DNA from: Spirogloea muscicola
Taxonomy: Eukaryota; Streptophyta; Zygnematophyceae; Spirogloeales; Spirogloeaceae
DNA: 44,885 bases
Assembly (NCBI GenBank): GCA_009602725.1
Contig: WELB01000070.1
Location: 451,228 to 496,112, forward strand
Direction: 5' to 3'
The translations under genes and the position numbers were made by a program. Of this stretch, positions 1 through 44,885 are shown piece by piece (the first letter of the stretch is position 1; each line of letters starts with the position of its first letter). The notes below the pieces were generated by a model. That model saw nothing but the letters and a program-made list of their open reading frames with translations. It was not told where the DNA came from and ran no database searches.

Positions 1-234
1 GAGCTCGCCCAGCTTTCTGGTGCAAGGCACTAGCCTGAGCACGCTGCAAACAGGCCGAAACTCGACGTCGCAAGAGCGACAGATATGCAGCTGGCAAGCC
101 CATCTCAGCCGGAAACACATCTGCGCGTCGAGTGTAGCCTAGATTGGCAATGTTTTGAAGCAGAGTGTGGAAGCGAGGACCCAGACAGCCAAAGATGTCG
201 ATTGCAGCTGGCAGGAGTTGATCGCATTGGGGGT

Positions 235-475
235 AAGAAGGGGGCCAGGGGAAGCGCTAAGAGACAGAAACAAAGCAGCTACGAGACACTCAGTAACCCC
301 TGCTAAGCAGCCGCAGATCAGAGATGCTGGGCTCCTGGAAGTGGGTCCCCTGGCCAGAGCCAGAGGCAGCAGCGAGGGCTCTGCCGGCACGAAGGTGCAG
401 CGCGCGGGCCATGGACCTCTGCAGCGAGACGGCCAGGCGCATTCGATACACTTGCGCCAGCGAACCAGGTAGCTA
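235..475 (-). mobile_element. truncated 3' end of retroelement (LLSRGY subfamily)
   Basis: Read on the minus strand this piece encodes a peptide like VYRMRLAVSLQ...ARALHLRAGRALAAASGS...ISDLRLLSRGY followed by a stop, with the start of the shared 3' UTR (CTTAGCGCTTCCCCTGGCC) after it. Closely similar pieces lie at 12540-12972, 15050-15460, 15540-15870 and 36605-36800. Only the last 60 or so codons remain. I infer a 5'-truncated non-LTR retroelement copy from the shared end point and variable start. Confidence 0.6.
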
Positions 476-699
476 CGGACACAGCCAGGTAGCTACTCGC
501 TACCTTTCAGTCGCAACAGCCCTCGTGTTCAATACTGCGTTCTGCCGGTCTGGCGCATCTAGCACATCCAGCACACCTGCCTCGTGCTTCCCCCTTGCTT
601 CCGTTTTCAAATTACCAGCCCCTTCTGGGCCTTGTCCACTCTTTCCGGTGTTCAGGCCTAGAATAATGGGGTTCAAAGATTTTTCTTTTGGCTGTGTGC

Positions 700-1045
700 T
701 TCAGCGCTTTCTGGCCCCTGCGGACTTTGTTCGTTCTTTATTGGGGCTGGGCAATCAAAGCCATCGCCTTCACTGGAAGAGTGTCAATACATTCTTGTAC
801 ATTCTTTTGAGCTGGCATCTCACAGCCATTGCCGTAATCTGGAAGAGCCAAAGAGCGCCGACTGTGCCTGGCTGGTCGACAGATAATGTGTGTAGAAAGG
901 AAGAGAAGAAAGAAGAAACAGCTCCAAGTGTAAGGCAATGGCTGTGAAAAGTAAGCATGATAAAGGGGGGGAAGGGCTGTAAAACGCCAGCCCAAAAAGC
1001 ATGGGCAAAATCCGAAGGGGCCGGAATCACACAACTTAGCAAGCA
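700..1045. repeat. GGGCTGG hairpin modules, both orientations
   Basis: A plus-oriented hairpin module (cggactttgttcgttc, ggggctgggcaatcaaagcc, then tggaagagtg) is followed by inverted relics near 930-950 and 965-1020 (gtaaaacgccagcccaaaaa, then ccgaaggggcc). They match the dispersed intergenic hairpin family described in the findings. No gene is visible between 480 and 1490. Confidence 0.55.
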
Positions 1046-1489
1046 CCACGGTAGGAAGGTCACTTTCTAACCTTCAGAAGCAATCGCCCGAATGCAGTCC
1101 CTTAACGATAGCCAGAGGCGGCAGCTAGAGCACGGCCAGGTCGCAGGCGCAAGGCACGGGCCAAAGACCGCTGGAGGGAAATGAACAGGAGCATACGAGT
1201 CAGCGAGTCAGCGGCGTTGAAGGCAGCCTCCTCGCCCCGCCTGCGGGACAAAACTTGCTGCGCAAGTCTGGTCAAAAGGTCCAGTCACTAAGACTCGTAA
1301 GCCCCGTGCAAATCGATGACCAGTGGACCGAAGTCGTTACCCTCCCGGATGGGAGAGGCCAGCCCAAAGGAGCGTACAAGGCCTAGAAAGTGAACAGCTA
1401 ATTCATTGTAAGACAAGAAAGAATAAAGAAAAAAATAAGGAAATAAAAGAAAGAAAGAAAGGAGCGGCACTACCAAAACAACCCCAGGG

Positions 1490-1640
1490 AGACCACTTTC
1501 AGCCGTGCTCTACGAATATGTACGAAGGCGCCCCAGATTACTCTGACATTCTTATGTGCTCACTCGTGGGTACTAGACTCCCCCTCAGGTGTGTCATTTT
1601 GTATGGATGTGCTTATGCAAATATCTTGAACGTTATGTGA
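1490..1640 (+). mobile_element. retroelement 3' tail relic (LTRGY end)
   Basis: The sequence gtgctcactcgtgggtacta at 1556-1575 is the signature coding end of the retroelement family (V-L-T-R-G-Y, stop at 1574-1576). The preceding words caccccagggagaccactt and gtacgaaggc resemble the DHPRGD and YGGYG region of the better copies at 10545-11315 and 25268-25663. The copy is internally deleted and out of frame. Confidence 0.45.
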
Positions 1641-1892
1641 CTGTTGAAATGGGCTCAGCTAGCAGGACAATCGATACACCGGACTGTTTGGTACTCAGAA
1701 AGAAGAAGCGATCATGAGCACAACTATCTGAAGCGCAGTTCCTTCTTCACGCCCTCGCCCTCATTGCCTTCTCCACAAGGACCCGGTGAATAACAGCAAA
1801 ATTGTGAGGCAGCATGCAGCCCCTAATCTACAAGGTGGTTGGGCGAGGTCAGAGGGCGAGGTCAGAAGGCCAGGAACTGCAGTTCCCTTTAG

Positions 1893-2413
1893 TCACCTAG
1901 TGAAGCCCATGCAAGCAAACTCGGTCATACCTGCCGCGCCCAGCCATGACCGCTGCGGGTTGGCAAAAGCCGAAGCCGGAGTCTCACAGCGTATGCTCGA
2001 TTGAGGATGTCGAGCATAGTATGGTTCCAGTGCAGGCGCTGCAGCATACACACCTCTCACTTCGTTGAGCACCCTTCCTAGAGACTTGATGCTTTCTTGC
2101 AATGCGTTCTGAGCTTTGAGCATCCCAGCAAACAGATGCATGACGCGTTGTTTAAAGGGTTGGTAGAGGTTGAGCAGGGCTACATGGTGCATGCCTAATT
2201 GCATTCCCAATATTTCTAATTGCAGACACCTGTACCAACTTGTTGTAAGTCGTTGTAAGTCTGATAAGCACGGGGTGCAATGCCCTCGTTGTTCGAGGCC
2301 GATATCTGGTGCAGCAGCCCAGCCAAGAGCTTCAGAGTGGCCCTGCCTGCGTCGCCCTGCACTAAGCTAATCAGGCAAGCCAGCGGCGCCAACCAAAGTG
2401 CGAGCAAGGATCC
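1893..2413 (-). other. possible coding fragments, unassigned
   Basis: Two adjacent minus-strand open stretches look more protein-like than their surroundings. The first (about 2413-2216) contains LISLVQGDAGRATLKLLAGL and reaches a stop after DLQQVGTGVCN; a possible acceptor (gtatgcag) precedes it. The second (below 2210) contains FKQRVMHLFAGMLKAQNALQ followed by ESIKSLGRVLNEV. Neither has a clear ATG and I found no convincing intron joining them. They could be two exons of a small gene, a decayed gene, or chance. I do not recognise the family. Confidence 0.2.
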
Positions 2414-2859
2414 TGCATACCATCACCCCAGATCTAGCTACTGATATCTTGCTTCAATATTTTCCAAGGACAGCATATCTGCGCAGCATCTTGTGTGCCA
2501 TCTCCTGCACATTGAGAGGGCAGAACGGCATTGCCACGAGTTGTGTTTCACAGTTAACAGCGCAATGCACGTGTGATATGCATTTCATGAGCAATGACAT
2601 AGCAGGCTCACTTCTTTGATCTTGCTATAATCCTCCCCGTTGCGCCCACTCTTGAGCCCCTCAAGGTGTGGGTTATGGTGGCCGGCCCCTATTGTTGTGC
2701 CTGACCAATGTTTTTCTGCTCAAGAACCCAAGACTCAAGCACCACCAATCAAGTAAATCAACTTGGGATGAAATTGCTAGCACCTACCTGTTGAGTGCAT
2801 CTCTCGACATGCCTCCATGTGCAAGAAAGGGCTTTCGTGTATTTGAAACACACGAAGGC

Positions 2860-3146
2860 CACATGGCCAGATACAAAGGCAAGCACATCTAGAGACCTAC
2901 ATATCCTACAGCAAATTGACCTGCTCAGTAACCACGGATCAAAACATGAAGGTCGCTAATCGATGCCTGAATACTAGATGTCAGATACGAAGCCCTCTGC
3001 CACCAACTAGAGCTCGCCCAGCAAGAAAGGGGCCGTTTTCTAAGGGGCCGACGGCTGTGAATAGCCAGCCCAGAAAAATTGGACAAGGTCCAAAACCCGA
3101 TCCGTCGAGATGTTCTAGGTCTCAACTGCACGAGAGCACAGGCCAA
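2860..3146 (-). mobile_element. retroelement 3' tail (inverted copy)
   Basis: The minus strand encodes a peptide ending ASISDLHVLIRGY and then stop, the same end as the tails at 33980-34170 and 36940-37200. The shared 3' UTR (gacctgctcagtaacc and acatggccagatacaaaggc on the plus strand) follows it. A hairpin module (gacggctgtgaatagccagc) is embedded at about 3049-3070. Confidence 0.55.
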
Positions 3147-3384
3147 ACAACGGTCCCAGTACCCAGATATCCTATCTCTGACGGCGCCGTTAGCTCCAAG
3201 TATCAGTCACCTGCCTCGCCGTTACGCCTCGCCGCCTCCTCACAACCCTAGGCCCGCCGCGCACACCCCCGCCGCCGCCCCGCAGCCGCCGTCGCCGGGG
3301 TNCCTCCGTCCCCGCCGCCGCCGCCGCCGCCTCCCCGCCGTCGTCGCTGCTGCCGTTGACGGGGTTGGGCCCCGCACCGGCGCC

Positions 3385-6300
3385 ATGGCGACCGCCTCTG
3401 GTACGTAGCTCCACCTTTGACCCTTCTTACGCATCTAGCTGGCAGGGCCATGCCTGCTGCCGTCGAAACTTGCGACTAGATGCTCCGTCTCTGCGGCATG
3501 CGGTACGTGCGCGCACCGCGCGTCTCCGGGACACTTGCGCTGTTGCGCTAAACGCTCCTCTTGCTCCTATTGCAACGACGCCTGGTGCAGCGTCATTCAA
3601 GTCGCGAGAGGACCATCGCAAGCAGATCGAACTCGAAGAGGCCCGGAAGGCCGGTCTCGCTCCTGCGGAGCTCGACGAAGATGGAAAGGAGATCAACCCG
3701 CATATCCCACAGTATATGTCCTCAGCACCCTGGTACCTCAACGCCGAGCGACCAGTAAGTGCCACCACGTCAGAACTTTTGCTTGCTAGGTCGCAAAGGA
3801 CCAGGGTGCTAGTCATGACGAACTCAGTAGTATAGCAAACTTTCCTTATGGGTTCAGCAATTGTCAACTCCCGTCCTTTGTGCAACAGAGTCTGAAGCAT
3901 CAGAGGAACTGGAAGCAAGACCCCAACTACACCAAAGAGTGGTACGACCGAGGCGCCAAGACTTTTCAGGCCAACAAATACCGAAAGGGCGCCTGTGAGA
4001 AGTAAGGATCTTCTTTGTCCTAGTGCAGGGCAGCAATCAGAAGACCTCTCAAGCTTTCCTTCTCGTAGCTTCGTCATGCTAATATTGACAGTAAACATCG
4101 TAAGGTCTCTCCATAGCAGGTGCCAACCAGGAGTCACGTTATAAGTTTCTCGCATGTCACCTTACTGTTGTCTTTCTTGGCGTATACCCAGCTGCGGCGC
4201 CATGACACACGATGTGAAGGGTTGCATGGAGAGGCCACGAAAGTTGGGTGCGAAGCACACCAACAAGCACATCGCCCCTGATGAGAAGGTTGAGCAATTT
4301 GAGCTCAATTTCGAGGGAAAGAGGGACAGATGGAATGGGTATGATGCAGCAGCATATTCCAGAGTCATTGACTCATATGAACTACGTGATGAGGCCCGGC
4401 AGAAGTATCAAAAGGAACAGCAGCTGAAGAAGCTCACTGAGAAGGTGAGTGTGCCTATACGAGACTGGCTACGTATTTGTGGACAGTCTGCAATATGGCT
4501 TGTGTCTCCAAGACCTTGTCTTTACTTCACTTGCTCCTGTCGAGCATGCACATGCAAGCGTGCTTGCTATTCGAAGGGCCTCGATCAGATTCTTATTGTT
4601 GGAGACCTGGATATTGCTGTGTTTACGTCAGACTTAAAAAATGGCTGATGTTTTGCTTAATTGGCGCAATCTAAGATTTGAAACAGGCTTTCCCCTTAGG
4701 CCGCCTGAGAAGTTGTTCTATATACTATATACTTGGTGACACGGTGCACATTATTTTAGCTGCTGAAGCTCTCCAGCTCTGATATAATAAGCACAAGCTG
4801 CACCTTCTGAGTTGTAGGGTGCTGCAAAGGAAGGCGAGGAAGTCGACGAGGAAGGACTTGGGGAAATCACTGAGGAGGATGAGGCAAAGGTGGATGAGAG
4901 TGAGCAGATGGATTTTGCCAAGGTAGAGAAGCGTGTGCGTACTACAGGTGGTGGAAGCACAGGAACTGTGAGGTGAGCCAGGCTGATAAGTTAAAGTGGC
5001 TCATTTGAGGGAGAGAGATTGTGCTGCTTGATGACAAGGACAAGGTCTTGTTATACATTTCTGCTATCGTATCTTGGTATAGAAGTGTGCAGATGCACAG
5101 AGTTCCAAGTCATGTGGACAAGATGTCTGCAAGATGCTCAACTCACACACTGCTGCACTACCTTGTGCTTCTAGAAACCTACGTATTCGCGAGGACACAG
5201 CCAAGTATCTCCTCAATCTGGATGTCAATTCAGCTTACTATGACCCCAAAACACGCTCAATGCGGGAGGATCCCAATCCTGGCAGCGACGCCAATGATCG
5301 TTTCTACATGGTATGCACGGCTGCTTATGTCACGATTCTTGTATTCCGAAGGGGTTGGGGGCTAGGCAAACTTCCAGATCACAAGTCGTTCAAGGTGGTT
5401 CAAGCTGTGGCTGAAGAGCCTATATTGTCAACGTAAACACTGACAAAGCTTTTGCAGCAGCTAGTGACCAACTGCTTTCCGCTGAGAGCTTTTAACTTGA
5501 GGTTCTTCCTATATGTTTACAGGGTGACAATCAGAATAGGCTGAATGGACAAGCCAGCGAGCACCGGCAGCTTAACATCCACGCTTGGGAAGCCTTTGAG
5601 AAGGGGCAAGATGTACACCTGCAGGCAGCTCCCTCGCAGGTGAGCTCTTGCTAGTGGTTCCGCATTGCTGTTTGAAGCCAAGCCCTAGTCAGGCCTTGAA
5701 GCTGTCAAGTGTCATCTGTATATTTATTTGGCCTTGAGAGGTTCTTTAGGTCTTGAAGGGGGGATGGTTTTCTTCCCGGTGACTCCTCACTGACAATTGC
5801 GCTCGATGGAAGCACTGAGCTGAACCACTAACATCATTGGCAGGCGGAGCTCCTGCACCGTGAGTTTAAGATTAAGAAAGAGTCGCTGAAACACAACATC
5901 AAGGACAGCATCATGGAAAAATATGGGAATGCTGCCTCCACTGAGGTATTGCCAGAAGAACTTCTCCTGGGCCAGACCGAGAGGATTGTGGAGTACGACC
6001 GCGCTGGTCGGGTTGTCAAGGGGCAGGTGCATAACCCTTTCTTCCCTGAGGCTTTATGGGTGTCGTCACCACGCTGTATGACCGTGATTGTAGTTGCAAC
6101 TCGTTGGGTTCACATGCAGTTGTGATGCATCCGTACTTCTCAACAGCTATGTAGAAGTTAGGGGGGTTTAATTTGATGTGGCCACAGACAAGGAGCTGTT
6201 GAATGAGCAACCATTGATTTTCTGACTTTTGGATGGCAGGACAAGGCTATTGCAAGGAGCAAATATGAGGAGGATGTATACATAAATAATCACACCACGG

Positions 6301-7537
6301 TGTGGGGTTCATTGTGGAAGGATGGTCAGTGGGGCTTTCGATGCTGCAGGCAGGTTGCCCGCAACAGCTACTGCACAGGCCAGGCTGGCATTGATGCTGC
6401 TGAAGCATCTGCTGACCTCCTGCGCTCTAATATTGAGCGCAAGGAGGCTATCGGAGGTAAGCACTACATACTTACATGTCTTCTTTGATGTTTGCATCTT
6501 GCCTTAAGTCCAGCCACTGTGCTTGTTAGGTCTCCCGTCTGGCAGCAACTTGTGGTCTGCCTCTTGTAATGCAAGATGCCCTGTGATACTAAACTGCAAC
6601 AATGAGGGCCATCATGCTATTGCCTTTGAATCCTGTCCACTATGGTTGATGGATGTTACTACTGTGTGTGACATCAGAATTTATGTGAGGATTTCCTGCA
6701 CTTGTGAGGCACATGCACAGTGTAACATACTAAAATGCTGGTCTGACTGGTTGACTTGGCCCTATATAAATGTCGTCAGATGTAAAATCTGTGAATGAGG
6801 AAAGGAATCCTGCCAGCTGGGGGACTGATACTCCGGACGACTTGGTGCTTGACAAGAAGAAGCTCAAGGAGGCCCTCAAGAAGGTCAGTCTGAGGCAGCA
6901 AGTCATGTATAATGCTTTTGCACTAATATATTGTTGGCCACATCTTGTTCTCATATTAGGTTCTTTCTACTTTGCATGACGTTGAGCTGCATGGCGTTGT
7001 GAGAGAATTGCTTTGATCATCTTCACTCCTGGCTTCACTATGCATGGAGTGCACAGCAACTTCAGCAACAGGTGGGTCTGTTAGGACCGATAAGGGGATG
7101 AGCATGTTGCTCAGGAGAGGCCTTCTGACTATGGTCCTCACGTCGTACAGGAAGCAGAGAAGTCCAATGAGGAGAAGGATGAGAGAAAACGAAAGTACAA
7201 TGTGACATACAGTAACGAGGTATGTAGTGAAGCACCTGCTGCCATTTGGAATGTCCTCATGTCTTCTCACAAGTTTTAAGCCATCTCTTGAGGGATTGTG
7301 CAGCAGGTGTTAAAGTGTATCACTCTCTTCAATTTGCTGTCAGGTTCTAGTATATCAAGCCATACATCATGGAAGTCGTAGATGTGGTCTATTTTGCACA
7401 TGTCTTTGGAATGGGGGTGAGCTGGGGTCTATTCTTGCTGGTGGTTGCAGGTCAGTGCCGAGGAGATGGAGGCATATCGGCTTAAGAAGTCACATTTCGA
7501 CGATCCGATGAGAGATTATATTGGCAAAGATAGATAA
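3385..7537 (+). CDS. SLU7: pre-mRNA splicing factor SLU7
   Basis: SLU7 acts in the spliceosome at the second catalytic step, helping 3' splice-site choice. I place 12 exons: 3385-3400, 3591-3754, 3889-4001, 4192-4444, 4818-4972, 5175-5310, 5523-5639, 5844-6026, 6240-6456, 6780-6883, 7151-7219 and 7451-7537. They sum to 1614 nt, so 537 aa, close to the plant length. The ATG (MATAS) gives the usual plant N-terminus. Family blocks appear in order: [17 protein letters not shown] (about residues 37-55); the CCHC zinc knuckle [14 protein letters not shown] (96-109), split by intron 3; [29 protein letters not shown]; then the C-terminal [20 protein letters not shown]. All introns are GT-AG and phases agree. 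No break was seen. Intergenic repeats are absent from its introns. Product assignment is very secure; single splice borders slightly less so. Confidence 0.95.
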
Positions 7538-8529
7538 CATCAACTAGGAGTCCTTCTACCACAGATTGTAACATTGGCGAATCGTAGGCACAGCACTTGC
7601 AGAGCCACTCTGCACAGCTGCTGTCTCCAGACTTGGTCAAGCTATGGTGGGCAACGCAATTAGTCAAGGGCTAGCCATTGCCGTTCTAGTACAAGTCTGA
7701 TAGCATACACGTGGTGGTGTAAGGACTGGGGCAGAGCACATGCTTCACACGTTCCAAGGCCTCCACTGCCTTGCATTTGGATGCAGTGCTGCCCAGCGCA
7801 CACGTCTGGGCCTGGTCTCGAAGGCCAGCAGCTCTCCTTCCTGACAGCTCAGCAGGCATCCAACAGGGTAGCCTGCCACATGTCACTGCCAAGCATCTTG
7901 TGTAGCTGTACAAGCACTGTAATTGAGAAGGAGCAACATTGAGCTGTCCCTTTGGCAAGGGCATATGTAATTGTCAGTCGTGGAGAGCAAGAGACAACCT
8001 GACTGTTAAATGTTGTACATGAATTTGCCAACTTTTCTTTCACACCAAGTTGCAGCGTGAACTTGAGGACCAGTGTGAATCTCTTTGGAGAGAATATGGT
8101 GTAAGTAAGCAGCAATTCCTACTTTGTTGCACTGCTTTTTGGTGTGGACAGGCCATGCTTGTGTAAGTTCTCAAGGCACTGGCCTGCTCTTTCAGGGGGA
8201 GTGTTGGATATCATTGTGCTATGCTGAAAAGTGTATCAGAAAGATTACGAAACTGGCAACATGCTTGCACTTCTGACACCATGCAAGTGATGCAAGTCAG
8301 GTGGCGGGTGCTCAGTCAGGCTTTGGAAGCTTGTCAGCTTTCAGCTCACGTGGGTTGGAAGTAGCCTATGACAATGCCCGGCGAGAATCAATCTCCGCTG
8401 CTATAGCAATTTGCAAATGGACGCTGCCATGTCATCTAAGGTGGACGCTGCCAAGTGTCATCAAGCAGGGAACACCTGCAATAGACTAAACGCTGTCATA
8501 TCATAAGCGGATCTGCGTCTGTACTGGCG
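7538..8529. other. 3' flank of SLU7, no gene seen
   Basis: This stretch has only short unconvincing frames on both strands. It presumably holds the SLU7 3' UTR and downstream intergenic DNA. I recognise no repeat family member here. Confidence 0.5.
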
Positions 8530-10200
8530 AGGTGAGGGTGATCTGCTGGTCCTCCGGTAAACGTGTAACGGCATCCTTCCCACCCTTGATCTACCGGCAG
8601 GTGCCAGACCCCCTCACTAGGCATGGTGGTGCTTGGAGTCCTCCTGAGCGGGGCAGCACATGTGGCGCAGGTGGTGCAGTCGACCCTCGAGCGGCAGTTT
8701 CAGAACCTTTCAGCCCTCCCTATACTGCATGACTCCCAGCTGGCCGTTGCAGTACTAACCCGGTACGTGGCCCAACACCCAACCTAAGTGCCGCGGGCCG
8801 ACTCACCCACCACCGCACTGGACAACATCTCTGCCACTGCGGACGTCCACCTCTTACAGGTCCTGCACAGCTTGCTGGACCGCCCGGCACCTTCTATACC
8901 GCCGGCCGCCCTACTTCAGCTGACGCTCACCATAAGCCAGGGCGGCCTTGCCGCCCGCTGGCTTGCCTGCCCCGCGCGGCACACCTGGGGTGTTGGGCCC
9001 AAGTGGCCTTCACAGGGTCCAAACGCTTCCTGTAGGAGGGGCCAGGCGGTGCCAGCTCCGGTGACGGCTTGGAGCGGCAAATACGACCGGAGCCCTTCCA
9101 AATCTCCCTCTCCGACCTTAGCATCAACATCCTCCGCTCTTTCCCATCACTCGCGGCAGATCAGGTCAAGTTGCGGCGTGGATAAGAAGCTCTGACCCGA
9201 AGGCACAAGCTCAGTCACACAGCCGCCGATGAGCAAGCCAAGAGCCTCTTCACAATACTGCTCAAGGATGATGGGTGTGGGCTCTCTCGTCTTCACTTAA
9301 TAAGCTCTATGTGGGCGTCAAGTGGCTCAACGCTTTGCTGATGTACGACTCCCTTCGACTATCCGACGACCTCTTCCGGGCTGTGGGCTGGCCTCTCCCA
9401 GCCACCAGTCAATCTGGCCGCGCTTGCTTCCGGACGGCCGTCCACCACCATGTTGGCCTTCCCAATTTGCTTGGCTGGCATCCGACAATGTGACTATGGC
9501 CGTCGTTTGGAAAAAGAGATCTCGTTGGCGGCTCACATGCTAGGTGTATTGAGGGAGGTGAACGTAGTGCCTCCCACTACCTTCTAAGAGACGCTATGAT
9601 GGCTTCAAGCGCGAGGCAGCTTACCATCTGGCCATGGAGGTGCCCGGGCATCATGCCAGTCCTCCAGAAGTGCGGCAAACCTTACATCAGGCGTCTGGCC
9701 GTGATTGCCACCCCCCGGTGCAGAGGGCCTCGTCTCCTCCTCGACGTCGGCCTCACTTTCGCGTCCCAACCAGGGGCACCCACCTCGACTATGCCAGGTT
9801 GCGCGACGAATCACTCCGAGAAGAGGACCTAGCGACATTTCAAGGACCAGTCCCATTTCAAGGACCAGTCCCATGGACATTAGTGGCGGTCACGGTTGGA
9901 GTGGTCTTTTCTTCTCTCTCTCTCTCTCCTCCGTCGCCTGGCACAGCTTGTCGATGTCCGCCGATGTGGTTGGGCGGGTGGATTGGGCATACAAGCGTCC
10001 CGAAAATTACAGTTGCTTGCTATAGGATTAGGCTTACATTAAGTCTGCAGTACCAGGCACTCGCGATACACCAGCGTGCTGAGCGCGCACTGGGCCAGGC
10101 AAATGACTTGCGTCGTGGGTCTCTGGCTCCTCAGCTTAGCTTGTTGGCTGTATGTGCACACTCGTGGGTACTAGAGACCCCATTAGAAGCTTCTTGCCCC
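8530..10200 (+). mobile_element. decayed non-LTR-type retroelement copy 1
   Basis: The piece holds disconnected frames of a retroelement C-terminal half. Near 8930 a frame reads SQGGLAARWLACPARHTWGV, resembling the GGLG region after reverse transcriptase domains. From 9359 onward it parallels copy 2 at 10545 (ccgacgacctcttccgg, then gacgctatgatggctt, then gtccaccaccatgttggcct). The signature end gtgcacactcgtgggtacta lies near 10153-10172, followed by the 3' UTR words (ggattggcctccctttcctt, catgcgcaccgtgcacc). Several frameshifts and stops exclude function. No intact reverse transcriptase core (YxDD) is visible. Confidence 0.55.
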
Positions 10201-10507
10201 GTTACCAGGACTTGTCAAGGCTGGATTGGCCTCCCTTTCCTTTCATGCGCACCGTGCACCTTTCTTCCTCCCCGTCATGCCCGCCCTCTGCATGCACCTG
10301 GCTGACTTATACAGCCGCTCAGCAGCCGCACTCTTCCCTCGTCCACTCCCTCTCCCTCTCCCCCATGTCCCCCCCCCCTCTCTCAGCCTAGCCTGTGGCT
10401 CCGCCAATGAAAGTGGGCTCTTCCAAGTGAGCTCTTTGTTGCGGGCTGGCCTTTCCCAGCCATTCTTTTTGGGCTGGCTTTGCCAGCCCCTCTTCTCTGT
10501 GGTTTGG
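10201..10507 (+). repeat. 3' UTR module and GGGCTGG hairpins
   Basis: The retroelement 3' UTR is followed by two hairpin modules at about 10440-10500 (gggctggcctttcccagcc and gggctggctttgccagcccc). No gene is seen. Confidence 0.5.
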
Positions 10508-10543
10508 GATTTAGTTTAGGGTTTAGGGTTTTAGGATTAGGGT
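10508..10543 (+). repeat. interstitial telomere-like TTTAGGG array
   Basis: About four to five degenerate units of TTTAGGG run in tandem (TTTAG, TTTAGGG, TTTAGGG, TTTTAGG, ATTAGGG). TTTAGGG is the telomere repeat of land plants and many green algae. The array abuts the 5' edge of retroelement copy 2, which starts within a few bases. Confidence 0.7.
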
Positions 10544-10544
10544 C

Positions 10545-11315
10545 TAGACTCTCCGACGACCTCTTCCGGACGGCTGTCCATCACCATCTCGGCCTCCCTC
10601 CACTTTCTTTGGCTGGCATTCGACAGTGTGAATGTGGCCATCGTTCGGAGGATGTGATCTCTTTGGCAGCTCACATGCTTCGATGTGTTGCGGGACGTGA
10701 ACGAAATGCCTCCCACAATCTCCTCAGAGACGCTATGTATGGCTTGGTGCGCGAGGCAGGTGATCATGCGGCCATGGAAGTGCCGGGCATCCTGCCGGTA
10801 CTCCAAAAGCGTGGCAGGCCTTACGTTAGGCGTCTGGATGTGGTGGCCACCCCCCGGAGTGATGGGCCTCGACTTCTGTCGACGTCGTTCTCATCGACGC
10901 AATCCAACCAGGGGCACCCACACCGACTGTGCCAGGTTGGGCGACACATCATGCGGAGAGGAAGGAGGAGAGGCACTATAATGACCACCCCCGGGGCGAC
11001 CACTTCTTCCCGTGCGCCATGGACATGTACGGCGGCTACGGAACGAAGTGGTCTTCCCTCCTCCATCGCCTGGCACGGCATGTTGATGCCCGCCGACGTA
11101 GTCGGGCGGGTAGCTTAGGCCATTCTAGGGTCCCGCAAGCCATCGTTGCATGCTGTAGAATGCGGCTATCATCGAGTCTGCAGCGCTCCCAGGCACTCGC
11201 AATTCACCAGCGTGCTGGTCGTGCACTAGCCCAGGCTAGTGGCTTCCGTGGTGGTGGTTTAGCTCCTCAGTATAGCTTGTCAGATATACATGTGCTCACT
11301 CGGGGTTATTAGTGT
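10545..11315 (+). mobile_element. retroelement copy 2 (best-preserved C-terminal region)
   Basis: The first frame (from about 10550) encodes a zinc-finger-like CECGHRSEDVISLAAHMLRC, then SHNLLRDAMYGLVREAGDH and EVPGILPVLQKRGRPYVRRL; this order fits the C-terminal part of algal reverse-transcriptase-type polyproteins. A frameshift near 10880-10930 moves the reading to a second frame. That frame carries KEERHYNDHPRGDHFFPCAM, YGGYGTKWSSLLHRLARHVD, QALAIHQRAGRALAQASGF and the terminal SLSDIHVLTRGY before a stop at 11310-11312. It is 5'-truncated, lacks the reverse transcriptase core and is inactive. The family assignment is an inference from layout and motif order. Confidence 0.6.
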
Positions 11316-12539
11316 CCCCCTTAGCCAGCTCATTACCCAGGTAATAGGACATTTGTAAGGCTAGGATTGGCCTCCCTTTTAAAGTTCATGCGCACCGCGC
11401 GCTTTCTCCTGTGGCGCGCCCTTTTCTTTCCCAGCCCCGATACTCTCTGGAAGAGCTCAATTATCTGGCAGAGCTCACTTCCTCTTTCACAAGGGGCGAG
11501 GGCTTTAAAAGCCAGCCCAGAAAAGAGTTGACTAGGTCCACAGGGCCGAAAGGCACCAAGACTACACAGCTATGCAAAATTTACAATGGGAGCTTAGTAA
11601 CCCCTGGTCAGCAGCCGCAAGTCAGAGTAACTTGCAGCTGGCATTGTAATTTGGATGTGGTTTATGAACATGAGAGCCCCCTTGCTGCCGGCTTCGCGAA
11701 TTTATCTTACTTTTTGCGCCATCCGGCCCCTCCAGACCTTGTCCATTCTTTTGGGGCTAGCCTCTCACAGCCACCAGTCAATCTGGAAGCGCTGTTTCTT
11801 TGATGAACACCTCTGTGTGCACCTGGGTGGCTTTTACAGCCGCCCGTCACTGAAGCAGCCGCTTTTCCTCCCCCCTCTTCGTTCATCCTTTTTTGGGCTG
11901 GCTTTTCCAGCCCCTATCCTCAATGGGCGAACCCTTTCTCTCGCCCTCTCCCAATCTGGCCCGCTCTCTCCCTTCCTACTCCCGCTCCCCTCCTTCCCCC
12001 TCGCCTCCTCGCCGCTGCCTCGCTCTCCCCACTTGTCCCAGTCATTTGCACAATCTTTTGCCTGAATTATGTATTGGCTTGAAACTGGCCACCCTTTCAT
12101 TTCATGGACGCTCCGCGCGCCTTCTCTTCCCGCTCTCACGCCCTCATCCGGCCTTCGGCCGGAGTACTTTCTCTGACCTGCGGCAGCTCAACAGGGGTTA
12201 GTGAGTTCCTAGTGGCCAATTGAGTCGCTGTGTGCTTAAGCACATTTCTGGCCCCTTCTGTTCATTATTTTCTTCGGACTGGCCACTCACAGCCATCGCC
12301 CTCTCCTGGAAGAGTCTCTTTCTTCTGCATACTACCGTGGGCTGACCTCTTACAGCCTTACATTAGAAGAGCTGTTTCTTCGGACCTTGTTCATGAAGCG
12401 GCTTTTCTTGTTCCTTTTGGGCTGGCCATTCGATCTGGGCTGGCTTTTCACAGCCTTGCCCCCATTGGGAAGAAAGGGCTCGCCCATTGAGGATTGGGGC
12501 TAGAAAAGCCAGCCCAAAAAAGAATCAACAAAGTACGAG
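11316..12539. repeat. 3' UTR modules, tail relics and hairpins
   Basis: After copy 2 comes its 3' UTR (attggcctcccttttaaagt, catgcgcaccgcgcgc). An inverted module lies at 11490-11570 (gggctttaaaagccagccca). A minus-strand tail end lies near 11590-11640 (cttagtaacccctggtcagc). Plus hairpin modules lie at 11720-11800, 11890-11950 and 12245-12330, a degenerate plus tail end near 12165-12200, and an inverted hairpin at 12490-12530. I see no host gene. Confidence 0.5.
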
Positions 12540-12972
12540 AAGGGGGGCCAGGGGAAGCGCTAAGAACAAACAAGCACAAAAAGATACAAAGCAGCTCCGA
12601 ATCACTCAGTAACTTCTGCTAAGCAGCCTCAGGTCGGAGAAGCTAGGCTCCTAGAAGTGGGTCCCCTGGCCAGAGCCAGAAGGCAGTAGCGAGGGCTCTG
12701 CCGGCACGCAGGTGCAGCGCGCGGGCCATAGACCACTGCAGCGAGACGGCCAAGCGCATACGGTACACCTGCGCTAGCGACCCGGCTGCAGGAAAGTCCA
12801 CCGGCTCCCCATGGAAGCGGCGGACGATGGCGTGGCGGGCGAGCTGGTTGAGCAGCTCGAGCCACCGAGCGCCCAACGCCCCATGCGTGTCGATAGCCAG
12901 CGGGATTGGGAAGGTCTTACTCACTTCGGGCTGGCCTCTCGCAACTTTGCTTCTACAATCTGAGCTGGCCAA
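12540..12972 (-). mobile_element. retroelement 3' end, longest LLSRGY-subfamily copy
   Basis: The minus strand reads IDTHGALGARWLELLNQLAR, then HAIVRRFHGEPVDFPAAGSL, AQVYRMRLAVSLQWSMARAL and HLRAGRALATA, the same order as copy 2 in a diverged version. The frame then breaks, and the 3' UTR follows toward 12540. This copy links the short tails to the fuller copies and shows that they share one parent protein. Confidence 0.6.
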
Positions 12973-15049
12973 TCACAGCCATCTCCCTCTTCTGGAAGAG
13001 TCTCTCACACAGCCACTGCCTTTCATCAGAAGAAAGTGCTCGCCCATTGAGAATAGGGGCTGGAACAACCAGCCCGAAAAAGAATGAACAGAGTACGAGA
13101 AGGGGGCCAGGGGAAGCTGTGCCTGGCTGTCATATTCTCCAGGACTCGCCTTTTGCTCTGAGCTGGCCAATCAACAGCCATCGCCCTATTTCTCTCCTGT
13201 CCGCTCCCGAGGGCTGGCTTCTCACAGCCATCATTGCCCTGCATTGTGGGGGAGCGGAGCCTTCCCTCCCTTTTCGGCACCCGTCGGACCTTGTCATTTG
13301 CTTGTCGGGCCATCTGTTCATAGCCGTCGCCGCCTTTGGGAGAGCCACTTCCATTTCGTTTTCCTTTCCCTACCGCGCTGAGTACCGCCCGCGGCGGGGG
13401 CGCCGGCAGGGGAGGGGCGTGGGGGGGAGGGGCGGCGCTGGGGGAGGGATGAGGTGAAGGGAGGCAGTGGCCCCCACTTCAAGCGGCTGCTGATATTAAA
13501 AAATCGGCTGTCGCCCACTTGGAGGGCGCCGCCACCCCGGCCAGCTGTGCGCCGCGTCGCGACGTTGCGATCGCGCTCCAAAACGTGGCGAGCTCGGAGA
13601 GGAGGGGGCCTGGCCAACCCCCTGGCGCGGGCCCCACCGGGGCTGCCCCCCACGGCCGGCTCTGACGCCGCCAGCTTTCGTTCCTCCAGGAAGAGCCGCT
13701 GCAAACGCGGGGAGGCGGTTCTCTGGGCGGCACAGCACCGCAAAATATCGGGCGCCCCTCCCCCGCGGCACGCGCTCTGCCGCCTCGGCTGGCTTTTCCC
13801 TCCTTCCGCTGTTTCTCACCTGCCGGGCGGAACACTCTTCCAGCAGAAGGCGATGGCTGTGATTGGCCAGCCCAGAACATAGAGTTGGAAAACTGAATCT
13901 CATTTCTTTTCGGACTAATTTTTCACAGCCCTCGCCCCTTCGGAAAAGCTCACTTCTTCTGCTGCTAGATTCTGCCTGAACAATGCATTGGCTTGAATTG
14001 GCCTTCCTTTGATTGCACGCGCTCCACGCTCCTTCTCTCTTCTTCTGGCCTTCTCGGGGCCCTCCATCACTCGATACACGCTCCAACCCTCTGCTGCTCT
14101 GCTCGTCGTCGCTGTGATTGATGATGCGCGCTCCCGCCACGATTTCTCTCGACTGTCCCTGCACTTGCGCCTTAAGCCCCACGGCAGGTGCCAGACTTGC
14201 TGAGCAGGCGTCGACACGATGCATGCGTCGACACAACTCCCGGACGCTGCAGCGCTGGACCTTGAGGGCACGCCAGTGACCACACGGTACTCTGTTCAAT
14301 GTTTTTTGGGCTGGCTTTTCCAGCCCCTATTCTCAAGGGGCGAACACTTTCTCACGTTGCTCCAGAAGGCGAGCATCTGCTCTGAAACCCTTCTGTTGTA
14401 GGTCTTTATAATATGTGCCTTGCTAATGATGACCTTTTCTCCTAGCTCCCTCTAAAGTCAACGCAATTTGCACTCTCCTGTGCTGAACAATGACTGCCTT
14501 GGACCCCTTCCTTCAAGAGAGCACCTTCTAATGCACCACCAGCATGATATGTGAGCAGTTAAGACAATAATTGACTTGCTCAGATAGTTTCATAGAGGTG
14601 AAGCAATTCCGAAGTTGGTCAGCATGCAGCAGCTTCTTTGACATGCTGAGTAGCATCTATAGACCACGTGCTCAGAAGAACACAAGGAATGGACAAGGTC
14701 CGAGGGAGCCTGAGTGCTCTCCCAGTGGGGGCAAGGGCTGTGAAAAGCCAGCCCGAAAAGAATTAACAAAGGGTCGAAGGGGCCAAATGACTGAAGGGCC
14801 TAAAACGCTAAGCAGCTAGGACCGGAGGGGTACTGTGTCCAACTTGCCAGCCGCCAGACCTCCTCAGGCAAGCCTTTATTGAGTGTCTCTTCTGACCGGC
14901 AACTGGCTCTCACCTCTTGTTGGGCTGTGATTGCCGCCTGGCTCGCAGTCACTGCCTCTCGCAAGGGAGGCGAGCCCAGCCCATCGAAGCAGAGTTCGCT
15001 TCTCTTTGCACAACACGCCCTCGGTGCCTTCCTTTCTTTAAGAGAAGAA
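12973..15049. repeat. hairpin modules and GC-rich intergenic DNA
   Basis: Hairpin modules occur at about 12950-13010, 13030-13110 (inverted), 13150-13250, 13845-13880 (inverted), 13900-13950, 14305-14360 and 14715-14790 (inverted). A GC-rich block (about 13370-13800) contains long frames on both strands that I take as compositional. 14400-14700 is plain sequence with nothing recognised. 13975-14040 resembles the retroelement 3' UTR (caatgcattggcttgaattg). Confidence 0.45.
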
Positions 15050-15460
15050 GAAAGTGCTCGTCCATTGAGGATAGGGGCTGGAAAAAGAGAAAGTGCTCGA
15101 AAGTGCTGGAAAAGCCAGCCCAAAAAAGAAAGAACAGAGTACGAGTAGAGGGCCAGGTAAAGCGCTAAGAAAAAGCCGAGAGCCGGCGGTGGTCGCTGCT
15201 CGGTTCCCCGCCTGGCGCGGTGCCCGCCACCTCAGCGCGGCGCGAGCGCCCCCCCTCCGAGGGGCGCCCGCGCCCGACTCCCGGCTTGGGGCGGGCAGGC
15301 CCTCGACGCGGGGGCACACAAAGCACACAAAGAAACAAAGCAGCTACGAATCTCTCAGTAACCCCTGCTAAGCAGCCGCAGATCAGAGATGCTAGGCTCC
15401 TGGAAGTGGGTCCCTGGCCAGAGCCAGAGGCAGCAGCGAGGGCTCTGCCAGCACGAAGGT
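15050..15460 (-). mobile_element. retroelement tail with GC-rich insertion (left arm of inverted pair)
   Basis: The minus-strand tail (ISDL..LLSRGY end near 15350-15365) and its 3' UTR and hairpin (15060-15160) match the plus-strand copy at 15540-15870. A GC-rich block at about 15172-15325 interrupts the UTR between cgctaagaa and acaaagaaacaaagcagc. The right arm lacks this block, so it is an insertion here. Confidence 0.55.
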
Positions 15461-15539
15461 GCAGTGGCTCTCCCAATGGGCACAAGTTTCCCCATTGGGC
15501 TGTGAGCTATGCTTCCCTTCTTCCCGACAATGTGTCGGC

Positions 15540-15870
15540 TTGAAGTGGCTCCTTTTCATTTCGCTGGCGCAAGTGTATCGAATGCGCCTGGCCGTCTCGC
15601 TGCAGAGGGTCCATGGCCCGGGCGCTGCACCTTCGTGCCGGCAGAGCCCTCGCTGCTGCCTCTGGCTCTGGCCAGGGGACCCACTTCCAGGAGCCCAGCA
15701 TCTCTGATCTGCGGCTGCTTAGCAGGGGTTACTGAGTGTCTCGTAGCTGCTTTGTTTCTGTTTCTTAGCGCTTCCCCTGGCCCCCTTCTCGTACTCTGTT
15801 CATTCTTTTTCGGGCTGGTTGTTCCAGCCCCTATTCTCAATGGGCGAGCACTTTCTTCTTTTCATTTCAT
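15540..15870 (+). mobile_element. retroelement tail (right arm of inverted pair)
   Basis: The sequence encodes VYRMRLAVSLQ, then with a 1-nt shift the ARALHLRAGRALAAASGSG-type peptide and SISDLRLLSRGY with a stop at about 15732-15734. The 3' UTR (tgtctcgtagctgctttg, gcgcttcccctggccccc) and hairpin (gggctggttgttccagcccc) follow. It faces the copy at 15050-15460 with roughly 80-100 bp between the matching peptide regions. Confidence 0.6.
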
Positions 15871-16300
15871 GCGCCCCGCGCGCCTTCTCTCTTTCTTTAG
15901 GCACCTTAGTTTAGGTCTCCGTATTATGTAGCCCTGTTTAGTCTGCCCTAGACTCTGCCTGAACAATGTATCGGCTTGAATTGGCCTCCATTTCATTCCA
16001 TGCCCCGCATGAAAAGGGGGGAAAGCGCGCTTTCCCCCCTTTTCGGCACCTGTTGTGGCTCTTTGATTTTTGTCCATTCTTTTTTTTGGCTGGCTTCTAC
16101 CAGCCCCTCTTTTCAGATAGGGTTTACCAGCCCCTATGGGCGAGCTCCTTCCCCTGGCCCCCTTCTCGTACTCTGTTCATTCTTTTTTGGGCTGGCTTTT
16201 CAGCCCTATTTTCAATGGGCGAGCACTTTCTTCTTATTCTCAATGGGCGAGCACTTTCTCCTTCTCTGTGAAGCCAGTCTGAAAGTTTTTGACAAGCTTC
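15871..16300 (+). repeat. 3' UTR module plus tandem hairpins
   Basis: The 3' UTR word set (aacaatgtatcggcttgaat, tggcctccatttcattcc) is at 15959-16010. Hairpins follow at 16085-16110, 16120-16140 and 16185-16215, with the downstream box caatgggcgagcactttct duplicated at 16212-16260. A perfect palindrome lies between them. Confidence 0.5.
16011..16044. repeat. perfect 34-bp palindrome
   Basis: Two 17-bp arms (GAAAAGGGGGGAAAGCG and its exact reverse complement) meet with no spacer. The palindrome starts exactly where the 3' UTR module ends (ttccatgccccgcat). Confidence 0.85.
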
Positions 16301-16559
16301 GAAGGGGCCAAACTACGAAGGGGCCAGGAGCGCCAGCTTTGAGAAAGATCCTGCACCGCCTTGTGCCTTTGTCGTCGGCCTCGTGTCGTCATGCGCGTGC
16401 GATGGGCCGTGGTGAACCAGCTCGTCCAACTTAAGGCGACAATGGTTGGTGACAGAATGAAGCGAGCGCTGCCTTGCTCGGGCACGCGTGGCCGGTCGCG
16501 GATTAGCCACGCAGAGTCTGCGGAAGTAGGGGGAATGGGGCTGGGAAGAATTTGGCGCG

Positions 16560-16997
16560 ACTTAATCTGAGGCCAGCCTGCGGGCCGCCGCTTCGGGGGG
16601 GGGGCGTCACATGACGGCTGACGCGCCCCGGCTCGGTGCGCGACGAGGCGTGGGGGCGGTGTGACGTGAGCGCGGCTCGGGACGCGCCACGCGCCGTTGC
16701 TACGCGACAAGAGGCAGGCTAGGCCGCGCGCCGACGGGCGCCTGCTGCGGCGACCTGGCGGCGGCCGGGCGCACGATGCCCGGCCTCGCGTCGCGACACG
16801 GGGCCGAGACCGCGTCGCGACGCGCCCGTGCTGGCGGCAAGCTTGGTCGCCAGGGCCACTGCGCGCCGAGGGCCAGGCTGTCGCGCCCGGAGTGGGGGGG
16901 CGCGTGGCGGCCAGCGCCAGGGCAGCTGGCCGCTGCCCGCGCCACAAACATTTCCCCCGCGGGCAGGAGGGGGGGAGGGCCGGAGGGGGACGGGGAG
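16560..16997. promoter_or_regulatory. GC-rich upstream region of the 17.3-kb gene
   Basis: The block is very GC- and CpG-rich and contains ACGT-core words (gtgacgtgagc near 16660) of the kind bound by plant bZIP factors. It could be the promoter or 5' UTR of the gene starting at 17300. The long frames through it are read as compositional artefacts. Confidence 0.3.
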
Positions 16998-17120
<123 letters not shown>

Positions 17121-17163
17121 NNNNNNNNNNNNNNNNNNNNNNNNNNNNNNNNNNNNNNNNNNN
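17121..17163. other. assembly gap (43 N)
   Basis: Undetermined bases. Sequence on either side cannot be assumed to be in register. Confidence 0.99.
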
Positions 17164-17299
17164 GCCGCTGAGCCCGCCGCCGCGCCGCCGCCGCCGCCGG
17201 GAACTCCACGGCCTCTGCCGCCGCCGCTGTCCTTCTCGCGGCCTTGCCGGCGGTGCCTTTGCCGCAGCTGCCGCGACAGTGCCCCGAGGCGGGCCCCCG

Positions 17300-17650
17300 A
17301 TGGGCGGGTTCCTGCGGGAGGGCGGCGGCGCTGCCGTGGGGCCGGCGTTGTTCGGCCTCGAGGCGCTGCTGCAGCTGCACACACACCACCAGCACCACGC
17401 CGCCGCCGCCGGCCCCGCCGTCAAGGCTGCGCCGCCGCCCCCCCGGCCGCCCTCGCCCTGCCGCCCCGCCATGCCGGACGCCGTGCCGCAGCAGGAGGAT
17501 GGCGACGAGGTGTGGGATCCGCCGGCCGCCGAGGCCGTCGGTGCTGCCGCTGCTGCCACCGCCAGTGCGAGCGCCATTGCGCCCCCGTGGTTGCCATTCG
17601 CCCTGCCATACGTGTCGAGGCCGATTTCCCAGGCGGCGGCTGCCGGCGGA

Positions 17651-17682
<32 letters not shown>

Positions 17683-20081
17683 AGGAGGAGGCGTCGGTGG
17701 TGGTGGCGACGCCGATGGCGGCGGCGCAGCCAGTGACCTGATGGCCACTTTGGACGCATCGTTCCTGGCCCGGGCTGCCGCCGCCGCCTGCGCCGCCGGC
17801 AACGACTCCGCCGCTGCAGCGGCGACGCATGCCGTGCCTGCCACCTTCCAGCAGCAGATGCCGCTGGCGGTGCCAGAGGCAGGCGGTGCCTCGGTGGCGG
17901 CGGCTAGGGAGGAGAGCATGGACTGGCAGCCGCCGAGCACCGGCGAGGAGGGGGGGGGAGTTGGGACAAGCCAGGCTATGGCCGCTGACGGCGACCTCTA
18001 CGCCTTGTCTGGCGCACTGCTGGGCGCGCGGGCGCTGCCGCTGGCGGCTTTTGCTGCAAGAGGCCTGGATGGCGACAGCGCCGTGTCCGCGCCTGCGATG
18101 GCAATGAGCCCCGACAGCTCGGGCTCCTCGTACTGGGCGCCGCGAGGCTTGCTGGGCGGCGGCTCTGCGGCGCCGCTCGGTCAGTATCTGCAGGAGGCTG
18201 TGGCCGTGTCGCCACTGGCTTTCGGTGCCGGCGAGCTCGTGGACATGGGTGGCTTGGACGACCCTGGCCACAACCACGGCGGCAGCTTTGGGCTCGGGAC
18301 AGCGACCGAGCTGGGGGACTTTGCGCTGCTCGGCGGCGGCAGCGTGCGGGCCGCCGATGTGCTGAGCATGGCTGACCTCGCCAGCTTGGGCCTGGACTTT
18401 GGATGCGGCGGGGATGGCGCCAGTGGCGGTGGCGGCCTGGGCGCTGGCTTTGGCTGCAGCAGTCAAGCGCTGGCATCGGAGTCTGCGCTGGCAGACGACT
18501 CCATGCCATCCATGGCGCACCTGTGGCGGAGCGCCTCGATGCCCGCGACCGTGCTTGGTGGCAGCAGCGGCGGATATCATGACCCTGCTGGCAAGCTCCT
18601 CCTGGCAAGCCTGCGCGCAGCCAGTGGTGGCAGCGAGGGCCTCAGCGGCGACCTCAATGGCGAACTCGCCAGCCACATGTTCAGCCAAATGGCGATTGCT
18701 GCCAGCGGCGGCGCTGGTCAGGACGAAGCCACTGCCGCCGCCGTCGCTGCTGCTGCTGCCGCCTCCACAGCGGCGCGTCCCCTGCGCATGCTGGAGCTGG
18801 GCGGCAGCTATGCTGCACGCGACGCGATGGCCGACCAATTGGGGAGCAGCGCCGCAGCGGTCGTCACAGCGGCTGCCAAGCTGCAGGCGCAGCTTGGGTT
18901 CGCGCCGGGCACCCCAGAGCAGCAGCTACACCAGGCCATGGGCAGCGGCGGCAGCGGCGGTGGCGGCCCGCTGATGCGCCCTGCGCAGCTGCTCATCCCG
19001 GACAACACCGAGCCCGCGGCGCTCCCCTTGGCACCTGGTGCGGTGGCTGCCTCCCTCGCCTCCCTCCTCTCGGCCCTCCTTCCCTACTCCCTTGCCCTCA
19101 ACTACAGGCATGGGGCATGCTTGACCTGAGCGCTGGCCAGGCCACTCCGACTGACTGCGCCGCTCGCGCCCAGCGAATGCAGGCCTCCTGCAACGTGCGT
19201 CGAGCTGCACAGCGCTGGACCGGGCGCTGGACATCCTCGGTGGAGCATCGCCGTCGATGGCCAGTGGCAGCCACTGCGACCTCCGCTTCTTCTCACCGCA
19301 CCCGGCCGAGGCCCGACTGGGTCCTGACCCTGCGGACGTCCGGTTCTACTCGCCGCAGGCCGACTCGTCACGCAAGCGTCGAGCCGAGAAGCAGTGGGCT
19401 GCTGGTAACGAAGCCCCTGGTGGCACTAGTGCGTTGCCACCACCTGGCGCTCGGTCGCCCGCGCACCTGCGCACCATGTCGTCCGCAGACCGGGCCATGG
19501 TCCTGGCCGACGCCCTTGTGCTGCCGAGCAGCGGGCGGTTGCCCAGCCTCCCCCCGCCGGCGCCCGTCTGGCGGTCTCCCGGCGCGCCAACAACAGGCTC
19601 TGCAGATGGCATGGTGCCCTCGCCTGCTGTCAGTGCTGGCGGCTTGTCGCCCCAATCTTCCCCACCGTTGCAGCCTGGGAGCAAGCCGGCAGGACTTTCA
19701 GCACCATCCCCTCGCCGTAGTCGCCAAAGGTCAGCGCAGCGCTCACCGCAGTTTATTTTGGTCATCAACCCCATTGGTTGACCACCAAGTGTCTCGTTTT
19801 TTCACGCGTTGCAGTAGCTCATCAAGCATGCACAAGTGCTCAGATATGAGGAGATGCTTTTAGCGTGTTGGTGTTTAGGAATGCTTGTATGGTGCAGAAT
19901 GTGACGCCCTTCACCTCTTCTTGCTTCCGCTTGCCTGTGCAGCCGCTCGCGCTCCACCTCGCAGCAGCGCACCGGCTATGTGAAGCTCTTGCCGAAGCCA
20001 CCCGAGCCAGCGGCTGCTGCTGCTGCTGCAGTCACTACCCGCACGGGGCCATGTGGCAGCCCTGATAGCCCTGCATCATAA
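17300..20081 (+). CDS. unrecognised Ala/Gly/Ser-rich protein with RS-like tail
   Basis: I propose three exons: 17300-19037, 19213-19729 and 19943-20081. They total 2394 nt, giving 797 aa. The start MGGFLREGGG is the first ATG after the gap, with a weak context, so a 5' exon could be missing. The first exon is low in complexity: a His-rich patch (LHTHHQHH, near residue 30), long Ala runs, and about 15 consecutive Gly near residue 120. Less repetitive stretches include DSMPSMAHLWRSASMPATVL. The second exon has DLRFFSPHP, DVRFYSPQ and a basic SSRKRRAEKQW. The last exon reads RSRSTSQQRTGYVKLLPKPP and ends after SPDSPAS. The 19730-19942 intron is well supported (AAAG|gtcagc, tgcag). The acceptor at 19212 has two alternatives (after 19172-19182) with the same phase. 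Unspliced, the frame stops at 19129. I do not know the family; a nuclear regulator is a guess from composition. Confidence 0.5.
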
Positions 20082-20245
20082 GTCACTGTCGCACGCTTGG
20101 CGACGCATTCCGTGCAGACACTGCAAGCGACTGGCGACCAATGTACTCTACCACTAATTTTCCGCCCCGCTGCAGCACTGTACTGAAGTAGCTACTGGCA
20201 GGCCACAGACCCATAAAGAGGGCAGCTCACCCGTGTTGGTTATAA

Positions 20246-20452
20246 GTGGCATATGCACATTCAGGGCATGGCGACAAATCACAGCCATCATTTGCCACTC
20301 TGCCTTCAACCCTGCCTAAAGCCGGGACGCACGTTCGCCAAGGTCGATGCTGTTACTGCCTTCAAATAATTGCCTGGCCAGAGCAGGCAAGCAAGGTGGA
20401 CACAGCTTTGCACTTGGCAGCCGACTGCCCCCCAGCTGTGAGGGGCCTGTGA
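20246..20452 (+). pseudogene. possible BED-type zinc-finger (hAT transposase) fragment
   Basis: An open stretch without ATG contains RQGRCCYCLQIIAWPEQASK followed by VDTALHLAADCPPAVRGL and a stop. The Cys-x2-Cys ... His-x4-Cys spacing resembles BED fingers at the N-terminus of hAT-type transposases. Downstream (20463-20620) the frame is broken. No transposase core is visible. The flanks 20082-20245 and 20620-20826 show nothing else. Confidence 0.3.
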
Positions 20453-20826
20453 ATAACCCTTGCAAATAAGGTCGCCTTGGTGCGACAGGTTGTCGTCCGT
20501 GTTGGTGCTATCTCAGCATCTGCTTCTGCAATGCTTAGTATCAATGAGCATCTCCTTGACAACGTGCTGCTCCGTGACAAAGCACCCAAACAAGCCCATG
20601 TAGCTTGTATCAAATGGCTGTAGTACTGGCTGCATAAGCTGTTGACTCACTTTTTGCAAAGATATTGCATGTACTATTTACAACGAACACAGATCTTATG
20701 GGGTATGAGAAATTATGTGGCGATAGGGCCACCCACTATGTGCTACAGCCTGCAGACATACATCGCTGCATCTGTCTCGTATGCATGCATCCAGCCCCGG
20801 TGTCAGGCAGCCGGAGCATTAGGCAG

Positions 20827-23800
20827 TCACAGCCTGCTCTGGCATGGCAAAGTGCCAAGGTGCCTTACTCGGTCTCTCAAAATAAACTTCTGTATCTTGC
20901 CTGTGGAAGTCTTTGGCAGCTCCCCAAAAATGACTGACTTGGGAACCTTGTAATGAGCCATATGGGCACGGCAGAACTCAATCAATTCCTTAGCTAGAGC
21001 CCCTTGAGATACGGCAGGAGACGCCTCCGGGCTCCTACTTTTGGCATCATGGCAGTCTTTAAGGGCGACAAATGCGCAGGGGGTCTCGCCCCAGGTGTCA
21101 TCTGGCCTGGCGACAACGGCAGCCTCTAGGACTGCAGGATGCTTGTACAACGCGCTCTCCACCTGAAAGAGCATTGGATGCTGGTTTGATTGGCAAAGCT
21201 TGAGTTTTGCGCGCTACCCTTGCCCAGTGACTAGCTTGAAATGGGTGGCAGCCTGCATCACGAGAGCATCAGCCTTCATTACGAGAGCATCAGTCTGCTG
21301 AATGGAGTAGGTCTTATGAACAACCTCCAAGCTGCTGATGTTCTCCCCCCCTGAAATAATGATATCTTTGCTCCTGTCCATAATCTCCACATAACCGTCA
21401 GGGTGCATGACAGCCAGGTCACCAGAGTGTAACCACCCTCCCTGGCAGTCATCAATGCAGTGTATGCACGAGGTTAGCTTTCAATCACTATCATAACCAC
21501 CTCGCCTGAGCAAGATTGCTAGCTAGTAAGCTGACAATATTGTTCATGGTTGAGCTTCGAAAGTTACACAGACCTTTGAACTTTTATTTTGCAACTGCAG
21601 CAGACCCATCTCAACTGGGCCAGGCTGCTAACAACAAGTGTGGCACCACCACAGGAAGCACGGCAGTGACTGATAGTTAGTCAGTCAATTTGGTCATGGG
21701 TTTCAACCTTTGTGGCCTCCCTTGTAGCACTCTCGTTCTTGAGGTAGCCCTTCATCGTCACGTTGCCCCGAAGCATTATTTCCCCAATAGACTCACCATC
21801 CGCTGGCGCGGGCTGCATAGTCTTTGGGTCCATCACCTCCATACGAAAGTGGCCAAGATGGCACACGCCCTGCAAGATGGATCAAAGACAATAGGAGGCA
21901 GGTCAGCAGAAGAACACCCTCGAGTCGAGTTCTTGGATGGATGGAGCAACTGTCATCTCCGTCTTGCTTGTTAACGGTGCCTGCAAGTTGGTACCGAATT
22001 AGGACAAGGTTGACTGGTCAAGGGGAAGACCAGAAGTGTCCCACAGTGAGGAAAGGAGGCACTCGAAGATGATGCCGCAACTAAGACGCCTCTAGTGAAG
22101 AGCATGGAAGCAATTAGCCAAGGACCTGGCGAGCCTTGAGTCTTCCTCGCTCCCCTGCAGGGAGGGAGTCCCACTCATCTTTCCAGACGCACATGACGCA
22201 AGGCCCGTACGTCTCTGTCAAGCCATACGCGTGGAGAATGTTGAACCCTATCTCCTCAACTCTGCGAATGACTTCCGAGGGAGGAGCTGCCCCCGCTGTC
22301 ATGACCTCCACAGCACCGTGCATCCGCCCCCAATCCGCAACCCCCGCGTTTGCGAGCATGTTGAGCACAACTGCCGAACAAATAGGATGCAGACAAGGTT
22401 ACTGGCTTGTGAGGGCGAGCAGTCGTGGCTCCTGCAGCTGACCTGACGAGCTTTCAGCTGCGCTTGCCAATCAGGCGGTAAGGCATCCCACTCGGCCTTC
22501 CAGACGCAGACGCAGGCCGGCCCCAAAGTTTCCGTCAGGCCATACGCGTGCGTGACGCAGAAGCCGGCGGCTTTCATCCTGGTGAGTATGGCAGGTGACG
22601 GCGGAGCCCCCCCAATGAGGACATCCACTTGCTTGCACAGTTTGCCAGAGCCCCAAAGGGAGCTGGCCAGCATGTTGAGCACAACTGTTCAAAAGCCACC
22701 ACTACTCTGTATCACCACCCGCCATCTCATCCTGCTGTTTGTTGCTTACTACCAGTTGCCTGGTCTCTCCAGACTGACAATGTGTACTCTACACGGTCAC
22801 TCCAGATGTGTTGCATGTGAAGCTGATGCTCGATGGCTGTACTACGATACGGGAAGCCTTCTCGTCTGAGTCCTGTGACATGACCCTTCAAGTTCTTGCA
22901 CAAGGACGCCATGTTATCGACTTCACAGAAGCATCAAAATTGGGGTGAATGCAGTGAAAGCATCGAGACATCACCTGGAGCTCCACAGAAGTGCGTGACT
23001 TTGTGCTGTGCAATGGCTGCAAATGTACAGAACGGACACATGGCAGTGCTTTGTCAGATGTTATAAGGTGCAATGCTAAGGTCTCATTGAACGTCACCGC
23101 ATGTGGCAACTTCCAGGCCACGGGCCACTGCTGGCTTGACGAGATGCTGCCTCTTCCAAAGCCCAACTCGTACACAGTGTTAAGGAACATGTCAGCCAAG
23201 AAACATGAAGCAGAATATGACCAACAACGATGAGGACCCTTTACCTGCGTATACGATTTCAGCAGTGACATTGCGGATGCAGATGTTGGTGCCGGCCAGC
23301 GCCGCGAGGGTCCATGGGAAGCACCATCCATTGCAGTGGAACATGGGCAGCGTCCACAGATACACAGCGCCAACCCTCATCTCCCAGCTGAGGGCGTTGG
23401 CCAGAGCGTTCAAGTAAGCCCCCCGGTGGTGGTACACAACGCCCTTTGGCATTGACGTTGTACCTGACGTGTAATTCAACGCAATTGCCTGCCACTCGTC
23501 TTCCGGGAGGTTCCAGGCATACTCCTGATCCCCTTCTTCGAGGAACGCCTCATACTCTGTGTCTGATGCCTTTAATGGGTAGTCCTCTTGACAACCACCA
23601 GCGACATCCTTGTCCTGGATGACCACAATTGGAGGCCATCGTTGCCGGTCCTATTTTTCCAGTCATAGGCAGGACCCTGTCAGCAAGCCAGTTATCCAGC
23701 GCATTCACCCTACTGGTCCATGTGCATGCCAAGATTGTATTTGAACCTCCTCTCTCTTTCTGGGCTAGAGGATGCGTTCAGCATAATGCTTGAATACCTG

Positions 23801-24848
23801 TTGATAGCCAGACAACCCCTAGCAGTCAGCAAGGCGTGCAGGCTCATACATAAAGACGCCCAAAGCATAGAGGTGATAGCGATTGGTAAATGGTTCGACA
23901 AGCAAGTGTCAAGTAATGTTTCACAGTATGCATTGATGGCGAGCAATCCACCCTGGGCCGTCATCAACCTTGGTGAGCAGTTGCAGCGCGTCCGTGACGA
24001 GCTTGAGGAAGCAGGAGTCTACAAATATCAGCTTCGCTTCTCCGTGGTCTAGGAAGTGGGCAACGGTGGGAGAATCAAGGCGGAGGTTGATGGAGTTGAG
24101 CACCGCCCCCGCCATTGGCACTCCAAAGTGCGCCTCGTACAGTGCTGGGATATTAGGAGCAACAAAGGCCACCTGTCACTTGCGGCAACTTTGTCAGATA
24201 TGCATCGCTGGTGCTGAATATGTGCCAGCAAGGGGGAATGCCCAGCATGCAGACACATTCTCTTGACAAGCCTTGCCACCCCACATGAGCCAGCAACCGG
24301 CTGCGCCGCCCCATCGAGTACTGGGTGCGGAAGGCAGCACAGGCTCGACGTCACATGCAGTGAGCGCGTTCTTCCCTTCTACATCTGCTGCTGCATGAAC
24401 TCCTCAGACCGTCTGCTCAGCTGGGTGCTCTGAACAAGTTGTCCTCGAAGTGGGACCATGGCGAGCAGCCATAGCTGAGCTTGCTGATGCACACTGGCAG
24501 ACCCGCTTCAACACCCTCAGTGCGAGCGACGGGGCATGGGGGGTGAAAGAGAGGACCCAACAAGGGCAGCATGGCGGCGGAGGTCACCGTGTGCCCGTCG
24601 CCGACGCCGCGGCGGCGCAGCGCGGAGGCCATACGGCGGGCGCGCGCGAGCTCGTCGGCCCAGGTGAGGACGCGCGAGCCGTGGACGACGGCCGGCCGCG
24701 TCGGGAAGAGGCGCGCCGCACGCTCCAGGAAGGCCAGCGGCGACAGCGCGACGTGGTTGGCGGCCGACCTCGCCAGCCCGGCCTCGTACATGCCGCCGCG
24801 CGCCGCCGCTGCCTCCGCCGTTGCCGGAGGCTGGCGAGCTTCCGCCAT
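20827..24848 (-). CDS. acyl-activating enzyme (AMP-forming acyl-CoA ligase), peroxisomal type
   Basis: The enzyme would adenylate a carboxylic acid with ATP and pass it to CoA. It matches the plant AAE1/BZO1-like group. Exons in transcript order: 24848-24588, 24172-23969, 23650-23245, 22836-22801 (36-nt microexon, tentative), then EITHER 22684-22443 (A) OR 22370-22126 (B), then 21869-21708, 21441-21325 and 21162-20827. Isoform A is 587 aa and B is 588 aa, normal for the family. Seen in order: [20 protein letters not shown] (near residue 35), [20 protein letters not shown], the ATP loop [10 protein letters not shown] (216-225), [20 protein letters not shown] (about 348-355 in A), [11 protein letters not shown] (438), [20 protein letters not shown], the catalytic lysine motif [12 protein letters not shown] (K565), and C-terminal SRL, a canonical peroxisomal signal. 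ATG 24848 is the first in frame; a second ATG (24791, [14 protein letters not shown]) fits the family start even better. All introns are GT-AG and phases agree. Confidence 0.92.
22126..22370 (-). other. alternative exon B of the acyl-activating enzyme
   Basis: Length 245 nt. The acceptor is tgttcggcag and the donor CAG|gtcctt. Its end phases are identical to exon A. It encodes [14 protein letters not shown]..., [30 protein letters not shown] and LKARQ. By eye about half the residues match exon A. Only 72 nt separate it from exon A. If both exons were joined, B would be read in the wrong frame and stop after about 25 codons. Confidence 0.85.
22443..22684 (-). other. alternative exon A of the acyl-activating enzyme
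   Basis: Length 242 nt. The acceptor is ttttgaacag and the donor CAG|gtcagc. It begins with two bases completing a codon and ends on a complete codon. It encodes [14 protein letters not shown]..., the [10 protein letters not shown] motif, [19 protein letters not shown] and LKARQ. It has no internal stop. Confidence 0.85.
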
Positions 24849-25267
24849 CGCTGCGCAGGCGGGGTGGCAAGCTGCAGGCGGGCCTGGCAGCGTTGAGCTG
24901 GGGGACCGTTTGCGCGCGCCACACGGCTGCTGTTCGTCAGAGGCGGCAGTGGAAGCGACCCAAGTGCACACCTAGGTTAGTGTAAAGTGCATCTAGCCAC
25001 ACGTTAGGCATGGGGTGTGTATTGGGTGATGGAGGGCCTGAGTGGCCAAGCACAAAGGCAAGCACATTAACAGATGTACATCACCTGCTGCTAAGCTGAC
25101 CCGCTCGGAGACCACGAGCCATACATCAGCGTGCTGGGGAAGGCGCGCGGGGCGCATGAAATGAAATGGAGGCCAATTCAAGCCGATACATTGTTCAGGC
25201 AGAGTCTAGGGCAAATTAAACAGGGCCACATAATACGGAGACCTAAATTAAGGTGCCTAAGGTGACA
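24849..25267 (-). mobile_element. 5' flank of the ligase gene, then inverted 3' UTR and tail relics
   Basis: The first 130 bp carry the likely 5' UTR and promoter. From about 25020 an inverted copy of the tail/UTR unit appears (ggccaagcacaaaggcaagc, tgctgctaagctgacccgct), matching 34090-34170 and 37130-37200. From 25145 the inverted 3' UTR module runs (gccaattcaagccgatacat), ending at the stop of the next copy at 25268. Confidence 0.5.
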
Positions 25268-25663
25268 TCAGTACCCACGGGTGAGCACAAACGAATCCGA
25301 CAAGCTAACATGGGGAGCTGGAGCGCCGCCACGAAAGCCGGCGGCCTGACTTAGAGCGCGCCCTGCACGTTGATGAAGAGCCAATGCTTGCGAGCACTGC
25401 AGACTAAGTGAGAGCAGCATTCTATAATATGCAACTAAGGCCTGCGGAATGCTGGAGTGGCCCAAGCTGACCCCCCGACTTCGACGACGCGCATCAACCA
25501 GCCGGGCCAGATGCTGGATCAGGGAGGACCATTTTATGCCGTAGCCTCCGTTAATATCCATGGCACACGGATCAAGATGGGTCCCTCGGGGATGGTCCTG
25601 GTAGTGCCGCTCCTTCTTGCGCTCCCCGCTGGACGTGGCCCCAGCCAGACAGTGGGAGCTCAT
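25268..25663 (-). mobile_element. retroelement C-terminal copy, open frame
   Basis: A continuous minus-strand frame without ATG encodes ERKKERHYQDHPRGTHLDPC, INGGYGIKWSSLIQHLARLV, SIPQALVAYYRMLLSLSLQ, ALALHQRAGRALSQAAGF and SLSDSFVLTRGY with a TGA at 25270-25268. It aligns over its whole length with 10929-11312 but has no frameshift, so it is one of the least decayed copies of the C-terminal segment. Confidence 0.6.
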
Positions 25664-25985
25664 TGAGCCATGCCAACCGACTGGCGGCGAGGTGCTCCGG
25701 AGCCCCAGATTAGACTGGCAGATATGTCTGTGCTCACTTGTGGGTACTAGAGTCCCATTTTCTTCTTGTATTTGACATTTTGTTTTCTTAGCCCGTCATG
25801 ACTTGTTTGTTCTTTGGCCAAAGAGTGTACTGGCTTGGTGTCGCCTCCCTCTCACATGGCCTCCCCTCTTAATACACACGTTTTCCTCTCAATTCATGCG
25901 CACCACGCACATCTACAGTATGCAGAGCCGCAGGCTGGGCAGTCAAGGCCGTCTTAGCGCCCCCGTGTCAGTTACTTGAACAATA
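25664..25985 (+). mobile_element. retroelement tail facing the previous copy
   Basis: The plus strand carries cgaggtgctccggagcccca and the signature end gtgctcacttgtgggtacta near 25731-25750, then the UTR words (gtactggcttggtgtcgcct, ttcatgcgcaccacgcac). It lies back-to-back with the minus copy at 25268-25663. Confidence 0.5.
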
Positions 25986-27915
25986 GATGAGAGCCAAGCA
26001 GAGGCACCCCGCTGCGCAAGCAAGAGGCTGCCGCAAGGACGCGACCTGCATAGCGGTGCAAAGCAATCAGTTGGGACCTCGGTTCTATTATCTGTGGGCT
26101 GGCTTCATCGCAGCCCGTTCTCCCTCTGACTCTGCTTGTTCTGGAAGGCTTCAAAGCCTTTGCCCTCTCTGGAAGAGCCACTTCTTTTCTGGAGGAACAT
26201 GGAGGGCCGCACGCGGTACGACTGTAGACCCGAGGGCTGGCCTTTCCCAGCCTCCAGTCAATTTGGCCGCGCTTTCCAGACCCGAGGTTGTGGAGCTTCC
26301 AGGATATCCTGTTCCCTGCCCGCGTTGTCGCTGGTCAGCTTAACAGGCCATCAGCAAAAGTAGCAAGGATACCGTACCCTGTAACATTTATGACTGTCGA
26401 TGGCCCAGCAGGTAGGACTTACGGCCAGCATACTGTTCTCTGTAACTTTCAGGTTTTTCTCTTGCTTGACCACTTCACATGTAATACGAGCTTCAATTGC
26501 GGGCGACGCTAGGGGCAGAGAGAGCCCCAACTGCAGCATGAGCGAGAGAAGCCCCAACAAGACGAAGGAGCTCTTTGACAGGGAGCTCTCACAGCCACCA
26601 GTCAATCTGGAAGCGCTGTTGTCTTTAAGAGGGAGCGATGGTTGTCAAAGGCCAGACCAAAAAGAAAGGGCAGAGTGAAGGGGAAACTTCTAACTTCTAA
26701 CAAAGACAAAGACGAGTTGCATGAGCAAGGGGGGGGCCTCGCAGCCTGGCCAAACTTTCTGAGGCTGCCCCACTCACAGCCACACAGCCTACCAGTGAAG
26801 CTCAGCTTGATCTTGTTTTACAAGTCGCAGGCCAGTCCCTCCAGCCCCTTCGCTTTTGCCTTCCCTTTCGGGCCACACTCCCTTGTTCCTGAAAAGAAGC
26901 TGCACATCCAACATTCGGGCGACTTTGGATCCTGTTGTCTCTTCTCTGCCCCTGTAGCTAGAAAGCTGCCCATCGGTGTCCAGCGTGCGGGCAGTTGTCA
27001 GCCCAGGGCTTTCTCCTGCTGTCTAAAGTTATGATGTCACATGCGCAACACTTACATGTTCACGACGGTCTTTAGGCACGGTCAGCAGGCATCTTATGGT
27101 CAGCGTTGACAATTCAGCTCTGCAAGCTGCCCCAGGCAATGTCTGGCTACCTATGGCAATTGTCATCACCCATCGAAGTCGGGTACACAGCCTGGCTGTG
27201 AAGGGGACCAGTATATGCACGCTAGATACCGCCTAGACCACAAAAGGTGCAGTCTTTGAGCTGACGATGGGAGTACTGGTCAGTGCTGCATCATGTCAGA
27301 CCAGTTTGCACACAAAGGGGGTAATGACAGGACTGCAAAGCAGCATAGCAGCAAATAGCAGGTAGTCCTTCAGCATACTACCAGCGTGAAAGAATGTGTG
27401 TTTTTGTGGCTAACCGTGGAAGCACACACTACAGACAGGAGCACGTTGTGGCTGCTTCAAAATGCGCTGTTCCAAGTTCAATCACCTGCCTGATGTGCAA
27501 GCATTCCATGCCAAGCATAATCAAAACCAGGATATTGAATCTCAGAAGGCAGCAAATTTTCACCACCATGCACTGATTGATTGATGAATGTATTGCACGG
27601 ATTGACCATCACCATAGGGATAGCAACACCATACGTGTCTATTGTAGCACAATATGGCTGACTAATTGTTCCAGCCAGATTTCAGGCACTACTTTTGAGT
27701 ACTGATTGATTCTAAAGCCACCAGGGTAGCCGTTATACACTGAGGTGCTTTAGAGAACCTCATGAAAGCTCAACACTACATTACAAAATTAGGCACTGAC
27801 TTGCAGTAGAGTGGTCCAGTGCTTTGTATATGGTATGCAGATCCAAAGATGCGCAGACTTCGCAGCATGCATGCACGGACAAAGCATACAGATCAATCAC
27901 TCTAGTTAGCTAGCT
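25986..27915. other. intergenic, hairpin modules only
   Basis: Hairpin-type modules occur near 26090-26190, 26225-26275, 26570-26620 and 26635-26690 (inverted). From about 27040 to 27915 I see neither repeats nor convincing coding sequence; the end of it should hold the 3' UTR of the GARP-like gene. Confidence 0.4.
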
Positions 27916-30900
27916 CTATGACAGGCTTGCCCAATTGTTGCTTGTCCTTGAATCAGACTCCACGTCATTGAACAGCATCTGCTCCATGTGGACGAGACTC
28001 AGCTGCTCATTCATGCCCACCCTCTGCGGGCTTGCTGAGTCAGCCAGGAGCTGACCCAGGACGTCCTCAGTACCCATATCAATGACCATGAGCTCGTCTG
28101 AACCGCCAGCATCTGCATGATGCTGCTGTTGCTGAGGTGCCTCCGGCGCACTCAGCCCAATATCAAGGCCTCTCCATGAGTCTCCCAGCTGATGAGGATG
28201 TTGCTGGGGCTGTTGCTGTTGGTTTGCATGAGCAACGGATATGCTGGGGTTTGATGGGTGCTGCTGAGTAGGGGAGGATGAAGAAAAGTTTATCAGGTTG
28301 GGAAGTGGTGGTTGCCGCCGCTCAAAGTCCGGGAAAACTGCCGAGAGAGGTTGTAGAGGAGTTGACAAGGGTCGCTGCAGCTGGTCAAGGCACACAGCCT
28401 GCGCTGGGTCCAGGCTGCGAGCGGTCTGTAGGGTCGAGGAAAGGGAGCTTGCTCTTTGCAACAGCGGAAGCTTGATGGGGTCCCAGGTTGTTGGAGGCGG
28501 ATGGGAAAATTTCGGGAGGGGAAGGAGGGGGAGACAGTTGGGCCCTGGAGCAGTCAAGGTCGCACGGCTGGCCTGCTCCAGCACAGTGACAGGCCCGCGA
28601 TGAGAGCTGGTGAAAGCTCTAGTGGACAGGGGTGCAGGCATACTTGGGGCCGCAGTTGACAATGCAGGTGCAAGTGTAGGTGCCGGTGCATATAAAGAGG
28701 CGGACTCTGTGACAGAGAGGGCACGAGGACTGAACAGCGTTGTCTGACTCTGCAAAGAATCTGCAGGAGGGCTGTTGAACGAGGAATCTGCAAAGTAGAA
28801 AATAACGAAGGACCTTAAGCTGTAGGTCCAGTTCCATTGCTATGTATATCTCTACATCTGAGCCGCCAGACTATCACTAGATTGTGGCAGCTTGCCTCTC
28901 ATGACCAGCTGAATGCCAAGGACTGATGAGTTTAACAGGTTAATGCGATGGCATACCACACACATGTTGCTTGCAGGAGGTCTACTAAAACCTTGGCCCA
29001 TGATACTCACTGTTTGGGGAAGTGAGTTGGCGGAGCGGCTCAGCTGCCTGTGCGTTGGCAGTTTGTGCCCACAACTCTTCCAACTTCCGGCGATTTATTT
29101 CGATACGGGACTGTCCAAGATCACAAGGACCAGAAGCTGCTCAGCAAATCTGGTCTCAAGGATCATCTCAGCCACTAAGTTGGGGAAAATGGAGATACTA
29201 GATAGTCAAACATGATACGAACTAAAGAGAGGTGAATTTGTGAATAAAAATATGAGAAACCACAATTTTTCTGCACGTCTTGTTCCATACTGAGTAATAC
29301 TGGGCCAGCAACTCAACATGGTACAATACCTGCATTTGCACTTGCTGCTGCAAGAGTTGCTGGATCTGCCCGACCATCTTGTCAGCTGTGGTTGCAGTAG
29401 GAATGGCCGGCTGATAGTCACAGGGGTCATTCGACGATTGCAGAGCGGATTCAGTCATTGAGCAAAGCCGCAGGTGACCGGCCTCTGCAGCAGGTGACAA
29501 GCAAGGCCCTGCCTGCGAGATTGTCTGCGGAGGCTGAGTCTGATGCGCTTGCCCTTGTTGCCGCAACAGCTGGTGCATTGGCTGTAGGTGCTGCTGCTGC
29601 TCCTGCTGCTGTGGCTGCAGATTGTGGTACTGGGGTTGCATGTGCTGATGCGGCTGGAAGCGCGATTGGCTCTGCGAATGCAGATGTTGCTGCTGCTGCT
29701 GCTGCTGCCGCTGCTGCTGCAAGAAGGGTAGTTGCCGCTGTAGTGCCGCCTGCTGCAACAGCGGCGGCTGTTGTGAAGGTGGCGGTGACTGTGGCAGCAC
29801 TGGTGGAGGACTCAAAAATGGAGGCGATGGCAGCAGCTGCTGCAGCGGCAGCCCCTGCGACTGCTTGTGCTCCTGATGCAGCTGCACCTGCATCGGCAGC
29901 GAGGGCAGAGCATGGCGTGGCGAGCTGTTGAGGTCCACGCTGCAGGCGCTGCTGCCTATGTCCTGTTTGTCTGCTGAGCTGCTGGCCCCAGGGCACCTGC
30001 CGTGTGAGGCACGGTACTTTTGGAGGAAGCTCTTGATCTGCGAGATTGTCAGATTTGGGACAGTCTTCACGAGCACGCTGTGGATCATCCTTGGCGTGGC
30101 GCTTGCACCTCCGACCTGTGCCATGGCGGCCTTGAACTGCATGCGCATCTCGTCCGTCCACCTGGCACGCTTCTTCTGGCGCTGTTGCCAGAAAGCTGGA
30201 GAGAGCGCAGTCGCCTGACCGATGAGCTCCTGCACCATAGAGTGCTGCGCAACTGCCGCCGTGGCCTGAGGGGAATCCAATGGCTGCCGGTGACCCACGC
30301 TGCCGCTGTGGTTGCAGGCTGCCATCACCGTGGCGTCCAAGGAGCCTGGCGGGTGCAGAGCCCTGCTCTCGTACCAGCCACAGCCTGCTGGCCGCGATGA
30401 GTCCTCGTGAGAGCTGTGCTCCTCAGCTGCTGCCGACGCCGCCGCCGCTGACGGGATGCACGCCCGCATGCAGCAAGACGACCAGGCGTTGGGCACCAGC
30501 AGCAGTCGGTGATGTGGGTGGCCAGCAGGTGGGCCAAGTGGCAGAGCATGCTCAGCAATGGTGGACTGCGACAGCGACAGCGGCCTGCTGCCATGGCTTG
30601 CCGACGCCGCGGGCAGCACAACTTTGTCCGGAACGGGCCGGCCGTTGCGGACGGCGCCGCTGCAGGCCGTCCTGCGGCTCGGGACCAGAGAAGATGCTCG
30701 CTCGTCCAGGTCCAAGCCAAGGGATGGGCAAGCAAAGGTAGCTGCGCCCTTCCCGCCACCGATGACCAACTTGTCCTTTGCATGACGTCGTTGCTGTGCC
30801 GTCGTTTGGTTCTTGCCCTTGTCCTTGGGCCTCGCCGTCCTCCGAGGGGCTGACGACTCCGCAGCCTCCTCACAGCTGCCACTCACTTCGCCTGCGCCAG

Positions 30901-31153
30901 GTCTGCACGACACGAGCAGTGGCCAGCCCCCGGGAGCAGACCCCTGGGCGGAGCTGGTCTGGCAGCAGCTGCTGGTGGACGCCGCAGGCTCCGCCGCGCC
31001 GGCTGCCAGCCTCATGCAGGCGTTGTCGAGCATGGTAACGGAGCTCCGCGGAGCATGCTGCGCTTCCGGTTGCCTCGCCGCCAACGATGCAGGTGCGCAG
31101 AGGTGCTGGCAGTCTGATTGGCCCTTCTTCTCGGGTGCAGACCCCCTCCTCAT
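27916..31153 (-). CDS. GARP/MYB-like (SHAQKYF-class) transcription factor
   Basis: Exons: 31153-29330, 29110-29011 and 28787-27916, totalling 2796 nt and 931 aa. Introns are GT-AG with matching phases. The DNA-binding domain is at about residues 328-381: KKRARWTDEMRMQFKAAMAQ, then VGGASATPRMIH and LTISQIKSFLQKYRASHG. It has the R-W-T start and LQKYR third helix of GARP/MYB-like regulators, with SFLQKYR where SHLQKYR is usual. The region after it is very Gln-rich, with CAG-type runs. The first exon border joins QQLLQQQVQMQ to SRIEINRRKLEELWAQ, a likely short coiled coil. The last exon is Ser/Pro/Gln-rich with an acidic patch DELMVIDMGTEDVLGQLL, possibly an activation domain. ATG 31153 is the first in-frame ATG; the next is 31033 (MLDNAC). 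Upstream the frame stays open to 31261 without ATG, so a 5' exon is possible. Target genes cannot be told from sequence. Confidence 0.85.
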
Positions 31154-31349
31154 AGTGCGTTGTGGCCATCCCTGCTCGCCTGCTTCCAGCGGCGAATGGA
31201 ACCGCCACTGGCTGGGGCTGCTGGCTCCAAGCTCTGTTGCAATCTGGCAAGAGTTGGGCAAGACAGCCAGAGAGTGAGAGGTAAAGAAGACGAGCGCTCC
31301 ACTCCACTCAAGCCGTGGCTAAACAGGCAGGTCCCCATCTAAAGGCTAT

Positions 31350-31707
31350 TCATTGGCAAAAGTTCATTCCACTGCACCTATATGCAAAGCTAAGAGGGAA
31401 TACGATTCCCGGTAAGAACAGCAACCATCCAAGCTGAGAGGCAAGCCGGCCAAGCCGGCAGGTCCGAGCTTCAGCGGCTCGCACCAGGGCGGCCTCGGAC
31501 TCGGCCTCGCTATCGCTGTCGTTGGAGTGAACCGTCTCCGGCGTGCTGGGCCTAGTCTCCGGCGTGCTTGGCTGCGACTGGAGATCGTCGCCAGGCCCTG
31601 CCGCGTCGGCGACGCGGGGGGCGTCCCTGCGCGGCGAGCCTTCTCCGGGCTCCGGCAGCAGCGGGCGCCCGGCCTGGCGCCCGACGCGGCCCATGCCCCG
31701 GCCGCGG
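31350..31707 (-). CDS. partial gene: Ser/acidic linker plus membrane segment, cut by gap
   Basis: The minus frame running out of the N gap reads RGRGMGRVGRQAGRP, an acidic and phospho-site-like stretch (QPSTPETRPSTPETVHSNDS, DSEAESEAALVRAAEA), then a hydrophobic segment LGWLLFLPGIVFPLSFAY, ending RCSGMNFCQ stop. A donor-like AG|gtgcag follows SFAY, so the true C-terminus could lie in another exon; joining it to the GARP-like gene's likely acceptor at 31242 gives the wrong frame. The W-L-L-F-x-x-G-x-x-F-P pattern recalls short plant membrane proteins related to L18a-like proteins, but I cannot assign it. The 5' part is lost in the gap. Confidence 0.35.
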
Positions 31708-31851
31708 NNNNNNNNNNNNNNNNNNNNNNNNNNNNNNNNNNNNNNNNNNNNNNNNNNNNNNNNNNNNNNNNNNNNNNNNNNNNNNNNNNNNNNNNNNNNN
31801 NNNNNNNNNNNNNNNNNNNNNNNNNNNNNNNNNNNNNNNNNNNNNNNNNNN
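31708..31851. other. assembly gap (144 N)
   Basis: Undetermined bases within a very GC-rich stretch. Reading frames crossing it are not reliable. Confidence 0.99.
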
Positions 31852-32900
31852 CGGGGCGGGGGGACCGCGCGCGCCTGGCCGGGGCCCACGGCGGGGGAGG
31901 GAGGGGGGTGCGCCCGGCAGGGCGGGGCCCGGCGAGGAGGAGGGGGCGGGGTTGGGCTGTCGATTCCAGCGCGGGGGGCCAGTGGGGCGCCAGCAGCTTC
32001 CCCTCGTAAGGGGGCACTGGGCGAGGCGTCGGCGGCGCCCCCTGCCCTTTGCCAGGACGCCAGGCAACGAACCTAAACCCCGAAATGCGCCACTCGTTTG
32101 CCACCCCTCTTATGCTGTGCCTTCAACGCGGAGGCCGGGGGGCGAGGCGGGGCGCTGTGGAGCAGAGGGGCGTGCGGGGAGAGGGGGGTTGCCCCCCCCC
32201 TCCCCGCCGTACGGCCCCGGGCAACCCCCCGCTGCCCGACGATTGCGGCTCCCGCCGCCGCCGCCTGCGCGAGAAGCCGGAATATGCCGTATGCCGCCGG
32301 TTGGCTGCCCCGCTCCGCCTCTCCGCGGCAAGGAGATGCCCGCCCGGCCCGCACCGCCACGCTGGCGCCGGCTGGAGGTCGTGGGAACGCGCCAGCCGGG
32401 CGAGCTCCCCCACCAGGCCTCGCGCACGGGCGCCGTGGCCGCGTTTCCACTATTACCCGGGTACAGCCGCGGCCTGCCGCGCTGGCGGCTTAGGTGCAAC
32501 GCGACAGCCACGCGGCGCGGGCATGGCCCCCGGCGGCGAAGCGCCCCGCGTGTCCCCCACAAGAGGGGCGCTGCCGTGGGAGAGAGCCCAATTCCCGGCC
32601 TTGCCGCTTGGCGCGACGCGGGGGCCCGCTGCCGTGGAGGGCCCCACACGAGGTGCTCTCCACCGCCTGTCCGGCCGCACGTCGGGCGCCGCTCGCATTG
32701 CGCCAGCGCCAGTGCGACGCCGCGCGCAGGCGGCGGCCCGCTCTGCCGTGGTCACCCACCCGAGTGGCCCGAACAATGACTCTTGGAACCGGCCTCCGTT
32801 CCATGCGCCCGCGTGCCTTGCTTCTGACCCTCAGCTTGCTGCCCCGCCGCTCGGCCGGCCCCCCCGCCTCAGCGCGCCGGCCCCCGCTCGGCCTGTTCCT
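31852..32900. other. GC-rich block, no reliable gene
   Basis: Composition is extremely GC- and CpG-rich and all six frames stay open for long distances, so frame length is uninformative. None of the translations shows a recognisable motif. It may hold the promoter and 5' exons of the minus-strand gene cut by the gap. Confidence 0.4.
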
Positions 32901-33202
32901 GGCGGCCCTCTCCTTTTTTTTGGGCTGGCCATTCACAACCCTCGCCCCCTTTCCCTGGGACGAACTTTCGCCTCACGCACATCCCCAGATGCCGACGTCC
33001 TCACCTCCCACTTCTGGCCTCACAGCATTCGCCCCTGGGCAGAGCTGCTCATCCTGCCCACTTTCAGATAAGATGCAGCTTTCTTCAAAACCGTCGGACT
33101 TTGTCCGTTCTTTCCTCTTTTCCATCCCTTTGGGCTGGCCTTTCCCGGCCACCAGGCAATCTGGCCGCGCTTCATGTCGGGCTGGCTGGCTGGTCGGCCC
33201 CT
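32901..33202 (+). repeat. hairpin modules
   Basis: Modules at about 32918-32960 (gggctggccattcacaaccc) and 33090-33180 (cggactttgtccgttctttc, gggctggcctttcccggcca). No gene is seen. Confidence 0.5.
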
Positions 33203-33532
33203 TAAGACGAAAGAAGGAAAGGAGGACTCTCCACTACAGGGCAAAGGCTGTGATTGGCCAGCCCAGAAGAAAGATTGAACAAAGATCGAAGGGGCCAAAC
33301 AAGCGTTGGGCGAGAAAGATTCTTCCAGAAGAGGGCGATGGCTGTAATTTCGCCAGCCCAGAAAAAGGATGAGCAAGGGAGAGAGTGAAAGTCTCGTCCT
33401 GTAAAGGGCGATGGCTGTGATTGGCCAGCCCAGAGGAAAGAAATGAAGAAAATTCGAGATAGAGATGCTCTTCCCGAAATGTCCAGTCTTCTGTGGGCTG
33501 GCTTCTGCAGCCCTCGCCCCTCTTGAAAGTAA
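33203..33532. repeat. left half (A-B) of a rearranged inverted duplication
   Basis: Block A (33203-33313) and block B (33314-33532) each carry hairpin modules in the inverted orientation (gattggccagcccagaagaa; atttcgccagcccagaaaaa). Their reverse complements lie at 33622-33735 and 33733-33947. Confidence 0.85.
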
Positions 33533-33621
33533 GCACATCCGGACGGGGCTGACTACAGGCATTGAGCACCCAGTGGCCACTTGTGTCGCTGTGTGCTTTA
33601 GAGCAAGAAATTGCTCGCCCA

Positions 33622-33947
33622 GTTTGCTCGCCCAATGCTTGTTTGGCCCTTACGATCTTTGTTCAAGCTTCCTTCTGGGCTGGCCAATCCTTTGCCCTGT
33701 AGAGGAGAGTCCTCCTTCTTCTTCTTTCGTCTTTACTTTCAAGAGGGGCGAGGGTTGCAGAAGCCAGCCCACAGAAGACTGGACATTTCGGGAAGAGCAT
33801 CTCTATCTCGAATTTTCTTCATTTCTTCTGGGCTGGCCAATCACAGCCATCGCTCTTTACAGGACGAGACTTTCACTCTCTCCCTTGCTCATCCTTTTTC
33901 TGGGCTGGCGAAATTACAGCCATCGCCCTCTTCTGGAAGAATCTTTC
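33622..33947. repeat. right half (A'-B') of a rearranged inverted duplication
   Basis: A' (33622-33735) is the reverse complement of A at roughly 90 percent by eye. B' (33733-33947) is the reverse complement of B at about 97-98 percent, with two substitutions and one 4-nt length difference noted. A' precedes B', the same order as on the left. Confidence 0.85.
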
Positions 33948-33979
33948 TTCATCTCCCTCTCTTGTTCTCTCCCACCCTC

Positions 33980-34170
33980 CACCTTTTTAGAAAGCTGGTC
34001 GAGCTTTAGCTGGTAACTCAAGAGCTTGTCGATTGCCGTCCGGTATTCGGGCATCACTTAGCGACCTCTATGTGCTGACTCGTGGTTACTAAGCGGGTCA
34101 GCTTAGCAGCAGGTGACGTATATTTGTCAATGTGCTTGCCTATGAACTTGGCCACACAGGCCCTCCATCT
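33980..34170 (+). mobile_element. retroelement tail (AGRALAGNS subfamily)
   Basis: The frame reads KAGRALAGNSRACRLPSGIR then ASLSDLYVLTRGY and a stop near 34088. The subfamily UTR (gcgggtcagcttagcagcag, gtcaatgtgcttgcctatga) follows. It is nearly identical to 37020-37200 and, inverted, resembles 2860-2990 and 25020-25140. Confidence 0.6.
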
Positions 34171-35960
34171 CTGATTTCACACACTCTTTTCCGGCTCATT
34201 CATGGCTACTGAAGTCCCCTTCAGTTGTCATTTTCGTTGGTTTCTTGGATCTCTTTGTTTTTCGGCTCCCCAGGTAAGCCTGTCGGATTTGGATATGCTC
34301 ACTCCTGGGTACTTATGTCACACGGTAAATTAGACACCTTAGAATTGGAGGGAGTAAAGTATCCCCACATTTTGCACTAGCTTTGCCTGAGCAGTGTATT
34401 GGCTTAAGTCGGTCACCCCTTTTACTTCTCTATGTCGTCAGGAGCTCTTAGGTGCACATGCGGCTCTTATACAACGGATATAACGTAGCCTCTAGGCATG
34501 CGCACAACGCGCCTTCTCTCTCTTTTGTGTAATGTTGGCCTCCTTGTTTCGTGCGCACCGCGGGCATGGAACAAGGTCCACAGGGCCGAAAGCCGCTAAG
34601 ATTACACAGCTACGCAAGTGGCTACAGCGACAGCCCTCGCCCCCTTTGTAGAAGCTGCTTCTCCACCTTGTCCATTCTCTTTGGACTGGCCTTTCACAGC
34701 CCCTCGCCTCCTTTGGCAAGTTGTTTCCTCTGGGAATCAGAGATTCCTCTTCGCGTGCGCGCGGTGCGCATTGAAAGGGAGGGAGCCCGAATTGAGCCAA
34801 ATACACTGGTCAGGCCGAAGCTAGTGCAAAGAACTGGGCTAAACAAAGCGAGCGCGTATGCTAAGGGGGGCTAATGAAACAGTTTGAAAGCCGGCTATGA
34901 ATGGAGATCAGTACCCACAAGTGAGCTCTGGTAGAGCTTCGTCTTGGGCTGGCTCTGACACCCACCGCCTTCAAGACCCTTCCAACGCCTGCCAAGATAT
35001 GCTTTACTCGGTACTATACGTGAGGCTGGGGATTGTTCGGCAATGGTTCGTCAGGCATCATGCCCGTCATTGACGTGCTGCCTTTTGCTGACTTTCGGCG
35101 CTCTTAAGCTTTGGCGAGTCACCAGCGAGCTGGTCACACTCTCCGCCAGGCCACTGGCTTCCGTGGCAGTGCTTCGGTCCCCAAGTGAACCTGTTGAATC
35201 TGTATGTGCTCACTCGTGGGTACTAAAGATCGGCTTCAGCCGGCTTTGTACTCCTACATTAGCTGCCCTAGGCACAGGGCTTCGCTTGATGTGGCCTCAT
35301 CCTCTTCACTAGCTGTAGTACTAACAGTATTAGCTTGATTTGGCCTCCCTTTCATTCCATGCAAACCCCGCACCCTCTCTCAACTGAAGGACCTTCTCTT
35401 TCCTGCCGCCTTTCTTCTTTGATACTTTTGATCCAATTTGCAGCTTGTAAGTAGGGACAAGTGCTACGCATGCTAGGCATGACTTTCAGATCGGTTTGCG
35501 GTCGCTTGTGAGCGTTTTCTCCTGGCCCTTGGCTACTCTTTTGGGCTGGCCTTGCACAGCACTGGCCTTGCACAGCACTGTGCTGTGCAAGGCCAGCCCA
35601 CCCTGGACCTTGTCATTCTTTTGTGGGTGGCCCTTTCCAGCCTCTCGGCGCTTTTGGAAGAGCTGCCTTCCTCCTCTCTCATGTAGTGTCTCCGGCTCCT
35701 TCAAATTCGTTGATGTCTTGCGGGCTGCCTTTCACAGCCCTCGCCCCTTCTAAAGAGATGCTCTTTTTTTACACTGTCCACTTACCTCCCCACGCGTCAC
35801 CGCCTTCCACCAGGATCCTTGCAAGTCATCAGATCCACCTCTTACAAGAGGAGCCACTTGCCAACCTCCCACTTTCGTTCCCCACCCCCACTCCCATTTC
35901 CTTCCGGCCCTCTCGGACCTTGAGCATTTCTTGTCACAAGCTGTGGCATTGTGCGTGATG
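34171..35960. repeat. tail ends, 3' UTR modules and hairpins
   Basis: Tail ends lie at about 34295 (degenerate), 34905-34925 (minus) and 35206-35225 (plus, gtgctcactcgtgggtacta). UTR modules lie at 34375-34420 and 35330-35385. Hairpins lie at 34665-34705, 35540-35660 and 35725-35750. I see no host gene. Confidence 0.5.
35543..35599. repeat. duplicated palindrome inside a hairpin module
   Basis: The word TGGCCTTGCACAGCAC occurs twice (35547-35562, 35563-35578) and is followed after one base by its exact reverse complement (35580-35595). The outer copy pairs over 20 bp with 35580-35599, and the inner copy pairs over 16 bp with a one-base loop, so two mutually exclusive folds are possible. Confidence 0.85.
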
Positions 35961-35969
35961 TAGCGTTAA

Positions 35970-36200
35970 CCTTTCAATGGAGGTGCTGGGCATTATGCCA
36001 GTCACTGACAAGCGCGGCAAGCCATAAGTGCAGCGTCTGAACGTGGTTGCCACCCCCCCCGAGCGGTGGGCCTCGCCTGCTTCTGGACGTTTTCACTGAT
36101 TGACGCTTTTCAAAGCTGGAGCAGCGACCTCCACTGTGCCTGGCTGGGCAGTGGCCAGCGCGGAGAGCCAAAAGCGGAGGCATTCTAAGGACCACCCTCA
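35970..36200 (+). mobile_element. retroelement internal fragment, copy 3
   Basis: Matches the LPVLQKRGRPYVRRLDVVAT region of copies 1 and 2 (ggaggtgctgggcattatgc, acgtggttgccacccccccc), then agcggaggcattctaaggac (RHYxDHP-like region). It ends near 36200 without reaching the usual coding end. Confidence 0.5.
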
Positions 36201-36604
36201 GTACACACCCTCCATTTCTTAACACACACGCATTTTCATCAGTACACACTCCATTTATAACGTAGTTACATAGATGGAATATCATTATCATGCGAATGAT
36301 AGCTGGAGGGTACTGAGGAGGCCTGCCAACCTCACCAGTCGGGCGAAGGACGACGCGCGACATTGGAGAAAGCGCAAACCTTAATATCGTCACGTGACGC
36401 TTGGATCCAGCGCGCGGCGGAGGCACAAGCCCCATTTTGGAATCTGGAATCCAAGTGTTAGAACTCTACATGTATTATTAATATTAGGCACGGGTCCCCG
36501 CAATCGGCGGCGACTCCAGCGGCGGAGGCGGCGGCCACGGGCGGATGATTCTGGAGGGCTTGTAGCAAGTGGCCGGGCGCTTAATAAGCCCATGAGGCCG
36601 GAGA
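36201..36604. other. intergenic, nothing recognised
   Basis: Two similar words (cagtacacaccctccatttc and cagtacacactccatttata) lie at 36199-36260. Otherwise there are short frames only. Confidence 0.4.
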
Positions 36605-36800
36605 CAGAAGAATGAGCTCGCCCATAGAAGAGACGGGCTGGCAGAAGGCAGCCAAAAAAGAATGGACAAAATCCAAAGAGCTACAGGAGAATCACTCAGT
36701 AACCTCTGCTAAGCAGCCGCAGGTCGGAGATGCTAGGCTCGTTGAAGTGGGTCCCCTGGCCAGAGCCAGAGGCAGTAGCGAGGGCTCTGCCGGCATGAAG
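36605..36800 (-). mobile_element. hairpin plus retroelement tail (inverted)
   Basis: An inverted hairpin (gacgggctggcagaaggcag) is followed by a minus-strand LLSRGY-type end near 36695-36710 and the AGRALATASGSGQGTHFNEP peptide, breaking off at about 36800. Confidence 0.55.
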
Positions 36801-36939
36801 GTGCCGGAGACAGGGCTCCGTGAAACCTCGATGGGTATGTAAGGGGCAGAAGCAGCCTATGCTGGTTTCTTGTCCCCCCCCCAGACGCTTGTATGACAAG
36901 TTGTTTGCATTTCAACCGTTAGCTTATTGCTCTGTCTTG

Positions 36940-37200
36940 ACCCATTGATTATTTGGCTCGGACCTTTGCTTTGCGTGACACCAAAAGCTTTCTGCAGCGA
37001 GCTCAGGCTCATGCGTTGCATCAGAAAGCTGGTCGAGCCTTGGCTGGTAATTCAAGAGCTTGTCGATTGCCGTCCGGTATTCGAGCATCAGTTAGCGACC
37101 TTCATGTGCTGACTCGTAGTTTCTGAGCGGGTCAGCTTAGCAGCAGGTGACGTACATTTGTCAATGTGCTTGCCTATGTACTTGGCCACACATAGCCTCC
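36940..37200 (+). mobile_element. retroelement tail (AGRALAGNS subfamily)
   Basis: The frame reads SFLQRAQAHALHQKAGRALA, then GNSRACRLPSGIRASVSDLH and VLTRSF with a stop at about 37126; the usual GY is altered to SF. The UTR matches 34090-34170. Confidence 0.6.
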
Positions 37201-37260
37201 CCATCCCTTAATACACGTTTTTCTTCATCCCGCCCGGCGGCGGTCCCCGCATCATCGCCG

Positions 37261-37694
37261 ATGTGGTGACTATTGACTGCGTCGACTCAGCCAATCTCAT
37301 CAGATTGGCGTCGACTGCAGGGCACGCGGTCGGCCTGGCGGCCTGGGGCAAGGAGCGCAAATTCGCGGATCACCCGGTTGGTGATGAATTCGGCGGCCCT
37401 GGCGATCGATGTACACGGGGCTTTGGCAGCCGTTGGCTGGACCTCCTCCAGATGCTTGCCGGTCAGGCCATTGACCGGAGGCCGGGTCTGCCAGGGGCGC
37501 TGCCCGGCTTCAACGCCGCCGGTTCGCTCGCCCAAGTATTCAGCAGGCGCCAGGTCTCGTTCCAACGCTCCTTAGCCCACGCCGTCCACACGCGAGCAGG
37601 CCGTGCTATGGCTGCTGCCTCTGGGTCTCGGCGGAGCACCTCTTTCCCTGCAGTGACCTACTCTGACTTGATGTTGCTCACTCGCGGGTACTGA
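37261..37694 (+). mobile_element. retroelement C-terminal copy, open frame, third subfamily
   Basis: A continuous frame without a credible start encodes KERKFADHPVGDEFGGPGDR, GFGSRWLDLLQMLAGQAIDR, AAGSLAQVFSRRQVSFQRSL, AHAVHTRAGRAMAAASGSRR and TYSDLMLLTRGY with stop at 37692-37694. It follows the same order as 25268-25663 at low identity, so it comes from a distinct subfamily. Confidence 0.6.
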
Positions 37695-37739
37695 GCTTCC
37701 CTTTTGTAGTGTAGTCCTCTTTCGGCACCTTTTTCTTTG

Positions 37740-38300
37740 GCTTCGGAAATCGTCCATACTTTTTGGGCTGGCTTTGTCAGCCCCTCTTCTCTATGGCTGA
37801 ACAATGTATCGGCTTGAATTGGCCTCCATTTCATTTCATGCGCCCCGCGCGCCTTCGTCTTCTATGGGCGAGCACTTTCTTCTGAAGGGCAGCTTGAGGC
37901 CCACTAGCATTCCACAGGCATTAGTTGCATGTTACAGAAACATGCGGGTTTCGCTTAGCTTGCAGCGCTCCCAAACTTTGATTGATCGACAGTGTGCTGG
38001 GCGCGCTCTAAGTCAGGCCACTGGCTTCCGTGGCGGTGCTCCTGTTCCCCATATTAGCCTGTCGCATTAGTATGACGTCCCTTTCAGACTGCATACACTG
38101 TTACCTTGGCCCTCCTTTAGCATAGGGCTTCGTATATGTAGCCCCACATTTTGCACTAGCTTTTGCCTGAGCACTGTACTGGCTTAGTATGGCCTCCCTT
38201 TCGTCCATGCGCACCGTGCGACATCTCCTTTTCGCATTCATTCTCCCCAGAACGTCCTGTAATGTGCGACTCGGGCTACTGGCAAGAGGGCTGGTTCTGA
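37740..38300 (+). mobile_element. hairpin, 3' UTR module and another retroelement tail
   Basis: A hairpin (gggctggctttgtcagcccc) and UTR module (aacaatgtatcggcttgaat) lead into a tail at 37880-38070: SIPQALVACYRNMRVSLSLQ, then AGRALSQATGFRGGAPVPHI and SLSH stop. Its own UTR (gcctgagcactgtactggct, catgcgcaccgtgcgac) runs to about 38230. Confidence 0.55.
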
Positions 38301-38309
38301 AGTGTTCCA

Positions 38310-38630
38310 CGCTTTCTATTGCGGCTCTCGATGTGCAGCCTTCCCAGGCCTAGCGATATATCAGTGCTGGGCGTGCACAAGTCAGGCCGCTGGCTTGTGT
38401 GTTAAAGATCCAGCTCCCAGTCTGTTAGATAAGTATGAGCTCACTTGTGGGCATTAGATTTCGATTTGTTTTCCCGTTCTCTTACCTTTGCCCATCTTAG
38501 AACCTGTGTTCTCTTTACAGACAGTGTACATGTTTGGTTTGGCCTCCCAGGGAGGCCAAACCATGCCATGCGCATCGCACGCATTCTGACTTGCCACTGG
38601 GGTGGTAGACTGCACGGCACGAATTGGATC
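38310..38630 (+). mobile_element. retroelement tail ending in a palindrome
   Basis: A degenerate tail (tgctgggcgtgcacaagtca, gagctcacttgtgggcatta) is followed by its UTR (cagtgtacatgtttggtttg). At 38536-38562 the word GGTTTGGCCTCCC is followed after one A by its exact reverse complement. Confidence 0.55.
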
Positions 38631-39469
38631 TTTGCCTGAACAATGTATTGGCTTGAATTGGCCTCCCTTTCAATTCATGCGCCCCGCGCGCCTTCTCTCT
38701 CTTAACGAGGACCGTGCTCCTTCTCTCTTGCCGAGGAACATGACACCAGAGGGGTTGCCGTCTCAGCACCCTGACAAATAGGAAGCTGCGGTCCAACCCC
38801 CCAGCTGACACTACTGCCTTCGTTAGAAGCATGGTAGGTTGCTCAAAGCAAAACGGAGAGGCGGCATTTTCCCTGGCACGGCGGCTTTGGACGTTCATTG
38901 CTCAGAATTGATGCGAAGAGATGGGCAAGAAGGCGGCAGTTAAGGAATTAGTGTGCGGGTACCGGAAGAGTATCAGTTATGGGAAGAAAGTAGCATACCA
39001 CAGATTAAGAAGCTCTTCCAAACAGAGGCGATGGCTGTGAAAGGCCAGCCTACTAGGAGTGAATAATGTCAAATGGGCCGAGGAGAGGAGTAAGAGGACT
39101 TACTGATGCTACTCCACTGCCAGGCAAGATTGTGTAAATGATTGCAAGATGAGTACAAGAAGTCCTTAAAGTGGAGCTGGAGGTTGTAGAAGCTTTGAGG
39201 GCAAGGACGTCAAATTAAGGCCAGGTCTGCCAATTCAAGGTGAAGGTCTACAGTACATACTGCCAAAGAACAGAACAAGCGGGTCGACTATTGACTTGAG
39301 CTTACAAGTGGAAGCCAGGCTGCTCGCCTTGCTACTCACGCCTCAAAAAACTGTCGGGCCATGTGTGTAGGACGAGTGGGTAGGTCCAACCACTCTCCGT
39401 AACAAGTCAAGTATGTTGACAGTTACTTTCGTACGCTCACGGGCAGGTACCACTGCTCAAGTTTTTCTT
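38631..39469. other. UTR module, one hairpin, otherwise plain
   Basis: 38633-38705 is a clean 3' UTR module (gaacaatgtattggcttgaa). 39010-39075 is an inverted hairpin module. No gene is seen. Confidence 0.45.
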
Positions 39470-40060
<591 letters not shown>

Positions 40061-40722
40061 AAACATTCTTTTGGAAGCATATTGTCGTTCTTCGTCAGTA
40101 GTGCAATCATTTGGTGAACTAGTTGAGGTTGATGGTTACGTAGTTTTGAAAATCGGTCACTGTCTCGGAAGCAGATCACTTTCTACTCATGAGAATAAAT
40201 GTCTTGAACAATAGGCAAAGCCTGAATCTTTTGTTCTATTGGTTGTGATATTTCATCTAAGCAGGCAAATGGTCGCGTTATGTCGAACGGCCATCTCCAG
40301 CGACCCCAATTTCTGGCCTAGTATCCGCTGAACCACCTCATTTGCGCCAATGGTAGGGCATGCTAGGGCAAAACTTGTGCTCTGCTGATACACAGCTCTC
40401 ACCACAGCATACTGCATAATTGACTTGACCCATGCATAGAGATATGTGACATAACAAGAGTCCCAAGTTGACAGCCATATGCTATGCATGAGCTTCAGAT
40501 GGGTTAAGGAACCCTACACCCTTAGTACATCACGTGATTGAGGCAATTGATTCGTTCATTAACAGGATGCCCTGAATAAATAGTTGTGCCCTTCTGCGTG
40601 AGGTGCTACCTGCCGGATCCTAAATCACAGAAGGGAATGTCTGACTACCCAAGGACATCCCATCCCATCTGCGAATGGCCACAACTGGTGTTGACATCAT
40701 AAGTTACGCCACCAGGGCTCTG
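40061..40722. other. AT-richer flank, no gene seen
   Basis: 40061-40260 keeps the AT-rich character of the cox1 insertion and may be more organellar DNA, but I cannot name it. 40260-40722 is plain sequence and should contain the 3' UTR of the minus-strand glycosyltransferase gene. Confidence 0.4.
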
Positions 40723-43700
40723 CTAAGTGGGAATGACAGGGACAGGAGACGAGCGTCGAGCTCTTCGCCCATGGGTATCCCGAGCTGGTCTCCTCATCCT
40801 TTGCCGCCATGAGACTCCCTGCAGAGCTGCATCTTCGTCCTCAAGCAGTTCATCGAGCTTCCCAATGTTGCCGATACCTTCTTCCCGCACCTCATCCGCC
40901 GTTGATGGCACTTCTGTCCTGCGATCTTGCTCATCAGCAACCTCCACCGACAATCTCTCCACTCTGGCAGCAGCCTGAGAGGGCTTGTGGCTGGACCTTG
41001 AGCCGAGGAGATTGTCCCCATTGGCAGCCACCACCTCCTGCTCAGCAGGTCTTAGGTCTGCTGCCACCGGCCCCAGGTCTCTCAACAGGCTCTCTGCCTC
41101 ACCTGGATGGATTTCCTCCTGAGGTGCTGGCTCAGAGGCTGGCGTCGAAGCCAGCTGTCCCTCGTGATCTGTTCCAGCCACGAGCGCAGCCCCTTGTTCT
41201 GCAGGTGCTGAAGCAGGCTCTTCTCTGGGGTACTGCATGATGACCTCCTCTGACTTGCGATACCGCAGCTGCTTGTGCAATGACAGCTTGAGTGCAGGGA
41301 TCTTGTTGGCAATCGCTCGCCATGTCATCTGCGTGGCATCCCCAGGCCAGCTGGGAAAGCGGTACTCAAAGTGATGCTCCACCTGCAGTAGCGCGGTGCA
41401 TCAACAAAAAGCCAGGCCTTGAAGTCATTACTCCCCAATCATCAATCACAACACAATCCAACAGCTTTTCTTCCAAAGCTTCTCAAATACACGTCACAGA
41501 AGAGCAAGCCGAGAATCTCTCATCTATGGCCGTAAGACTCTCCCCTTAGCTACTACTTTTGATCCTATAGAGCCTGAAGGGCTGTATCATTTCCATGGCC
41601 GGGCTGGGGTGTCTGTCACCTGCTTCAGGCGATTCCAGAACGTGGTCCATTCCTCCCCGTCAATTCCCCGCAAAAGTTGCACCAGGTGCCCTGGCCGTAC
41701 GGCATCCTCTGCTCGTATGAAGACGCAAAATTCGCTGCGAGTGGAAACACGGCCATGAGTGAGGAGGACCCAAAGACCTAATCTGCTGGCCACAGCAAAC
41801 ATGGTGACAGAATGTGGCAGAGCTTAGTCGGAGAGGATTGCAAAAGATCGCAAATGACCAGATCAATCATTTTTGAAACAATACTGCTCTGAGAGCAAAA
41901 GGCCTGCAATTTGCACCTGTAGTCCAGGAAGTCTTCGAAAGGAAGCTCAATATCGTCCGATATAATCACAGGGACGCAATGGCTGACGATGGCGTCGAAC
42001 AACCGGTTGGAAGAAGGTGTGTCGCCAGCAAGATGCAGACAGAATTTGGATGACCGCATGCCGCTGGTCGCGCTACGGATGCCCGTGCGCTGTGCAGTAC
42101 AATGAGTAGGTGAGCATGACTGGCAAGACCTAGCCGAGCATGCAGCAGTTGAGCAGTGCGTTTGCAGAGCAGCGCAAGCTTCTGATGTGATGGCAGGCTG
42201 AAGCTTGCTCAGCTGTCCACTGCTGCCAATCAACCACAAGAATATGCCAATCGCCCAGTGTCGTTTGACTCGTCCCAAGTCAGAAGACCCTGCTGACTAA
42301 GCTTGTCAATCAAGTCTTCTGCAACTATGCTTTGTGCCAGAAGCCGTGCCCCCGGTAAAGAGCAGACCTGGGTGTTTCCGGTGGAGAACTGGACGCCTGT
42401 CTCGTTCTTGAGCAAGTCATACAGCCTTTGGCGTATGACACCTCCCTGCCAAGTTGCAAAACCAGCAGACGGGATTGACTGTCGCCTTGGCAAGTTGCAT
42501 ACAAACCAAGGTTTTGTTGCAAGCTGGTAATGAATCAGAGCTGACGCAAAGGGGTTGACGATTGCCCAGCTCCACTGCAACAACCCGTAGCCTTATTACT
42601 AGCCTGCTGACTTTGACTGCTACATTGCGTTGCCAGTACATGACTGAGAGCAGAGCCCGGCACCAGCAAAAAGTGCCTTGATTGCAGCAGAAGCACGATG
42701 AACAAGTGAGTCTTGGAAGCAATTGATATTGACTTCTACCTCCTTGCGGACAATTGCGCCCTGAAAGAACAGCAACAGGTGCCGATCCTGGTAGCCGTTA
42801 TAGTCCTCTTTGAAGGTGCCAATGACGTGCTTGTAGGGAGCGACGACGTCCTTCTCCATGTTTGCTACCGACTCATTGTAGCGGCCGAAATCGGCAACGA
42901 CAAACATAGCTGCACCCAGCTGCATAAGCAAAACTTCATTCAGTGCACTGAAACTTGAGATTGTCCTTTACAATGCAGATTTGCCCACGACTATTCAGGG
43001 CCATGACTTGACCAGCCAGGCGCGAGCACACCTGTTCACGAACAATGTGCATGCTGTTCGGGTGGTGGATGACCAGGAGGTGGTCCTGCCCCTCATACAG
43101 GTGCCACGTCGCGGTGGAGTTCAGGTACTTGACCAGCTTCAGCTGCAGCTCCTCGTTCCTGTCCTGGAGGAGTGGAGAGGGCGAACCTGTCAGCTGAACA
43201 GCAGAGAGACAAGTACGACTGCAGGGGGCAGTGCCCACACTCCCAAATAGCCTGAACCCTCATCCTGGCTGTTGTCCACCGTGACTGTAGCCTGCCCTCC
43301 GTCTACAGACAGCTCCAAGAATGTGTGACGGGAGGACGTAACTGGGGCCTGCAGAAGACAGAAGGTCAAAGCGCTACTCCTGGTTCCAAAAGCAGGCTTT
43401 CCAGCCAACGAGTTGCTCACAAGAGGAACAATCTCAGTGGTGCCTCCCGAGGTAACGTTGGCGGGCTGGGCCATGGTCGTCCGATTCCCTGGCGCCGTGG
43501 TGTACCGGTTGTACGCCAGCGATGCGAAGAAGGGCACGAGCAGGATGTCAGCTTGCTCAGGGCCCGGCACGCGCACGGCCACGCACGGGTTGCGCCGCTC
43601 CTCCATGTCCGACGTCAGGACGTCCACGGTCAGCCAGTACTCGGGGCTGTGCTGCTGGTACATGGCCCCGGGGTACCTGCACAGCGTGTTGCCACCACAT

Positions 43701-44626
43701 GTCATGGGGTTCGAGGCCGTCAAATCGGCACCGCTGCCGGCACAAGGGCAGCAGCCATGGAGCCACTCATGACAATCTCTAATGCACACCTTGGGATGTC
43801 GGAGGCATTGACGGGAAGGCGGTACATGTACTCCTTCTGCAGCATCCCAAAGTTGAACTCCCCCGGCAGGTCGTACATGTACACCTTGAGCGCCGCGCTG
43901 GCCACCTCGCAGGAGGCCGGCTTGGTCAGCACGCCGGCGAAGGGGTCCGGCTCCTCCTTGCGTTGCCGCCGGCTCTTCGACGTCATCGCCTCTCCGACCG
44001 CTTCCAGTGGCCGCCGCACGCCAAACGCCCACGAGCGCGTCGGCCTGCCAGCAAATGGGCGAGTCAGTCCCAGTAACCCAGGCGCTCAGCCTGAGCATCG
44101 CTTGCCCGTGAGAGTGGATACAAGCTGCGCTCATGCACAGAGCTGCCGGCTCAAAGGCAGCACTGTTGGCAGACTTAGCACATAATGACATGGGTCCCTC
44201 TCGAGCAAACCAAGAGCAACAAAGCGCAATCGCTTCTGGACAGGTGCGCTCTTGGCCACGAGGCCAGGCTGCCTCGTCGCCATGACTCAGCGACGTTGTC
44301 GGGAAGCCTCTCTCAGTGCTATTGAGCGGAGCTCCTCGGCATCATCACCTGGTGGTGGCCCGCGTCCTGCCCGCCGCAAAGAGCGCAGAGTCGCGGTCCT
44401 GGGCGATAGCGTCCTCGCGGCGGCTCTGGGCGAAGATGAGGCCGCTGCCCAGGAGGCCCAGCGCCACGACCGCCAGCAGCCACATGCGGCGGGAGCGACG
44501 GTCCGGGAGGTCGTGCGCCTTGGGCGAGCTGCGGTAGTGTGCGCCGTCGCCGCCGCCCTTCGCATGGCGGCCGCTCTTGGCCACCGCCATAGCGCCGGAG
44601 AAGGTCAGGAGCGTGCGCTTCACGAG

Positions 44627-44659
<33 letters not shown>

Positions 44660-44701
44660 TCCGTCGCCGGGGCCAGTGTCGGCGCCCCGGACGACGGCCA
44701 T
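40723..44701 (-). CDS. GT47 exostosin-family glycosyltransferase
   Basis: Plant GT47 proteins are Golgi type II enzymes that build cell-wall or glycoprotein glycans; the exact donor and acceptor cannot be read here. Nine exons: 44701-44349, 44044-43790, 43676-43421, 43163-43032, 42919-42740, 42445-42368, 42089-41917, 41734-41620 and 41382-40723, totalling 733 aa. Seen in order: a 12-Gly run near residue 18; a signal anchor [19 protein letters not shown] (73-91); [20 protein letters not shown] (from 172); [69 protein letters not shown] (429) and [20 protein letters not shown] with LPFEDFLDY, the typical donor-binding end. Some 160 C-terminal residues beyond the family core are acidic, Glu/Ala/Pro-rich and end in a basic [16 protein letters not shown]. 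All introns are GT-AG and phases agree. Exon 3's donor (CTT|gtgagc) is the least certain border. Confidence 0.92.
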
Positions 44702-44885
44702 CAGCGCACGTCGCAGTGATCGACGGCCTGCCGGTGGCAGCGACGCAGCCACAGCTGCCGTCGTCCCAGGCCCCAGCTTTGCTCCGCCTCCGCCAGACTC
44801 CGCGCCGGCTCAGCGCCGCCGGCAGCCCCGCCGGTGGGGCCGGCCGCAACAGCTGGCGCGCCGCGCAACTGCCGCGCCGCAAGCC
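44702..44885 (-). promoter_or_regulatory. 5' flank of the GT47 gene
   Basis: GC-rich sequence upstream of ATG 44701. The frame stays open upstream to a GTG at 44752 but has no earlier ATG. No motif stands out; the window ends here. Confidence 0.35.

Follow-up and report, generated by a model that had tools for sequence, protein, structure and literature searches.

An acyl-CoA synthetase gene with two tandem versions of an internal exon, probably used one at a time in an alga

Could a single algal gene produce two acyl-CoA synthetases by exchanging one internal exon for another? The question is raised by a locus in the window, the whole stretch of 44,885 nucleotides analysed here. A sequence-only reading of this DNA had noticed two tandem exons, here called A and B, and had proposed that each transcript carries one or the other. 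We placed the gene around the two exons, followed the pair through the genome and compared both versions with their bacterial relatives and with known cases of exon swapping.

A synthetase gene with two versions of one exon

Exons placed by homology and by their splice borders make up a complete acyl-CoA synthetase gene on the minus strand of the window, from 24848 to 20827. Its parts, read in the direction of transcription, are the following.

Exon 1, 24588..24848, minus strand: 261 nt, constitutive, with the ATG at 24848 (homology model; frame intact in three genomic copies)
Exon 2, 23969..24172, minus strand: 204 nt, constitutive (homology model; three-copy comparison)
Exon 3, 23245..23650, minus strand: 406 nt, constitutive, with the TSGTT P-loop and the MFHCNGWC stretch (homology model; three-copy comparison)
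Exon 4, 22975..23016, minus strand: 42 nt, upstream splice partner of A and B, ending THFCGAP/G (homology; three-copy comparison)
Alternative exon A, 22443..22684, minus strand: 242 nt, 81 aa, derived and fast-evolving, with Leu or Phe replacing the bacterial Tyr
Spacer between A and B, 22371..22442, minus strand: 72 nt, of equal length in all three copies, with 5 of 72 columns variable
Alternative exon B, 22126..22370, minus strand: 245 nt, 82 aa, nearer to the bacterial family than A
Exon 6, 21708..21869, minus strand: 162 nt, downstream partner common to A and B
Exon 7, 21325..21441, minus strand: 117 nt (homology model; three-copy comparison)
Exon 8, 20827..21162, minus strand: 336 nt including the stop, with the protein ending in SRL in all three copies

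The predicted protein has 589 residues with A and 590 with B. Like the bacterial synthetases of family NF006020/PRK08162, isoform B is a full-length member of that family, scoring 839.4 bits over the whole protein, above the curated cut-off of 677. The A segment (151 aa) reaches 187.4 bits and has NF006020 as its best family, and the same family comes out best when the exons are taken with their flanking coding sequence (3.4e-55 for A, 8.6e-60 for B). The Pfam domains AMP-binding (PF00501) and AMP-binding_C (PF13193) are both over cut-off, with 251.7 and 78.9 bits in isoform A and 250.7 and 78.9 bits in isoform B. Among solved structures, isoform B is best matched by the long-chain fatty acid-CoA ligase 1ult (2.7e-73), which we take to be the Thermus enzyme ttLC-FACS. 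We assume that the gene is of the plant acyl-activating-enzyme type, beside PRK08162. The C-terminal SRL is presumably a PTS1-like signal, and to judge from this terminus the synthetase is probably peroxisomal.

A and B are diverged versions of one exon, lying in tandem, both with AG/GT borders and identical at 40 of 81 aligned residues, LKARQ included. They share their phase, one base in and a whole codon out, and so form a pair in the sense of tandem homologous exons with compatible phase. Here the sequence-only reading had been accurate: its coordinates for A, B and the 72-nt spacer are exact, and it had described both exons as needing one upstream base and ending on a whole codon. In all three copies, a transcript containing only A or only B keeps an open frame to the end of the gene, while inclusion of both meets a stop once 23 codons of B have been read, and skipping of both meets one 25 codons beyond the junction. 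The earlier claim that the frame is lost when both exons are included or both are skipped is thereby borne out, down to the stop in the A–B product. The upstream junction needs correcting, however. It had been put at 22801, whereas homology places the end of the partner exon at 22975; as an exon end 22801 was rejected, the region around it being intron with small length differences between copies. Apart from this misplaced junction, the frame logic, the retention of the pair in three copies and the constraint described below give good support to the proposal of mutually exclusive use.

Three genomic copies and constraint on both exons

The genome holding the window (153 Mb, 471 contigs) was searched for A-like and B-like exons. 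The pair was found at three loci: on C70, the contig of the window, on C1 and on C159. No other A-like or B-like locus was found among the candidates, all of which were scored (8 of 8 and 7 of 7), the only further hits being two weak matches with E values of 0.09 and 0.88. A search with family NF006020, in which 10 of 83 candidates were scored, recovered the three loci together with one more distant match on C7. The loci are collinear across much of the 30 kb compared per contig, with gaps and scattered repeats: positions 17409–39182 of the window align to C1:785001–815000, and positions 6004–38339 to C159:6001–36000. Blocks covering the gene are 88.6–90.5% identical between copies, and the seven other introns show 8.5–13.2% divergence and 8.6–11.8 indel events per kb. 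Exon lengths (242 and 245 nt), the 72-nt spacer and the AG/GT borders are the same in all three copies, and neither A nor B carries a stop or an indel in any of them. The family scores of both exons and the recurrence of the pair in three collinear copies argue that it did not arise by chance.

The three copies belong to one genome and probably go back to a shared multiplication, and therefore do not count as independent species. The genome itself is probably triplicated. PF00501 matches across the genome also seem to be grouped in threes and, by eye, the 92 GRAS matches often are too. A whole-genome triplication is reported for the zygnematophyte Spirogloea muscicola (PMC7994812, PMC11547041). 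The genome further contains 68 matches to chlorophyll a/b-binding proteins and nine expansin matches. One of the chlorophyll a/b-binding peptides has as its best match a chain named LHCI-2 (9vfj, 419 bits over two stretches), followed by 7xqp (343 bits) and by 6kac (321 bits); our impression is that land-plant-like chains outscore those of Chlamydomonas. Within the green lineage, GRAS domains mark the zygnematophytes together with land plants. The host is probably a zygnematophyte, perhaps S. muscicola; if this species is the host, the exon pair predates the triplication.

Selection on each exon was estimated as pN/pS pooled over the three copy pairs, with exons 2, 3, 6 and 7 as the reference and exons 1, 4 and 8 left out. 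The pooled values were 0.31 (A), 0.22 (B) and 0.14 (reference exons), A thus standing about twice as high as the four other exons. These ratios come from small counts, the pairwise changes being 19 synonymous and 18 non-synonymous in A and 17 and 12 in B; a value of 0.63 for B between C70 and C1 was obtained on six changes. We then ran 5000 simulations on the three-copy tree in which A and B evolved neutrally, at the rate of the introns. The expectation was 26.3 variable residues for A and 27.0 for B against 8 and 6 observed, and no run was as low as the observed number for either exon (0/5000 each). Stops and indels were jointly absent in 0.36% of the simulations for A and 0.58% for B. Both exons are under protein-level constraint. 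From the simulations and the pN/pS values we conclude that neither exon is decaying, which agrees with what had been noted from the window and extends it to three copies free of stops and indels.

The A and B versions have not been homogenised. In an alignment of the six sequences over 82 columns, 39 columns are identical throughout and 40 have no residue common to the A and B sets (one of them a gap column). At fourfold sites, the joint test of A and B gave 9 of 87 variable against 27 of 132 (p 0.06), and extra synonymous constraint is not claimed. The conservation of the spacer is only suggestive, as 42 of 1534 windows in other introns are as low as its 5 of 72 variable columns or lower.

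Origin of the pair and its place in the substrate pocket

The tree and the conservation profile were built from 80 bacterial loci, kept out of at least 593 confirmed stretches; the tree has few columns and so weak resolution. In this tree A and B are sisters with respect to the 80 bacterial relatives (support 89/80), and the branch leading to A is about three times longer than that leading to B (1.59 against 0.53). Between A and B, pS is 0.71 and pN 0.32, with synonymous differences near saturation. Each of the 80 relatives encodes the segment in one continuous frame and in a single version; unlike these bacterial NF006020/PRK08162 synthetases, the algal gene has two versions of the segment, of which A is without Tyr359. 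We infer that a single internal exon was duplicated long ago, giving the tandem pair.

The two versions differ in how much of the bacterial pattern they retain. Of the 27 exon columns conserved at 90% or more in the 80 bacteria, the window copy of B matches 24 and that of A 20. A has lost N312, A330, P335, V338, E343 and Y359 (window copy), B has lost T350 and A380, both of which A retains, and the two differ from the bacteria alike at 305. By these residue matches, B is the conservative version and A the remodelled one. Position 359, which directly follows YGLTET, is Tyr in all 80 bacteria and in the three copies of B, and Leu, Phe and Leu in the copies of A; Pro335, likewise present in 80 of 80 bacterial relatives, is Ser in A. 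The C159 copy of A has Glu at 343, and Asp at 346, where 75 of the 80 bacteria have Gly. Having departed from seven of the 27 conserved columns and lost this Tyr and Pro, A could make an enzyme that is weak or serves another use. Pattern searches of IMG/VR returned no relatives of A or B.

To locate the swapped segment in the fold, pocket positions were mapped in the numbering of chain 3a9u, through a by-eye alignment on the GGAP and YG[LM]TE motifs. Four of the five published substrate-binding positions of Populus tomentosa 4CL1 map inside the swapped exon, as G331, G354, G360 and P361 of isoform B. A and B carry the same residue at each of the four, and it is at neighbouring positions (329, 330, 333, 335, 359, 362, 363 and 364) that the isoforms differ. 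With four mapped positions inside it, the exon covers much of the pocket wall. Its content is thus as the sequence-only reading had described it: the segment carries YGLTET and, by this alignment, positions of the acyl pocket. A change in substrate preference between the A and B isoforms is plausible.

The gate of 1ult is formed by the MFH..W stretch of that enzyme (PMFHVNAW). The algal stretch that aligns to it sits in constitutive exon 3, and the exchange of A for B is therefore not a gate switch of the ACSL kind. Acyl-CoA ligase diversity elsewhere usually stems from separate genes. We consider the chances about even that this peroxisomal gene, in an alga close to land plants, is a two-enzyme system selected by splicing, in which exon A replaces the Tyr after YGLTET, remodels the wall beside it and so gives the same enzyme body a different acyl range that has been kept since before the triplication.

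Splicing choice, competing explanations and precedents

The signals around the two exons differ. The acceptor of A has 7–8 pyrimidines in 20 positions and that of B 14–15; low pyrimidine counts are seen at the acceptors of exons 2 and 3 too (7–10 of 20). At 72 nt the spacer is shorter than any other intron of this gene, the range elsewhere being 140–434 nt. No sign of competing RNA structures was obtained from intron/spacer duplexes, which were no better than letter shuffles in nine of nine comparisons (33–89 of 100 shuffles as good). A perfect 8-bp stem, GCAGCTGA/TCAGCTGC, at 22461–22434, encloses the donor of exon A, and none of the three copies differs in it. With z scores of only -1.01, -0.02 and -0.98, and with a donor at exon 7 that is closed to a similar degree (mean unpaired 0.21–0.33 against 0.29), the stem does not stand out. 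Separately, the first 16 nt of A (22684–22669) and of B (22370–22355) are identical in all six exons, reading TTGTGCTCAACATGCT, despite the near-saturated synonymous sites. This TTGTGCTCAACATGCT start is perhaps a splicing signal common to A and B.

In the mechanism we propose, A and B would be spliced mutually exclusively to yield two isoforms. B would act as the default exon and A as a regulated exon that needs help, as its weak acceptor and the spacer suggest. The short 72-nt spacer would hinder the joining of A to B, and nonsense-mediated decay would clear the wrong combinations. Since the exchange affects 81–82 residues that contribute to the acyl pocket wall and include YGLTET, the isoforms may have different acyl preferences or kinetics. 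Taken as a whole, the explanation by a probably peroxisomal synthetase, an old exon duplication, mutually exclusive A and B and differing isoforms is one that we regard, on the sequence evidence, as likely.

What sets A apart from B can also be read in other ways. Replacement of Tyr359 by Leu or Phe and of Pro335 by Ser, on a branch three times longer than that of B, would also be expected if the A form were translated and catalytically impaired or regulatory, rather than an enzyme for an alternative substrate. Yet A keeps YGLTET and 20 of the 27 highly conserved columns, and its AMP-binding Pfam score stands beside that of B (251.7 against 250.7 bits); we think this account unlikely, though worth keeping in view. 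A role for A mainly in switching expression off is less probable again. B would then be the working exon, and transcripts containing both exons would be degraded because of their stop, a form of regulated unproductive splicing, while protein made with A alone would be scarce or of no importance. Inclusion of A and B does lead to an early stop, and A is the derived copy, with a weaker acceptor and without residues that all 80 relatives carry. However, amino-acid conservation would serve no purpose in a poison exon, whereas A has 8 variable residues where 26 are expected and a pN/pS of 0.31, maintains an intact frame without stop or indel in three copies, and keeps YGLTET, GP, CVWK.EW and LKARQ (EW and the W that precedes K being present in all three copies).

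Tandem exon duplicates commonly decay, which makes a non-functional relic of the duplication a natural thing to consider for one of the two exons. This is disfavoured to the point of being very improbable, as both are intact and constrained in all three copies and none of 5000 neutral simulations was as conserved. An artefact of the assembly or of haplotypes, in which alleles or paralogous exons were placed side by side, is likewise disfavoured and has a negligible probability: the window does contain N gaps and the region does occur in three related copies, but the arrangement of A, 72 nt and B is found on three separate contigs that differ by about 10%.

Exon swapping in acyl-CoA synthetases is already known from ACSL1/ACSL6, and the algal case uses a different segment. 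In the human and mammalian ACSL1 and ACSL6 genes, homologous exons of the gate domain are used alternatively (Soupene and Kuypers 2006, PMC1543647). The likeness lies in an AMP-forming acyl-CoA synthetase gene with alternatively used homologous exons; in ACSL the swapped motif is linked to the entry of fatty acids, and an aromatic residue (Phe/Tyr) distinguishes its versions. The ACSL enzymes nevertheless belong to a long-chain animal family and exchange a gate motif of 26 residues, whereas the algal swap would involve 81–82 residues including YGLTET. Forms lacking both exons are also described there for ACSL, while in the algal gene skipping both breaks the frame. The sequence-only reading had known of no described case in green algae. 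In the literature found, of which coverage was partial, no exon pair is described for the acyl-CoA ligase family of algae; the mammalian analogue had, however, been missed.

Within the green lineage, the closest parallel in arrangement is cyn23 of Volvox carteri, whose mutually exclusive exons 4 and 5 were tested by RT-PCR (PMC4378016). It too has two alternate homologous exons, in its case of equal length and with differences near a binding site. In contrast to this cyclophilin-related gene, with exons of 106 nt and 13 differing residues, the algal gene encodes an acyl-CoA ligase with exons of 242 and 245 nt in which about half of the residues differ. The peroxisomal FACS g1889 of Polytomella, which carries a PTS1, is presented as the prime candidate for butyrate activation (PMC9637915). 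It resembles our gene as a green-lineage fatty acyl-CoA synthetase with a PTS1-like end, but in the text covered no exon pair is described for g1889. What has been described for a Chlamydomonas AMP-binding gene is an alternative 3' site rather than an exon pair.

If expressed as we propose, the algal gene would represent another, apparently independent exon swap that diversifies an acyl-CoA synthetase, in another clade and another part of the pocket. Acyl specificity could be mapped with it, since nature has exchanged 40 positions in an otherwise constant protein, and mutually exclusive splicing in streptophyte algae would gain a compact model.

Three further features of the window were recorded. 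At 16998–17163, 123 consecutive A run into an N gap of 43 bases, which probably marks an assembly edge, and a 144-base N gap lies within a GC-rich stretch at 31708–31851. On the minus strand, at about 30172–30000, an open stretch running from RARWTDEMRMQFKAAMAQVGG to TISQIKSFLQKYRASHG lies within a Gln-rich frame; by eye, we take it to resemble a DNA-binding domain of the GARP/MYB type.
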